Below, piece by piece: positions 1 to 64,000 of a stretch of DNA of 64,000 nucleotides. Positions within the stretch are counted from its first letter, which is position 1. Every line of letters starts with the position of its first letter. Position numbers and translations under genes: made by a program. The stretch lies in the NCBI GenBank assembly GCA_010356995.1, contig ML996709.1:262606-326605 (forward strand). The letters run 5' to 3'. Source of the DNA: Trichodelitschia bisporula (taxonomy: Eukaryota; Ascomycota; Dothideomycetes; Phaeotrichales; Phaeotrichaceae). The notes under the pieces were generated by a model that had not been told where the DNA came from, made no database searches, and was given only the letters and a program-made list of their open reading frames with translations.

Positions 1-2480
1 CCACACCTCCCAAATCAACCCTTACGCGCCTCACCCCCTCCCTGCGCCTCACCCCCCCCCCCGCAACCGCCTTCCAAAACCACCTCCCCTCCTTATGCGC
101 ATACAGCGTCCACGCTTTCCCCGCCGTTCCCGCCCGCGCCGTGCGCCCCACGCGGTGCACATACCCCGTGAGGCTGCGGGGCATGTCGTAGTTGATGACG
201 TGGGCGAGGCCGGGGAGATCGAGGCCCCGGGAGGCGCGGTCGGAGGCGATTAGGATGCGGAGGCGGCCGGTGCGGAAGGCGGAGAGGGTGCGCCGGGTTG
301 TGGAGGTTGAGGCGGATTTGGTTAGGGTGCCGATGAGGGGGGTGTAGGGGGGGTGGAGGGTGGTGAGGAGGTGGGAGAGGCGGGAGGCGTTTTCAGCGTC
401 GTTGGTGAAGATTAGGACGGTGGGGCGAGGGGAGGTGGTGGCGGATGACGAGGTGGGGGCGATGGGCGGGGAAACGGGTAAGCAGGAGGCATCTGAGTCT
501 ATGGATGTGGCGTCTGAATCCGAGTCGGACGATGCTGGGCTAGAGCTGGAATCAGAGTCTGAGTCTGAGTCTGAGTCTGAGTCCGAGTCCGAATCCGAGT
601 CTGAGTCCGAGCCTGAGTCCGATTCCGAGTCTGAGCTCGAGATATCCGAATCGGTATTAGCCACGGTTTTCCGGCTCGGCTGGGCATCCCCTCCCGCATA
701 ATCATCCGTATCCCCAAAAATATCCAGCAGCAGCCGCAGCAGGTACAGCGGCTTGTCAGAACCCTCGCCAACCGGGATTGCGCTCTCCTCAAGATTGGAG
801 GGCAACTCAATGGTCTCGGCAGCGCTCGGCGTCTCGGCGTTGCCCGGCCCAGCCTCACCCACGACATCGACCAAGACAGGCAGTCGCAGATTCAGCGCCG
901 CCAACGCGCGCAGGTCCCGCGTCATTGTGGCGCTGAGCACAACCTTCCTAACATACGGCGGCTGGACCACGCGCTTGGCCTCCGTGAGCAGCGATTCCAG
1001 CGCTGTGGGCTTGCCCGGCGCGTTGATTGCACCTAGAATGGTGCTGACCCACTGCTGGAAGCTCTCGTCCAGCAACCGATCCGCCTCATCGATGACGAGC
1101 CACTCGACGTGTCTTAGGGAGAACCCCGGCGTTGTGCGGATGTGGTCGACCAGGCGTCCGGGCGTCGTGATCAGGATGTCGACCTCAGAGGTATACTCCG
1201 GCACGTGATTTGGGAGCAGGTTGGCCAGGCGCCGCGCCGCGCTGCCGTCTTCGTCTTCGTCGTAGCCGAGGAGCGCTGCTTGCTTGGCCTCCTCGTGCAT
1301 AGCCGCCGCGGCTGCGAGATCGTAGCGCTGGCCGACATGGACGAGGCGCTCGCGTTCCGTATGGAGAGCGACGTTGCCAACGGCGGTGCCGACCTTGACG
1401 CCTGTGCCTGCGATGCACAATTCGGCGGTTTCCCGCACCTGTGCGACAAGCTCGCGGGTCGGTACGACGATGATGCCGCGCAGCCGTGTCACCAGTTTTT
1501 GCTTGAACTGTTCGACCATTGGTAGGACGTAGGCTAGCGTTTTGCCTGAGCCTGTAGCCGCCGAGACGCAGACGTCGCCGTAGTACTGGAGGGGCCCGGG
1601 GAGCAGGAGCGGGAGCACCTTGGATTGTACGGCGAAGGCTTCGCGGTACCCGCGGGCTTGCAGGTTTTCGACGAGCTTGGCGCTTAGGTTGAGGTTGGAG
1701 AAAGGGACGCGCGTGGAGGACAGCTCGGTGAGTGGCTTCTGCAGCCATTCGGGGAGGACGGAAAAGGCGGGCACGGGAGGGAGCTTTGGCGCGGGTGCAG
1801 GTTGAGGAATGGGCTCCAGGCCTGCGGGTGAGTTAGTGTAAGCAAATGAGAAGTCAATGAGTCGTACCATGAAGCTCCACCGGTTCAGGCTCTTCCTCCT
1901 GCTCGACTTCGCCCGATTCGCGCGCCTGTTCGGCGATTTTGGCAGACTTTTGGAACTTGGCCAGGACGGCCTTGTGCTTGGACGTTTCTACATTCTCCGT
2001 TTCCGGGGAGTTTTCTTCCGCTTGTTTCTTCTTTTTGCGCTTCTCCGTAGATTCCGCTTCCACCTCATGTGCAGCTTCAGCTTCTGGTTCGTCTGGTGCT
2101 GCCCGGGTCTTGGACTTTTTAGACTTCTTCGGCTTCTCCGTTGCCTCCACTGGTTCCGCAGGCTCTACGGAGGCAGTGTCAGCCGCGTCAGCCATCGGCT
2201 CCTTCGGCTTTTTCGACTTCTTCGACTTCTTTTCGGCCACTGGGGCGATATCGGGTGCTTCGGTAGCTGTTCCGGTCTTCCGCTTCTTGTCTTTACTCCT
2301 GACTGCGACCTCTGCTTCAACTGGATGTGACGACTCAGGCTCCGGAGCTTCTATCCTCTTGCGCTTCTTCGCCTTTTTTATCTCTGGTTCTCTCGACTCG
2401 ACGGCAACTTCTGGTGCAGGCTGCTGAGCGGGTTGCGGAGCCTTTGGAGGGACATAGCGGGCGTAGAGGGGTCCGGCCAT
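1..2480 (-). CDS. DBP6: DEAD-box ATP-dependent RNA helicase, Dbp6/DDX51 type (3' end beyond window)
   Basis: Two exons are visible: 1868-2480 and 1-1821, joined over a 46-nt GT..AG intron (1822-1867); the frame is open to the left edge, so the C-terminus is missing. The start at 2480 opens M-A-G-P-L-Y-A-R-Y; the frame is open further upstream but that part looks unlike protein. Residues 1-205 are a Lys/Glu-rich, nucleolar-type tail. Helicase motifs follow: A-A-T-G-S-G-K-T near residue 296, P-T-R-E-L, T-P-G-R-L, D-E-A-D near 446, S-A-T, then S-R-G-L-D-L and H-R-V-G-R-T-A-R. Dbp6 acts in early 60S ribosome assembly in the nucleolus (family knowledge). Odd: a long Ser-Asp repeat (about residues 598-631) sits between the two RecA-like domains. 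The assignment to Dbp6 rather than another DEAD-box protein rests on the V-L-P-L-L-L front of domain 1 and the overall order; I am fairly sure. Confidence 0.88.
548..640. repeat. Hexanucleotide-type repeat coding (Ser-Asp)n
   Basis: On the + strand this reads as imperfect GAGTCT/GAGTCC units. On the - strand it encodes the alternating Ser-Asp run in the interdomain linker of the helicase gene. The mix of TCT, TCC and GAT/GAC codons suggests an older repeat maintained as protein sequence rather than a fresh microsatellite. Confidence 0.85.
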
Positions 2481-2816
2481 GTCGACGGCGTGGCCTGAAG
2501 TGAGGCCAAAGGAATTGCTGTAGTTAGCAAAGTCTCGAAGCTGAAAAGTAGATAGCAAGCGGAATATCGACTCAAGTGACAATTGCGTCGTTGTGCATGT
2601 CGCGATGCATGTGGTGCTGCTTGTCCGCAACTTTTCGAGATCTGCGCCGGAGCGGCACCACATTCTGCCGAGGGACGACATCGCGTGGTCACATGTCATC
2701 CAGGGGAATCGCTAAGGACCAGCTTGAACTCTCCACTTCATCAACCGTAATGAACAATCGCCTCGTTCTTATCACCAAATTGGCAATTGTGTCTTTCTCT
2801 CGTTAAGACTGCAGCC
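2481..2816. promoter_or_regulatory. Shared divergent promoter region of the helicase and GPI3 genes
   Basis: 336 bp separate the start codons of two divergently transcribed genes (DBP6-like on -, GPI3-like on +). No clear TATA box is seen. Both neighbours are housekeeping genes, so a bidirectional promoter is likely, but this is inferred from layout only. Confidence 0.55.
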
Positions 2817-4456
2817 ATGACGTACAGGATTGCGTGAGTTGTAGGCCAGAACGATGTGCTGATAGGCGGCTAACAGGCCAGTATGGTCAGCGACTTCTTC
2901 TACCCCCAGCCGGGTAAGCCTTCTCTCCCGTCTCCAGCTCCACTGACCTTGTAGGCGGAGTCGAGAGTCATATCTACCAGCTGTCCACAGTGAGCCTCTG
3001 TTGCTTCGGTCCTAACATCCGCTAACCGTCAGAAACTTATCGACCGCGGCCACAAGGTCATCATCATCACCCACGCCTATAAGGGCCGCACCGGCGTGCG
3101 CTACCTCACCAACGGCCTCAAGGTGTACCATGTGCCATTCTTCGTCATCTACCGCGAAACGACATTTCCAACCGTCTTTTCCTTCTTCCCCATCTTCCGC
3201 AACATCATCATCCGCGAAGGGATCGAGATCGTCCACGGCCATGCCAGCCTGAGCAACCTGTGCCACGAGGCCATCCTGCATGCGCGCACCATGGGCTTGC
3301 GTACTGTTTTTACCGACCACTCGCTGTTTGGATTCGCAGATGCGGCCAGTATCCTGACCAACAAGCTGCTCAAATTCACCCTCAGCGATGTCGACCACGT
3401 GATTTGCGTGAGCCATACCTGGTACGCGCTCTATTGCCGTCCTATCCCCCTCTAACCCCCCACAGCAAGGAAAATACCGTCCTACGCGCCTCTCTCGACC
3501 CACTCATGGTATCCGTCATCCCCAACGCCGTTGTCGCCGAAAACTTCCGCCCCCGCCAACCCTCCGAGCCCCTGCCCCCCTCCTCCCACGACACCATTAC
3601 CATCGTCGTCATCTCCCGCCTCTTCTACAACAAAGGCACCGACCTCCTCATCGCCGCCATCCCACGCATCTGCAGCCTGCACCCAAACGTGCGCTTCCTA
3701 ATCGCCGGCTCCGGCCCCAAAGCCATCGACGTCGAGCAAATGCTCGAACGCAACGTCCTCCACGACCGCGTCGAAATGCTCGGTCCCATCCGGCACGAGG
3801 AAGTCCGCGACGTCATGATCCGGGGGCACATTTACCTACACCCGTCCCTGACCGAAGCTTTTGGCACCGTCATCGTCGAAGCCGCGTCTTGTGGGCTGTA
3901 CGTCGTGTGCACCCGCGTCGGCGGCATCCCCGAAGTCCTCCCGCCCCACATGACCACCTTCGCCAAGCCAGAAGAAGACGACCTCGTCGCGGCGACCTGC
4001 CACGCCATCTCCCTCCTCAAGGCTGGCAAGTTGTCGACCCACCGCTTCCACGAGCAGGTCCGCGACATGTACTCCTGGACCGACGTCGCCGCCCGCACCG
4101 AGCGCGTCTACGACGGCATCAGCGGCGTGTTATCGGCGGAGGCCTTCTACGGCGCGCGCACGCCGGGCGACGCCGCGGCCGCGGCCGCAGCGACCTGGGC
4201 AAGGGGCCGCGCCGGCGTGACGAGCTTCGCGCTTATCGATCGGCTGAAGCGCTACTACGGGTGTGGCATCTGGGCGGGCAAGTTGTTCTGCTTGTGCGTC
4301 GTGGTCGATTACCTCTTGTACGTGGTCCTCGAGATATTCGCGCCGCGCGCGCGCATCGATCGCGTGCGCGACTGGCCGCGCAAGGCGCCGGGACTGGACG
4401 GAGATCACGACGCGCCGAGAGCAAGACGATTGAGAAACAAGAGCTGGGGGAACTGA
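2817..4456 (+). CDS. GPI3: GPI-GlcNAc transferase catalytic subunit (PIG-A / Gpi3 / Spt14)
   Basis: Five exons: 2817-2833, 2882-2913, 2955-2989, 3033-3421, 3466-4456, giving 487 residues with all phases consistent. The protein transfers GlcNAc from UDP-GlcNAc to phosphatidylinositol, the first step of GPI-anchor synthesis on the cytosolic face of the ER (family knowledge). Visible marks: N-terminal [16 protein letters not shown], then [22 protein letters not shown], the glycosyltransferase-1 core [10 protein letters not shown], and the [10 protein letters not shown] nucleotide-sugar region. A hydrophobic segment near residues 425-450 matches the family's C-terminal membrane anchor. At the exon 4/5 junction H-T-C-K-E-N replaces the usual H-T-S-K-E-N. 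The very short first exons are typical of this gene in fungi. The 3' end faces the next gene 141 bp away. Confidence 0.93.
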
Positions 4457-4597
4457 TTACCGCCCGTTGCGGGCCGTGAAGCTATGTACATGAAAGAGCG
4501 CGGGCGGATGCTGAGGCCGGCATCGCGCGCATGCTAATTACAAGCGGGGGAATATAATTGCGGACGCGCGCAGAAAAACAGAAAAAGGCCAAAATGT

Positions 4598-5341
4598 TCA
4601 GGAATAAGACCCCAGGGCCGGGTTGCTCCACATCCAGTACTCGGCCGCGTATTGCACCTCGAAGGCGGGTTTCTGGCCCTCGCACGTCGGCGGCGGTTGG
4701 CCACCCGCTGTGTTCACGCGGTATACCTCGCTGATGGTGCACCCGTCGCGGCTCTTGCTCGTCAGTTTGAGCCAGGGGACATTCGTCTTCGGGTCCGTGG
4801 GCGCGTCTGTGGCGTTTGCCTTCTTGCACCCGACCTTCCCCCACTCGTGCCCCGCGGCATCGAGATCGAAGGTCGGGGTCGTGAGATCGGCGAAGTAGTG
4901 CTTCCCGCTCAGGAACAAATTGACAGGCGCGAGGGACGGCGTGATGGGCACGGGGAAGTGCAGCGCTATGCCGGGCAACACTTGCAGCAGGGGCGTGTAG
5001 GGCGCGGCGAGGCAGGTTACATTGAATAGCGTGGCGAGGGCGCCGGCGGCGACGGGCACGGCGTCGCGCGTGCTGTTGGCGCAGGTGTAGTTCTGGGTTC
5101 CGCGGCCGAGGGCGACGTGTTGCAGGATGAGGCCGGCGGAGGGGGGAAGTGACGTACCGACGGGCATTTTGGCGGTGCTCAGATTGCACACCCCGGCGCC
5201 GGTGGCCCGTTTGCTGAGCCCGGACTCGCCGGTGAAGCGTTCGGCGAGCACGGCTCTGGCGTCTGCTTCTCGTGCGTCGAGGGCGGGGAGGGCGAGGGCG
5301 AGGGGCGCGAGGGCGAGGGAAAGGAGGGTTGCGAAACGCAT
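4598..5341 (-). CDS. Secreted DUF3455-family protein
   Basis: Single exon, 247 residues from the start at 5341; an ATG eight codons upstream is in frame, but the one at 5341 opens directly into a signal peptide (M-R-F-A-T-L-L then a Leu/Ala-rich core ending near A-L-P-A-L). The mature part has the DUF3455 pattern: P-x-G-x-x-L-P-P near the start, L-Q-H-V-A-L-G-R-G-T-Q-N-Y-T-C in the middle, and near the end D-G-C-T-I-S-E-V-Y-R-V-N-T-A-G-G-Q-P-P-P-T-C. Several N-x-S/T sites suggest glycosylation. The role is unknown; fungal members are secreted. It is convergent with GPI3. A Lys-Arg before A-T-G-A-G may be a processing site. Confidence 0.85.
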   Translation of the reverse strand: MRFATLLSLALAPLALALPALDAREADARAVLAERFTGESGLSKRATGAGVCNLSTAKMPVGTSLPPSAGLILQHVALGRGTQNYTCANSTRDAVPVAAGALATLFNVTCLAAPYTPLLQVLPGIALHFPVPITPSLAPVNLFLSGKHYFADLTTPTFDLDAAGHEWGKVGCKKANATDAPTDPKTNVPWLKLTSKSRDGCTISEVYRVNTAGGQPPPTCEGQKPAFEVQYAAEYWMWSNPALGSYS

Positions 5342-7400
5342 TTTTGAGATCTGGTGGTTGTGCAAAGTGATGAGGGTGTACGACTTCGGTGCTTTTATCC
5401 TGTCAGATCGATCGTCTCGCCTGTTACGAAAATAGGCGCCAGGCGGGCCGTGAGATTGTCGTAGCCGTGAGCGTAAGCTCGAGGCGAGGCGGTGATGGCG
5501 GGGGGGGGGGGGTGGTGTGTATTAAGCGGCCGCACAGCGGACCTAGTTTTCAGACGTAGGAAAAAAAAAGAGAACCGAGAGACCCAGACACAACCGTTGA
5601 CGATATGAAAAAAAGTGACGTTAGGAAAAAGTGACCAGCAGCAACAAACAGCAAGATGCAACCCACTCGGCCGCCCGCCCGTCTATATACAAAGCAACAG
5701 GTGGACAGGAACGGTGTGTACGCGCACCCACCCGTCCCACGGGCGCCTATTCAGGACGACCTTCTACCCGCCCGCTGCTGCTGGCCGGGGGTATTTTTAG
5801 GCCGGGTAGGTGATTGGCGGGTAGGTCGGGAGCCGCATGCGGGTCTGGCCAATGGCGTGCGCAGGGAGGGCGGGAGGGCGCGGGTTGGCTTGTGGGTTGG
5901 CCGGGGGGGGCGCCGGTGGCAGGGGTGGATGGTGGGAGGGGCGGGAAATGAGTGCTAATTGGGCTGGAAGGGGTAAAGCGGCGGAATGGTATATGTGGTT
6001 AATTGCCGCAGATGGGCTAGGGCGGCGGGTGAGCTGGCGGGTGAGCGTTGGTGGCCGCTGTGGCGCCTTTCGAGAAGACGTGGATAGCGTATGATTTTTA
6101 GCGGTGGGGGAGCGGGCAATAGCGCTTGCGGTACGGACGGGTGGTGCCGCGGGCGCGTGGGGGGCTTGGGTGGGGTCTTGGTGCTCTTGGTGGGGAGGAC
6201 TGCAGGTGGTGACTGAATGATGGGGAGGACGAGGAGGGTGGTGAGGCTGAACGTCAACATCTCGCCGATGTCAACATCGATCGTCGCTCGCACAGCCCTT
6301 CCACCCATACGTCCAAACCCCACACACCCTCGAAACCCCTCCACATGAACTGACGCGCAGCAAACAAAACCATCAGCCATCAAACAAGCACCCAATCACC
6401 CTCTCTTCCCCCACCCTCCAACGCCCTATCTTCCCAAAGCAGGGTATTTACCCTCCATTCCCTCCACCAATAACGCTCCGCCACCCCGCGTCCTGAAACA
6501 GCTCAATTAGCCCTTATTCTTTGAACGAATCACACTCCAGCCTCCGAGCCGCTAATCTCCCAAAATACTCCCAATTGCCAGCTAATTTACCCACCCCCCC
6601 GCCCACCAGCTTGGCTTAACGGGCGGCTGCTGACACCGGACTAACCGCATCGGGGACGCGCGAGGCTGGGCTTGCCACTCACCGTACGACAAAAACACTG
6701 CCGGCTGTGCAGCACGGTTAGCAAGCAGTGCGAGCGCCGAGTTTACAACCGCGCTTTAGGCGAAAGAGAAGGTTTGCGGAGGATATCCTCCGTGGGCTTG
6801 CTTGCGCGCGTGCCGGACGAGGCCAGCGGTGCGAACGACGGCGGGAATTGGCGGCGCGTACGTGATTTTCCCAGCCTGGAGGTGCTGGGGAAGCGGGGGA
6901 TGTACGCTGGGATGGCAGCGCGATGTGGTGGCACGCGGACGGCTCTCGTTCCCGTGGACCAAGCGTTCACAGCGGGTGCGGGCACTTGATTGCGCTAGAT
7001 GCAGATTGCGGTGCACGATGGACAATGTTGCTGTGTTGTCAGCATGCACCTATTACGGCGAGAAAGCGAGACACGCAGCCGTTCTTTCCGTTCTTGCCGC
7101 GGGGAAACGGAAACAGGCGTCCACAGGCTGACGGTTGCGTGGCCGCTGTACTGAAGGTTCGGGGAGGGTATGCATGCCCAGACCGGGAGCGAGAGACAGC
7201 ATCTGCATCGTTTAGGTGTGCGTCTGCAGTCTCACTCGCCCCGCACACTTGGAACATTCACCCAGCCACGGTACGCACGGCTCCCATCCCCCGTCTCACA
7301 GCTCGCATCTCACACCCGTACCAACGACGCACAATCCACAATACCATTCAACAATATCTACATGAAAGAACCCCCCAAACAACCCCCCCTCACCGCCGTT
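5342..7400. other. Long intergenic stretch without a supported gene
   Basis: About 2 kb of GC-rich sequence with a run of G near 5495-5512 and pyrimidine-rich blocks around 6290-6480. The open frames here are short, overlap on both strands and look like no known protein. It may hold the promoter of the DUF3455 gene; I see no RNA gene or repeat family. Confidence 0.6.
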
Positions 7401-7917
7401 CTACTCCGATCCATGGCTATGCCCATGCCCATCCCCCTTGGCAGCCTTCGGCGACGCACCCTTCGGCGACCCGCCCTTGGGGAACCCACCGGCACCCGCA
7501 CCCTTGGGCGCGCCGCCCATGCCAGGCATACCGCCCATCCCGCCCTTGGGCAGCCCGCCCGCGCCGCCCTTGGGGAACCCACCGGCACCACCAGCACCCT
7601 TGGGCAAACCGCCCGCGCCACCCTTAGGGAAGCCGCCCTTGGGGAAACCACTTCGACACATCAGCACTATCCACATAAATAAGAACCAGGGAAGCATACC
7701 TAGGGAAAGTAAAGCCACTCGGCAGCGGCGGCAGGGTAAACCCGCTCGGCAGGGTGAGCCCGCTCGGGAAGCTCGGCAGCTTCGGGACCGTCGGTGTCGG
7801 CGCCAGGGTGGGGACTTGCTTCGGGGCGACGGCCGCGGCGGGCATTTCATCCTCGTCGGGTCCGTGGGCGGACGCGAAGGCGCTGAGCGCGGCGACGAAG
7901 AGCAGGGAAAGCTTCAT
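7401..7917 (-). CDS. Small secreted Gly-rich repeat protein (F/L-P-K-G-G repeats)
   Basis: Two exons, 7700-7917 and 7401-7650, over a 49-nt intron (donor GTATGC, acceptor AAG), give 155 residues. A clear signal peptide (M-K-L-S-L-L-F-V-A-A-L-S-A-F-A-S-A) is followed by an acidic patch, then a Pro/Leu region with repeated L-P-S-G-F/L-T-L-P, then many F/L-P-K-G-G and A-G-G units, ending H-G-H-S-H-G-S-E. It is not a family I can name. The composition resembles extracellular structural or surface-active fungal proteins, and the terminal His cluster could bind metal (inference). The downstream 3' region is short and unremarkable. Confidence 0.72.
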
Positions 7918-9877
7918 GGTAAAGAGCGTGGGGTGGTTTTGGAAGGAGTGGAAGGTGTTTGGGGGTTGTGTTGATGGTGTGGTTGCGGTTGCTGTTGGAG
8001 GTGGAGATAAGGCGTGATGACGGGTGTTATATATGCGGTGTAGAGTATGGGGGATGGGCGGGTTTGCCTCCCGCCCAGGCTTGCCATCCCGGAGCGTTTC
8101 GCTGTCCCCCGAGGCCAATCTCGCGCCATGCCGCCATCACTCGAGCGGGGAAATCGCATCCAAAAAACCTGCTCATTAATCTTCCTCGCCTGCCATGCAC
8201 CATCCGCGCGGGCAGCAGGCAGCGAGCGCGCGACCCATGACGTGCAAATGTCCCCAGTGGCACACGGACGGGTTCTGGCTCGCGAATGGTGGAAGTCTCG
8301 GTCGCGAGCCGAGCGAGAGTCATATACGCTCGGGCCAGAGGGAGATCGTGTGCCCCGCACGGGGCTGCTAAACAAAGACGCGGGTTCTCGCACGCGATAA
8401 GGCTTCTTCGAGAAATTCTGGGGCGAATCAGCTGGCCGGTGGGTTAATCTGGCCCTGCGCATAAGGGGTGCGTCGGATTAATTTGATGAAGCTGTCATGC
8501 TCGGCTGCGAAGCCGACATGAGGGGGTTTGAGGCAATGAGGGCAGGGCGGAATGTGGAATCGCAGCAATCAGGTCGCGGGGTGGAATCCGGGTCTGAGAG
8601 AAGCTCTGCCCGGGTATCCGCGTGGCGGAAGGCGGAAGTATCGTGAGACATCTCGAATGTCGCTTGAAACTCCTGATGCGCGGATCTGCAGTCAATCGGA
8701 AGTCTTAGACCATCGTTAGCGGATCAAGGTGAGAATCTCCGCGTGGTCCATGATACTTGCGCTACTGCTAATGCCGGGATAACGGGACTGTAGTACGCAA
8801 TATATCTCCAACGAGATTGATGAAGTCGGCACCACGTAAACCCGCGCCGTGAGCCGAGCGCGGAAATACGTGGTTGGTGTATTTTCTCTGTCTTTGTCTA
8901 AACCGTAGATCGCGTGCCGCCACTCGTATGATTGTGATGTGCGAGGGATGGCGGTCATCAGACGTCGCCCAGCCTACAGCCTCATTTCCGTTAATCTGGA
9001 CTTCTTCCATGGCAATGGCAAATCTCTGAGCATCAGCGCGCTCCGCAATGCCAACTCAATTGAAGCTCGCTCCCGTAAAGCTTGTTGCGAGTGTGGTCGG
9101 CTGTTTGGGCCGGTAATCGGACGCTAGATTGCCCTCATTTGGGGGGCTGAGGCAGATCTGCGCGAGATCTAAATACTATGAGATGAGAGGCGATGAGATG
9201 CCGAGAACCCCGCTTTGAGGGAGCGGGTTATAGGACCGGAGATGGGTCGATCGACACCATGGTGTAGACATGACGAGATGTTAGCAGGAGTCTTGTTCTT
9301 TGACCGAGAGATGTTAGCGCGGTGGCAAGACCGGTGGCAGTCTGGATGCCATAGACATTTTTGCAGCCCCGTCTTACAGGCTTCTAGGCCGTAAAGACTC
9401 GAAGATACTCATCGTGACGAGGTGTGAGACGTGACTTTGCGATGCTGTGACAATGGACGTGCTGTGGACATAGCAAAGGGCAGTTAAGCATAGGGATTGT
9501 CGTGCTAAAATTGACTACCGAAGTACTTCTAAGATTGGAACATGACAAAATAGCCGAAACAGTGAGGGCAAGGTGAAGCCATTATTTGGGTGACAGTTGT
9601 TGTCGGGATGACAGTTGGTGGGGGACAAGTGGCGATGTTGGCAAGTTAACAGCCGGAACATCAATCATCCGAATGTCGCGATGTTTTTGCTCGGCTTCAC
9701 GAGACGGTCACCATCCCACGAGCAAAGAAGTCACAATGAGATTCACAAGTATCACGTTCACTCCCATAAGCCTTTAATAACAAAAAAAAAGACAGACTGA
9801 ATTCATGTTGAATATGAGATGCGTACTACAAGAGAAAAGAAAAGGCAAGGAAAGCAGCCGTCACCTCAACCTCACCC
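7918..9877. other. Intergenic stretch without a supported gene
   Basis: About 2 kb. Open frames are short and overlapping with no recognisable motif. The part next to 7917 should hold the promoter of the small secreted protein, and the part next to 9877 the 3' end of the Hsp20 gene. No repeat or RNA gene was recognised. Confidence 0.6.
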
Positions 9878-11413
9878 TCACCCCTCCATCTCCTTATCCT
9901 TCACCTCACCCTTCTCAATCACAACCCCCTTCTCATCCCCAACATCCACCTCAACCTTCTCATAATCCCCATCACTCTCCCCATCCGTCTTGAGCAACTT
10001 AACAACAAGCACGCCCTCCACCAAATCAACCTCAATCACCGGCCCACTCTCAAACCCCCCCACCGCCACCACCCGCGCAAAATACCCCACCCTCCTCTCC
10101 CCCAACACCCTCCCCCTAACCAGCTCCTCCACATCTTCGCCGGGGACATGCACAACCCCCCCAACCATCAACCGCCCATCCTCAAACTGCACATCCACAT
10201 CATCCAGCTTAACCCCCGGCACACTAAGATGCACAACCACCGCCGCCGGCGTATCGAACATATCCACCTCCGGCTCCCAAGCCCACGCGCTGTCCTGCTC
10301 ATATTCAGGCTCCTGCGCAGCCGGCGCCCCCGTAATCGCAGCCCACACCCGCTCGAGCCCCGGGCCTATATTCACAGTGATCATCGACGAGCTCGGCGCG
10401 GCGTCCCCGGCGAAAGGCTCGCGGCGCCAGCGGCGTGCGCCGTGGCCGTGGCCGTGGCCGTGGCCGTGGCCGTGGTGGCCGAAGCCGCGATGGCCGAATC
10501 CATGGTGCCCGCCGTGGCCGTGTGGCCCGCCGTGGCCGTGCGGACCACCGTGCGGGCCAAACCCATGCGGACCGCCATGATGCGGCCCGAACCCACGCGG
10601 CCCATGCCCATGTGGCCCACCGTGGAGCCCAAAGCCATGCGGCCCACCGTGCGGCCCAGCGGGATGTCCCTGCCCGCCACGCGGACCACCAAATCCACCG
10701 AATCCGCTAAATGGCGCAGGACCAAAAAACGGAAACCCCCCCCCCATCGGCGCACCCATCGGCCCCACCATGCCAGGCGGACCCCAGAAGCCCGCACCAG
10801 CGCCATTCGGCGCGCAGAAGCCATGTCTGCCGCGGCCGCAGCGACGGCGGGAATCGGATTCGTTACCGCTCTCGCCTGAGGGGTTTGCGGCGCAGTGGCG
10901 ACGGCCGCGGCGCCAGGGGCCGCGGCGGCGGGATTCGGATGAGTCTTGTGCGTCGGGTTGTTGCTCGTTGGGGTTGTCGGTGGCCTTGTCGTTGGCGCTG
11001 GGCTCAGGGGCCTTATCCTTGCCCTTGCCCTTCTCAGCCTCATCCGCTTTCTCATTCAGAGTAGATGCCGGCGTGCCCCTCGCCGTAACACTCCCCTCAT
11101 CCTCGCTCTCATCCTCCACCGTAGCAGAAAACGGCGGCGGGGGCGTAGGCGGTGCGAACGAGACGTGAGGCGGTTGCGTCGGCGGGACGAAATGATTTGG
11201 CGGGGGACCCGGTGGGAACGAGCCGCCCGGGGCAGTCCAGACCGGCGGGCGCGGGGGAAAGAAAGAGGACTGCCATGTGGAGAAGTCGAATGCGTCCGGG
11301 TCGTCCTGGTTGCGCGGGTTGGTGTTGGTGCCCGGGCGCTGGGCGGCGAAGGCGGGGTGCGCGCCTAGGGCGGCGAAGAAGTCGTTCAGGTTTTGGGGTT
11401 GGGAAGAAGGCAT
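9878..11413 (-). CDS. Small heat-shock protein (Hsp20/alpha-crystallin) with long Gly/His-rich N-terminus
   Basis: Single exon, 511 residues, far above the usual 150-250 of fungal Hsp20 proteins. Residues 1-100 are Pro-rich, 110-200 charged with repeated R-R-G and C-A-x-N-x-x-G pieces, and 210-325 are almost only Gly, His, Pro and Phe (H-G-G-P-H-G units and a run of H-G pairs). The alpha-crystallin domain lies at about 375-475: it starts D-M-F-D-T-P-A-A-V-V-V-H-L-S-V-P-G-V and ends with the V-E-G-V-L-V-V-K-L strand. The family consists of ATP-independent holdase chaperones. The Gly/His-rich part looks like a low-complexity, condensate-forming tail (inference). The His-Gly run rests on a short DNA tandem repeat. 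A heat-shock element was not confirmed. Confidence 0.88.
   Translation of the reverse strand: MPSSQPQNLNDFFAALGAHPAFAAQRPGTNTNPRNQDDPDAFDFSTWQSSFFPPRPPVWTAPGGSFPPGPPPNHFVPPTQPPHVSFAPPTPPPPFSATVEDESEDEGSVTARGTPASTLNEKADEAEKGKGKDKAPEPSANDKATDNPNEQQPDAQDSSESRRRGPWRRGRRHCAANPSGESGNESDSRRRCGRGRHGFCAPNGAGAGFWGPPGMVGPMGAPMGGGFPFFGPAPFSGFGGFGGPRGGQGHPAGPHGGPHGFGLHGGPHGHGPRGFGPHHGGPHGFGPHGGPHGHGGPHGHGGHHGFGHRGFGHHGHGHGHGHGHGARRWRREPFAGDAAPSSSMITVNIGPGLERVWAAITGAPAAQEPEYEQDSAWAWEPEVDMFDTPAAVVVHLSVPGVKLDDVDVQFEDGRLMVGGVVHVPGEDVEELVRGRVLGERRVGYFARVVAVGGFESGPVIEVDLVEGVLVVKLLKTDGESDGDYEKVEVDVGDEKGVVIEKGEVKDKEMEG
10437..10475. repeat. Hexanucleotide repeat coding (His-Gly)n in the Hsp20 gene
   Basis: About six near-perfect copies of GGCCGT (+ strand) encode the alternating His-Gly run just before A-R-R-W. 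The purity of the repeat suggests it can change length by slippage. Confidence 0.85.
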
Positions 11414-11796
11414 TGCGAAGCTTTCTGATCTTGGTACTTGATTCGAGAACTGGAGATGGAATGGTAGTGGAGCCGCGCGTGTTTATATATCCGCTCTCTA
11501 TGTTGGTAGTACGCAGGTAGGACTCGTGCCATGAGCACGGCATGGCCTTGCCCTCGCCACGCCAGGCACGCGCGTCTTACGCGGCCGCGAGGAATAAGGT
11601 TGTTAATCCATGGCGAAGGTTCGCGAAGATCGTGCTAGGCTGCTGCTGCCACGCAACGGGCGCGCGGGGTGTGGGCGAGGTGTGGTGTTGCGGCAGCAAG
11701 GCTCCAGCATTCGCGGCGCGCTGAGTGGCGGACGGGGCGCGGGGCAGGCTGGCTCGGAGCCGGGGGTGGGAGAGTCGTCGCTCGGGGGCGACCGGT
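11414..11796. other. Upstream region of the Hsp20 gene, no gene seen
   Basis: 383 bp. A TATATA-like stretch lies near 11484-11490, about 70-75 bp upstream of the Hsp20 start at 11413, and could be its TATA element on the - strand. Nothing else is recognisable. Confidence 0.5.
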
Positions 11797-12965
11797 TGAG
11801 TTGACCTGGAAAAGTCATGGCTGCCGGGCTGGGAGGATTTGTGGGTGTAGGCGGCGATGAGTTTTGGGGGGCGTGGGCCGAACCGAGGGGCCGAGAATTG
11901 TGCTGCCTAGTTGTTAAGGTTTGAAATGCGCGGTGATTTGGCGGAATGCGTTCGACCATGATGGACCGCCATGGCCAGATAGAGAAAGTGAGGCGAAATT
12001 ATTCCTTTCTTTTTGAGTAAGTTGATCGGGTGGGCTGGTGGTGCTCAGGTTGGGTGCGATTGTCGGTTTTTGGCGGGATATCGTGGGGTTTGTTAAAGGG
12101 GGCAAAAATCGAAGACACGGTCCGTAACGTCGGAACTTGGTCCATAGTAAGTTCGAAGAACCGAATACAATTGCAACCATCGTTCGACATGCTTAGCCTC
12201 ATGGTGCTGACCTGCGGCGAGCTTGAGGGCCTCAGCCGACCTCGCGATGTCCTGATGTCGCGCAATGTGTAGCAAAGGAGTTATGCTTTGTCATGCCTAC
12301 TATCAGCATAGCGGGCACATCCTCCGACACGATGATATGAACTTGTATAGCATAATGGTCAACACAGTGAAGTAAACTTGATTGTGCCATTCTATCTTGA
12401 TCCACCGAAGAAGTCATGGCCAGCTGAGCTGAGAGGGCTGTCGACGGCGGCGGCTGTGACTTTTTCGGAGGCGTGCCCGAACCAAGGGGCCGAGACTTAT
12501 GTTGCCTAACGGTGTCCTTACCATCCGTGATGGACGTGTATGGTCGGATGGGGAAGGTGAGGCGATTTTTGGTTATTCTGGGGAGGTGGAAATTGGGACC
12601 GTAGTTGATTTGTGTGCGGTACTTGAGTGTTCGGTATTTTCTTTTCATGGGACCTCGTGATATCCTGAAAGCTCATCAAAAATTGAGGACTTGGTCAATA
12701 GCCCCAAAAGTTTAGTTGGGAGCATGATAAAAGCATTCGGTGCAATTAGAACAACTGCAGACTGGTTCAGGCTCGTGGTGCAGACCTGCGAGGCGATTGA
12801 GGCCCGCAGCCGGCTTCACGATATCCGATATCTGCACGCAGCGCAACGTGTAGCAAATGGAGTCACCCTTCACTACCGTGACTGCGTCTGCTATCCACAT
12901 ATCAGGCCATCTTCCAACCTTCGACGGTATGTGCCTCAATCAGTATAAGGCTCAATAAACGAACT
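11797..12965. repeat. Diverged tandem duplication, two units of about 580-600 bp
   Basis: Two consecutive stretches align: the first from about 11797, the second from about 12390. Anchor pairs are GAAGTCATGG-type starts (11810/12408), GAACC(G/A)AGGGGCCGAGA (11880/12479), GGTG-CTGACCTGCG-like (12202/12777) and GCGCAA(T/C)GTGTAGCAAA (12260/12841). Offsets of 599 and 581 bp show small indels. No coding frame is shared between the copies, so this looks non-coding. The copies are well diverged, so the duplication is old. Confidence 0.65.
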
Positions 12966-13158
12966 TAGACTTGCTGGGCCTGCTACCGTACAACATAACC
13001 TTACGATACCAGCGTATCACACCATCATCCGACGTCGACGAGATACCCTCCTGCAGCACAACGTCAAGCAAAATCGCATTCCATTGTGCCTACCGTACGA
13101 TCCACATGATCCCTCAGCCCATCACACCCGCCGTAATCATCGCACCCCCATCTCTCAA

Positions 13159-14984
13159 TCACCGCACCCCCCCCATCCCCTTCGCAATCATAGCACACCT
13201 CCCATCATAATCCGCATTCGGCGCAAAACTCGGCTCCGACATATTCCTATACCCCAACCTGACCAAACTCGCCGCTGCTTTCATTAGCCCACATCCCATC
13301 ACAGCCCACCACACCAGGCAATACGGAGCGTACTCACTCGCAGGATCATACACCGGCCACCCAAGCCCCCCCAACCCATTCTCCGGATCCTTCGCAAACG
13401 CCGCCCAAGCCCTCCTCATAACCAAACTCAAACCCGCTTCCTCCCCACTATCTCTCCCATGAATCCCCTCCTTGTTAAAAATCTCCGTCGTCCCAAAAAC
13501 AAGCGGAATCTCCGAGCTATGATACGCCCCCATTCCAGGCCCAATACTCGTATTCTCCCACTCGCCCATATACCGATACCGCCAACTCCTAACCCCCGCA
13601 CTGCGCCTGTACCCCGCCGCCTGCGCCGCCGGACACGAAAACGCCGCGTCGTTGGCCACCGCCTCGGGCAGACCAGCAGGCAAGCCCACGGTGTCCTTTC
13701 CGCCCTTCGGCGCCGCCCCACCCAGAACACCGGCCATAGCCTTGTTAAGCGAAAGCTCGTTATCCGTGTTCCCGACCAAGAGCGGACGTTTCGCGAACAG
13801 TCCGCTCGCGGCCCGCGCCCCTGTGTCCGCGAACACGGTCCGCCCATCGGCCTGCGGCCCAAACGCGGTCTGCACAGCGCCGCTGCTGACCTTGATAACC
13901 GCTTTCACTACGTCAGCCGCGGGCTTGCCGCGCACGCACTCAAGCGACGCGGCTGCGGCGTTCGGAACCGAGGCATCGCCGCACCCAACCGCGGCACTCA
14001 CACCGTACCACAGCTCAGCCGCAGGGCGGGGCGTCGTGCGGCCACCCATGCGCGCGGTGCCGGACTGCGCAATGTACCCAGCTACAATGGGATCATCGGC
14101 CCAGGCATAGGCGTGGAAATCGACGGAGGCGCCGCCCGCCGATTCGCCGAAGATGGTGATCCGTTTGGGGTCACCCCCGAAGGACGCGATGTTGTCGCGG
14201 ACCCACTCGACGGCGAGGCGTTGGTCGAGCAGGCCGGGGTTGGCGTCGGTGAGGGCGGGGGCGAGGGGGAAGCCGAAGATGTTGATGCGGTAGCTGGGGG
14301 GGGGGGGGAGAATGAGTGGGGTTCATGATAGTGGTGGGGGGGGGAGGGGAGTGTACTTGAAGGTCACGACTACGACGTCTTGCTCGCCGGCGAGGCGCGA
14401 GCCGGTGTAGTACGGGGTGTTCGACGCGCCGCTGGAGAAGCCTGGCCGTCAGTGTGCGTCTTTGGTAGGAGGTATGCACGAGTACCCACCCCCTCCGTAG
14501 ATCCAGAGCAGCACGGCCTTAGCCTTCTCGCCCGTCTGCGGCTTGGTCCACACGTTGACGGTCAGACAGTCCTCGGAGCTGGCATGCGGCGTGATGCCGC
14601 CCATGCCCGCGTGATAACCCTTCAGATTCGGGTTCTGGGGTGCTTTGGCCATGGCCTCGCGGTCGACGGCGACGAGGCAGTCGGGGCCCTTTGGTCGTTA
14701 GTAATGGCGCAGATGGATGCAGAGCGACGTACGTATTTATCCGCCACGACCGTGGCATTCGAAATCAGCGCCTTGGGCGGCGCGAAGCGCAACGGCCCGA
14801 GCGGCGGGACAGCGAACGGGATCCCGAGATACTCAGACACGTCCGAGCCGACGGGCCAGGGGGCGGCATGGCCGCGCACCACGCCGCTGGAGGTCCTGAC
14901 TTCCTGGCCGACGGACCATTGGGCCGTCGGCGCGGCGAGGGCGAGCGATGCGGCGGCGAGGGCGGTGAGGAGGGGAGAAGGCAT
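13159..14984 (-). CDS. Secreted type-B carboxylesterase/lipase
   Basis: Four exons, 14733-14984, 14490-14688, 14357-14441 and 13159-14293 (introns 44, 48 and 63 nt), encode 556 residues. An N-terminal signal peptide (Leu/Ala-rich core, cleavage near A-A-P-T-A) indicates secretion. Family marks: Y-L-G-I-P-F-A near residue 52, S-E-D-C-L-T-V-N-V-W, the oxyanion-hole motif Y-G-G-G-F-S-S-G across the exon 2/3 junction, and the nucleophile in F-G-E-S-A-G-G (Ser near 227). The acid is probably the Glu of N-T-D-N-E-L (near 357) and the base the His of Y-H-S-S-E-I-P (near 436). The family hydrolyses carboxylic esters; the substrate is not predictable. The third intron ends in a long C run. The C-terminus is Cys-poor and complete. 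Confidence 0.9.
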
Positions 14985-17191
14985 TGCGAGGTAGCGACGG
15001 ACTGAGTTGGATGTGGGTTCGGCGACATGGTGACGCGGTGCGGTGTATTTAGGAGGGTTGGAGAGACTGTGCGAGGCGTGAGATTGAGGCTTTCGGGTGT
15101 ATGAACGGATAGAGGGTCGGATAGATGTTGTCGGTTCCGGGCTTGCGATGTGGTTGCACGTGATTTTCCGTGGGAGGGGGTTGGCCCTATTCTGGGGTGC
15201 GTGGAGGGTTCGGGTAGAGGTTCGAACTGGGGTGTTTGGCGATCGTGGATGATCGTAGTGTGCGGGTGTGGCGCTGCGGGATGGTTCATGGTGTTGTGGT
15301 TTTTGGGTTCGGCATGCAAGTCACGGATATCAAGAGGTGAGGTTTATGGCCAGAGTGACTCTCTTAAAGTTTTGCAGCACTGGATCTCGTCAATACTTTG
15401 GAGATTGGGAGGATAGATGTAGGCTACGGCTGTCAAGCGAGCCATCTTCCCGTGCTTCGGTTCGTTTCCTCCGGGGCTAAGCTTCCGTGCCACCACGGAT
15501 GCAGCGCGTCGTCAGCTTAGATTCGCCTGCATCTCTGCGTATCTGCCACTTTGCGTCCTCGTCGTTCCGATAACGAGTTCAAGAGGAGACGATTTGCAGA
15601 TCTTTATCCAGGCCGAGTTCAGCATGTCTCCTTGCAGCACTCTTCGTCGTCTACGCTGTTGCGAGCTGAGCTTCTGTCTGGTGTTGCACTATGCCTAGGT
15701 AACGTCAAGGACGAATGGGACTGCTGTGGGTTTCACCATCCAACTAGAGGAAGACATGAAGCGCAAGGAAGCAAGAGTAAATGCAAACTGAAGGAAGCAA
15801 GAGTCAAGGCAGACCGAAGGAAGCAAGAGTAAAGGCAAGCCGAAGGAAGCAAGAGTAAAGGCAAACCGAAGGAAGCAAGAGTCAAGACAGAACGAAGGAA
15901 GCAAGAGTAAAGGCAAACCGAAAGAAGCAAGAGTAAAGGCAAACTGAAGAGAAGAGAGGAGGAAAAGGTGTCAGCTCGACGAGTGTATTGAGTCTCATGA
16001 GATAGCTAGACGAAGATATGAAATCCGAAAAGCTCTATCGAATACGACACTACGCCTAGAATGCTGTCGAGGACAAGAGCGACGGTGTTGAGTGTCGTTG
16101 GGCAGCAAGATGAAGACAGGAAAGTGTGAGAAAGTGACGATGAAGTTGAAGAAAAGCCGGGGGAAAAGGTGGCAGCGCGGCGATATTCAGCCACAACCGC
16201 CACATCCGCCACATCCGCCACATCCACCACGTTCCGCCGCCCGGGGGCACTTTCCCTCGCTTCTCAACTCCAAAGAATCCATCTCAAGCGCATCTTCTCC
16301 ATCTCATTTCAACTTCATTCACTACATCTCCCACTGTATCTCGCCTCCATGCTCTCCCATCTTTCTCCTCCACAAGATCGTCAATCGGCACCCCGCAGAC
16401 TTGGCTCCCCGGACCCCAATGGCTGGATTCGATGCAACCGCAGCCACGGCAGCGCTAGGCGCCGCCATTCGCAAGCGCGTTCGCCCAGAAGCACCGCGTC
16501 GAATCAAAAAAAGCACGAATCACGATGTCGCCCCAAGGGCGTGCGCTGCTGCGGGTTCTTCTGCAGTCTGCAGCTTGCTTGTCCGCCTCTTTTTTCCTGC
16601 TGCCCCGAACTCCGTGTTTGCTGTCCCTTGCTGCTTCTTCACGTCGCTTCTCCAGCCGTCGCTCGCGCGCTCTCTCTCTCTTCTCAACCTCTCTCCTTCC
16701 ACACTGCTCACGGTCTCGGTTTCCGTTTCTCGTTCCGTCTGCATGTCATCCCACCAAAACTCGTTGTGAGCTGTCGCAATTGGGCCTCGAGTGCGTTTCA
16801 AGAAACACAACCCACCCGCGCGGTTAGCCCCGGCGACCAGTGGCTCGACCGGCGACAGCGTCATCGCCTACACTTTCACTCTCGACGTCACGATCGACAC
16901 CGGCCAGTCTCTATTCATAGATAGCCAACCGTCGAAACACGCTCGCTCGTTGTTTCTCCTCACACAACAATCACCAAACCATCACCCACCGCCCGCTCTT
17001 GACTCCGAACCCCGACGGGCGCCAAAACACCAGACCCACCGCGCATCGGCCCCTGCGAAACCCCGGGCGTTTCCCCGGTCGGCGAACCACACGCCGACGT
17101 TCAGCCTTGCTGCAGTACAACACCTGCAAGAGTGTACTTAGGCCGCGCGCGAACAGGGAATGCGCCCCGCGCGCGCTGATAAAGCTCGCCC
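14985..17191. other. Long intergenic stretch; minisatellite inside, no supported gene
   Basis: About 2.2 kb between two divergent genes. It contains a 26-bp minisatellite (annotated separately), a short run of CCACATCCG-like 9-mers near 16195-16230 and pyrimidine-rich sequence from 16250 to 17130, likely the promoter and leader of the downstream gene. The open frames across the minisatellite exist in several frames only because 26 is not a multiple of three. Confidence 0.6.
15763..15948. repeat. 26-bp minisatellite, about seven copies
   Basis: The consensus is close to CCGAAGGAAGCAAGAGTAAA followed by GGCAAA. Copies differ at a few positions (TAAAGG/TCAAGG, CAAA/CAGA/CAAG). The repeat is purine-rich on the + strand. 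Confidence 0.88.
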
Positions 17192-18997
17192 ATGGCCATG
17201 GAGGCGACGACGCTTGTGACGTTCATCGTGTTCGTCTCTCGTCTCTCCTAGCCTTTCTGACTCTAACTGAACCAGCCACCATCCCTCCGCCCTTACCGTC
17301 GAGCTCTTCGGCTCGTGGGACAACTTCTCGCAAGCATATGTTATGAAGCGGGACCGTCGCCGCGGTCACGACGTCTGGACAGGCTGCCACTCCTTCCGCG
17401 ATATTATCTGCGACGGCGACATGAGCGCTGTGGGCGAGCGTCGCGATGGCGGGCTCAAGATGGGCGGAACGTACTGGTACTACGTGAGTAGTCTCTGCCG
17501 TTCAATGTGAAAATTATCTAACCCCGGCAGTACCTCCTCAACTCTACCGACGAATTCCACGACCCCGCACAGCCCACTACAACAGCCTGTCCCCTCCTTC
17601 CAGGCCAGTCCCTCAACATCCTCGACGTCCCACGCGAGCGAGCCCGCTCACCGTCCTCCTCACGCTCCTCCTCCCTCGCCCCCCACCCCCAAACCCTAAA
17701 CCCAGACGACCGGTACCTCAATCCACGCCCCGCACCCATCCCCGTCCGCAAAGCAGCGCCAGAACCCAAACCCTCCCTCCCCAAACTCACCACCGCCCTA
17801 CTCAACCCCGTCCGCCCACAATCCTCAATCGCACAGTCGGCAGTCCCCGCCCCATCTCCTCTCCCCCTCACACCGCGCCGCGTCCGCTCAGCAGGCAACT
17901 CCCCCATCACCCTCATCGCCGCCCCTCCCGCCCCCTCCACTCCCGCTGACGAACCCCGCGGCCGCACCCGCACCCCCGGCTCCGACCGCGCCCGTGCCAC
18001 AGCCGACACGCAACCCACCACCCCCCTCCGCACCACCACCCCCCTCCGCACAACCTACCCCCCACCACCAACCCTCCCCGCCCCGCTCCCCCGCTCTGTA
18101 TCCTCACACACCCCCTTAACGCCGGCATGCATGCCTCCCCCCCCCGACCCGCTCCGCTACGCCCCCCGCCGGTCCGTCAGCGCGCACGACCCGCCCAAAG
18201 CTACCCCTGCCGTGCGGCCCGTTACTGCCGTTGAGGCGCTGATCGAGCGACGTCGTAGTTTTGGGAGGGGGCATGTGAGGCACAGGTCGGATGATGGGCC
18301 TCGTGGACGGGGGAGGGTGCGCATGCCCAGTCCGCTACGGAGGGAGGTTAGTATTGAGAGGGGGGGGTGGGGTTTGGAGGGGATTAGGGAGGAGGGGAAG
18401 AGTCCTGCGAAGATTGAGACGGCCCGGGCGGATGGCGAGGTACGGCCTGGGACTGTTGTTGGACCGGTGTTGGGGCCGGAGCTGGAGCGGCCTGTGACTG
18501 CTGTCGGACCCGGGACGGAGCCTGAGCCGAAGCGGCCGGTGACTGCCGTTGGACCCAGGGCGGAGGCGGACCGGCCCGACGTGCACAAGACGCTGCCCCC
18601 TCTACCGACGTACCTCGTCCCCGCGCCTTTGTTCGACTTCCTCCCCACAGCCGGGGTGCCGAAGATCCCAGCCGAAGACGTTGGGGAGATGAGTCTGGCC
18701 GAGAGCGTGGACGAAGCGCTACGAGCGCTTGGGGCCGAGGTGTGCGTTACGCCGGCGCTGAGCGTGTGGAGCCCGGACTCGCCCGAAGTTGCTGAGGAAG
18801 AGGATGAGGAGCTGGGTGAGGGGGGTAGTCCGACGTTTAGTGATGTTGGGGGGAGTGGGAGGGGGAGTTGGGGGTTGGGGTTGGGGGTAGGGGAGGTGGA
18901 AGGGGAGGTGGAAGGGGAGGGGGAGGGGGAGGGGGAGAAGAGTGCGGTTGAGCGGTTGTTGGATGAGTTTGAGTATTTGGGGGGGGCGATTGTTTAA
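17192..18997 (+). CDS. Protein with AMPK-type glycogen-binding (E-set/CBM48-like) domain and long disordered tail
   Basis: Exons 17192-17229, 17276-17483 and 17531-18997 give 570 residues with consistent phases. Intron 1 uses a rare GTTCGT donor but has a CTAAC branch site and CAG acceptor; this donor is the only one whose phase joins L-V-T-F-I to H-H-P-S-A-L-T-V-E-L-F-G-S-W-D-N-F. That segment and W-T-G-C-H-S-F, I-I-C-D-G-D, L-K-M-G-G-T-Y-W-Y-Y-Y, E-F-H-D-P and L-L-P-G-Q-S-L-N-I-L-D-V-P form the glycogen-recognition-like fold (residues 8-115) seen in many ascomycete proteins of unknown role. The rest is Pro/Arg-rich and then acidic, with three copies of R/K-R-P-V-T-A-V-G-P and a Glu/Gly run near the end. 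There is no enzyme domain, so an adaptor role is plausible (inference). A start at 17198 is equally possible. Confidence 0.78.
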
Positions 18998-19820
18998 CTT
19001 TGCATGGGTTGGGGGGGTTTGGTGGCATGGTATGGCAGGGCGTTGGGGTTTTTGGGGATAGAGGGTGGTCTTTTTTTTTTCTGGATTTTGGTTTGGGGGG
19101 TACGATGGAAATGTTTCTGGATTCTTGGTTAGTGTGGCACCCGTGGGACGGATTTAGGAGGATAGTCGCGGCCTACATATCACGTAGATCTCTTATTCGG
19201 GATGCGGCATGAATCCGTAAGCTGAATCCTACGCTGCCTGATCTTGCATGACGAGGGCGCGATGTCGTGCGACGGGAGCAGCGTAGCGTCGCACTCTGCG
19301 TGGCACAGGTGTGCTGCGAACGTATGGCAAACATGCGGACACGCGGTATGCGGTCAGAAGCCCGCCATGTTCGTCAGCGCCTCGTCGTCAGGTTCTTGTC
19401 CATCGTCAGCTTCTTGTCCATCGTCAGGTTCATGTCCATCGTCAGCTTCTTGTCCATCGTCACCGCCGCGCAGATGCTGATCCGTATGTATCGCACACGT
19501 GAGGCTAGCATCCAAATCCCCCTACCGGCCCATGAAAACTCGCTGCCTCCAATCTCGCCTCTCTCTCCCCCAAACCGAGCCGTAACTTCTCATCCTCCCC
19601 ACGCGCCCCCAGCCATACTGTACGCCCGCCTAGCCCCCATCCGCTAGTCCAATTCCCGCCCCCACAGCCGCGCGTCTCGCCGCGCCACGCCGATCTTGGC
19701 CCCCTGGGCGTCAGGGTCCAACCCCCTCGATCGCCCAAACGACCACCCTCGACGCCGACGTCTACATTATCACCAACATCCCCGCACCGCACCGCGGCAC
19801 GAGAGCAGACTAAGGACATT
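18998..19820. other. Intergenic stretch with a short tandem repeat, no gene
   Basis: About 820 bp. It holds four copies of an 18-bp repeat at 19386-19463 (annotated separately) and the presumed promoter of the VHS/GAT gene. Nothing else is recognised. Confidence 0.6.
19386..19463. repeat. 18-bp tandem repeat, four copies
   Basis: Units read CGTCAG(G/C)TTC(T/A)TGTCCAT in direct tandem, with alternating G/C at position 7. They lie outside any supported gene; the unit length gives open frames by chance. Confidence 0.85.
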
Positions 19821-21615
19821 ATGGTTATCAAGCGCTTCACGACGATATTGAGTAGCAAGCGGAGCGGGAGTGGTGGGGGTGAGTTTGCCCTTGTTACCCA
19901 GCAGTGCTGCCTATTCCCCCTCCTTTGTCGTGAGAGATTGAGTGTGCTTTGCTAATCGCAGTGCGCAGCGCCCAGCGTAACCGACGATGCGCCGGACCTC
20001 GAAGGCGATAATCCCGTTGCCAACGCCGCGCGCGGCGTGCGCCTGTTCTGCGAGTCGGGCGGGCCGAATAGCGGCGTTTGTCTCCCCTCCCACAAAAGAA
20101 CCGTCCTAACCCGCACAGGGCGACGAAGTCCTACACCTCCCCGTAATCGTCGAGTCCGCCGAATCCAGTCCCAGCGCCGCCGCCGCGGCGGCCCTGGCAA
20201 TCCAGCGCTTCCTGAGCAAAGACTACACATCCCAGCCGCACGTGCAATACAACGCGGTCATGCTCATCCGCATTCTGGCTGATAATCCCGGGCCGACATT
20301 TACGCGCAATCTAGACGGGAAGTTCACGGATACGGTTAAGAAGCTGCTGCGTAACGGAAAGGATCCGTCCGTGCAGCAGATTCTCCGCGAGAGCCTCGCG
20401 GCGCTGTACGCGGACAAGGCGTATGACGCAAACCTCCAACCGCTCTTCGCAATGTGGTCCAAAGAAGCGGCAGCCAGCGGCGGCGCGCCCTCAGCATGGG
20501 GCTTCGGGTCCCGCAGCCGCGCCGACGCCCCGCCGCAGGACTACCCCCCTCCCCCGCCGCCCAAGTCCCGCGGTGCGCTGCCCAGCCCGGGCGAACTCGC
20601 GCAGCGCATCGAGGAAGCGCGCACGTCCGCCAAACTCCTGCAGCAACTGGTCCAATCCACCGAACCCAGCGAGCTTGCGACGCACGAACTGGTCCGCGAA
20701 TTCGCGCAGCGCTGCCAATCGGCGCAGCGCAGCATGAATGCGTATATCCATGCTGATCCGCCCGGGCCCGACGAGGCGACCATGACGACGCTGATTGAGA
20801 CCAGTGAGATGCTGGCGCTGGCGCAGAGTAAGCACTCCCGTGCGCTGCTGCAGGCGAGGCGTGCGGGGAGCGGGCAGTCGGGGGGGGCTGGGGCTGGGGC
20901 TGGGGGTGCGGGTGCGGGTGTGGGCAGTGGAGTCGGTCTTGGTGTGAGCGATGAGGATGTTACACCCGCCCCGGCCCACGCAACATACGTCCCCGCGCCA
21001 CTTTCCAGCTACTCCCCCCCGCCCATCCCGCCCCCGACTATGCGCGCGCATAACGGGCGAGCGGCGCCGGTGCCGGTGCCCGATCGCGAGGAGCTGGTTA
21101 GTCCGCTGGGGGAGCCGGAGCGGGAGACGGGGTATGAGGCGTATTCTGCGGGGCCGTATGGGGCGGTGCGCGGTGGGGCGAGTAACGGGCCGGAGTATGG
21201 GCGCCCAGCGGTGTCGCCCGCTCACCATGGCCCGGCGGCCGAGGACCCGTTCTCGGATGTGTATGCCGCGCCTGCGGGGCCGCCACCTGGGAGGGAGGAG
21301 GAGAGGAGGGNNNNNNNNNNNNNNNNNNNNNNNNNNNNNNNNNNNNNNNNNNNNNNNNNNNNNNNNNNNNNNNNNNNNNNNNNNNNNNNNNNNNNNNNNN
21401 NNNNNNNNNNNNNNNNNNNNNNNNNNNNNNNNNNNNNNNNNNNNNNNNNNNNNNNNNNNNNNNNNNNNNNNNNNNNNNNNNNNNNNNNNNNNNNNNNNNN
21501 NNNNNNNNNNNNNNNNNNNNNNNNNNNNNNNNNNNNNNNNNNNNNNNNNNGGGGTTGTGTTGTTGCTGGTCGGTGTAGTTTTGGTGGGGAGGTGAAGAGG
21601 GGGGGAGGGGCTTGA
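19821..21615 (+). CDS. VHS-like/GAT-domain membrane-trafficking protein (cut by assembly gap)
   Basis: Exons 19821-19878, 19969-20075 and 20119 onward, with matching phases. Exon 1 encodes M-V-I-K-R-F-T-T-I-L-S-S-K-R; exon 2 resumes A-P-S-V-T-D-D-A-P-D-L. Residues about 30-170 form a VHS/ENTH-like helical domain (R-G-V-R-L-F-C-E-S-G-G, Q-Y-N-A-V-M-L-I-R-I-L, L-R-N-G-K-D-P-S-V-Q-Q-I-L-R). A GAT domain lies at about 209-304 (L-P-S-P-G-E-L, I-E-E-A-R-T-S-A-K-L-L-Q-Q-L-V-Q-S-T, L-V-R-E-F-A-Q-R-C). A Gly/Pro-rich tail with D-P-F-S-D follows. Such proteins bind ubiquitin or clathrin-adaptor partners at endosomes (Lsb5/GGA/Tom1 relatives). The sequence from 21311 to 21550 is unknown, so the end given (21615) assumes the gap length is exact and may be wrong. 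Confidence 0.75.
21311..21550. other. Assembly gap, 240 N
   Basis: All bases are N. The gap interrupts the tail of the VHS/GAT gene in a G-rich region; the length may be nominal. Confidence 0.99.
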
Positions 21616-22663
21616 TATCCACATTGTAGTCTTGCTTGCTATACCGTATCTAGCGCTTTTTACGTAACACTACTGCTGTTTTGTAATGGGAGCGAGGCTC
21701 TTTACGTCCAAAGGTGACTGTGAAAATTGAAGCTTGAATAAAAGACGAATCCCCTTACGAGGCGTCGTGGGCCCAGCCTTTTCAGCTATAGTCCGGTAGA
21801 GGAACCGGAGGCTTAGCGTGGGGGCGCGCGTCGGCCTTATCCGTAGCCAATATAGAGCGCTTGGAGTTTTACTTCCGACGTGCGGACCTAGCCTCTCAAG
21901 TTCGCGCAGCCGACGATTCTGTTCTGGGAGCTTCCGGGCTTGCCCCGGCGATTGTTGAAGCTGTAGGCTGGGGCAGGGAACCGACGCAAAGAAGGGCGGA
22001 GGGAACGGTGGACATAGAAGCCAGGGGCTTTCCTCCGATGACTTAGACCACTATTCGGCCCGACAGCGCTCCTACAGTGAAGTCAAGAGCCGGACCGATG
22101 GACCCCTTGGGCCGATGGGTGCGCGCTGGTCGTCGGCTGATCAAGGTCTATCGGGCTGAAGCCATCCTTGGTGTTCTTCGTAAAGCGAGAGTTGTGCAAT
22201 ATCGTCTGCAAGCACAAATTACGGAAAAGGTCTCCGGGATTCGGTTGGCGATGGAACCGTGGATTTTGCCACGAGTGGTGGTTGTCGAGCGAGGAGGTTG
22301 GTGCTACGGTTGTCGGAGTGAGATCTTAGCGTACGATGTGGGGCGGAGGATGAGGCCCGGAGCCGCGCACCCATACCCCAACACGAGCTCCGGCTGGATG
22401 CTCGAGCGACGAATCTTTTTAGTAACGCGTTATGCTTCGTTGAGTGCGCAGGAGAAAGATAATTGAGGAAAGAAGAGTCAACAAAACTCCTGACGAAAGG
22501 ACCTCGGAACCGCCCTCTCCTAGCCATGTACCCTCGTCAAACCGGCAAATAACCCGCAAGGCTGTAGCCTGCCTCCCCCCGCAATCCTCCCAAATTACCC
22601 CGCTGAGGCTGTACAAGCCCTCCATCCTGGGGGCCCTCGGGAAAACAAAACTCAGAAATTGCC
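21616..22663. other. Intergenic stretch, nothing recognised
   Basis: About 1 kb. Short open frames on both strands show no motif or composition typical of genes in this window. It could contain the unresolved end of the VHS/GAT transcript. Confidence 0.5.
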
Positions 22664-23365
22664 TTGAATTGTTTTGCTGAAAGAAAATTCCGCACGCCAT
22701 GGGTCGGACTCGCTCGTTTCGCCAGTTTTGGAGTAGACTTTGTGAGACGCTTGTCCTGGAGACGGGCTCGCGGTAAGAAGGTCGGGCATGAGGACGTTCC
22801 TCCCAGGGCCGGAAATCACGAAGATGCTCCGCCCAAAGCCGATGATCACAACGACGTCAATATTCCCGCAAACTTGTCTCTCCCGTCCATCGGTCGCCGA
22901 GACCCTCCCTCCAAGGCCGATAGTCAAGTCACAAATGCTCCAGAAGGCTTGCACGCACCGTCCGTCGGCCACGAGAGCCCCCCCCCCGAGACCAACAGTA
23001 ATGACGATACGAAAGCTCCGGACGGTTCATCCGCACCGTCCGTCGCCGACAGACACCCTGCCCCAAAAGCCGACGAGCCCGACAACAAGAATCCTCCCAA
23101 CAGCTCGTCCACACCATCCACCCGCTTCCACTGGCTCACGCCAAGCGGATCCGCCCCTTTGGCATACGTGTTCGAGATACCCCTTCCACAATCACCATCC
23201 TCCCTGCCCCCCGTCCCAGACCTCTTCCCCCATCCTGACAGACCGGACCCTAAAGCTGAGCCATATATCGCCTACCTGGAATCGCGGCCTTCGCACCCCG
23301 TCCATGCACTTCCGCCGGGTCCCGAATTTCCGCGGCGTGGTTCTGCGGTCGAACCTGGCACTTGA
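22664..23365 (+). CDS. Possible hypothetical protein with degenerate 25-26-residue repeats
   Basis: One open frame of 233 residues with no recognised domain. Residues about 40-155 hold four degenerate repeats of roughly 25-26 residues with the pattern K-A-D-x-x-x-D-x-x-x-x-P-x-x-x-x-x-P-S-V-x-x-x-x-P-P. The C-terminal part is Pro-rich (P-L-P-Q-S-P-S-S-L-P-P-V-P-D). The repeat is visible in protein but diverged in DNA, which favours a real coding past over chance. There is no signal peptide and no clear intron. It could also be a chance frame over a non-coding repeat. Confidence 0.3.
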   Translation: MNCFAERKFRTPWVGLARFASFGVDFVRRLSWRRARGKKVGHEDVPPRAGNHEDAPPKADDHNDVNIPANLSLPSIGRRDPPSKADSQVTNAPEGLHAPSVGHESPPPETNSNDDTKAPDGSSAPSVADRHPAPKADEPDNKNPPNSSSTPSTRFHWLTPSGSAPLAYVFEIPLPQSPSSLPPVPDLFPHPDRPDPKAEPYIAYLESRPSHPVHALPPGPEFPRRGSAVEPGT

Positions 23366-23673
23366 TGCCGCGCGGCAGACACCTCACCTTTTCAGTCTTG
23401 CAACTGACACATCTTGTCCGCGAGGGTTGTCAGCGCTAGAGATTCCTCCCTCAGGTTCTACTTCATCAGGAGCCGTCACCGGGCGTCCTCTCCGTGCTGC
23501 GCCAGGCGAGTAGGATTAGCGCCGGACAAAAGGATATCAAGTCCGACAAAATCGTACAGCGACTTCGAAGACAGTGCCAGATCGCGCAACACCGATGAAC
23601 CAGCCCGCTCTATCAGGAACTGCATAAATACCAAACCTCCTCCACCTGGCAAAAAAGAGAGCCGAAGACCCCA

Positions 23674-23745
23674 TGGACTCGCCGGGAATCGAACCCGGGA
23701 CCATCCGCATGCTAAGCGGATATTATACCACTAAACCACAAGCCC
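23674..23745 (-). tRNA. tRNA-Ala (anticodon AGC)
   Basis: The 72-nt - strand sequence folds as a cloverleaf: acceptor GGGCTTG pairs with CGAGTCC before discriminator A; D arm GTTTAGTGGTATAAT; anticodon stem TCCGC/GCGGA around loop TTAGCAT; T arm CCCGG-GTTCGAT-CCGG. The anticodon is AGC, decoding Ala GCU/GCC after deamination to inosine. The internal A and B boxes are in place. A run of six T on the - strand (23651-23656) just downstream is a Pol III terminator. There is no intron. Confidence 0.95.
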
Positions 23746-23842
23746 AATTCGTGTCTGATGGCCGGCGGGACTGGACTTTGATCGCATGGAATGGAACGGG
23801 CGTGGGGGGCTTGGTTTGGGCGAAGGGACGTCGAGGTGCAGT

Positions 23843-23905
23843 AGAATTTGGCAAAGGTCTAGTCGCCGGGGTGGACATGACTTTTTTTTTTGATGAGCCC
23901 TAGGT
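23843..23905 (+). repeat. Left copy of a ~63-bp inverted repeat pair
   Basis: This sequence, including GGTCTAGTCGCCGGGGTGGA and GATGAGCCCT, recurs in opposite orientation at 25600-25662. A T run of variable length separates the two matching blocks. The pair encloses the Cys-rich protein gene. Confidence 0.75.
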
Positions 23906-24043
23906 CTGAGATGTACAATCGACGTCAAATGCCATCTCCAGTCAACCAACGCCCGCGAATGCTCTACTTTACAAGCCGATTCAAATGCACATCAACAATC
24001 CCCAACATGATATAAAACTCCACTCAGCAAGCATAATACACGC

Positions 24044-24862
24044 TCACCTCCCCAGCCACCCCACCGCCCACGCCGCAAGCACCACAAGGCCCCAACCCAC
24101 ACCCTCCACGCCCACCCTCCCCGCCGATCCTGTCAAATACTCCATCCCCGCAAAACTCGTCCTCAAATCCACCTCACTCCCATTAAACCTGCACCAAACC
24201 CCCTCAAACACATCCAAACTACCATTCCCCTTCTCCAGCATACAAGCCCTAAAACTCCCCATCGCAGCCTCATAACTCAAATTCCCCATTCCATGATACC
24301 CCGTCCCCCGCGGCGCAGGGCACCACTCGTAGCACCGCCCGCTCCCCCACCGCCCATACCCCGGCTGACAACACGCCAGCAGATTGTCCGCATACCGCTC
24401 CTGCGGCCGCACGGCGCATCCCGGCGCTGGATCCACCCTGCTCAGCAGCGGGCGCATGTCCAGCGTCGCACAGTACGCAGCGGCATCGAACGTGCTCGTC
24501 GCGCGCTGCGTGGTCGTCGTCGCCGTGGGGCGGACAATATGTGGCTGCGCGTGGCACCACAGCGCGCCCACGGGCTCGCCGGTAGAATTCAAACACTGCT
24601 TCATGTAATCGAACGCGCGGGTGCCGGTCTTGGAGGTCGCGGCGTCGAAGGCGGCGTTCATGTCCGCTGGCAGGTCGCAGTACGCGTAGCATGGGTCCGC
24701 GGCGAAGAGGTGCGGTGTTTCGCCGCAGCAGGGTTGGGCGAGGGGGATGGAGGCGGCGGGGAAGGCGCAGGAGTAGAAGCTGTCGGAGAGGGTGTCGGAT
24801 TCGGGGAAGGATTGGCTCAGGACGCCGGAGGAGGAGGGCGGGGGGCACGTAGAGGTCGACAT
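24044..24862 (-). CDS. Cys-rich surface protein with two internal repeats and a C-terminal hydrophobic tail
   Basis: Single frame, 272 residues. Two related modules can be aligned, residues about 28-104 and 130-218: each has x-C-C, then C-x-x-(Y/W)-C, then a helix-like part, then (Q/A)-C-(L/M), then a Gly-containing stretch and W-C. Thr-rich sequence links them. The last 20 residues (G-V-G-W-G-L-V-V-L-A-A-W-A-V-G-W) are hydrophobic, like a membrane or GPI-attachment tail. N-glycosylation sites are present. No signal peptide starts at the given ATG (M-S-T-S-T-C-P-P-P), so a short upstream exon may be missing. I do not recognise the family; a wall or plasma-membrane location is an inference. 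Confidence 0.6.
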   Translation of the reverse strand: MSTSTCPPPSSSGVLSQSFPESDTLSDSFYSCAFPAASIPLAQPCCGETPHLFAADPCYAYCDLPADMNAAFDAATSKTGTRAFDYMKQCLNSTGEPVGALWCHAQPHIVRPTATTTTQRATSTFDAAAYCATLDMRPLLSRVDPAPGCAVRPQERYADNLLACCQPGYGRWGSGRCYEWCPAPRGTGYHGMGNLSYEAAMGSFRACMLEKGNGSLDVFEGVWCRFNGSEVDLRTSFAGMEYLTGSAGRVGVEGVGWGLVVLAAWAVGWLGR

Positions 24863-25894
24863 GCTGGGTGGGTTGCGGTGGTGAGTGGCATGGTGAGCGC
24901 GGTCGCGTTCGCGTTGAAGTACGAGGTCCGCTAGTGCGTGTATCCAAGACGTTTTACCCGTTTGGGATGGGAGGTGAGGTCAGGGCGGAAAGGCATTTCG
25001 GAAGAGCATTTCGCCGTTCCTGGGCGGGGGCAACTGCACCTTTTACCCGCGGGACCGCCATGGACGTCGATTCACATCTTCCGTCTTTTTTTTTCCAGCC
25101 TACGGCGGGATTGACCGGGAAGTCGCTGCATGCTGGTCCTTATGTGAGGTTGAGAGAGGGAGAAGGATGTCCTGGAAACTTGCATTGGGGAAATCCGCTG
25201 GCAAGCGCGGTCACGAACCGCCAGATTCGGCGCCGATTTCCCCTCCAACATAGGTGTATGTCTGCTTCCTGTGGCCGTGCATACCGAACGCTGGTTTTGT
25301 CTGTATATGTGGAGCTGTCCACGGTGATTTGGTGGACGACCACGATAGCATGCTGTGCCTTCAGCTCCCTCAGACTGCCGGAACTTTATGCGCACTTTTG
25401 GGCACATTACCGTCTCTCCGCTCTACTAGCTGAAAAGTTGGAAGCCGAAAGCGTAAGGCAGGGGTTATGCCGAACGAACGTGCGGTGTAGCGGGACTTGA
25501 GCCGTGAAGGTATCGGGATGAATTGAGTTCTCGTGATGACCTGGAGTGAGAGGCAAGGGCACCATCTATGCACGAAGGCAAGAGCGACTTCGGAATGAGA
25601 ATCCAAGGGCTCATCGAAAGATTTATGTCCACCCCGGCGACTAGACCTCTGCCAAACTTCTGAGGGGGCAGGTCATGACTTTCTCGGGTGGCCCTTGGTC
25701 GCAAGTCAGTACTTGCAGCACGCTCGAGCACATCATATCAGCACCAGCCTATGGTGGACATCCGACTAAATACGCAATGTGGCAGCTAAGGAAGTACACT
25801 TGAGGTGATCGAACGGAGAGCCAACGCCCTGGAATCCACCTTGTTTGCCGAAGCCCAAGGAGCATGGTGGAGATCGTCAAGAAGCCGCATCTGC
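24863..25894. other. Intergenic stretch containing one arm of an inverted repeat
   Basis: About 1 kb between two genes on the same strand. It contains the inverted-repeat arm at 25600-25662 and otherwise no supported gene or RNA. Confidence 0.55.
25600..25662 (-). repeat. Right copy of a ~63-bp inverted repeat pair
   Basis: Reverse complement matches 23843-23905, with best identity over the block TCCACCCCGGCGACTAGACC. Together the arms enclose about 1.7 kb. Confidence 0.75.
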
Positions 25895-27485
25895 TTACGC
25901 CAGCGTCCTCTTCTCCAGCCTCATCCACTGATCAGCAAAATACCCCACCCCGCCAGCAACCACAAGGCGGCCCGGCCTCTCCCCCGCCATCAGCGGCTTG
26001 AAACTCCGGAAAAACTGCCCAACAGTCAGCAACGCCCCACGCATAGAAGATTGAACTCACATGCACCGGCCCCTTAAACAGCTCCATGTGCGCAATATCC
26101 TTCCCCAAGCACACCCGACTCCCATACCCAAACACCATACTATACTTCTCAAACCGTTTCCGCCTCTCCTCATCCTCCAACCACCGCTCCGGGCGGAAAA
26201 CCTCCGCATCCTCGCCATAAAGGCCCTTGTCCCGCCCCAAAATCCACGGATTGCACGTCACCTCCGTGCCCTCGGGAATGAACCTCCCATCAATCTGCAC
26301 ACCCCCCTTGCCCACCAACCGCGGGAATATATTCGGCGCACTCGGGCACAGCCGCATCGCCTCCTTTACCACAGCGATGTAGTACGGCAAATGCGCCACC
26401 ACCTCGTCATACTGCGGCACCGCGCTGAGCTGCCCCGCCCTCGACGCAGCGTCGATCTCAGCGACCATGCGCTCGTACACCTCCGGCGCTTGCTGCAGGT
26501 AGAACATCATAGCCGCGAAGGCCGTGCCCGTAGTATCCGCGCCCGCAAGCAGGACAAGGAGAATCTCCGCCTTGATCCACTCGTCGCTCAGCGGATCGCC
26601 CTCCTCCGTGCGCGCATTCAGAAACGTCTGCAGCAGATCGACCCGGTCGCCCACCGTCCCCGCCTTGATGGCCTCCTTGCGCGCAGCGAAGAGCTTATCC
26701 CGGAAACGCATGAGCACGCCGATGCCCGAATTGTCGCTCGACTTCGCGACGAGAAAGCGCTCGCCGATCCACGTGTTCTTGAGCGCGTTGGTGAAGGGGT
26801 ACAGCCGCGCGAGGAGGCCGAACACGGGCATCCCGTCGTGGATCCCCTGGATCAGACCCCCGACATCGCTTTCGCTTTCAACGAAGCCGAAAGGCGCGCC
26901 GAAGCCAATGTCGCTGATGACGTCGTACGCGAAGAACGTGCTCCAAAGCGCGAAATCGAAGCGCTCACCGCTCGCCGCGAACTTATCCAGCTTAAGCGCC
27001 CACCCCGCGATCCCGGCATCAATATTCGGCTCCATCTTCTTGATATTGCTGAAGCTGTAGGGCCCGGCCGCGTACTTTCGGAAATGCGCGTGCTCGCGGT
27101 GGGGCTGCATGTTGAACAGCGTCTCCACTTTGCCAAAGGAGCCGGTGATGTAGTGCTGGGATTTGTCGGCGGAGCGGTGGTAGATGAGCGGGAGGGCGGT
27201 TGGGTCGCTGACCATGAGGAGGGTCGGCGTGATGCGGATTATTTTGCCGTGCTTCCGGTGCAGCGCGAGTTCTAGCTCGAGTTCATCTTGCTTGAGGTTG
27301 TGGTAGCCGACCCAGAGGCGGGTTACGCTGCCCCAGAAGGGGCCGGGGAAGGTGCGGAGGGGGTGGAGGAGGCGGTATTTGATGATTTGGTACAGGGCGC
27401 GGAGGGCGATGTAGCTCAGGACGGCGAGGAGGGCGTTTAGCAGCGTGGGCTGCGGGACGAGGGAGAGGAGCTTCGTGGAGAGCAT
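25895..27485 (-). CDS. Cytochrome P450 monooxygenase, pisatin-demethylase-like
   Basis: Two exons, 26061-27485 and 25895-26014, over a 46-nt intron (26015-26060) give 514 residues. An N-terminal membrane anchor ([17 protein letters not shown]) is followed by P-G-P-F. Core motifs are all present: the I-helix A-G-A-D-T-T near 313, E-A-M-R (ExxR) near 375, the P-E-R-W region and the heme loop [10 protein letters not shown] near 450 with its Cys ligand. After the intron, F-F-R-S-F-K-P-L and the final D-Q-W-M-R-L-E-K complete the fold. It would sit in the ER and oxidise a small hydrophobic molecule with a reductase partner. Pisatin-demethylase-like P450s often act on plant or secondary metabolites, but no cluster enzymes lie nearby, so the substrate is unknown. 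Confidence 0.92.
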
Positions 27486-28805
27486 GGTGGGCGGAGGGTG
27501 GGACTGGGGTGAGGACGATGCGCATGGGGTGGAAGGTACATATGTATCATGCCAGGGACGGGCGGAAAAGCATTGCAGCTGGCCTTGCACCTCCCATTTC
27601 CGGTTCTCCAGCTGCATGCCGATCAAGGCACATGCTCGCTTGAGGCTACTCCATTGCAGGGTCTAAGGACGCCGCTAGAGGAGTTGCGGCAAAGTGGCAG
27701 TGGGGTATGGCGAATCGAGACGCTCAAAGCTCATGATGATCGCGACGTCGTGCTGTTCTCACGGAGTTTACCTTCGGTGGTTAGTGTCCCCCTCCGTTCC
27801 GCCGAAAGCAACTCTTTCGCCTGCCTTTGCCATTCTCAGCACGCACAATTGTGCGCCCGGTGTAAGTTGCAAGATACTCACAAATGAGTTCTCCAAGCTG
27901 CCACGGTACACCGCTACAACTCGAACTAATCGCGCCGCCAAGTACCCACGCGGGATCTCGCGCGATGTTGCGGGGTAGTGCGCCGAGCAAATTTGCGGGG
28001 GAACGATCGCGGGGAAACGATTCCCGGCAACCAGGGAAGCGGATTAGCGGGTCGGTGCTCGGGGCTTAGAACTAAGGGCTTGGGTGCAGTCTAGATTGCT
28101 CCAAAGATGAGAAGCGATGGATTGAAGCACCGTTGGGTGAAGGACCTGCTGCTGTACTCTGCTGGTGGAAATATCTTGCATCCCGGTCCCCGCAAGCTCG
28201 GTCTTTTTGGTTCAAGCCTTCTCATGACAAGCCACGATGGCACGATCCCCCCTTGAATCGGTGTCGATACTTTTCACAGCAGTTGACGATGGGCGCCGGC
28301 GCAGAATTGTGAAATACTCCACGCCTGTGCGTTGCATGTAACTGCTATGCTGAACTGCAGCTGCGGCCGGCTAGAACTGGTGCTCGGGAACGCGCCGCGT
28401 CGCACTTCGGGCCGAACCCCAGTCCTGATCGCTTTTCCCCGACGACCGTCCATGGTAAGACGCCGCTCCCATTGGTTCTCGGTGTACAATCCCGGCCAAA
28501 GGCTGATACCGGGAGGATTGCTACAAATACGTGCGGGATTATGGACGAAGAGGATTCCATTTACATGAGCACGGTTTTCGCCGGGCGAGGTCGTCTCTCG
28601 ACTTAGTGGCTTATCACCACTTGGTCGTTGAGGTGTCCGGCAGCCTGAGAAGCCGGATGGTGAACGCCGGCAGCCCGCTCGGAACTCAGGAATTGGCTTG
28701 AACCTACGGCATGGGGCGAGAGGTCATGAGCATGCAATAAAAGGAGGAAACAGTCGAGAAGAAGCTTGGAGATATGCCCTCTAACCAAGAACGCCGGGAA
28801 CTGAA
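27486..28805. other. Intergenic stretch, no supported gene
   Basis: About 1.3 kb between the last ordinary gene and the start of the accessory island. Only short overlapping frames are present. No repeat family was recognised. Confidence 0.55.
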
Positions 28806-29989
28806 TTGTTCCAAAGCAAAACCTCCCCCATCCACCATCCATATCGCATGAGAAGCTGCTGGACTAATACAAGGCAGCAGATTGAAGCAGAAGTAAAAAT
28901 GCAACCACCCCCAGTCCATCTCCTGGGAATGAACCATCGTCAACAATCCGACATTCAGGGAGATTCGGCAATGCTAGCGACACCGAGCCGCTCAAGGCCC
29001 CAACCGGACAAAAGAAATATCTCCACATTCAGCACGTTCGAGACTTTGGCATCCAGAGCATACCGAGAGGCCTGTCCGCAAAAATTGTTCGTCACCCCCA
29101 CTAGTCAACTTCCGGACCAAGCTCAGGTTTTCAGTTTGAGCCAACTTTCACCATCCGATTTGTTAGACCACTTTGGCTTCGCTGCCAGCGTCTGCAAGCT
29201 CAAATCCTGGGAGTTCAATGATATGGAAGAGGAGCCCGAGAGGAACGCCCGCATTTACAAACTTCAGCTGGCAGCGCCTTCACCTGACGTACCCCAGAAG
29301 CTATTCATCGAGGCCTGAGACCGTTACCCGAAGCGGGGCGCTATACCTCTGGATCAGAAGAGTCACCGTACCGCGCAGTACTTTCGGCCCTCCTTGCTGC
29401 ACTTTTCCCGCAGGGAACTCGTTGGCTCTACATTTCCCCTAAGGAACCACTGGTGAGTCACGGATGCTTTACTCTAAAGGAAACTGGAAGCCAGACGGCA
29501 TACGGGAATCCTTTGAGTGCCATTTTCTCATACAAGTCGGCAAACGCTTGGACCCTTCGTAGCCCTATCCTTGCCGTCGTTTGTGCTCGCAACCAGTCTC
29601 TGGGCTACGAAGAGGAGGTTGCCTGCCTCCTATCGATTGCTCAGACCTACTACGATCAGATGCAGGACGATACGGAAGCCGGAAGACTGTTTGTAGTTGT
29701 TATTGCGAGGGCACGGGCCATTGGTTTCCTCGAAGTGACTTTAACCAAGGCGATCGTTGAGGCACTGATGAGGCGGGAGAAAGGTGCCTTGCATATTACT
29801 TGCAGTCCTTTCGTCTCAATATCGGACAGGATGGAGCGACCCCAAGCGGTGGCTAAGTTGGTAAAGCTAGCTCAGGAAGCGCTGTCCCAATATATTTGCT
29901 CACGATGCGTCAATTGTCACGGTGCCAGCGAAGAGCGGTGCAAAAACCATAGATTGCTTCGAGACGATGATAAAGAGTTGGAGAAGTAA
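28806..29989 (+). pseudogene. Copy 0 of island family 1 (unrecognised two-part protein), probably broken
   Basis: Two adjacent frames together resemble the copies at 50763 and 52930. The first part (28806-29318) ends with S-D-L-L-D-H-F-G-F-A-A-S and S-P-D-V-P-Q-K-L-F-I-E, like S-D-L-L-G-K-L-D-F-V-A-S and S-P-N-x-C-K-x-x-x-I-E-Y-W of the other copies. The second part (about 29340-29989) has A-L-F-P-Q-G-T-R-W-L-Y-I-S, G-C-F-T-L-K, C-L-L-S-I-A-Q-T-Y-Y-D-Q-M and G-F-L-E-V-T-L-T-K. The two parts lie in different frames, so either an intron was missed or the copy is frameshifted. Unlike the others it has a Cys-rich tail (C-S-R-C-V-N-C-H). No known domain is recognised; the function is unknown. Confidence 0.5.
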
Positions 29990-31014
29990 TCTACAGGAAT
30001 GGGTGTGCAAAAGCATAACGGCAGTGGGGGCTTGGCGCCAGTCACATGACTGCGCTAGTCCATTACACCGTGTATGGTCAGAACCATGACATCAAGACAA
30101 TCGGAGGGGTCAATGTTCTGAAGGCAGGGCCACTTTCCCGTTCACACATTGAGACTCGGAATGAAGGCAAGTATGTCTCTGAGTGTTGGAAAGCGGTGGC
30201 TGTGTTCAGCCTTACCCAGTTTCAGCCACGGGGCTCGAGTATAAGTAGACTCGGGATCCCCACCTCTTTGACAATTAAAGCAACTTGTTCATGGACAGAC
30301 CTTCGGTCTAACTTGTGATGCTGTGATGTTTCCATTGACCACACATCTCCTTTTAACACTGAGGCAGCACACTTAGCGTTAGAAGAAGCGGATCACTCTT
30401 GGGAAGGGATCAGGGCAATGTACTCACAGCGCTCATGTCCCTTTATATGCTTCTTCCTGATATGACAATTTCCCATTAGCGTATGCAATTGAGGCAACTG
30501 GTCCCAGCTATGAATCACACTCTTACGGGTTTCAACCACTTTGATACCATAACTCGTGAAATCAAGGCGGAGGAGCCTAACTAATGGAAGGAAGAAAGCC
30601 GGATACCCTCAAAGCTAGAGAAAACACTTGCAGCTCAAGTGGGGAGGCCGGCACTCAGCGTATGTGCTATTGGAAAATATTGCCTTCTGATTGATCAACT
30701 GAGTGAGGGACCACAGCCAAAACGATACTACCGTGGTATGTGCTGAACAGGATGCTTGGCATGTCTCAAAGAGGAACAAAGCTGTCAAATTGACGTAAGA
30801 GTGCATGATGTCGGAGGAAGTCCGTCGGGCCCAAGGGCCCCTCCGGAGAGCTAAATCTACAAGCGAATAACCCAGTCACCAAAGCAACTCATATTCCATC
30901 AACCCATATCCCATCAACCCTGATGACTGCCCTCATTATTTGATCACCCCCACCTTAAACCCCAACTAAAACGAACCCATGAACCCGAGTCAAATGCTCG
31001 CCGAAACCCCACAA
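29990..31014. other. Intergenic stretch, nothing recognised
   Basis: About 1 kb of lower GC content than the flanks. A TATAAG box-like sequence lies near 30239. No coding frame shows similarity to the island families. Confidence 0.5.
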
Positions 31015-31389
31015 TCACGCTATCATTCCAGGTGTGCAGATTTGATCAAAGATGCCGAAAATGGCGGACATGGCAGCCAGCCCACCACTAGGCCTTGAGA
31101 GGTCTCCCGAGGGTGAGCCATTGGGTATAGGCCGCTGACCCTTGAAGGGCGTCGAGGGATTTTTCAGCCAGTTGAGGTATTCGGTGGTGAGCTTGACTTC
31201 AACCACCGAGAATTTAAACTGCCCTATAGTGATGCAATAGGCATGAAGCCGGTCGGAGGTAAGTTCGACGCCCTCATCTTCATCCGAGGCCACCCGGGAT
31301 TGCGCGCAGCCTAGGAATTCCCCGAGCACTTGTGGCCTATAAGCGATCCCTTGACTTGACCGCTTGAATTCTGTGAGAATCATAGGCAC
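31015..31389 (-). pseudogene. Unit C of the nuclease-like tandem array (C-terminal half only)
   Basis: 124-residue frame matching the second half of units A and B: E-F-K-R-S-S then Q-V-L-G-E-F-L-G-C-A-Q-S-R, A-Y-C-I-T-I-G-Q-F-K-F-S-V-V and T-T-E-Y-L-N-W. The part carrying the Asp of the putative active site is absent. It lies head to tail just behind unit B, so it looks like a leftover of tandem duplication. Confidence 0.5.
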
Positions 31390-32054
31390 TCTAGGACGTT
31401 AGCTGTTATGGCATATGGTCGTTCCATCCGTCTTGGAGTTGACCCTTCGTCTCTTTCAGCGTAATTGGAGGAATCGCCATGATCGGCGATGGGCCTTTTA
31501 CCCAGTCGAGATACTCGGGGGTACAGATGTTCAGTAATAAAGGTGGGGTATACCACCGACAGTACACACTGACTCACCGTGACGCAGTACACCACGCTCT
31601 GGCCGCCGGTAAGCTTGACGGCGTTTGTTTCAGCTTCGGATACCCGGACTTGGGCACAGCCCAGGCATTCCCCATACACCTGGAACTTGTATTGCTCCCC
31701 AAGGGCCGACCTCTTGCATTCGAGGAGAAGGAAAGGGGCCCCGGGATCTTGACTGTTTGCGCAATATATTACTCCATCCGTTAGGGAGCGGGCCCCTTTA
31801 TGCCTGATGGCGACGTCGATATGACATGGCTTAAGGCTGAGGAATAGCGCGTACCCGGGGTTCTCGCTCGTCCAGCTGTCAAGGACCGCTGAGATGAAGG
31901 CATTGGCGACTGCAACCGTCATCGCCTCTGAGTCCATACTGCGGGTGGCCGGGTCTTGGACGGACCCTGCGTGGCTCTCGTCGCTGACCTGCTCCTTCGT
32001 TAATCCATGTTCAAATAATGCTGGCACCTTCGAAATATACCTCATCATTGTCAT
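31380..32054 (-). CDS. Unit B of the nuclease-like tandem array
   Basis: One 224-residue frame. The first 20 codons probably include an intron (GTATAT ... GGAGCAG with a GATTAAC branch site, about 32041-31990), because the same intron is recognisable at the same place in unit A. The core has T-D-G-V-I-Y-C-A-N-S-Q-D-P, then L-L-L-E-C-K-R 18 residues after the Asp, then Q-V-Y-G-E-C-L-G-C-A-Q-V-R and V-Y-C-V-T-V-S-Q-C-V-L-S-V-V. D...E-x-K followed by a helix with Gln is the pattern of PD-(D/E)XK nucleases, but many non-nucleases share it by chance. This is the best-preserved core among the copies. The N-terminal domain seen in unit A is missing, so it is probably truncated. Confidence 0.45.
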   Translation of the reverse strand: MTMMRYISKVPALFEHGLTKEQVSDESHAGSVQDPATRSMDSEAMTVAVANAFISAVLDSWTSENPGYALFLSLKPCHIDVAIRHKGARSLTDGVIYCANSQDPGAPFLLLECKRSALGEQYKFQVYGECLGCAQVRVSEAETNAVKLTGGQSVVYCVTVSQCVLSVVYPTFITEHLYPRVSRLGKRPIADHGDSSNYAERDEGSTPRRMERPYAITANVLECL

Positions 32055-32058
32055 CTCC

Positions 32059-32821
32059 TCAACCTGGAGCTACCCAGTCAAGATACTGGGTAGTGAAAGT
32101 GAAATCCACCACCGAAAGCTCAAATTGACGCGGTACGATGCAAACTACCCGAAGCCGGCCGCCGGTGAGCGGGACGGAGGAAGAGGAAGCCTTGTTCGTC
32201 CGGCCTTGTACGCAGCACAGGCATTCCCCCCGAACCTGGGCTGGTATAGGGTCGTGTCGCTCGACGACCGTTTGCACTCGGCGATGCAGACAGGGTCGGT
32301 CGGGTCTTGCGTGTTGCGGCAGAAGACTGCTCCATCGGACCTGGAGTTGACCGAGTGATTGCCGATGAAGACTTTGTTGACAACTGAGTCAGGGCTGAAG
32401 CGCATGTCGTACTCGCTGTTCTTCTCCACCCTCATCCAGCTTAAAATGGCCATGGTGATGAAGCCAGCAGTGACTAGTACCGTCGTCTGCTCTAACTTCG
32501 TGGCCTGGGTGGGGGCGCCGAGATGCCGTCGCAAAAAGCTGAGCCTTGCGTGCTCCCGTATGCCTGCTCCTTTGTTAATCCATGCGCAAATAGTATGAGC
32601 ACCTTCAAAATACATACCTGAGGAATCTCGTCAACCTCGACCTGGACAATGCCGCCATCAGGCGTGGACATCGAGTAGCGGAGGAACGAATAGAAAGCAT
32701 AACTCGTCGCGACACCCTCCTTGTTCAGAACCTCCTGGAGCTCCGTAACGGTGCGGGTTTCAATATCCCGCTGCTTCAGACCTGGCACGGCTAGCCACCT
32801 ATCCCAGTTTTGGTCAATCAC
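32059..32821 (-). pseudogene. Unit A of the nuclease-like tandem array (N-terminal domain plus core, frames disrupted)
   Basis: The region starts with M-I-D-Q-N-W-D-R-W-L-A-V-P and an N-terminal helix domain (Y-A-F-Y-S-F-L-R-Y) also found in copy D at 34 kb. It runs through I-P-Q before a likely intron (donor GTATGT, branch GATTAAC). The core then reads S-D-G-A-V-F-C-R-N-T-Q-D-P, I-A-E-C-K-R-S-S and V-R-G-E-C-L-C-C-V-Q-G-R. The pieces use three frames; the intron accounts for part of this, and about two frame breaks remain. It gives the fullest view of the family's domain order. Product unknown; nuclease fold suspected. Confidence 0.45.
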
Positions 32822-33957
32822 GCACCTCTCCCCAGGCTGGCACGGATAGCTTACTTGTCCTTCTCGTCGTCAATCGTGCACGATTCAATCGCACCTTTCT
32901 GTCATTTTCTTGACAGCTGTCCGAACGTCATGAGGTGGTTTTCGGTCCACTTTGAAGTGGAAACCGTGAACTTTGAGTCCCGGGCTGCGATCGAGAGCGG
33001 GACGGACTTTATAGTTACTTTGTGTGGATTGAAAATTTCGGCGGTAATGGTATTGAAGTCCGCAAGGCGAAGTTGCCGATAGACGCCTTAACGGGTCTCG
33101 GCCCCCGCTCCGCGCAGGAGGCCCATGGTCTCTGTTCGGTCGCTGCTGTGAAGCCTTCCTCCCATCAGGCTCAGAATGTTAGCGGTGTTGAGGAGGTCAG
33201 GGGAGGGCTTTGGGGATTGAATATAAAGAAAGAGAGACAGTTCAGAGGCTCTCAAGGAATATATACATGAGTTGGTGAATGTTGAGTGTTGCTTTGGGAG
33301 TTGGATGAACGAAAAGGATTGAATGAAGTCTTGAAAAAAGCGAAGGTCCTGCTGGTATAAATACCGGAAGGAACCCCGGAGCGCTCCTGCTGGCTGAACA
33401 GGCGGCAGGCGCCAGACGCTGGTACAAACCCACTCAGTCAGAAAGTCGTTGCCCGTGCCCCGAGGCAACTGCCACACTATCTACGGGAGGAGCTTCAGGG
33501 TTAAAGGTAAGTGCCTGCCCGTCAGCGGCGATATCCCCTCCAGCTCCTTCCCTCCGACATGGAGCACGTCATCATACTCCTTCCCACGTCATGAGGGTAT
33601 GAAAGAAGGAAGGAGCAACGGGGGAGACCCCCTCTCTTCCTCTTCCTCTGTTCGGCTTCAATTTTCAATCTTCAGTTCACACAGTTGCCGTCGCAAGTGT
33701 TAGATCTCTGCTCGCGAAAACTCCGCAAGCCTCTTGTCTTCTTTGTCCTTTTCAACCTTTTCAAAAGCTTATATGCATTTTGCCTACATCTGGTCCATAC
33801 CGTCCTACTTTCCCAGTACCAGCTCTGTTCTCTCTCCTAGCGCCAGCTCCATCTTATCGTCTTGCAGCAGCTCAATCTTCTCACCCGACTTCAACTCTTC
33901 CCTCGTCGTGCAAGGTACGTCACAACCTCCGTAGTCAAAATATTGTACAGTAGTCTC
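32822..33957. promoter_or_regulatory. Intergenic/promoter region between divergent nuclease-like copies
   Basis: About 1.1 kb lies between unit A (-) and copy D (+). It contains a 50-bp element at 33666-33715 that recurs at 52261-52310, and pyrimidine-rich sequence just before copy D. It probably holds both promoters. Confidence 0.45.
33666..33715 (+). repeat. 50-bp element shared with 52261-52310
   Basis: Identical at 45 of 50 positions to the later copy by eye; both contain AATCTTCAGTTCACACAGTT and GTGTTAGA, and end CTCTGCTCGC. In both places it lies upstream of an island-family gene, so it may be a conserved promoter or leader segment carried along by duplication. Confidence 0.8.
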
Positions 33958-34815
33958 ATGGATATTGTACACAGTATGGCGGAGGATGAGCTTTCGACGG
34001 AGCTTGCGAATCCCAGCTTTGCGCTCATGAGCTCAAAGTGGACGGATCGACACCTCGAAGCGCTGTAAGTTCGCCATATCGTTGGCTGGTCACCAGCGCC
34101 TACCGCGGTTCCCGCGGATTATATGGCCTGGGTCAACGTGCCTAGCATGACGGAAAGCTTCTTTGCAACTGCTGACATGCTGGATATTGACCGTATCCTT
34201 CGACATGAGGGTTGCGAGATATCTTGGGGCTTCTATGTTGAGCTCTGCAGAATGATGCAGAATCCAGATTCACACTCCAGGATTCTGGCATCCTCCTTGG
34301 TCTCGTTAGTTCTGTACAGAGACCAGAGGCACCTCGCCACTGGACTGGTTCACGATCTTGACCCAGAGTTCCCCACAATCGTTCTCCGGAGAAAGCTTTT
34401 GTGCGTGATATATGGATGTATGAGACGGCTAAACGCCAAGAACCTTCTCATTCTTGTCAAGCAAAAGCGGGTCTATCTGCCGGAGAAACAAGCACAAGAT
34501 AACTACCAAAGCCTCGAGGAAGTCTTCATGACACAGCTGTTCGGGGAAGCATTGGGCTGCGTCCAGCATCGGGCGGCCTCGTCAAACGGCCGAACCCTCA
34601 GCCCCGAGCGCATTCGCGTGTTTTGCCTCACTTTCCGCAAGTGTTAGATGTCGGTGGTGTGTGTGCAATTCAAGCCGGAATATCTAGAGTGGGTAGCGAA
34701 GTCACCCGAGGCCCGTGGGAATGCCTCCACTGTCAAAATGGAGGAGGCAGATCCAATGGACCTTCGAACGGCTGCGGGAGGAAGAGTGCGATGGAGAGTA
34801 TTTGGAGCGTCCTGA
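33958..34815 (+). pseudogene. Copy D of the nuclease-like family, diverged and probably inactive
   Basis: Two frames: M-D-I-V-H-S-M-A-E-D-E-L from 33958, then from about 34100 a long frame with M-A-W-V-N-V-P and W-G-F-Y-V-E-L-C-R, matching the N-terminal domain of unit A. Later come L-I-L-V-K-Q-K-R in place of L-L-E-C-K-R, then F-G-E-A-L-G-C-V-Q-H-R, V-F-C-L-T-F-R-K-C and, beyond an in-frame stop at 34645, S-V-V-C-V-Q-F-K-P-E-Y-L-E-W. The putative catalytic Asp and Glu are both lost, so a nuclease role is unlikely for this copy. The first junction probably contains an intron that I could not place. Confidence 0.45.
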
Positions 34816-35541
34816 ACATCGTGTGCTGAGCGGGTGTTGATGGGCAAAAGGCTTGAAGGTAGTACTAAGGAGGATGCACTTGTATTTTAGACTTGTATTT
34901 TAGACTTGCATTTTAGAACTCATTTGCTTTTCTTGCCTCCTCTCCCACCTCATCAACGTCTACATGATACAGCAAGTTCTGTCTTTTCAAACCCTTTTGC
35001 GTGCCATCAAGTCTGGGGACTGTCATCCCACCATCTCTGCGTCCATCTCAGATCAGGTGTTTCGATTTCTTGCCTGAGTGCCAATTGAACTTGTCCACTT
35101 TTGCTTTGAGTGACTGGTGGAGCCCACTGTACTCATCTCAAATAACCCATTGCGCCATTTCGCTTACTGTGCGGCCGGTACTCGTATGTGCGGAGCACTC
35201 GGCATCCTAACTTCATGTCGGGCCAGTGCCGCTCCGTCACCAATCCACCCATCGGCCAAGTTTAGCTATTGCCGTCATCTTGAACTGCCCGGTCAACCCT
35301 ATAATCGCATATAAGTGTTCCAAGACTAAACCTAGTTCTACATGATGCACATTCGTAAGAGCAAGGCTGGCGGCTGGGCTCTTGGCGGTAGGAGGGGTAG
35401 AGTGGAGGGGTAAACGTGGGGGTCGCAGCTGCTGCGCCTCATCTCCAAGGGCGAGCGAATTCCAGACTTCTTTCCCACCATACCCTCTTCTCACTCATCC
35501 CCTTCCCACAAAACTTAACAGATACCTTTGCTCGCTGATTC
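34816..35541. other. Intergenic stretch with upstream element of family member A
   Basis: About 730 bp. It contains the conserved 17-bp box at 35426-35442 (annotated separately) and a pyrimidine-rich leader. No gene recognised. Confidence 0.5.
35426..35442 (+). promoter_or_regulatory. CTGCGCCTCAT box upstream of IPLPST-family member A
   Basis: CAGCTGCTGCGCCTCAT, about 100 bp before the start at 35542. The same 17 bases occur at 37244-37260, and close variants precede members B, C and D in the matching orientation. Confidence 0.6.
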
Positions 35542-36954
35542 ATGGACGCCGCGAAAGCTGATATCGAACTAGGCACTCGAGCACCGCTGCAGCGCTCAGA
35601 TGACCAGCGGCGGAGTCGCCACGCCGGAGACTCTGATGAAGATTCCTATGGTGAAAATCACCTCTCGGACCACGATGTTTAAAAGGTTGCCTTTGAGCCC
35701 CTCGACGATGGGCGCCGCCGCAACCAGTTCTACCTCGTCTCAGACGGGTCTCGCGACGCCGAGGGCGAGTTTCTGCACGAAGCATCCAACATTCCTCTTC
35801 CATCGACTATCTCGACCACACAATATCCAAGCACAGTCTCCTCAAAGTCTACCATAAGCACCAGGGAACGGCTTAGGCGGGAGAAATATGAGCGACGGCG
35901 GAGAAATGACACAGATCGAACGCGGCGGAACCGAGAGATACATGAGCACCAGGAAATGCCTGATGAGGAGGCGCGGGAGCAGAGAGAAAATCGGCAAAGG
36001 GAATGGCTTCGTCTAGAACAAGATGCGACATGGGCCGTGTGGCAGGCGAAGACTCAGCGCAGCCAGTGGCTTAGTCGAAGAAACAGGCCGAAAGAGCTAG
36101 TGAAGAAACCGGAACAGCGCGCAAGACGGGGACCTGAATGGTCCCTGTGGAAGAGAATTTTGCAGGAGCTGGAGCCGAAGTTACAGGTGCCGGAGCCGAA
36201 GTTACAGGAGCTGGAGAGGACATTGCAGGAGTCGAACCGGACGTTGCAGGAGCCAGAAAGGACGTTGCAGGAGCCGGAAGGGGCATCGCAGGAGCCGGAG
36301 CAGGGGGGTGGCGAGCACGGCAAGCGGAAGGAGCAGGATAATGAAACACTCAGCAAGCAAATCGGGCAACAGGCAATGACCTATATGGAAAAGATGCAAA
36401 AGCACTTGTTCCTGGAGCGGGGTCGTCAAGACCTCGAGCAGAAGCGTCTGAGCCTGGAGTGGGACTTTCATAAACTGGAGATGGAGGAATGGTTCTGTGG
36501 TAAACAGCTAACGCTGGAGCCGCCCAGCTGGGTGCGATATGAGGAGCGGGAGGTGTCCTTCGATAATGGGAAAGGGCTGGCGACCCGCTGGGTGAAAGAC
36601 GATGATCGAGAGCAGCGGGACACGGAGCTGAAACGGAAGCGTCGAGCCCTGGGCTCGCACCGGCGGCATCTGGACTCGCAGCGTAGGGACCTACAGCGGG
36701 ACAAACTGAACTTTGCTCAGGAGCTGAAGCGGAATTGGAGCTGACATGAGCCAGAAGAGGACCGGGTGCACCCCGAACAGAAGATGGAGACGGTTTGGCA
36801 AAGAGAGCTGAATATGCGAAACACTGAGCTGTGGCGCTATCAGGAGCAAATACGTTGGTATCAGGAGCAGATGGAGTTGTATCGGGAGAAGATGGAGGAG
36901 GCTCAGCGGCGTCTACATGCCCTCCCCGCTTATGGGGATGCCGATATGTTTTAG
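35542..36954 (+). pseudogene. IPLPST-family member A, charged coiled-coil protein with in-frame stops
   Basis: One frame (frame of 35542) runs through the whole stretch but has stops near 35680 and at 36742. It opens M-D-A-A-K-A-D-I-E-L-G-T-R-A-P-L, like M-A-S-E-Q-A-A-L-E-P-S-T-L-A-P-L of member B. Then comes F-L-H-E-A-S-N-I-P-L-P-S-T-I-S, an Arg/Glu-rich segment with E-R-L-R-R-E, repeats of (L/T)-L-Q-E-(L/P)-E from 36163 to 36300, heptad-like coiled coil (E-Q-K-R-L-S-L-E-W), and a last helix Y-Q-E-Q-M-E-L-Y-R-E-K-M-E-E-A-Q-R-R. Because similarity to paralogues continues across both stops, they are either recent lesions or read through. No enzymatic domain; function unknown. Confidence 0.55.
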
Positions 36955-37243
36955 GAGGTCAGTGGACAGTGCAAGAGCTGATGAAACGGGAGCTGGGAGT
37001 CCGGTCGCTGCATTCGGCATGCCTCAAAGAAACGCCCGGACTTTTTACAGGTAGGGTGCATTTTGGCGAATTGGTAAGGCGATAAGGCTCGTCTAACATA
37101 TGTTAGCAATGTTATCGTGCTACAGGCTGCTGTTAGGATGATACTCGCTGAGCATGTCGATCAGCCGCAGAGCCTCTGCCCACCCCGCAGTAAGGCTGGC
37201 TGGCCAGGCCCTTGGTAGTGGGCGGGCACGGCGGGGAAAGCCT

Positions 37244-37260
37244 CAGCTGCTGCGCCTCAT
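37244..37260 (+). promoter_or_regulatory. CTGCGCCTCAT box, orphan copy
   Basis: Identical over 17 bases to the box before member A (35426-35442), but followed by 450 bp without a gene before the next box. Confidence 0.5.
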
Positions 37261-37693
37261 TAACCTTACTTCAGCTCTGCCGTCCTCAGGCTTCCCCCGC
37301 ACTCCCAGCTTGCATCCGTTGCAGGGTTAGTAATCCCTACCTCTGAGGGATTTAGGGCTCGGCAAACCGAGTTCACAGGACCAGAAGCCTGGCTAACGGC
37401 GCTTTGGCGATCTTCACAGGCATAATACTGCTGAGACATCACGAGGCGGAATCGGAGCAGAATTACTAGACTTGCGGCATCCAGGTATTGCCCACGCAAC
37501 TACGATAACAGATCGTAGAGCATCACAATCGGCTGGATGTGGTTATGATGCGTGCTCCAACTTAGCAGCTCCAGAAACAAAATGCAACAAGAAATCAACC
37601 ACAACCTGCCTCCGGGATGTTGGTCAGGCTTGCTGCCTTGTCGCCTCGTAATGCCTTACCGCCTTATGGCGCCTGCGTCATCCCGCAGCAGCG

Positions 37694-37710
37694 CACCTGC
37701 TGCGCCTCAC
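37694..37710 (+). promoter_or_regulatory. CTGCGCCTCA box upstream of member B
   Basis: CACCTGCTGCGCCTCAC, about 95 bp before the start chosen for member B; distance and orientation match the other members. Confidence 0.6.
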
Positions 37711-37803
37711 AGCTGAAGACAGCCAGTGGTCCATAACTCGCCAGCTTCTCACCCCATCGCATGTCCGCAGTGCGACCTACGGTACACATTTTCTCCCAGA
37801 ATC

Positions 37804-39780
37804 ATGGCCTCCGAGCAAGCTGCACTCGAACCGAGCACTCTAGCTCCACTGAATTGGTTCACCAGACATCCTAATCTTTCCATCGAAGATCTCCTCGCGG
37901 TAGACAACGCGAAAGCCATTTCCCTCAAAAATCCAGGCAATCCCGAGGGCCAGTTTCTACACGAAGCCAGCCTCATTCCACTCCATTCGACCAGCACGCT
38001 CTCACATTATGCAAGCACGATCTCCATTCCGTCCCCCGAAACCGCCAAAGAACGGCTTAGGTTGGAGCGGGGTGTGCATGGGCTGGGGAGGGAATGGCCG
38101 CAGCGGGGGGAAAACACGGATCAAAAACAGCAAGTCGTCCAGGCCGTTGAAGCGGCGGCCATCGGACGCAACTACGGCAACGATGACCTCGCAATTGAGA
38201 CGCATCCACCTGAGGTTACCGTGACTAGACTGAGTGTACGCTCCGAGGATAAGCATTCGGTGCGCCCGGCCCCTTCTACCGCTTCCACCAACAACCCAAA
38301 GTTGTTGAGCGAGGTTGAGGATGCTATCCGCCGCTTCATTCTGCCTGAACTCGATGCTCTGAAGGAGGAGCAGCGCATGCATAAGAGACAGGAAGCGCTT
38401 ACACGGGAGTCGCAGGAGCTGGCGCAGAGTCAGGAACAGCGCGCGAAACAGCGTTCGAAGCGAATGACTGGCAAGCTCAAGGAGCCATCGCCAGGGAATG
38501 GAACCCGGAGCGCGAGACGGGTGCAGGAGCGGAAGTCATCCAGGGAGATAACAAGGGAATGGGTGAACGAGCAGAAGTCCCGGAAGCCGGAGCTGCGAGA
38601 AGCGAAGTCACAGGAGCCGGAGCTACAGGAGCAAACAGAGACTAAGCGGGCGACATCGGTAATATTGCCGGAGGAACTGGTACCGCTGCGGAGTGTGGCG
38701 ACATTCGGAATATTCCAGGAGCTCGCGCAGATATCACAGAAGAGGAAGTCACAAGTGAGCAAGTCGTCGGCACCGGCGAAGAATCAGGAACAGCGCTCGA
38801 GAGAGAAGCCGAGCCGCGGAGGCGGGGATGGGAACCGGGAGCCGATGCGGAAGTTGCAGGAGCCGGAGTCGCAGGAGTCAAACGCGCAGAAGCCACAGAC
38901 GCAGGAGCTAGAGACACAGGGGCTAGACTTGCAGGAGTCGCAGTCGCAGGAGTCGGAGTCGGAGAAGCCGGATTCGGAGATGCCTCAGTCGCAAGAGGGA
39001 AAATCGCAGGAACCCACGAAAAAGAAGGAGCGGCGCTCGAGCCGGGGGACGGGTTCCAGAGGTGGGGAGAGGAGTTGGGAGCCGTGGAAGTTGCGCCCGA
39101 GCCGGTGGACGAGTTCCAGAGCTCGGGAGGGGAGTGACGAGCCGACGTGGAACTCGCAGAAGCTGGAGTCGCAGAAGCTGGAGTCGCTGGAGCCAGAGGC
39201 GCAGGAGCCGGAGTCGGAGAAGCCGGATTCACCGGAGCAGGAGTCGCAAGAGCCGAAGTCCTTGGAGCCAAAGTCGCAGGAGCCGGCGAAAAATCAGCAA
39301 CAGCGCTCGAGCCGGAGGTCAGATTACGGAGGCGAGGAGAGGAATTGGGAACCGACGCGGAAGTCGCAGAAACTAGGGTCACAGGAGCCTGAGTCACAGG
39401 AGCGACAGCCGCAGGAGCCGGCAAAGGTTCAGAAATATCGCACGAGACGGATGTTGAAGCACCGTAGTCGGGTACTCGAGCACGCGCGGAAGCGTCGGGT
39501 CCTGGACTCGAAGCGTAGTGACTTTGAGTTGCACCGTCTTCTCCGGGACGAGAAACGTAAGGACATGGAGGAAGATGAATCATCCTTTATTGAGGAACTG
39601 GAGCTGGAGAGGGCTCAAGGGAAGTTAGATGGGGAATGGGAAGAAGAGGATGACGTACTCTTCGAATATCAAATGAACTTTATGAGGGATGAACAGAGAG
39701 ATCGGCTAGTGTACGAGATGGAATGGCATAGGGCGGAGATGGAACGTACCGAGCGGCAATTTCGAGAGCTGGGTTTTTGA
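37804..39780 (+). CDS. IPLPST-family member B, long charged repeat/coiled-coil protein (intact)
   Basis: 658 residues in one frame. I chose the ATG at 37804 over the upstream one at 37726 because M-A-S-E-Q-A-A-L-E-P-S-T-L-A-P-L matches M-A-T-E-Q-V-Q-L-E-L-N-T-L-V-P-L of member C. The family box F-L-H-E-A-S-L-I-P-L-H-S-T-S-T lies near residues 54-68, followed by E-R-L-R-L-E. Residues about 190-555 are low complexity: S-Q-E-P-E-like units inside larger repeats that each start near (A-K-N-Q)-x-Q-R-S-S-R and contain G-N-R-E-P / E-R-N-W-E-P. A charged helix region and M-E-W-H-R-A-E-M-E-R-T-E-R-Q-F close the protein. Only this member keeps a single open frame, so it is the best candidate for a working copy. 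It is probably cytosolic or nuclear; there is no signal peptide. Function unknown. Confidence 0.62.
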   Translation: MASEQAALEPSTLAPLNWFTRHPNLSIEDLLAVDNAKAISLKNPGNPEGQFLHEASLIPLHSTSTLSHYASTISIPSPETAKERLRLERGVHGLGREWPQRGENTDQKQQVVQAVEAAAIGRNYGNDDLAIETHPPEVTVTRLSVRSEDKHSVRPAPSTASTNNPKLLSEVEDAIRRFILPELDALKEEQRMHKRQEALTRESQELAQSQEQRAKQRSKRMTGKLKEPSPGNGTRSARRVQERKSSREITREWVNEQKSRKPELREAKSQEPELQEQTETKRATSVILPEELVPLRSVATFGIFQELAQISQKRKSQVSKSSAPAKNQEQRSREKPSRGGGDGNREPMRKLQEPESQESNAQKPQTQELETQGLDLQESQSQESESEKPDSEMPQSQEGKSQEPTKKKERRSSRGTGSRGGERSWEPWKLRPSRWTSSRAREGSDEPTWNSQKLESQKLESLEPEAQEPESEKPDSPEQESQEPKSLEPKSQEPAKNQQQRSSRRSDYGGEERNWEPTRKSQKLGSQEPESQERQPQEPAKVQKYRTRRMLKHRSRVLEHARKRRVLDSKRSDFELHRLLRDEKRKDMEEDESSFIEELELERAQGKLDGEWEEEDDVLFEYQMNFMRDEQRDRLVYEMEWHRAEMERTERQFRELGF

Positions 39781-40293
39781 AAGATGTGGCCGGAATTAAC
39801 ATGCTGAAATGCTTATGGCTGAGGCAGTCACGTTGAACGGGTTAACTGCTGATATGCACTTCGAACTGGATAGCAGAGCTGCGGAGCCTAACAAGTTAGA
39901 GCTCATCGTCTTTGCTTTTGTGCACATGAGTTGTGATCATGGACAGTGTAAAGTAACGCCTCCCAGAATGAGCAATATTCGGCAAGGGTTCCTCCGTTTG
40001 CACCGATGCGGAGTCACGTCCCGGGCCGAGTCTTGCCCCGCCGGAGCCCCACCCGGCCGCGTCATGACCGCGTGACACCAGCGCTGCAACGTCTCCCCAG
40101 ATGCCAACTTCTGACCGATCCAATCCCATGATTTTAATTCCCAAGGCAGCGCCCATAGGTACAACACCCACAACATGATATGCACAGCACTCAATAAGGC
40201 ATAGCGTACGCCCGGTGTGGTTAGTAAGGCTGTGCGCCCTGCGGTTCGCGCTCCCCCCCGGGCACCCCCGCGCCTCATTCAGGGCCACGTGAT
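39781..40293. other. Intergenic/promoter region of RBR1
   Basis: About 510 bp. CGCGCCTCATTCAG near 40269-40282 partly resembles the box upstream of the IPLPST family, but much closer to the start codon. No gene seen. Confidence 0.45.
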
Positions 40294-42579
40294 GTGGGCC
40301 TCCACCCCACCTCGCCGCCAGCTCTGCATCTCGCAACTATCACCGACGCCGTGAGTTTGGCCATCTCTGGGACCAAAATGGCCCGTTTTGCTGTGTTTTC
40401 ACAGTTCAATATGGAGGAGGTCGGGTCTCCGCCAGAACGTCGGGCGTTCGGCGTCGATGGCCATCGCGAGGAGGACCCCATCGAGGCTAGCTGGACCCGT
40501 TGGGATATCCGGAGATCCACAGTCCAGACACCCGATGCACGGAGTCCTAGCCATGCGGACGTCATGCACCACCAAGAGACTCCGCATCCGAATCCCCTCG
40601 ACCTCACTTCGCCCGGTGCCCAGACTGGAACCAAGGCCATTCAAAACACCACCGCAGCCAGCTCCACTCGCCAGAGCACCTCCGCACAACACTCCGCGCT
40701 GAAACTTGACGCCCTAAATCCCATGTTGATGTCTCGAGATTTACGAATAGCCTACAGCAGCGCCCTGGAAGCTCCTGGAGAATATGGGCCGCTCTACAAC
40801 CCGTATGTGTTGAGCACTACACAGGCGACCACAAAACCGGCCAGATATCAACCGCTGACTTCCTTGCAACCTCCTGCGGCCACGAGCTCACCCCTCACCA
40901 TTCCAAGCATCCCGACACACAATTTCAGCTTATCGTCTAGGTCTGCCGAGCCCGGAGCTGAGGTACCTTCCACGGTTGTTTCCACGTCGCCTCTCTCGCT
41001 CGTTCCGACCGCCTCTTCACAGCAGGTCGACGCCTCAGGGAAACCGCACCTCGAATCTTACAAGTGCCACTTGTGCATTGACGAGTTTCCCGCCAGCGAA
41101 ATCATCGCTCTTTCTTGCACACACGCCTCCTGCACCGACTGTCTCAAAGCCCTCTTCCTTCACGCAACCGCAAACGAGGCTCAATTTCCTCCGCGCTGCT
41201 GTCGGCCAATCCCCTTAGCCTTGATCGCCCCCGCTCTTTCTTCGGCCGAGTACTCTGCATACGTTGCCGCGTCAGAGGAGTTCTCCACCCCGAACAGGAC
41301 ATACTGCTCCAACCGCACATGCGGGCGCTTCATTTCGCCGAACTACATCTCAGCCGAGCTCGCCATCTGTTCCGCCTGCGGTACCTCAACCTGCGCACAC
41401 TGCAAGAACAGCGCGCATGCCGACGCCTGTTCCTCAGACGAGGATCTCCAAGCCGTGCTCGCGCTGGCGAAGGAGAAGGGCTGGCGCCGCTGCGGCCAGT
41501 GCCGCAACATGGTCGAGAAGACGGTCGGGTGCTACCACATCAGCTGTACGTGCGGCTTCCAGTGGTGCTACCTGTGCGGCGAGAAATGGAAGGGTTGTGA
41601 TTGTCGCCGCGTGGATGCGCCGCCGCCACGGACGGTGGAGGAGCAGCTCCGGTGGGAGCAGCGAGGGGAGCAGATGCGGCTCAGGCGGGAGCAGCGGTTG
41701 CGAACGCGGCGGGAGCGGCGGGAGCGTGAGATGCGAGAGCGGCGGGAGCGACTGGAGAGAGAGCGGCGAGAGGAGGCTGAAAGGATGTTACAAAAGGAGC
41801 GACTGGATTCCTGGTGGGCGAGGTACCACCGCGACCAACAAAAAAAGATGGAGTCGTGGGATCTTGAGAACACGGCATGGCCATTTCTGCCGACTTCGGT
41901 ATTCGCGAACCCGCCTCCAACATCCGGGCAGGGGGCGGAGCGGCTCGACTCGCGGGGGTTCGAGCTGTCTGGAACTTGGTGCTCGCTAGAGCCAGCGAGT
42001 GAAACATTGGATCCGAGAGATGTGGCATTGAGGCTTCCACATCAAGCACCCGAGTCGGCGCCTGGGAACATAAAGCGAAATAAAAACCCACTGGAGTTCG
42101 ACCCCTCTACGATATGGCCCTCGCTGGAGTCGGAAATTGCATCCGTGGATCCGTGGGAGATGATGTCGGCTCTCCCACTAGAGCTAGACGCGTTCGAGCC
42201 GGAGCTAGGAGATACAACGCGAAGGGGAGACTTGTTGGAGCAACAGTCCAGGGAGCGGTTTGAACAAGTTCGAGAGGACCGAGGTCGTCAGCAGGAGATT
42301 GAGCGAGACGAGGGGGGCCGTGAAGCGCTCAAGCTCCGTCAGCAGCAGCAGGAGTGGATGCTCGATGTTATGGCACTGCAAGGTGTCACCCAGCAGGCTG
42401 ATCTGCAGGCGGGATATCTCATCACCGGTACAACGAGGTCAGGTTTAAGCGGCCAGGCGGACATACTCAGCAGAGAGCAGGCCCGGGAGAGTGCCTGGAA
42501 ACGTGACCCCACGGGACTGGAGGAGACCATACACATGGACGACCTGAGAGGGGCTTCTTGGATGGGTAGATTGAACTGA
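40294..42579 (+). CDS. RBR (RING-IBR-RING) E3 ubiquitin ligase with coiled-coil tail (RBR1)
   Basis: Intronless, 761 residues (a start at 40378 is also possible). The Ser/Thr/Pro-rich front has no domain. RING1 begins C-H-L-C-I-D-E-F near residue 258 with C-T-H-x-x-C-T-D-C-L and P-P-R-C-C. The IBR follows with R-T-Y-C-S-N-R-T-C-G-R-F-I and C-A-H-C-K. RING2 runs from C-G-Q-C near 399 to C-D-C near 438, with the expected catalytic cysteine in V-G-C-Y-H-I-S-C-T-C-G (Cys413). RBR ligases receive ubiquitin from an E2 on this cysteine and pass it to the substrate. An Arg/Glu-rich coiled coil (445-520) and a charged tail follow, resembling in composition the neighbouring IPLPST proteins. Paralogues RBR2 and RBR3 lie 14-20 kb downstream and carry an intron inside RING2 that is absent here. 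Confidence 0.82.
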   Translation: MGLHPTSPPALHLATITDAVSLAISGTKMARFAVFSQFNMEEVGSPPERRAFGVDGHREEDPIEASWTRWDIRRSTVQTPDARSPSHADVMHHQETPHPNPLDLTSPGAQTGTKAIQNTTAASSTRQSTSAQHSALKLDALNPMLMSRDLRIAYSSALEAPGEYGPLYNPYVLSTTQATTKPARYQPLTSLQPPAATSSPLTIPSIPTHNFSLSSRSAEPGAEVPSTVVSTSPLSLVPTASSQQVDASGKPHLESYKCHLCIDEFPASEIIALSCTHASCTDCLKALFLHATANEAQFPPRCCRPIPLALIAPALSSAEYSAYVAASEEFSTPNRTYCSNRTCGRFISPNYISAELAICSACGTSTCAHCKNSAHADACSSDEDLQAVLALAKEKGWRRCGQCRNMVEKTVGCYHISCTCGFQWCYLCGEKWKGCDCRRVDAPPPRTVEEQLRWEQRGEQMRLRREQRLRTRRERREREMRERRERLERERREEAERMLQKERLDSWWARYHRDQQKKMESWDLENTAWPFLPTSVFANPPPTSGQGAERLDSRGFELSGTWCSLEPASETLDPRDVALRLPHQAPESAPGNIKRNKNPLEFDPSTIWPSLESEIASVDPWEMMSALPLELDAFEPELGDTTRRGDLLEQQSRERFEQVREDRGRQQEIERDEGGREALKLRQQQQEWMLDVMALQGVTQQADLQAGYLITGTTRSGLSGQADILSREQARESAWKRDPTGLEETIHMDDLRGASWMGRLN

Positions 42580-43273
42580 AGAAGAAACCTAGGCGATAAC
42601 ATATGGGCCAGGTGGTTGCCATGTAGGGTTTGATGGGTATTTTGCCAACAACGAGGATGCAACTCAGGCATTGGCGGTTCTTGTGGACTATTTCTATCAG
42701 GGAGAAAGAACAGGGATATGACTTAATGCCGGAGTAAAGGTAAGCTAATGGCTAAAACATTAATGAAGCCCATCGTTGTGCTCATTCTGTTGTCTGTCGT
42801 TGGTATCACCGTAGAACCTCCGGGTTTGCCCGTGAATCTCGGCCCGCTGACAACCTCCGACTCGACCGGCTCCGCCCATACTCAGTCGTGTCCATTCGTG
42901 CCGTAAGCAACATCTCACGGGACTATGAGTCTCCCGGCTATAGCTTCCAGGATACTTTTGAGTACCAGAACGCCGAGAATCAGCCCTATCCCTGCACGAG
43001 AGTACAGCATCCTCATCCCCGGCCGCTGCGCCACAATCGCAAGGCGCACAAGCCGGGGCACAGCCTCGTTGGTCTCAAGAAAAATCACCCGGGCGGCCTC
43101 CATTTCAACTCCACCTCATGTCTCAAAACCCCGGGCGTTCTTTGTCGTACAGTTTCTCTGTCGCACAGCTTTTGCGTCGTACAGTTTCTTCATCCATCAT
43201 GACGTCTACTTCGCCATCTCCGTCTCCAATATTTTGAGAATCGAGTACCCGGCCCGACCGCGATGCGACAATC
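42580..43273. other. Intergenic stretch, no gene
   Basis: About 690 bp with only short overlapping frames; probably the RBR1 3' region and the promoter of the next small gene. Confidence 0.5.
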
Positions 43274-43846
43274 ATGTCCGACACCAGCATGCCGGCGTGG
43301 GTTCCCCTCCCGCTGAGTACACTGCAAACGACGCTTGACCGGACATCAACATATACGCAAACGGACTCCTTGAGGGTGCCTGCCGACTTTCCACGGGCGC
43401 CTGCCGACTCCCCGCGGCTCACAGTGTGGGAAGATCAAGATGAAGGCCTTCCAAAGGTGCGGACGACATTGGACGATTATATCTGGACGCGCCTTAGCGC
43501 GCATAATAGCTGGGAGCAAGAGAAGCGGAACCGGCAGTACGAGGTTAGTCGGCTAGAGAGAAAGCTGCAGGTGGAGAAGTGGCAATCACAGGTGGCTAGC
43601 GTTGTGCCTCACTTTCTTCAGCCTTTATTTTTCCTTCTCAGTATGTTCGAAGCCCGTTCACGCCTGAGCGTGCAGGATAGAAGGGAGCACGAGAAGCGAC
43701 ATCGAGAGTTTGATACGTGGCTTCAAAGTCTGCTGAGAGAGCACCTTGAGGACTGGCAGTCGGGGCGCTTAAGGACAACAAAGCAGTGGGAGTCGCGAGT
43801 GGCTAACGTTATGCTTCCCTTACTTCCGCTTTATGTTTTCGTTTAA
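43274..43846 (+). CDS. Hypothetical charged protein with V-P-L-P-L-S-T motif and internal duplication
   Basis: 190 residues, one frame. Residues 7-19 read M-P-A-W-V-P-L-P-L-S-T-L-Q, recalling the I-P-L-P-S-T box of the surrounding family. Two related halves can be aligned: E-x-E-K-R-N-R-Q-Y-E...W-Q-S-Q-V-A-S-V-V and R-E-H-E-K-R-H-R-E-F...W-E-S-R-V-A-N-V-M, each ending in a short hydrophobic stretch (P-L-F-F-L-L and P-L-L-P-L-Y). The hydrophobic ends could be membrane-touching. The next part of the family (long coiled coil) is missing, so it may be a shortened relative. Function unknown. Confidence 0.45.
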   Translation: MSDTSMPAWVPLPLSTLQTTLDRTSTYTQTDSLRVPADFPRAPADSPRLTVWEDQDEGLPKVRTTLDDYIWTRLSAHNSWEQEKRNRQYEVSRLERKLQVEKWQSQVASVVPHFLQPLFFLLSMFEARSRLSVQDRREHEKRHREFDTWLQSLLREHLEDWQSGRLRTTKQWESRVANVMLPLLPLYVFV

Positions 43847-44429
43847 TCATTTTGAGGTCAGTTGTACAGTTCAAGGGCTTAGGGATGGCCAAGTATATTA
43901 GGGCATGGATGATCTCTCAACAACCTGCATGTCCACCCATTTCCGCGCTATGATCTCACAGAAAGCCTTCGGAACCCCGCACAAGCCCCACATTCCCCAC
44001 AATTTGCGGCCGCCGGCCCGACCCGAGCTGTCCAACCCCCACCCCGCATTCTCACTGTAACAGCGAACACCAACTCCACGCACACGTTGCTGCGCCGCTC
44101 TCCCGCCAGAAGTTTATGTTCCAGCGCACGATGCGCGTAAATCTTAGGCAACCTTGCATTCCTAGCTGAGCGAACTCCATCCAAGGCCGGCTCCACGCCC
44201 CTTCCCGTCCCGCCCCACATTAGCCGCGTTCACATCAGACAGTCAATTGTTGTGCATGCGCCCCAAGGTAGTAGGAGTTTCAATGCCAGCTCTAGGTAAT
44301 TGGAAAACATATACGGTAGCTCCATTCGCACCCGCTAGTAGTGATGGAACCTCACGTACTAGCGGGTAAGGCTGGCGCCGGCGTACCCGCATTGGGCTTC
44401 CACTGCGTTACCATTTCTCGGGGTACCGT
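43847..44429. other. Intergenic stretch, no gene
   Basis: About 580 bp without recognisable features. Confidence 0.5.
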
Positions 44430-45440
44430 ATGTGGCTCACCGCGCCGCCACAGGGGATGAACCTCGCGCATAACCAGCTCCGTCTTGCGCTTCGAACAAA
44501 TCGCTCTCCATCAGCATCGACAAGCGCCCTTCCTTTCTATTGCAGCTCGCGCACGAACACCTACCTCAACATGCCGAGCTCCATCGACGCGGATGCCCGC
44601 GAGCTCCCCCTCCCGGAGAGCGCGATTGGCGCTTCCTCACTCGCGACTCACCAATCTGTCACTTCCTTGGCCCCTCTCCCGCCGTCGCCTGAGTTTCTTA
44701 CGCTCATTGATGAAGCACGCAAATCAGCGAGAAATTTACGCATGCTTGTTCGCAGTACGGCGGCTGAGCAGCTTGCGTCAGATGCGAAAGTGCGCGACGT
44801 TGTACAACAGTGCCGAAAGGCGCGTCGCGATTTCTTCGCGAACATAGATGGTGTGCTTGGGGAGCGAGAGCAAAGAGATGCGAGGACTATGAGGGCAGCT
44901 TGGGAGGCGTGGACGGATGTCTATGTAGCGTTGGAAGAATATGAGCGCATGGTTGGGTGGGCCGCAACGCGGGAGCATGGTGACGAATCTGATACCCCGG
45001 AGCTTGAGGAACTCGGGGATATGGAAGAGGAAGAGCTTCGCAAGACGTATAACCCTTTCCACCGGCGGGGCGTAGACCCCTTGGGGCCAGAGGAGAGGAA
45101 GCGACCCGCTACGACGGTACCGGAACGGCGGGAAGAAGGACGGTATTCGCAAGTCCGAGGTCCGGGAGCGCGGTCGGGGAAGCGACGGCAGCCCGAGGCG
45201 GACCAGGAAGCACTTCGAGGAAGCAAGCATTACTGCAATATCATTGATCATTTGAAGTTCTCGTTGCTTGCTCAAGGAGTTCAAGCCCCTTCAACAGGGT
45301 GCAGACTTGAAAGGCCGAGGGAGAGATTGGTCTCCCACACTGTTACCCGCCACAGGCTATTACCCGCCACAGATAGTTACCCGGCACGACCGTTACCCGG
45401 CAATATCAGCCAAGGCCAGCCAAAGGTATGTGAGAGTTAG
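44430..45440 (+). CDS. GAT-domain-like protein, truncated paralogue of the VHS/GAT gene at 20 kb
   Basis: 336 residues from the first ATG; starts at 44457 or 44571 are also possible. Residues about 83-175 align with the GAT domain of the 19821 gene: P-S-P-E-F-L-T-L-I-D-E-A-R-K-S-A-R-N-L against P-S-P-G-E-L-A-Q-R-I-E-E-A-R-T-S-A-K-L, then L-V-R-S-T/L-V-Q-S-T, V-R-D-V-V-Q-Q-C-R-K-A-R-R/V-R-E-F-A-Q-R-C-Q-S-A-Q-R. An acidic stretch and Y-N-P-F-H follow. The VHS domain is absent. GAT domains bind ubiquitin or Arf-type partners; here the front is L-P-L-P-E-S-rich instead. From about residue 270 the frame runs over a 17-bp DNA repeat, so the true C-terminus may be earlier or spliced. Confidence 0.55.
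   Translation: MWLTAPPQGMNLAHNQLRLALRTNRSPSASTSALPFYCSSRTNTYLNMPSSIDADARELPLPESAIGASSLATHQSVTSLAPLPPSPEFLTLIDEARKSARNLRMLVRSTAAEQLASDAKVRDVVQQCRKARRDFFANIDGVLGEREQRDARTMRAAWEAWTDVYVALEEYERMVGWAATREHGDESDTPELEELGDMEEEELRKTYNPFHRRGVDPLGPEERKRPATTVPERREEGRYSQVRGPGARSGKRRQPEADQEALRGSKHYCNIIDHLKFSLLAQGVQAPSTGCRLERPRERLVSHTVTRHRLLPATDSYPARPLPGNISQGQPKVCES
45347..45413. repeat. 17-bp tandem repeat, four copies
   Basis: Units begin TTACCCG(C/G)CA and are spaced 16-17 bp. They fall in the doubtful C-terminal part of the GAT-like gene and are more likely non-coding. Confidence 0.75.
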
Positions 45441-45950
45441 CAGGACTAGTTCGCATAACCGCAGAGGCCTAGCACTTCAATTTTCGTAACTTATAACATG
45501 CCGTTGAGAGCCGATACGTTTACAGAACCCCCGCCAACTCCCGCCTCGTCTTTTCCAACCCCACACGGCACAACTGCTCCGCCTCACTCGCGCTGTACGA
45601 GTATGAGATGGCGTTGAAGATCTTGAGCTCGAATGCAAGGCGGACTGGTGCGTGAGTATCAAGAAAGCAGCAATAATAATTCAGAACACCAGTCCTGCAG
45701 CGGGGGCGAAATAAGCGATATACAATTCCTATGCATTGAATTTTGTCGCGTTCTGCTTGTTTCTCTGCCCACGTGCTTGGCCTGCTGACGTTGATTACCC
45801 GGCTTCAGTACGCGGTGCAAATCTTCGACCCCATTCCGTATATCGGAGAAGTACATCCGTACTGCAAAAGCTGTGCTGTCCGGCTTGTTCACGTCTTCCT
45901 GTAATAATCCAGCTGCATTTTGCTGCGTACGCGCGCCCATGCTGCATTGA
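45441..45950. other. Intergenic stretch, no gene
   Basis: About 510 bp. CTGCTCCGCCTCAC near 45574 faintly resembles the family box, which I regard as chance. Confidence 0.45.
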
Positions 45951-46937
45951 TTGAGGCCGCACGATGCCAGGCGAAACACCCAACACGCCACCATGCAAGC
46001 TGCGCCACTACCAGCTTCGCCCCCCAACCCCGTATCACTAACCTCAAGAACCCGCGATGACCATATCACGGCCCATCATACTTCAATCGGCCATCAGTAT
46101 CGCCTCGACTTTGCCGTCCCAACAGGCCTACGGCGCATAATTGTACACCATAAAGCGAACGCTCGCACTCAAAGCTGTCCCGAAACGCAGCTTACTGTAC
46201 CGGTTTCCGTTTGGAGCGTGTTTGTCGACATATCTTCCACTTCGCCTGCAAATCCTGAGACTCGGGCCGCACAGAGCCAGCCTTCCAACTCGAGCTCTAG
46301 CCAGAAAACGAGGAACCAGGGCGGCAGCGAAGTCTCGAATATGCGCGGTCCCCTCGAGTACCCAGCCTCAATACCGCTCCCTTTAAGCAACTGTCACTCG
46401 TCATGGAATGACGGCACCAACTCCACCCACAAGATGACAAATAAAGACGGCAGCGACGTTTTGGATGTACGCGGCCCTCTCGAGTACCCGGCTTTGATGC
46501 CGCTCCCTTTGAGCAACGACCACACGTCGTGGGATGCTGGCACCATCGTTTCTTCTGATGGCAACATGCAGCACTGTGGCACACCTGCCTGGGATTTATA
46601 CGACAAGCTCGAGGAGCATATGGAATTCCTTCGACTGGCTTACGACTACAAGGAAAGCTTCGGCAAAATCGGTGAACTCCGGGAGATGCTCCGGGACGTG
46701 CGGCGTGAGCGTGAACTAGACCATGGGAATCTAGTCTCCTTCGTGCCCGTCATGGAATGGATGGAAAAAGAGCTGAAACTTCGGATGGTTCGATCCCATG
46801 AGATATTAGAACAACTGAAGGAGCCAGCAGAGGGAATAGGAAAAGCGCATCCGGCTGTCCGATCGTACGTTCTAGCGCATCTTATGGCTGTAGGCTTGGG
46901 GTCGGGTCGTGTCGCCACGCTTCTGGAGAGGGCTTGA
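45951..46937 (+). CDS. Hypothetical protein with duplicated R-G-P-L-E-Y-P-A-x-x-P-L-P-L-S-N segment
   Basis: 328 residues in one frame; M15 is an alternative start. Residues about 123-195 contain a direct duplication of roughly 38-40 residues: S-N-M-R-G-P-L-E-Y-P-A-S-I-P-L-P-L-S-N and D-V-R-G-P-L-E-Y-P-A-L-M-P-L-P-L-S-N, each followed by S-W and G-T. The A-S-I-P-L-P-L-S core resembles the I-P-L-P-S-T box of members A-D. The C-terminal half is helical, with E-E-H-M-E-F-L-R-L near 225, like E-H-M-E-F-Y-L-E-M of member C, and E-R-E-L and M-E-K-E-L-K-L-R-M heptads. No known domain; likely an island-family relative. Confidence 0.5.
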   Translation: MRPHDARRNTQHATMQAAPLPASPPNPVSLTSRTRDDHITAHHTSIGHQYRLDFAVPTGLRRIIVHHKANARTQSCPETQLTVPVSVWSVFVDISSTSPANPETRAAQSQPSNSSSSQKTRNQGGSEVSNMRGPLEYPASIPLPLSNCHSSWNDGTNSTHKMTNKDGSDVLDVRGPLEYPALMPLPLSNDHTSWDAGTIVSSDGNMQHCGTPAWDLYDKLEEHMEFLRLAYDYKESFGKIGELREMLRDVRRERELDHGNLVSFVPVMEWMEKELKLRMVRSHEILEQLKEPAEGIGKAHPAVRSYVLAHLMAVGLGSGRVATLLERA

Positions 46938-47280
46938 GGCTAGAACTAGGAGTATGGACGGCATTTGAACCGCAAGGCAATGAAGCGCTCATATAGTTTC
47001 TGTCAACCGTCAAGGCCAAGTCACCAGCCTTGTCACCGGCGAGGCCGGGACATAAGGCACAATGCACATGTACAGTAGTAGGAATATTTGAAAGAAGACG
47101 TAGGCAAGAAGTGTCCTGCGACTTGAAAGCACGGCTTGACAATGTGGGGAGTGGTACTGAGGTGGTCGGTAAGGAATCCGCAGTTTGCATCCGTTTTTCG
47201 TGGACCAGAGTTCAAGCCACAGGCCCCAACCCAATCACAAAAGCCATATCATTAAGATCCTATTCCATGCGTCTATATCG
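46938..47280. other. Short convergent intergenic region
   Basis: 343 bp between the 3' ends of the preceding + gene and RDH54 on the - strand. Nothing recognised. Confidence 0.5.
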
Positions 47281-50009
47281 TCAGCCCGTCGTCCGCACAA
47301 ACAAATACCCCACCCGCTCCTGCTCCCGCAGCGCCTCAAGCAGCACCGCATCCTCAATCAAGCTAGCAACCTCCTCCTCGCCGCGCGCATGCTTCGCGTC
47401 CACATGCGCATACTTCATCAACTCCGTGACACCCTCCGTACCATTCGCAGCCCGCTTCTCTGCTGCCATCTCGCGCAGCCGCCGCTCCTGCCACTCCATA
47501 TCAACCTGCGACGCCGACAGCAACGTGCCGATTTCCGGCAGCGACTCCGTATCCGTCACCTCCACGTCCACGACAGGCTCGTTCAGTTCGCCGCGCCCGC
47601 CGCACGAGCACCCCAGGAGATCGTGCGTCTGACACGACTCCCCGAGGTCAAGACGAAATAAGTCCCGCAGCTCGTCGCGCGTAAAAGCCTGCGACGTCTT
47701 CTTGGAGTCAACGACCGCGTCCGCGAGGCCCATTTTGGTTACTTGTCGTTGGAAGATTTTCTCGTCCAGCGCGCCCTTGATCAGCAGCGTGTAGATGAAG
47801 CAGGGCCGCGTTTGGCCGTCGCGGTGGATGCGTGCCATGGCCTGCTTATCGGTCGCAGGGTTCCAGTCGACGTCAAAGAGCACGAGCCGCGATGCGCCGA
47901 TGAGGTTGAGCCCGGCGCCGCCTGCGCGTGCGGACAGCAGGAACGCGAAGCAGTCGGCAGGGTCCGCCTTGTTGAAGCGGTCAACAAGGCCTTGGCGCTT
48001 CGTTGGGGGCGTGGTGCCGTCGAGGCGCAGGAAGTGATAGTCCTGGGCTGCGAGGAGAGCGCCGAGCATGTCTAGCGTGGCAGTGTAGTTGGATACGAGG
48101 ACGATTTTCTCGGATGTGGTGGTTCGCAGGCGGTGGAGCAGGGCGTCGACGACGAGGAGCTTGGAGCTGGTGGCAGGTCCGCACTGGAGGAGCTTCGGCG
48201 GCAGCGACTCTAGAAGCGACGTCACAAGGCCTTCTGGCTTATCCTCAGACCTTTTGAGCAGCGATGGGCTGTTGCATAGCTTCTTTAGGATGCTGATGAG
48301 CTGCAGCGACGCTTCGGGCGAGCCGAGCACCGAGCCGAACATCGGCGAGTCGAGGACCGCCTGGTAGATAGCTGCCTGGGCCGCAGTCGGGTGGCAGAAG
48401 AGCACCGTCTCCGTCTTCGGTGGCAGGTACTTTGAGATGACGTCGGCCGTGCGCCGCAGAATGAACAGCCCGGTTAGTCGCGCAAGCTCCTGACTGCGCG
48501 CCTCGCCCTTCTCCACTTCATTGACTCCGGCTTCGGGCTGCCGGCTGCGCACGATCGGGTCCTCGAACTCGCGCTTGAACACCGTATACTTGCCGAGTAA
48601 GCCTGGGTTGACGACATCGACCATGGCAAAGAACTCGCTGAGATCGTTTTGAAGCGGCGTGCCTGACAGGATAATACGTCGCTCTGTGGCAAACGACTTG
48701 ATGGCGAGGGCGGCCTTGTTGCGCGCCGTCTTAAGCCGATGGCCCTCGTCAGCGATGATGATGTCTATGGCGTCGTACTTTTGCAGGTCCTCGTACATGC
48801 TCCGCAGCTTCTCGTAGCCGACAATCATGATGCTGTACGCTTTGCCACGGGTGAAGTCTGTAAGTCGGTTCTTGTCATCCGCTACGAAGACGCCGATGCG
48901 GTCGGTGCCGAGCCACTTTTTGAACTCCTTGCGCCAGTTGTTGATGAGCGTCACCGGGCACACGATGAGCGCCTTGCGGATGACGGGCTTGCTGCCGGCG
49001 ATGGGGTTCTGCTTGAGGAGTGTCCAGAGAAGAGCGATCGTTTGGAGCGTTTTGCCCAAGCCCATGTCGTCAGCTAGGATGGCGCCCAGACCGTCCGACA
49101 TTGCCATGCCCATGACGCACTCGTACATGAACTTTACTCCTTCGCGCTGGTGCTCGCGGAGATGCTTGCTGAGAAATGGGTCGACCACCACGTCGACGAT
49201 CTGCTTGCCTTTAGGGGGGTCGGGGCGCCGCATCACCAAAGCGCCGGGGGCGTCGGGGTCGTGGCGCAGCTGAGGTTTTGGGACCGATGTCGGGGGTTTC
49301 TGCGCGGGGCGGGTCATGAGAGGCGTCTGGAACTTCTTGCCAGCGAGTGGTATTTTGGGTGCTACTTCCGTTCCGCTTGTCTGAGGGTTCTTCTTCACAT
49401 CCGTTTGGATGGGGATGACGACTTTACGCCCTTGAGGTTCCTCCGGTTCGGCCTTTATCGGAACCTCCGTCCTAAGGAAGGGTCGTCCAGCCATAAAATC
49501 GGCCTTGGAGATGACGCTGTCCACTTCCACCTCTTTGCCACCAACCGAAAGTGTCGATCCGGGCAGCAGCGAACTCTTCCACAACACGCGGCCCATATGG
49601 CGCCCATCGACATCCTGCAGCGTCGCATAGCCGCATGAGACGGACAGAACACCGTCTCCATCCCAAGTCTTGTGCTTCTTGAGCGTGTACTTGCGCCTGG
49701 CGGTCAGCGGAGGAACGCAATGGGGCGAACCACTCACCACAGCACGTTGTAATAGCCCTCCGGTGCGCTTTCAGGCGGCTTATCTGCGGTCGATCCAATG
49801 GGTAGTGGCTGGAGCGGCTGCAGCGGCTTGCGCGGAGGGAGAAAGGTCTTTTTAGCAGATGGCTTGGAGGGTAACGCGGAGGCTTTGGCGGCTGCTAGTG
49901 TGTCATTGTCGTCAGAACTCGTACGACGGCGCTTTGTGGGTTGCATTGGTAGGTTCTCCGTAGTAGGGTCGCTCCGCTTACGAATGAACGGCGGCTTGAA
50001 GGGCTTCAT
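47281..50009 (-). CDS. RDH54: Snf2-family DNA translocase, Rdh54/Rad54B type
   Basis: Exons 49738-50009 and 47281-49696 over a 41-nt intron (49697-49737) give 895 residues. I take the start at 50009 (M-K-P-F-K-P-P-F-I-R-K-R) rather than the ATG 24 codons upstream, because this opening is typical of Rdh54. Helicase marks: D-D-M-G-L-G-K-T near 300, D-E-G-H near 407, S-G-T-P-L-Q-N-D-L-S-E, L-R-R-T-A-D-V-I-S-K-Y-L-P-P-K, R-L-D-G-T-T, S-A-R-A-G-G-A-G-L-N-L-I-G and R-I-H-R-D-G-Q. The C-terminal C-S-C-G-G region is also usual. Rdh54 remodels Rad51-DNA complexes in meiotic and mitotic recombination in the nucleus. It is the only clearly conserved gene inside the accessory island. Confidence 0.93.
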
Positions 50010-50762
50010 GATGGTGATGTTGCGTGGGATGTGATGTTGCGTGGGATGTGATGTTGGACCGTCAGACGCGTCGTTCCGCATTGTTTCGCGCTACCCCGAA
50101 TGAAGAAGTAATATCTCACTTGACTGCAGAATTGGTGCGCTTTAGCAGCAAGAACTTATTTGCAGAGGCTTGGCGTCGTCGGGCATTCATGTGACAGCGC
50201 GACCAAAGTCGGGGGCTAGTCCAGAAACGGGACGGCAAGTTTAATGATGCGTCTTTGCGCATCGCCAACTTTTCCTCATCATCTCCGCTTCAACATCAGC
50301 AAGCTCAATCTACCGACCGCAATTTCGTGCTCACAAAATACCCCTTTCATACGTGCGGCTACACCCGACACCAGCACCACGTACTCATCATGCCATCGGT
50401 GCACCGGTCACAGTGGCGAGTAGTCCCTGATAGATAGGTTCTCCGCGTACGGTACGGTACCGTAGAGTCATCTATCACCATGTTTTCTCTCTCTATGTCT
50501 CCCTGAGAGGTTCAAACTCGGGGAAATAGTATTCCGGTTGTAACAACTTACTTTTAGTTCACCTGCCAGCTTCCCCGGACATCCCCCCTCTTCAACTCTT
50601 CAAACCAGTTTGACCTCCGTTTCCCTTCTGTCACGCCTTCCTTCGCACGCCCCACAGTCACCAAAGGCACGAAGACATCTCCAGCACTACAACAATAATC
50701 AGTACAAACCCCGTCCTCAATGCATCCTCCTGACTCCATTATCTCCGACCACTCTTCATCCA
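50010..50762. promoter_or_regulatory. Divergent region between RDH54 and family-1 copy 1
   Basis: About 750 bp. A stretch near 50655-50730 (A-rich, with AGTCACCA and CAGCAC) resembles 53023-53080 before copy 2, showing that the duplication includes upstream or N-terminal sequence. Confidence 0.45.
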
Positions 50763-51977
50763 ATGCTCGGTTTTCTCGATTTCCAGTCCTACGACCGCGA
50801 CAAAGCCAAACACTCTCCTCAACAAAGCCTACTCCTTCCTGAAGACAACGTCATGACCTCTTGCCCTTCTAAGAAGCGCGAACAACCTGAAGATGACGTT
50901 ATGACGTCTTGCCCTTCCAAGAAACTGGCACGGCTTGAAAACGACCTCACGACCTCTAGCCCTTGCAAGACGTCGAAACTGCTGATACGGCATCCATCCC
51001 TCTGGGATGAAAAAACCCTCCACTACCTCGATATCTCCATCCACCCATATCCGCCCGATAGCCCGGTTTCCGGCGGGAGCGAAGATTCGCAGCCAGCCAG
51101 CAGTCCGGATTCCAACGTGAGCGAAGATTCGCAGCTCACGTTCAGCGGACGTCTGGGCGATCCGGTTTCTGTAAAGAGCGAACGTGCAGTGTCAGTCTTG
51201 TTAGACGACTTGGAGTTCGTTGCCAGCGACGACGAGATTACTCCATACGACACGGAACCGACGATCTTTGACGACGATCTGCTCACAGCATTCCGACGGG
51301 AGTTTACAAAGCAGCACGAGGTTCCTTCACCTAATGAGTGCAAGCAAATCATCATCGAATACTGGCGTTTTTACGAGGTGTGCAACCCCAGTTACATGGA
51401 TGAAACGGATTCTGTTACCGCGGAATAGTTCACGTATATCCTTGGTGCGCTTTTCCCGAAGAATACTCGTATGTTCTACATTGAATCCCCGTACGAACCA
51501 CTGATGAACTGCGGATGCTTTGCTCTAAAGCTAAGGATTCCCGGCAACAGCCAGACAGCATACTGGAATCCGAGGAGTGCCCTTTTCTTAGCGCAGCCGG
51601 ACCTGGGAACTTGGGACCTAAGAACTTGGGACCTTCGTATTCCTGTTCTTGCCGTCGTTCGTGCACGCAAACCGTCTCCGGCCTGCGCGGAGGAGGTTGC
51701 CTGCCTCCTATCAATTGCTCAGACCTACTACGAGCGCGACCAGATGGACGATCCTACGGGAACTGGGAGACCATTTACAGTCGTTACGGCGAGAGGAACA
51801 CGCGTTAGCTTCCTAGAGGCGACTTTGACCAAACGTTGTGTTGAGGAGGCACTAATGGAAGAGAAAAATTGCGCCCTGGAAATCACATGCAGTGCTTGGA
51901 TCTCAATGACGGATACGAGGGACCGAGAGGAAGCCACAAAAATGTTAGCGCAGGTAGCTAGGCGGATGCTGCATTGA
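50763..51977 (+). pseudogene. Copy 1 of island family 1, one in-frame stop
   Basis: A single frame runs from M-L-G-F-L-D-F-Q-S-Y (50763) to 51977, interrupted by TAG at 51426. The N-terminal part has three repeats around M-T-S-C-P-S-K-K, then H-P-S-L-W-D, then L-L-D-D-L-E-F-V-A-S-D, acidic residues, and V-P-S-P-N-E-C-K-Q-I-I-I-E-Y-W. After the stop: F-T-Y-I-L-G-A-L-F-P, T-R-M-F-Y-I-E-S-P-Y-E-P-L, Y-W-N-P-R-S-A-L-F, V-L-A-V-V-R-A-R, L-L-S-I-A-Q-T-Y-Y, R-P-F-T-V-V, F-L-E-A-T-L-T-K-R-C and a final amphipathic helix. Both parts are conserved in copy 2, so the unit was once one protein. I recognise no family; the alternating strands and helices of the second part suggest a compact globular domain. 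Confidence 0.55.
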
Positions 51978-52929
51978 TACTCTGCTCACCATGCGTGATG
52001 GCAATCAGGGATCCCCTTTTTTGGAATCATGGCGAGAGGGCGTTTTAGTTATCATGATATATTACGGTAGCCCTTTAACCGAAATGGTTTGAAGTCACAC
52101 TCTGCAGAATGCTCATATGCCCGTTTCTCTATCTTTTCTATTTTGCCAAACCCCACGAAGCAAACTCCTTTTCACCGACGCAAAAGAAAGGAGCAAGGGA
52201 TAAGGATACTTTTTAGCATCGTGCAAATAAGACTCGAGGGTCTCCCTCTATCTCCCATTCCAATCTTCAGTTCACACAGTTGTCGTTGTACGTGTTAGAG
52301 CTCTGCTCGCATCACCCTCTTCCGAGCTTGCCTTCTAAAGCACCAAACTTGTATAGGAGCCTCCGCGCCGGTGGCATAGTAGCAATCAAGCGTATCCTGA
52401 AAGAGAAACGCATCGCAGATACTTGGATCTTTTGGACGACCCTTGGGGACTCGCTTTTAGAGCCAGCACCTGAGAGGAGTTCGGGTCAAATTGGCTTAAC
52501 AAATGGGCATGTCGAGAGAAGCTGTCAGGCTCCATCCCGAGCGACTCCCATCAATGACGTACTCGCTTACAGCGCGGTGACGGGCAGGCACGTAGCGTAG
52601 AGCCATAGGCCCCTACTACTACGGTAGAGGTAATGGTGGCTGCCCCAGGGCACGGGGGAGGACTACTGGTCTAGGCGGAAACTGTGGGTGCGTCTGTGCC
52701 TGCGTCCTTCCCGGATCGTAGGAGCCCCCACACAGAAGGAGGAACAGGGCACCAATTGAAGGTATCGGAGACAGGATCTTTTGGGTACATTTAACTCCTG
52801 GGAAGGGCTTCCGCGAGCATCTCTTCGTCCATCCTCCCAACCCTCCACCAAACTGTATTTGCACCCGCTTCCCACATACGCTCCGTCGTCCGGATTGATT
52901 TCACCTGCCACTCCTAGGGTCCTGTCATT
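51978..52929. other. Intergenic stretch with shared 50-bp element
   Basis: About 950 bp between copies 1 and 2. It holds the 50-bp element at 52261-52310 also found before nuclease-like copy D. No further coding similarity to copy D is evident behind it. Confidence 0.5.
52261..52310 (+). repeat. 50-bp element shared with 33666-33715
   Basis: Second copy of the element; five differences in 50 positions by eye, four of them pyrimidine or A/C changes in the middle. Confidence 0.8.
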
Positions 52930-54090
52930 GTGAGTTTCAACCCCACTCTCCTACTCGCCCATCACCGGTACTGCGTTGCGTCAGTCCCAAGGTGTCAGGG
53001 TCCAGAGCTCAGCGGAGTAAATAGTCACCACAGGCAGCAGGACATCTTCAGCACAACAAAAACAACCAACCTACTCCTCCCTGAAGAAAACGCCATGACC
53101 ATTTGCCCATCCAAGAAGCCGGAACGGCTGATACAGCATCCATCACGCTGGGATTCCGGAACCCTCATCCACCTCGGCATCTCCTTCATCTCCACTAGCC
53201 AACATCCGTACGACAGTTTGGATTCCGACCTGAGCGAATCCTAACCGGGCTTGATCATCTCCGCCAGCCAACGTCCGGCCGTCGATCCGGTTTCGGTACA
53301 GAGCGAAGTGTCAGACTTGTTAGGCAAGTTGGACTTCGTTGCCAGCGACCTCGCGATCAATCAATACGAAGTCGAAGAGATAGATTTTGACTTCGATCCT
53401 TGCAACTCACGAACCCCGTTATACCGGTGGCAGCACGCGGTTCCTTCACCTAACCGCTGCAAGGAACTGACCATCGAGTACTGGTATTCTTGAGAGAAGT
53501 GCGGCATCTCTGACGATGATGATAAGGATAGCGCTGTCGCGAAATGCTTTACCTACATCCTTGGTGCGCTTTTCCCGCAGCATACTCGCATGTTCTTTGT
53601 TGAATCCGCGTACGGGCCACTGACGAACGACGGGCACTTTGCTCTAGAATTAAAGACTAACCGCACCGACAGCAGCCGAAAAGAATACTGGAATCCGAAG
53701 GGTGCCCTTTTCTCCGGGCTGCCGGATCCAGGAATTTGGAACCTTCGTAGGCTTGTTCTTGCCGTTGTTCGAGCACGTAACCCGTCTCCGGGCTGCGAGG
53801 AGGAGGTTACTCATCTCCTATCGATTGCTCAGACCTACTACGATCAGATGGACGACCCTACGAGTATGGGAACCGAGAGACCATTTGCAGTCGTTATGGC
53901 GAGGGGAACACGCGTTGGCTTCCTTGAGGCGACTTTAACCAAACGTTGTGGGGAGGAGGCACTGATGGAAGAGAAGTGTGGCTTACAAATCATTCGCTCT
54001 CCTTGGCTCTCAATGGCGCGTATGGACGATCGAAAGGAAGCGGCGAGAAAGTTGGCGGAGGTGGCTAAGCGGATGCTGTGTTACGAGTAG
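52930..54090 (+). pseudogene. Copy 2 of island family 1, two in-frame stops
   Basis: One frame covers the region, with stops at 53242 and 53491. Order as in copy 1: L-L-L-P-E-E-N-A-M-T-I-C-P-S-K-K (a single repeat instead of three), H-P-S-R-W-D, L-L-G-K-L-D-F-V-A-S-D, V-P-S-P-N-R-C-K-E-L-T-I-E-Y-W, then F-T-Y-I-L-G-A-L-F-P, T-R-M-F-F-V-E-S-A-Y, Y-W-N-P-K-G-A-L-F, V-L-A-V-V-R-A-R, L-L-S-I-A-Q-T-Y-Y-D-Q-M-D-D-P-T, G-F-L-E-A-T-L-T-K-R-C. The exact start is unclear; the first 40 residues have no match in copy 1. The last 166 residues form an undamaged frame from 53590 and might be expressed alone. Confidence 0.55.
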
Positions 54091-54969
54091 TTAATGACCG
54101 GCACCCACCGCTCGGCCCTGGCGGCATTCGTCAGTAGCCATCGCGCTCGGCTCATGTCCGGACGGATATCTGTGTGTGGTGGCGTACTGGAGCTACGGTA
54201 GCGTTAACGATCCGATGCGGGGGCACGGGCGCGGGCCGGCCCGTGGGAAGCCAGGGGGCCGCGGAATGCCCGATGGCAAAGCGATGTGTTCCCAGCCGGT
54301 CGGTTCATTATGCTTGGCGATTTCGTGACAGCTGAGCGCTTTGGATGGGTCAAAATAATACGTCAACCACTACGGAGTACTACCTCCGTATTTGTACATC
54401 TGAACGATAGAACGTAACCCTTCCGCCTGTGCTGCAGTTCTTTGATATGAGGTCGCGTCCCTGATAACATATCGCTGCATATCCTGCGGAAGTCGTATGA
54501 GCAACTTCAACTCTGAGGACGAAGACGTAGGACAAGTACATACGCTTCAAGGCTGAACGATTGGCGATGACTGCGGTACCGTGCAATAATACGGACGGTA
54601 GACTCTCACCCATTCCATCCTCTCCAACAAGGTGAGGCGCGTTCAGGTGACACTGTGTCACGCGTTGTCATTGGCACCTCCGCGATGGGGTCCAGGTGTG
54701 TCGGGCCTGGCACGCCTCGCCCGTCTTTCACCGGTCACCGCCAACTCTTCGACTTCCTCCACCTGTCAACAACACTTTTCAACTTTCTGATGCGTCACAA
54801 TCCCTAAAGACCCCATTTGGGAACTTATTCTCTCTTATGAGCGTCAGATTCGTTCGGTAACATTTGAGAACCTCCGCACTCGAAGAGCTGAAGCCGCTGC
54901 ACTGAAGCCGTTGAACTCCTCGTCGACTTGTCGTGTTCTCCGTCGGGCTGCTAGCCCACCCTTCCCATC
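54091..54969. other. Intergenic stretch, promoter of RBR2
   Basis: About 880 bp; no gene, repeat or RNA recognised. Confidence 0.5.
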
Positions 54970-56587
54970 ATGGATTATTCATGGGACCAATACGAGGACA
55001 TGGACGACGCGTCTTTCGCGCTCGCTTTGCAGATGGAAGAAATTGAGAACGGCCGCAAGGACGCGGACAACGAGTCCCTCATCGACGCCTTTGAAGCTGA
55101 GATCCAGAATGTGCTGTCCAAGAAGCGTGCACGCAGCATTGCCCGCTCCCCCGCCCTCGCAAATCCCAGGTGACACTCCTTGATACTCTTTTGCTTGCAC
55201 TGAGCTGACCTTTCTATAGCACAGACTGGGATCTGATCGAACTGTCGTCGTCGTCAGAGAGCGAAGACGACATAGAAATGTGGGAGGAGATGCCCGAATA
55301 TTTCTCAAAAGAACCCGTCGACCCCTCCGGCCCTTCTACAATCCCACCTGGTCAAGACAACGTCGACCCCTCCGGCCCTTCTACAAGCGCACCTGATCAA
55401 GACGACGTCGCGCCTCAAAGTGTGGAGAAGCTGCCGGAAAAGCTCACCTGTTCGGTGTGCTTTGAGAGCCACCCTTCCTCGCAGATTGCTCACTTAGCGT
55501 GCACGCACCAATACTGTTTCGAGTGCTTGAAAGACCTTTTTCTGCGTGCTACCAAGGACGAGTCCCTCTGCCCGCCGAGGTGTTGCAAGACGGTCATTTC
55601 CGTTAACTTGATAACTCCGCACCTCTCAGTGGAGGAACTCGAGACTTACAAGAGTTCTGAGCTCGAGTTCTCCACCAATGACAGGACCTACTGCTACAAT
55701 TGCAAACGCTTCATCCCCCCAACCAATATCAAAGCGGGCAAAGACGGGGTGCACTGCTCGACTTGCTGGCAAAAGACCTGCGTCTTCTGCAAAAATGCTT
55801 TTCATACCGGCGGTTGTCCCGAAGATCCTGCCCTTCGGCGCACACTGAAGCTCGCGGAGCAGAAGGGCTGGCAGCGCTGCAAAAGGTGCAAATCGATGGT
55901 AGCACGAGAGACGTAGGTATCCACATGTCGCTGAAGATCATTGCTGACTCGCCAGGGGCTGCCTCCACATTACGTACGCTCTTCCACCTATTGACATTCC
56001 TGATTAACCCGGCTAACCCGCGCAGCTGCACTTGCGGCTTCAATTGGTGCTACTGCTGCCAGAAGCGGTGGCAGACATGCCGGTGCACTGAGGCGACTCT
56101 TCGGGCGCTGAAGAGAAAACGCATCGCAGACTCGAAGCGCCACGCTCTCGCCGACGGGGAGCCAGTAGAAATCTCAAAGCCCCGCAAACCCGCCCCGAAG
56201 AAGAAGAAGAAGCGTACGACAGCGGTTTCGGAAGCAGGCCCGTCATCAGCAGCCCCTCGCGTTCCGCCCGCGCCATCTGGCCTCATGACACCGATCTCGT
56301 GCATATCGGCTTCTGTGGCCACCGAAGCTACCCTGAGAGGCGAGCTGCTGAGCTGGGTCGAAACCACGGCTAGCCGGTTGTCGCAGGAGGTGGCGGACCG
56401 AGTTTCTGCAGAGCGCGGATCGCCCGAGCTGGTCTTCCTTGGATCGAATCCGCGGACCGGTGCGGGGTCTGCGCTTCGAGGTCAGGGCTCGAGTGTTCGT
56501 CCTTACGAGTTCGTCGAGGACGACACGATCGATCTGGAGGCTATGAGTCCTCCGGCGAAGCGCCGGCGCGAATCGAGCCGTGCGTGA
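54970..56587 (+). CDS. RBR E3 ubiquitin ligase with an 18-nt exon carrying the catalytic cysteine (RBR2)
   Basis: Four exons, 54970-55169, 55220-55912, 55956-55973 and 56026-56587, give 490 residues with all phases consistent. RING1 starts C-S-V-C-F-E-S-H near residue 141 (C-T-H-Q-Y-C-F-E-C-L, P-P-R-C-C), IBR follows (R-T-Y-C-Y-N-C-K-R-F-I, C-V-F-C-K), and RING2 begins C-K-R-C near 287. Without the small third exon RING2 would lack the conserved G-C-x-H-I; with it the sequence reads R-E-T-G-C-L-H-I-T-C-T-C-G-F-N-W-C-Y-C-C, with Cys300 as the ubiquitin acceptor. Donors GTAGGT and GTACGC and acceptors GCCAG and CGCAG fit. The N-terminus is acidic with a D-P-S-G-P-S-T repeat; the tail is basic (K-K-K-K-K-R) and then variable. 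Paralogue of RBR1 and RBR3. Confidence 0.85.
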
Positions 56588-57311
56588 GAGTGTTCTATTT
56601 TGTGGCGTGCGGATGACGATTGGAAACGAGGCAGTGTGATGTGGCGGTGTTCCGCTGGTCGGAGGCTGGTTTTCTTTTGTACTCTGCAATGCATGTGATT
56701 ATGATAGAAACATCTTATGACTGCATTTATCGCTTGAAGTTGCGCTGAAGTGCTGATGGGAGCCAAAGGAACACCCGACACCACTGCAATGCAGGCCTTG
56801 CTCGAGTTTGCAAGCGGTCCGCGACAGTGCTCAAATAACTCATGTTTGAAAGCTTCTGTCGATGCTAATGATCATCCTCCGTCGAAACCACCGGGGGAAT
56901 CCGCCAGCTTTGTGTTCCATTGTAGGGTGACTCGCTGCACGCTGCCGTTAAGTCACTATGTTAAGCCCTTTGATCCCCATCTAATTCCAGAGACACAGCT
57001 GACAAGAGAAGTAACAGGACCCGGAAATAAAAGCCTATTGTTCACCTTGGTGTCTCGCACTTTGTCCACGCTGTTAGAAAGCCAGACAACTATTATTGGG
57101 AGGTGCATAAAAGCGAGGCTGCAGCTGGCCTTTCTATCTCCTCTACCACAACACATCTTCTTGCGCACATCATCCATTGCCGAGAAGTATCTGATTTCGA
57201 CGCACTAGGATACGAAAGTTGGACCGATTCCTTACAGCGCACCTCCGGCTCCCGCACTTCTAACTCATCAAGCAACATGGCGTGGCAATAACGTATTTAT
57301 TTGGGTTTTGG
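56588..57311. other. Intergenic stretch, no supported gene
   Basis: About 720 bp between RBR2 and member C (convergent). A 152-codon frame at 56750-57208 has no recognisable motif and I leave it out. Confidence 0.45.
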
Positions 57312-58114
57312 TTACGCTTCTCCAAGGCTCCGCCTTTGCATCTCCTTGCATCTCTCCACCATCTCCAAATAAAACTCCATGTGCTCTTGATGATGCTCCA
57401 TCTCTCGTCGATGACGCTCCGTCTTCTTCCGATACTGCTCTAGCTGTATCTTTGGCCTGTCGCGTTCCAACTGCCGGTCCCTCGCCGTGTTCCATACAAG
57501 GCGCCGGTTAACATCGTCATTCGCCGGCCCCTCGTCTGGCTTCTCCAGACTCCCGGTCCAGTCTACCTCATGAGCCCAGTTATGCTCATCCTGCTCCAGA
57601 CGGTGCTGTTTCCGCTTCAAGTCGACACGCTCCCGCTCCAGACCCCGACGCTCCAACTCCACAGTCGAGCGGTTCTCCTTTTGCTGTAATCCGCCCCGGT
57701 ATCCTGCCCCGCCGGCTCGAGGTGTACGTCATCCTCCTGCTCCTTCCGCTCGGGTCCCTTACCACTCCACCCCAGCTCCACCCGCGCACTCTGTTCCCGA
57801 TCCCTTGCCGACTCCTGCGGCATCCGCAACCATTCGTCCTGCGCCTGCTTCCCTTAACGGCGTCTTTTCAAGCTCTCAGGATCTTCCCGGTCCCAGGTGT
57901 GTGTGGAAGGCTGAACGGACGAGTTCGCATAAATTGAGCTCGATACGGTGGACCGGAGTGGAATGTTAAGGGCCTCATCGAGAAACCGGCTCTCATCGTC
58001 GGTAGACCCGTCTGTGGCCCCATCTGAGACGGGGGATGACTGACCGGGGCGGTCACCTCGCCGCTGAAGGGGAACTAGAGTGTTCAATTCGAGTTGAACT
58101 TGTTCTGTAGCCAT
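57312..58114 (-). pseudogene. IPLPST-family member C, disrupted
   Basis: The start at 58114 gives M-A-T-E-Q-V-Q-L-E-L-N-T-L-V-P-L, then S-R-F-L-D-E-A-L-N-I-P-L-R-S-T-V-S-S. A stop follows near 57855, but the same frame continues (D-E-W-L-R-M-P-Q-E-S-A-R) before shifting near 57690 into the frame of L-E-R-R-G-L-E-R-E-R-V-D-L-K-R-K and the last helix H-Q-E-H-M-E-F-Y-L-E-M-V-E-R-C. With one stop and one shift it is probably a decayed tandem copy next to member D. Domain order matches members A, B and D but the middle repeat region is much shorter. Confidence 0.55.
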
Positions 58115-58194
58115 GAGTCTGAGAATAAATGCGTCTGTTGAATTTGTGGAAAGGCGAGAAGATGGCGAAATTTAGAAGATGGACAATCCCTCGG

Positions 58195-58213
58195 CAATGA
58201 GGCGCAGTTGCTG
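58195..58213 (-). promoter_or_regulatory. CTGCGCCTCATTG box upstream of member C
   Basis: Reverse complement reads CAGCAACTGCGCCTCATTG, 81 bp before the start at 58114. Confidence 0.6.
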
Positions 58214-58476
58214 TGGCCATGGGGGGGGTGTGTTTACTCTGCTCACCTAGACCGGGATGTGCTGGGGCTGTGGGGTCGATCGAGGATCATGATTCGGGTG
58301 CCGAGTACTCCACATATACAGGCCGTCCGCTGGCGGGGATGGCGCACTAGGCTTGTCTAGATAAGTTCCGCATACTGTGTATTAGAAGTCAAGTATTTCA
58401 ATATAAGTCTCTCCTAGTGCAAGCCTTTGAAATATCTTGGTGCTAGCGATACCTCTCAAAACCCTAGCTCCCGCAG

Positions 58477-59456
58477 TCACTCCTGGGCTCTTTCCATCAT
58501 CTCCCAGAAAAACTCCGCCTGTTCCCCATACCGCTTTATCTCCAAACTCAGCATGGCCCGCTGTCTCTGTCGGTCCGTCTCGATTTCCCGCTCGTGGTGC
58601 ACGTCATCCTCCTTTGCTCATTCCCCTCTAACTCCTGTAGGGCCTGTTGCAGCTCTACCCGCTTCTTAAATTTCATTTCATCCTGCTCAAGGTCATGGCG
58701 CTTCTGCTCTAACTCTCGTCTCTCCTCGACCTCCCACTCCTTTGCTGCCTCCTGCGACTTCTGCTCCTGGAGCTTCTGCTCATCCCACTCCCTTAACCTT
58801 AGCTCCCGCCGCACCTGCCGCTCGTGCAGCCTCCGCTGCTGCCGTATTCGCACCACTTTCAACTCCTTCAGCTCAAAGTCCGCTTGCACCAGATGCTCCA
58901 GCTCTTCCTCTTTTGTTAGCCGCTTAATATCTTCCCGCATCTGCCGGTGGCTCGCTTCACGCGTCTTCCGCTCTTGCCCTCCCTGCTCGAACTCCAAGTC
59001 ATGGCGCTCAAACACAGTTGGCGCTTGACGGTTGCCGTTATCCTGCCGCCTTATGTATTCTCACGCCCCCCACTCGCGCGCTTCACGAGTCTTCTTCTGC
59101 TGCTGCCAGTCTCTGTCCCGGTTATCTGGCCTCCGCAAATATGCCCGTTCTTTAGCGTTGGTGGAGGACCGGCCGGGAACTGGGGTTGCGCTCGAGGAAT
59201 GCGATGGGAGGGGAATGCGTGACGCTTGGTCTAAAATGTCTGACTCGGAGTCACTGAACCGGTATGCGACACCAGGGAGAGGCGCGATGCTATTCGGGGC
59301 TTTGAAGGAAACGCTTTTTGTGTCATGGGCTGAGAGATACCCGTAATCTTCAGCGAGGGAATCTTCGACTGTGGCGTGGCGAGTCTGCCGCTGGCTCTCT
59401 GGCCCCGGAAGCGGAACTCTAGGGCCCATTCTGAGTCCATTATGTACGGGCGCCAT
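58477..59456 (-). pseudogene. IPLPST-family member D, disrupted
   Basis: From 59456 the frame reads M-A-P-V-H-N-G-L-R-M-G-P-R-V-P-L-P, later S-D-S-E-S-D-I-L-D-Q-A-S-R-I-P-L-P-S-H-S-S-S. A stop near 59062 is followed by the same frame through a long charged coiled coil (V-F-E-R-H-D-L-E-F, E-W-E-V-E-E-R-R-E-L-E-Q-K-R-H-D-L-E). Near 58620 the similarity shifts frame and ends Y-G-E-Q-A-E-F-F-W-E-M-M-E-R-A-Q-E, the family's terminal helix. Leader sequences of C and D are alike, so they arose by tandem duplication. Confidence 0.55.
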
Positions 59457-60660
59457 GGATCTGGGAGCAAATGTGTCTGGTAAGATTGTTGAGAGACGAT
59501 GAGTCGAGAAGAAGAATTTTTCTCGTCTGTGAGATTAAATAGGCTGTCCTTGGCAATGAGGCGCAGCGGAGAGGTGCTGCAGAATGGCTGGCGCACTGCA
59601 AGGCAAGGCCACAAGGCGGCCAGCCTGACTACCGCTCGACGGTCGGCATGTTGCGGTGAAGACGGGAGTCTGTGCGTCGACGCGCTTTCTGCGGGAGCGG
59701 GGCACTAGTTCTAGTCCTAGTTCTAGTTCAAGTTCTGGCGGGGTAGCTCTACGTCCGCTGAGCGAAGTTGTGATTGACGGGCGCTTTAGCACATTAGTTC
59801 TAAAAGAGAAGATATAGAAACGGAGATTGTGTATGTGGCTACGACACTGTGATAATCACCTCAGAAGGAGTTGCAATCTTGGGAGGGAGAGAACGAATGG
59901 CGGAGGCAACGTGGCGCTCCAGCTGCGCGCCCCACATCCCCGCGGCAGAGGGCGAATGGCCATCCAGATAAGTAATGGCGCATCGCAGCAATAGTCCCTG
60001 CTTCTTCCCCGGCAAACTTGCTGGCTAAATCACGCCAAGCGAATTGCTTGCCGCGGCAACGACTTGTTAGGATGATCCTTGAGCCTAGCTCTCAGCCTTG
60101 CCGCCCTGGGAGGGAATGTCGGAAAGATCACGATGCGGTATATCGACTGGCCGCTGTCGTGGGACCTCGATTTATAGTCTGTTAATACCTAAAAACGAGA
60201 AACTGCAGGGATTATCAGGGGAAAGCTGAAAAACTTTCCGCGTCCTCCAGAAGCAGCCAACAGATTCTTACCTCCGGTTCGGTGTGAGGTTAAGTGTTGT
60301 AAAAGGCAAAGAAGAGACGGGAGCCAAGAGGCCTACAACACTGAATTCACACTTTTGATGCCGAGAACCCTCCACTGCTCCTTCCCAAATATCAACATAT
60401 ATAAACGCCAAACGCTCTGCCATCAAGCGACTCTCGGTGCCTTAAAACATTCACCAACTTCCGCACAACCTTGCTATACCTCACTCCCCTTTCTTCAAAC
60501 CTCACTCCCATTTCTTCAAATCTCACCGACCCCCCACAATCACCACTCCCCCCCCCATTCAAAGCAAAGCACCCACAGCAAACATCACCAACACCCTCAT
60601 CATCCGTCTCCACGCTCTGCTCCACGCATCAGCGGAGCCGATCTGGCGCCCGTGACGCCA
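59457..60660. promoter_or_regulatory. Divergent intergenic region between member D and RBR3
   Basis: About 1.2 kb. Contains the family box at 59554-59568 near member D and a long pyrimidine/A-rich leader (60355-60650) before RBR3. An open frame from 60355 extends RBR3 upstream but reads as low-complexity Pro/Ser/His and is probably untranslated. Confidence 0.5.
59554..59568 (-). promoter_or_regulatory. CTGCGCCTCATTG box upstream of member D
   Basis: Reverse complement reads CGCTGCGCCTCATTG, about 97 bp before the start at 59456; the downstream leader also resembles that of member C. Confidence 0.6.
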
Positions 60661-61897
60661 ATGGAGACCAACATGAACCCCGCGGCCATGGCAATCGAAT
60701 GTTCAGTTTGCCTCGAACTTCTTCCGCCGCACCAAGTCATTTCGCTGACTTGCGGCTGCAAATACTGTCTGGGTTGCATGGACCGCGTGGTCAAGCTGGC
60801 GACGAACCGGGAGGCTCATTATCCGCCCCGGTGCTGCCAGTGGCCCATTCCCGCCGACACCATGTTCGTTGCTCTGCCGCAGCAAGTGGTCGAGGAGTTC
60901 ATGGCTGCCAAACGGGTCTGGGACTCGGGCAATCGCACCTATTGCTCCAACAAGACGTGCGGAAAGTTCATCGATCCGATCCACATCGTGTCTGGCGAGG
61001 CGAGCTGCCCCTGCAGGACGAAGACATGCTCCCAGTGCAAGAATGCTCACCACGACGGGTACTGCTCCCGGGTTGACGAGCGGGCCACCGCATGGTCCTT
61101 CGCGCGGGAACAAGGCTGGAAGATCTGCCACAAGTGCGGCTACATCATTGAGCTCGAATCTGGCAGCTACCACATTATGTAAGTTCTATGTACATATTGT
61201 CGCTGACGCTAACGCTTGCAGCTGTCTCTGTCGGCATGAGTTCTGCTACTCTTGCGGTGCGGCGTGGAAGACCTGCAACTGCAAGGTGTTTGAGGGTGGG
61301 CCCGAGGTCCAGGCTTCGCAATATGCGGCATCTCAGAGCCAGCATGAGCCTGCCGGACAGCTCGTCCTTTATGGCGCGCCGCCTCATCAAGGGCCGTCTC
61401 CCTCTCGTGGGCAGTCTCCGCATCAAGGACAGTTTCCGCACCAGGGACAGGCTCCGCACCCAGGATACTTTCCTCACCAGGGGCAGTTTCCTCACCAGGG
61501 ACAGTTTCCCCAACCGACCTACTATTCCCACGGACAGTTTCCACAGCACGGCCAGTTTCCGCAGCAAGGCCAGTTTCCGCAGCACGGCCAGTTTCCGCAG
61601 CAGGGGCACTCTCATCAACAGGGACAGTTTCACCAGCAAGGACACTTTCCCCACCCGCAGCAGTCCGAGCCTGAGGGGATCCCCGATTTCGCGCTGTGGG
61701 AACGTTTGCAAAAGCACTGTGAACACCCGGGGCAGTTTCACAGAGTGATGCTCCGGCGTGGCGGCAGATGCAAGATGTGCAACATATGGGTCCACAAATT
61801 TCTGCTTACGTGTAGGGAGTGTCATCTGGAAGTCTGCGAGCAGTGTCGCCACGAGATGAACCACTTTGGTAAGTCAAAGAGCCCGCGGAAGGATTAA
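60661..61897 (+). CDS. RBR-like protein lacking the catalytic cysteine, with H-Q-G-Q-F-P repeats and a C-terminal zinc module (RBR3)
   Basis: Exons 60661-61178 and 61222-61897 give 397 residues. I take the ATG at 60661, just before RING1 (C-S-V-C-L-E-L, residues 14-62, with P-P-R-C-C); the IBR has R-T-Y-C-S-N-K-T-C-G-K-F-I and C-S-Q-C-K. RING2 reads C-H-K-C-G-Y-I-I-E-L-E-S-G-S-Y-H-I-I-C-L-C: the position of the ubiquitin-accepting Cys is Ser169 (AGC, 61165-61167). All zinc ligands nearby are kept (C-Y-S-C-G, C-N-C). The intron interrupts the codon just before C-L-C, at the same place and phase as intron 3 of RBR2. Residues about 230-325 are six-residue repeats (P-Q-H-G-Q-F, 18-bp unit). A last module C-K-M-C...C-R-E-C...C-E-Q-C-R-H looks zinc-binding. 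It may bind E2s or substrates without transferring ubiquitin itself (inference). Confidence 0.85.
61425..61665 (+). repeat. 18-bp coding repeat (Q-F-P-Q-H/Q-G units)
   Basis: Repeats of CAGTTTCCGCAGCACGGC and variants, about a dozen copies, more regular towards the 3' side. They encode the Gln/Pro/His-rich low-complexity segment of RBR3. Confidence 0.85.
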
Positions 61898-63038
61898 ACA
61901 ACATTCGTACACGAATATCTGCAAGTCTCTGTGGAAGCGTTACTGTAGGTAAACGTTTCAATCAAGTGTTTCTTTAAACGTCTCTCTCTCGTCATCTTGT
62001 GAAGGTCTCTCTTTCGTACCCCTTTACATGTCCATCTCTCTTGTGTCTCTATAAACGTCACCTTCAAAGTCTCTGTAAACGCGCCCTGTCGAGCAGCTCC
62101 GCCCGAGGCTTTGAATGAGCTTCTATGAGATTCACGTACCACATACATACCGACAAGTAAGACTTGGGTGTGGCGTTTATAAGTGTGCGAGGTGGATACT
62201 CCATCGTCTTCCAATTGGCACTTACGACTCGGTTGTTTCTCACGGTACGTCAAAAACTGACCCAAAGTGTAGATCGACCCGGAGGCTGGAACCGGAAGCG
62301 TCGCGCCGCGGACCGCAACAGGTAGAGGAGCCCCTTGCGGCCGAAGTTGGGGCGTCCGCTACTTCTGGAGTGGCACAAGTTCTAGACTGCTAAGGTTAAA
62401 GTAGGAAAACGGATACCTGAGATTCTGTTCTATACATTGCCCTCCCTGTGACATTATTCGGTATTCGTTTGATTCCATACGTGGTGATGAGAGTAAGCGT
62501 CCCAGAACCAGCCGTCGGAGATGCGGGGATGTTCCACAAAGCGGGGAACCTCCCGCCTCCCATGCAAAGCTTGTTTCCTACACACTTGGCGTAGCCCCGC
62601 AGGAAGATGGCGGTAAAACCGCATGGGAGACAACCCGCCAGAGCGAGCCGATCTGGAGTTCTTGACATATGCAGCAACCGGCTTGGACGACTTTGTGTCG
62701 GGCCTTCGCAGAAGACGGTCTTCGGAGGTAAGCGCATGGCACCCAGATGCTGTCAGTGACACCGAACAAGAAGAACGACAAGACTCTCTTCTCTGCTCAT
62801 ACACCTAGTAAACAACGTCATCCTGCAGCACATCCGCTGCATCTTCCTCTCTCCAGGTCATTTCACACGGCAGTGTCTCAGATGGTGAGCGGTCAGTCGG
62901 CGCTAAATCGAGCAACGTGCAGCACGAGTACGGTAGAACCCCGCACCTGGTTCCCCTCATAAAGTCAACAAACGCAGGCACCCAGCCTGTAGCTCTCCAC
63001 ATTCATCACCTTACCTCCACCGTTCAACCTCCATCATC
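61898..63038. other. Intergenic stretch, border of the accessory island
   Basis: About 1.1 kb. Near 61930-62090 a loose recurrence of GTCTCT and TAAACG(T/C) is visible, not regular enough to call a tandem repeat. No gene is supported; the end near 63038 should hold the promoter of the amidotransferase gene. Confidence 0.5.
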
Positions 63039-64000
63039 ATGTGTCGCTGGTTTGCCTACATATCGCCAGAGGAGCCATGTCTCCTCAGCGACGTCCTCAT
63101 CGATCCCGCCAACTCCATCTCCAAGCAATGCTCCGAGCACTACCTTCCCAAGCTGCTGCCTCACGGCGAGGAAAAGGACCTGGACGACTCGAAAGACAAG
63201 CTGATCAGGATGCGCAACAGCCTGCTGAACATGGATGGGCTGGGTATCGCCTGGTGAGCCACATGCAAAGCCCACCCGACCGCGCTGACCACCAGGTTCA
63301 CCGACGCTGCGCAGGATTATATGCGGGACGTGAAGGGCCCCCGACCGGCTCTTTACAAGTCGCAGTCGCCCCCGATCAACGACTTCAACTTCCGCAGCCT
63401 CTGCATGAACACCGAGACCAAGTGTCTGTTCGCCCATATCCGTGCCTCGTCCGGCTCCGTCGTGACGCAGGTCAATAGCCATCCGTTCGTCTTCGGCCGC
63501 CATGTCTTCATGCATAACGGCGTCATCAGCAACTTCACCGACATACGTCGGGAGCTGCTGCGCGATATCAGCTACGATGCCTTTGCCAACATCTTTGGGA
63601 GTACCGATTCGGAGCACGCTGCAGCGCTGTACATGACCCATCTGACCGGGCACGGGAACCGGGAGTCATGGCAGCGCGAGTACACACTGGACGAGATGCT
63701 GAAGGCAATGATGAAGACGGTTGTCCAGATACTGGAACTGCAGCGCAAAGTGCTAGGCGACCGTGCGACTCCCAGCAGCCTCAATTTCTGCACCACCGAC
63801 GGCCGCCGCATGTTGGCCATCCGCTTCCGCAACCACGCCACGCAGCAGCCGCCCAGCCTGTACTGGAGTGAGTTCGCCGGCCGCACGCTGAACCACAAAT
63901 ATCCGGGGCACGCCGACGGACCGGGCTTGGTTAACGAGCAGGCCATCATGGGTGAGGAGGAGCGCATCGGCCGCCACACCATCATTGCGAGCGAGCCCAC
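63039..64000 (+). CDS. DUG3: Class-II glutamine amidotransferase-like protein, Dug3 type (3' end beyond window)
   Basis: Exons 63039-63253 and 63296 to the right edge over a 42-nt intron; 306 codons are visible. The start exposes Cys2 (M-C-R-W-F-A-Y), the N-terminal nucleophile of class-II (Ntn) amidotransferases after Met removal. Further marks: P-C-L-L-S-D-V-L-I-D-P, M-D-G-L-G-I-A-W, R-S-L-C-M-N-T, F-A-H-I-R-A-S-S-G, N-S-H-P-F-V-F-G, F-M-H-N-G-V-I and S-T-D-S-E-H-A-A-A-L-Y. Dug3 works with Dug2 in the cytosolic breakdown of glutathione (family knowledge). It marks the return to conserved gene content at the right side of the island. Confidence 0.9.

Follow-up and report, generated by a model that had tools for sequence, protein, structure and literature searches.

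A predicted 18-nt exon encoding the catalytic cysteine of an RBR ubiquitin ligase in Trichodelitschia bisporula

RBR ligases accept ubiquitin from an E2 on a cysteine of the RING2 domain and pass it from there to the substrate. In a putative RBR gene of the ascomycete Trichodelitschia bisporula, the codon for this cysteine lies on a stretch of only 18 nt between two candidate introns. The locus thus raises the question of whether so small an exon is real and, if it is, whether its inclusion and skipping could control the activity of the ligase. In the present study, we examined the gene in a window of 64,000 nucleotides (contig ML996709.1, positions 262,606 to 326,605 of the forward strand), which is the whole stretch of DNA that was analysed; all coordinates below are those of the window. 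The gene was modelled as follows.

54970..56588 (approximate limits), plus strand: whole RBR gene, with RING1, IBR, and RING2 in this order; model of 490 amino acid residues from the ATG at 54970 to the stop at 56588
54970..55169, plus strand: exon 1, with the start ATG at 54970 and an N-terminal acidic region
55170..55219, plus strand: first intron, 50 nt, with a weak donor and the branch sequence CTGAC 11 nt from the acceptor
55220..55912, plus strand: exon 2, with RING1, IBR, and the first two zinc cysteines of RING2; Pfam IBR match of 34.1 bits
55913..55955, plus strand: upstream intron, 43 nt, GTAGGT...CTGAC...CAG, phase 2
55956..55973, plus strand: tiny exon GGGCTGCCTCCACATTAC, 18 nt, encoding G-C-L-H-I plus parts of two Thr codons
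55974..56025, plus strand: downstream intron, 52 nt, GTACGC...CTAAC...CAG, phase 2
56026..56588, plus strand: last exon, beginning CTGCACTTGCGG, with the later RING2 zinc ligands, basic Lys/Arg-rich stretches, the C-terminus, and the stop

Exon 2 ends with ...GAGAC, and split Thr codons (AC|G and AC|C) stand on either side of the tiny exon, so that the spliced reading across the site is RCKRCKSMVARE-T-GCLHI-T-CTCGFNWCYCC. The catalytic Cys of RING2 is residue 300 of the 490-residue model; it is encoded by the 18-nt exon, as is the His two residues on. The codon scores were highest in the coding frame for exon 1 (0.274, versus -0.143 and -0.449 in the other two frames) and exon 2 (0.111 versus -0.283 and -0.209); the score of the last exon was weak (0.021), with the coding frame still the best (-0.293 and -0.113 in the others). 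The first intron was chosen from two donor-acceptor pairs tried, as the one by which exon 1 is linked to the RBR frame in a reading of 490 residues. As its donor, GTGACA, scores lower than those of all 30 introns sampled from the genome (see below), the boundary between exon 1 and the first intron is the least certain of the model; the N-terminus should be regarded as less certain for this reason, and the RBR region would be unaffected.

The order of RING1, IBR, and RING2 indicates that the gene encodes an RBR E3 ubiquitin ligase. Of the Pfam families matched, only IBR gave a match above its own cut-off (24.3), and it did so both with the tiny exon and without it (34.1 and 29.8 bits, respectively); the RING-type, IBR_1, and IBR_2 matches were all under theirs. 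The IBR_2 match reached 18.6 bits (E 0.0021) with the tiny exon, under the curated cut-off of 27, and was not reported at E<=1 for the form lacking the exon. The best sequence matches in the PDB were the RING2 chains 2lwr_A (SD01679p, E 4.3e-06) and 9c5e_A (Parkin, E 4.5e-06), which align through the tiny exon, GC.H on GC.H. By position, Parkin RING2 matched at residues 145-181 (E 4.5e-06) and ARIH1 RING1, weakly, at residues 3-60 (E 0.013). The predicted protein resembles Parkin and ARIH1 in its domain order and in having the RING2 catalytic Cys followed by x-His; this GCLH motif depends on inclusion of the 18-nt exon. Unlike Parkin RING2, in which four residues lie between the two cysteines after this segment, the protein has one residue there, after H-I-T, as do its nearest paralogs. 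In an alignment of four paralogs, the G and H of the segment and the flanking RING2 cysteines are invariant and the cysteine pattern is shared, and the catalytic Cys is replaced by Ser in one paralog. Among the 12 homologues described below, the His after the catalytic position is kept in eight and is Asn, Lys, Lys, and Ser in the others.

To what extent is the exon itself distinguishable from a chance arrangement? We enumerated the splice structures of the region 55797-56163 with zero, one, or two GT-AG introns of 38-130 nt and donors after about 55837, and obtained 148 structures, 29 of which were free of stops. These were scored against a RING2 profile made of eight peptides from paralogs in the same genome, with the query left out; the paralogs on C17 (L008), in which an apparent intron interrupts RING2, and C25 (L020), in which RING2 was not found, were omitted. 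The two-intron model ranked highest with 41.6 bits, versus 21.2 for the next structure and 15.0 for plain skipping. Thus, none of the remaining stop-free structures across the region came near its score, and they were rejected as alternatives. In a shuffle control, the 113-nt interval containing the two introns and the exon was subjected to 100,000 dinucleotide-preserving shuffles, in which the outer GT and AG were kept. Although some in-frame, stop-free internal exon appeared in 13,108 of the shuffles, a Cys was placed at the right spacing in only 515, and an exon of the form x[GN]Cx[HN] was found in none of the 100,000 shuffles of this interval. At 18 nt, the exon is within the length of coding microexons (<=30 nt), and GT...CTRAY...AG signals lie on both sides; it would thus belong to this class. 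The original prediction had placed the catalytic Cys alone on an 18-nt exon at 55956-55973, and the coordinates, sequence, frames, 41.6-bit profile fit, and shuffles all agree with it. We have high confidence that the predicted structure is real.

With both flanking introns in phase 2 and an exon length of 18 nt, skipping of the exon keeps the reading frame. Inclusion gives 490 residues with a complete RING2, and skipping gives an in-frame product of 484 residues that has lost the catalytic Cys and the His two positions after it. Retention of either flanking intron truncates the protein inside RING2. In the case of the 43-nt intron, the retained sequence meets an immediate stop (ACG TAG, the TAG at 55914-55916), and the product of 298 residues ends just before the Cys; in the case of the 52-nt intron, the product of 314 residues contains the Cys but loses the later zinc ligands. 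For the exon to be skipped, the donor at 55913 must be joined to the acceptor at 56025 over an intron of 113 nt. No GT is present at the junctions AGAGAC|GGGCTG and CATTAC|CTGCAC, for which only the annotated acceptors were tested. As no donor is rebuilt at either junction, a stwintron (spliceosomal twin intron) and recursive splicing were ruled out for these acceptors.

The splice signals were compared with introns sampled from the same genome. A hexamer coding score, tried first as the filter, was too strict and gave two candidates, and was replaced by the codon score; a heuristic combining codon score and splice signals, applied to 260,181 bases (26,347 of them N), then gave 102 candidates, of which 30 were kept. 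The sample is small, and it is incomplete, since the introns of the RBR genes were all missed by it. The sampled introns were 41 to 118 nt long (median 46), with 23 of the 30 at most 48 nt, 24 at most 52 nt, and 29 at most 71 nt, so that the 113-nt intron of the skipped form exceeds 29 of them; the call of the single 118-nt intron, inside which a 49-nt GTGAGT...TAG stretch is nested, may be wrong. The upstream intron (43 nt) is near the median in length, and its donor scored at or above those of 16 of the 30 sampled introns; the downstream intron (52 nt) is on the long side, and its donor scored at or above 13 of the 30. The distance from the branch A to the acceptor is 8 nt in the upstream intron and 9 nt in the downstream intron, and was 7-11 nt in 26 of the sampled introns. 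The donor, branch site, and acceptor of both flanking introns are therefore ordinary for this genome, and not weak. An introner-like, repeated origin of the upstream intron was also considered and rejected: when the 43-nt intron was used with its flanks as a 90-base query, the only match in the genome was the query itself, in a search that skips common words and is thus a weak test.

We compared 12 homologues that were readable across the site. Nine are from the same genome, two of them in the window, as listed below, and the others on C22, C5, C15, C18, C3, C7, and C17; the remaining three (L043, L044, and L045) are from contigs labelled bacterial, and the set is without a close orthologue. 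The candidate on C25 was excluded from this count because its RING2 was not found; the C17 paralog was counted for the upstream site though it is absent from the RING2 profile. A pattern search gave 161 matches in bacterial and archaeal contigs, including these three relatives, and 153 matches in viral contigs, none of which was a relative. The two paralogs in the window are as follows.

40294..42579, plus strand: paralog 1, RBR gene in a single ORF with an ATG at 40379 inside; 48% identical over the RBR region
60661..61897, plus strand: paralog 2, RBR gene with one intron at 61179-61221

Paralog 1 has the RING2 sequence GCYHISCTCGFQWC and no introns. The upstream intron was absent in all 12 homologues (paralogs or distant relatives), all of which read without a break between the second zinc Cys and the catalytic position. 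At the downstream site, two of the 12 share the intron, nine are uninterrupted, and C17, with a possible donor 2 nt beyond the site, stands apart and was not counted as sharing it. The 43-nt intron of paralog 2 follows CAC ATT AT and agrees in position and phase with the intron at 55974; L043, counted on its donor only, reads CAC ATT AC|GTATGT, and its contig ends before any acceptor. As nine homologues do not have the downstream intron, its age rests on these two. The simplest history places the downstream intron first and has the upstream one gained later, along the lineage leading to this gene; repeated loss elsewhere may also account for the pattern. The tiny exon thus probably arose when a second phase-2 intron, seen among the homologues only in the gene at 54970-56588, landed 18 nt upstream of an older phase-2 intron just after the H-I-T codons; by this insertion, the six-codon stretch with the catalytic Cys would have become a separate exon. 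Since the 12 homologues are not close orthologues, their lack of the upstream intron does not fully exclude a function of the arrangement, and conservation gives it no support.

The L043 sequence (L043:3001-3486, NYXK01000172.1) is from a contig titled as a Deltaproteobacteria MAG; it codes for an RBR of fungal type, and the gene has a spliceosomal donor. We infer from this donor that the contig is probably a eukaryotic contaminant.

Very short coding exons have been described in filamentous fungi. In Trichoderma virens, Xlr2 contains a 20-nt microexon that codes for part of a zinc cluster, and its expression is glucose-dependent [PMC11121469]. The two genes are alike in that a very short coding exon carries cysteines of a zinc-binding domain (PCRRCE in Xlr2), and the Xlr2 microexon was reported to have been missed in the annotated gene model [PMC11121469]. 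They differ in that the Xlr2 exon is not a multiple of three and belongs to a transcription factor, whereas the exon of 18 nt is part of a putative enzyme; furthermore, the Xlr2 microexon was reported to be conserved across the Trichoderma species analysed and to depend on glucose by RNA-seq [PMC11121469], whereas the RBR exon is a prediction from the sequence. The 15-nt exon II of Aspergillus niger rtnA is likewise a tiny in-frame exon in an ascomycete, for which both inclusion and skipping were reported; the skipping there runs via a stwintron whose excision rebuilds a donor [PMC6616335], an arrangement that is not present at the RBR exon. Plant microexons are also tiny coding exons, and they are often misannotated or omitted from gene models [PMC8831610]. 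Our literature search found no paper combining RBR, RING2, catalytic cysteine, and exon skipping, and no title on an RBR splice switch was among the matches listed for splice isoforms of inactive ubiquitin ligases.

We consider it probable that the exon is a real and constitutively included microexon, made by the gain of an intron beside an older one in an otherwise ordinary fungal RBR ligase gene. Intron definition, in which splice sites are paired across introns, is described as prevalent in fungi, with retention as the leading form of alternative splicing [PMC4324775, PMC3925392, PMC6616335]; in T. longibrachiatum, retention accounts for 93.4% of the alternative splicing events, and the same report quotes 91.56% for A. 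oryzae [PMC4324775]. By this mode, the spliceosome would most likely remove each of the two short introns separately, so that the tiny exon would be included by default, and the protein would then work as other RBR ligases do, with ubiquitin passing via Cys 300. A failure of splicing would likely leave one intron retained, with a stop inside RING2, rather than skip the exon. The original prediction had gone further and proposed that splicing switches the ligase between active and inactive forms, in that conditional skipping would give a full-length, Cys-less ligase that binds E2 through RING1 and is inactive or dominant-negative. The coding consequences that it described stand, namely a complete RING2 with the exon and an in-frame form of 484 residues without the Cys, and regulated tiny exons do exist in filamentous fungi, as in Xlr2 [PMC11121469] and rtnA [PMC6616335]. 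The switch itself found no support, and we regard it as unlikely: the splice signals are not weak, the 113-nt intron that it needs would be longer than 29 of the 30 sampled, the fungal papers favour retention, and an in-frame length would be expected by chance in one-third of cases. Moreover, no donor is recreated here in the manner of rtnA [PMC6616335], and the authors of the Xlr2 study report no reads joining exons 1 and 3 [PMC11121469].

If regulation occurs at all, it could instead proceed by retention, the stop inside RING2 lowering the amount of active ligase, perhaps via nonsense-mediated decay. The truncated products of 298 and 314 residues and the predominance of retention in the two species mentioned above fit this proposal, as do the retention of Xlr2 intron 1 in some T. 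reesei transcripts [PMC11121469] and the tendency of introns flanking plant microexons to be detained [PMC8831610]. However, truncation by retention is expected for many fungal introns and is nothing special to this gene, and we regard retention as a means of control here as quite unlikely. Very doubtful is an extended form of the skipping proposal, in which the gained intron created an in-frame Cys-x-His cassette whose level of inclusion would set the ratio of active to dead (possibly dominant-negative) ligase, with paralog 2, bearing Ser at the catalytic position, as a hard-wired dead counterpart. It is highly improbable that the gene is a broken relic, in which the 43-nt stretch is left unspliced and the protein ends at the TAG before the catalytic Cys. 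Read-through from exon 2 does meet that stop and the codon score of the last exon is weak, but the splice signals on both sides are complete and typical, the motif and its spacing are exactly restored by splicing, which no shuffle achieved, and the exon downstream is open, with its best codon score in the coding frame.

The 18-nt exon thus joins the known fungal coding microexons, and that it appears to carry the active-site residue of an enzyme is an appealing detail. If the structure alone is right, the gene neatly illustrates how intron gain can isolate an active-site residue, and it is also a hazard for annotation: because the frame stays open without the exon, a predictor that missed it would record a ligase lacking the catalytic Cys. 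If skipping were regulated, the gene would be a clean system in which to test how splicing controls the activity of an E3 in a fungus, since the two products differ by six residues at the active site.

The three RBR paralogs (40294-42579, 54970-56588, and 60661-61897) occupy one strand of the contig (C23) and a span of no more than 22 kb. Eight further loci with IBR matches (E<=1), two of which are under the family cut-off, are on eight other contigs. In paralog 2, the zinc cysteines of RING2 are kept, with Ser at the catalytic position (GSYHI; ELESGSYHIICLC), and RING2 is followed by Gln/His/Pro-rich repeats and then by another Cys/His-rich segment. As a natural Cys-to-Ser RBR protein, it could be inactive or trap ubiquitin. 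By eye, Arg/Glu/Gln-rich open frames were seen on the minus strand between the second and third RBR genes (57312-57728 and 58548-59060), and comparable charged frames were seen on the plus strand at 35956-36744 and 37726-39780.
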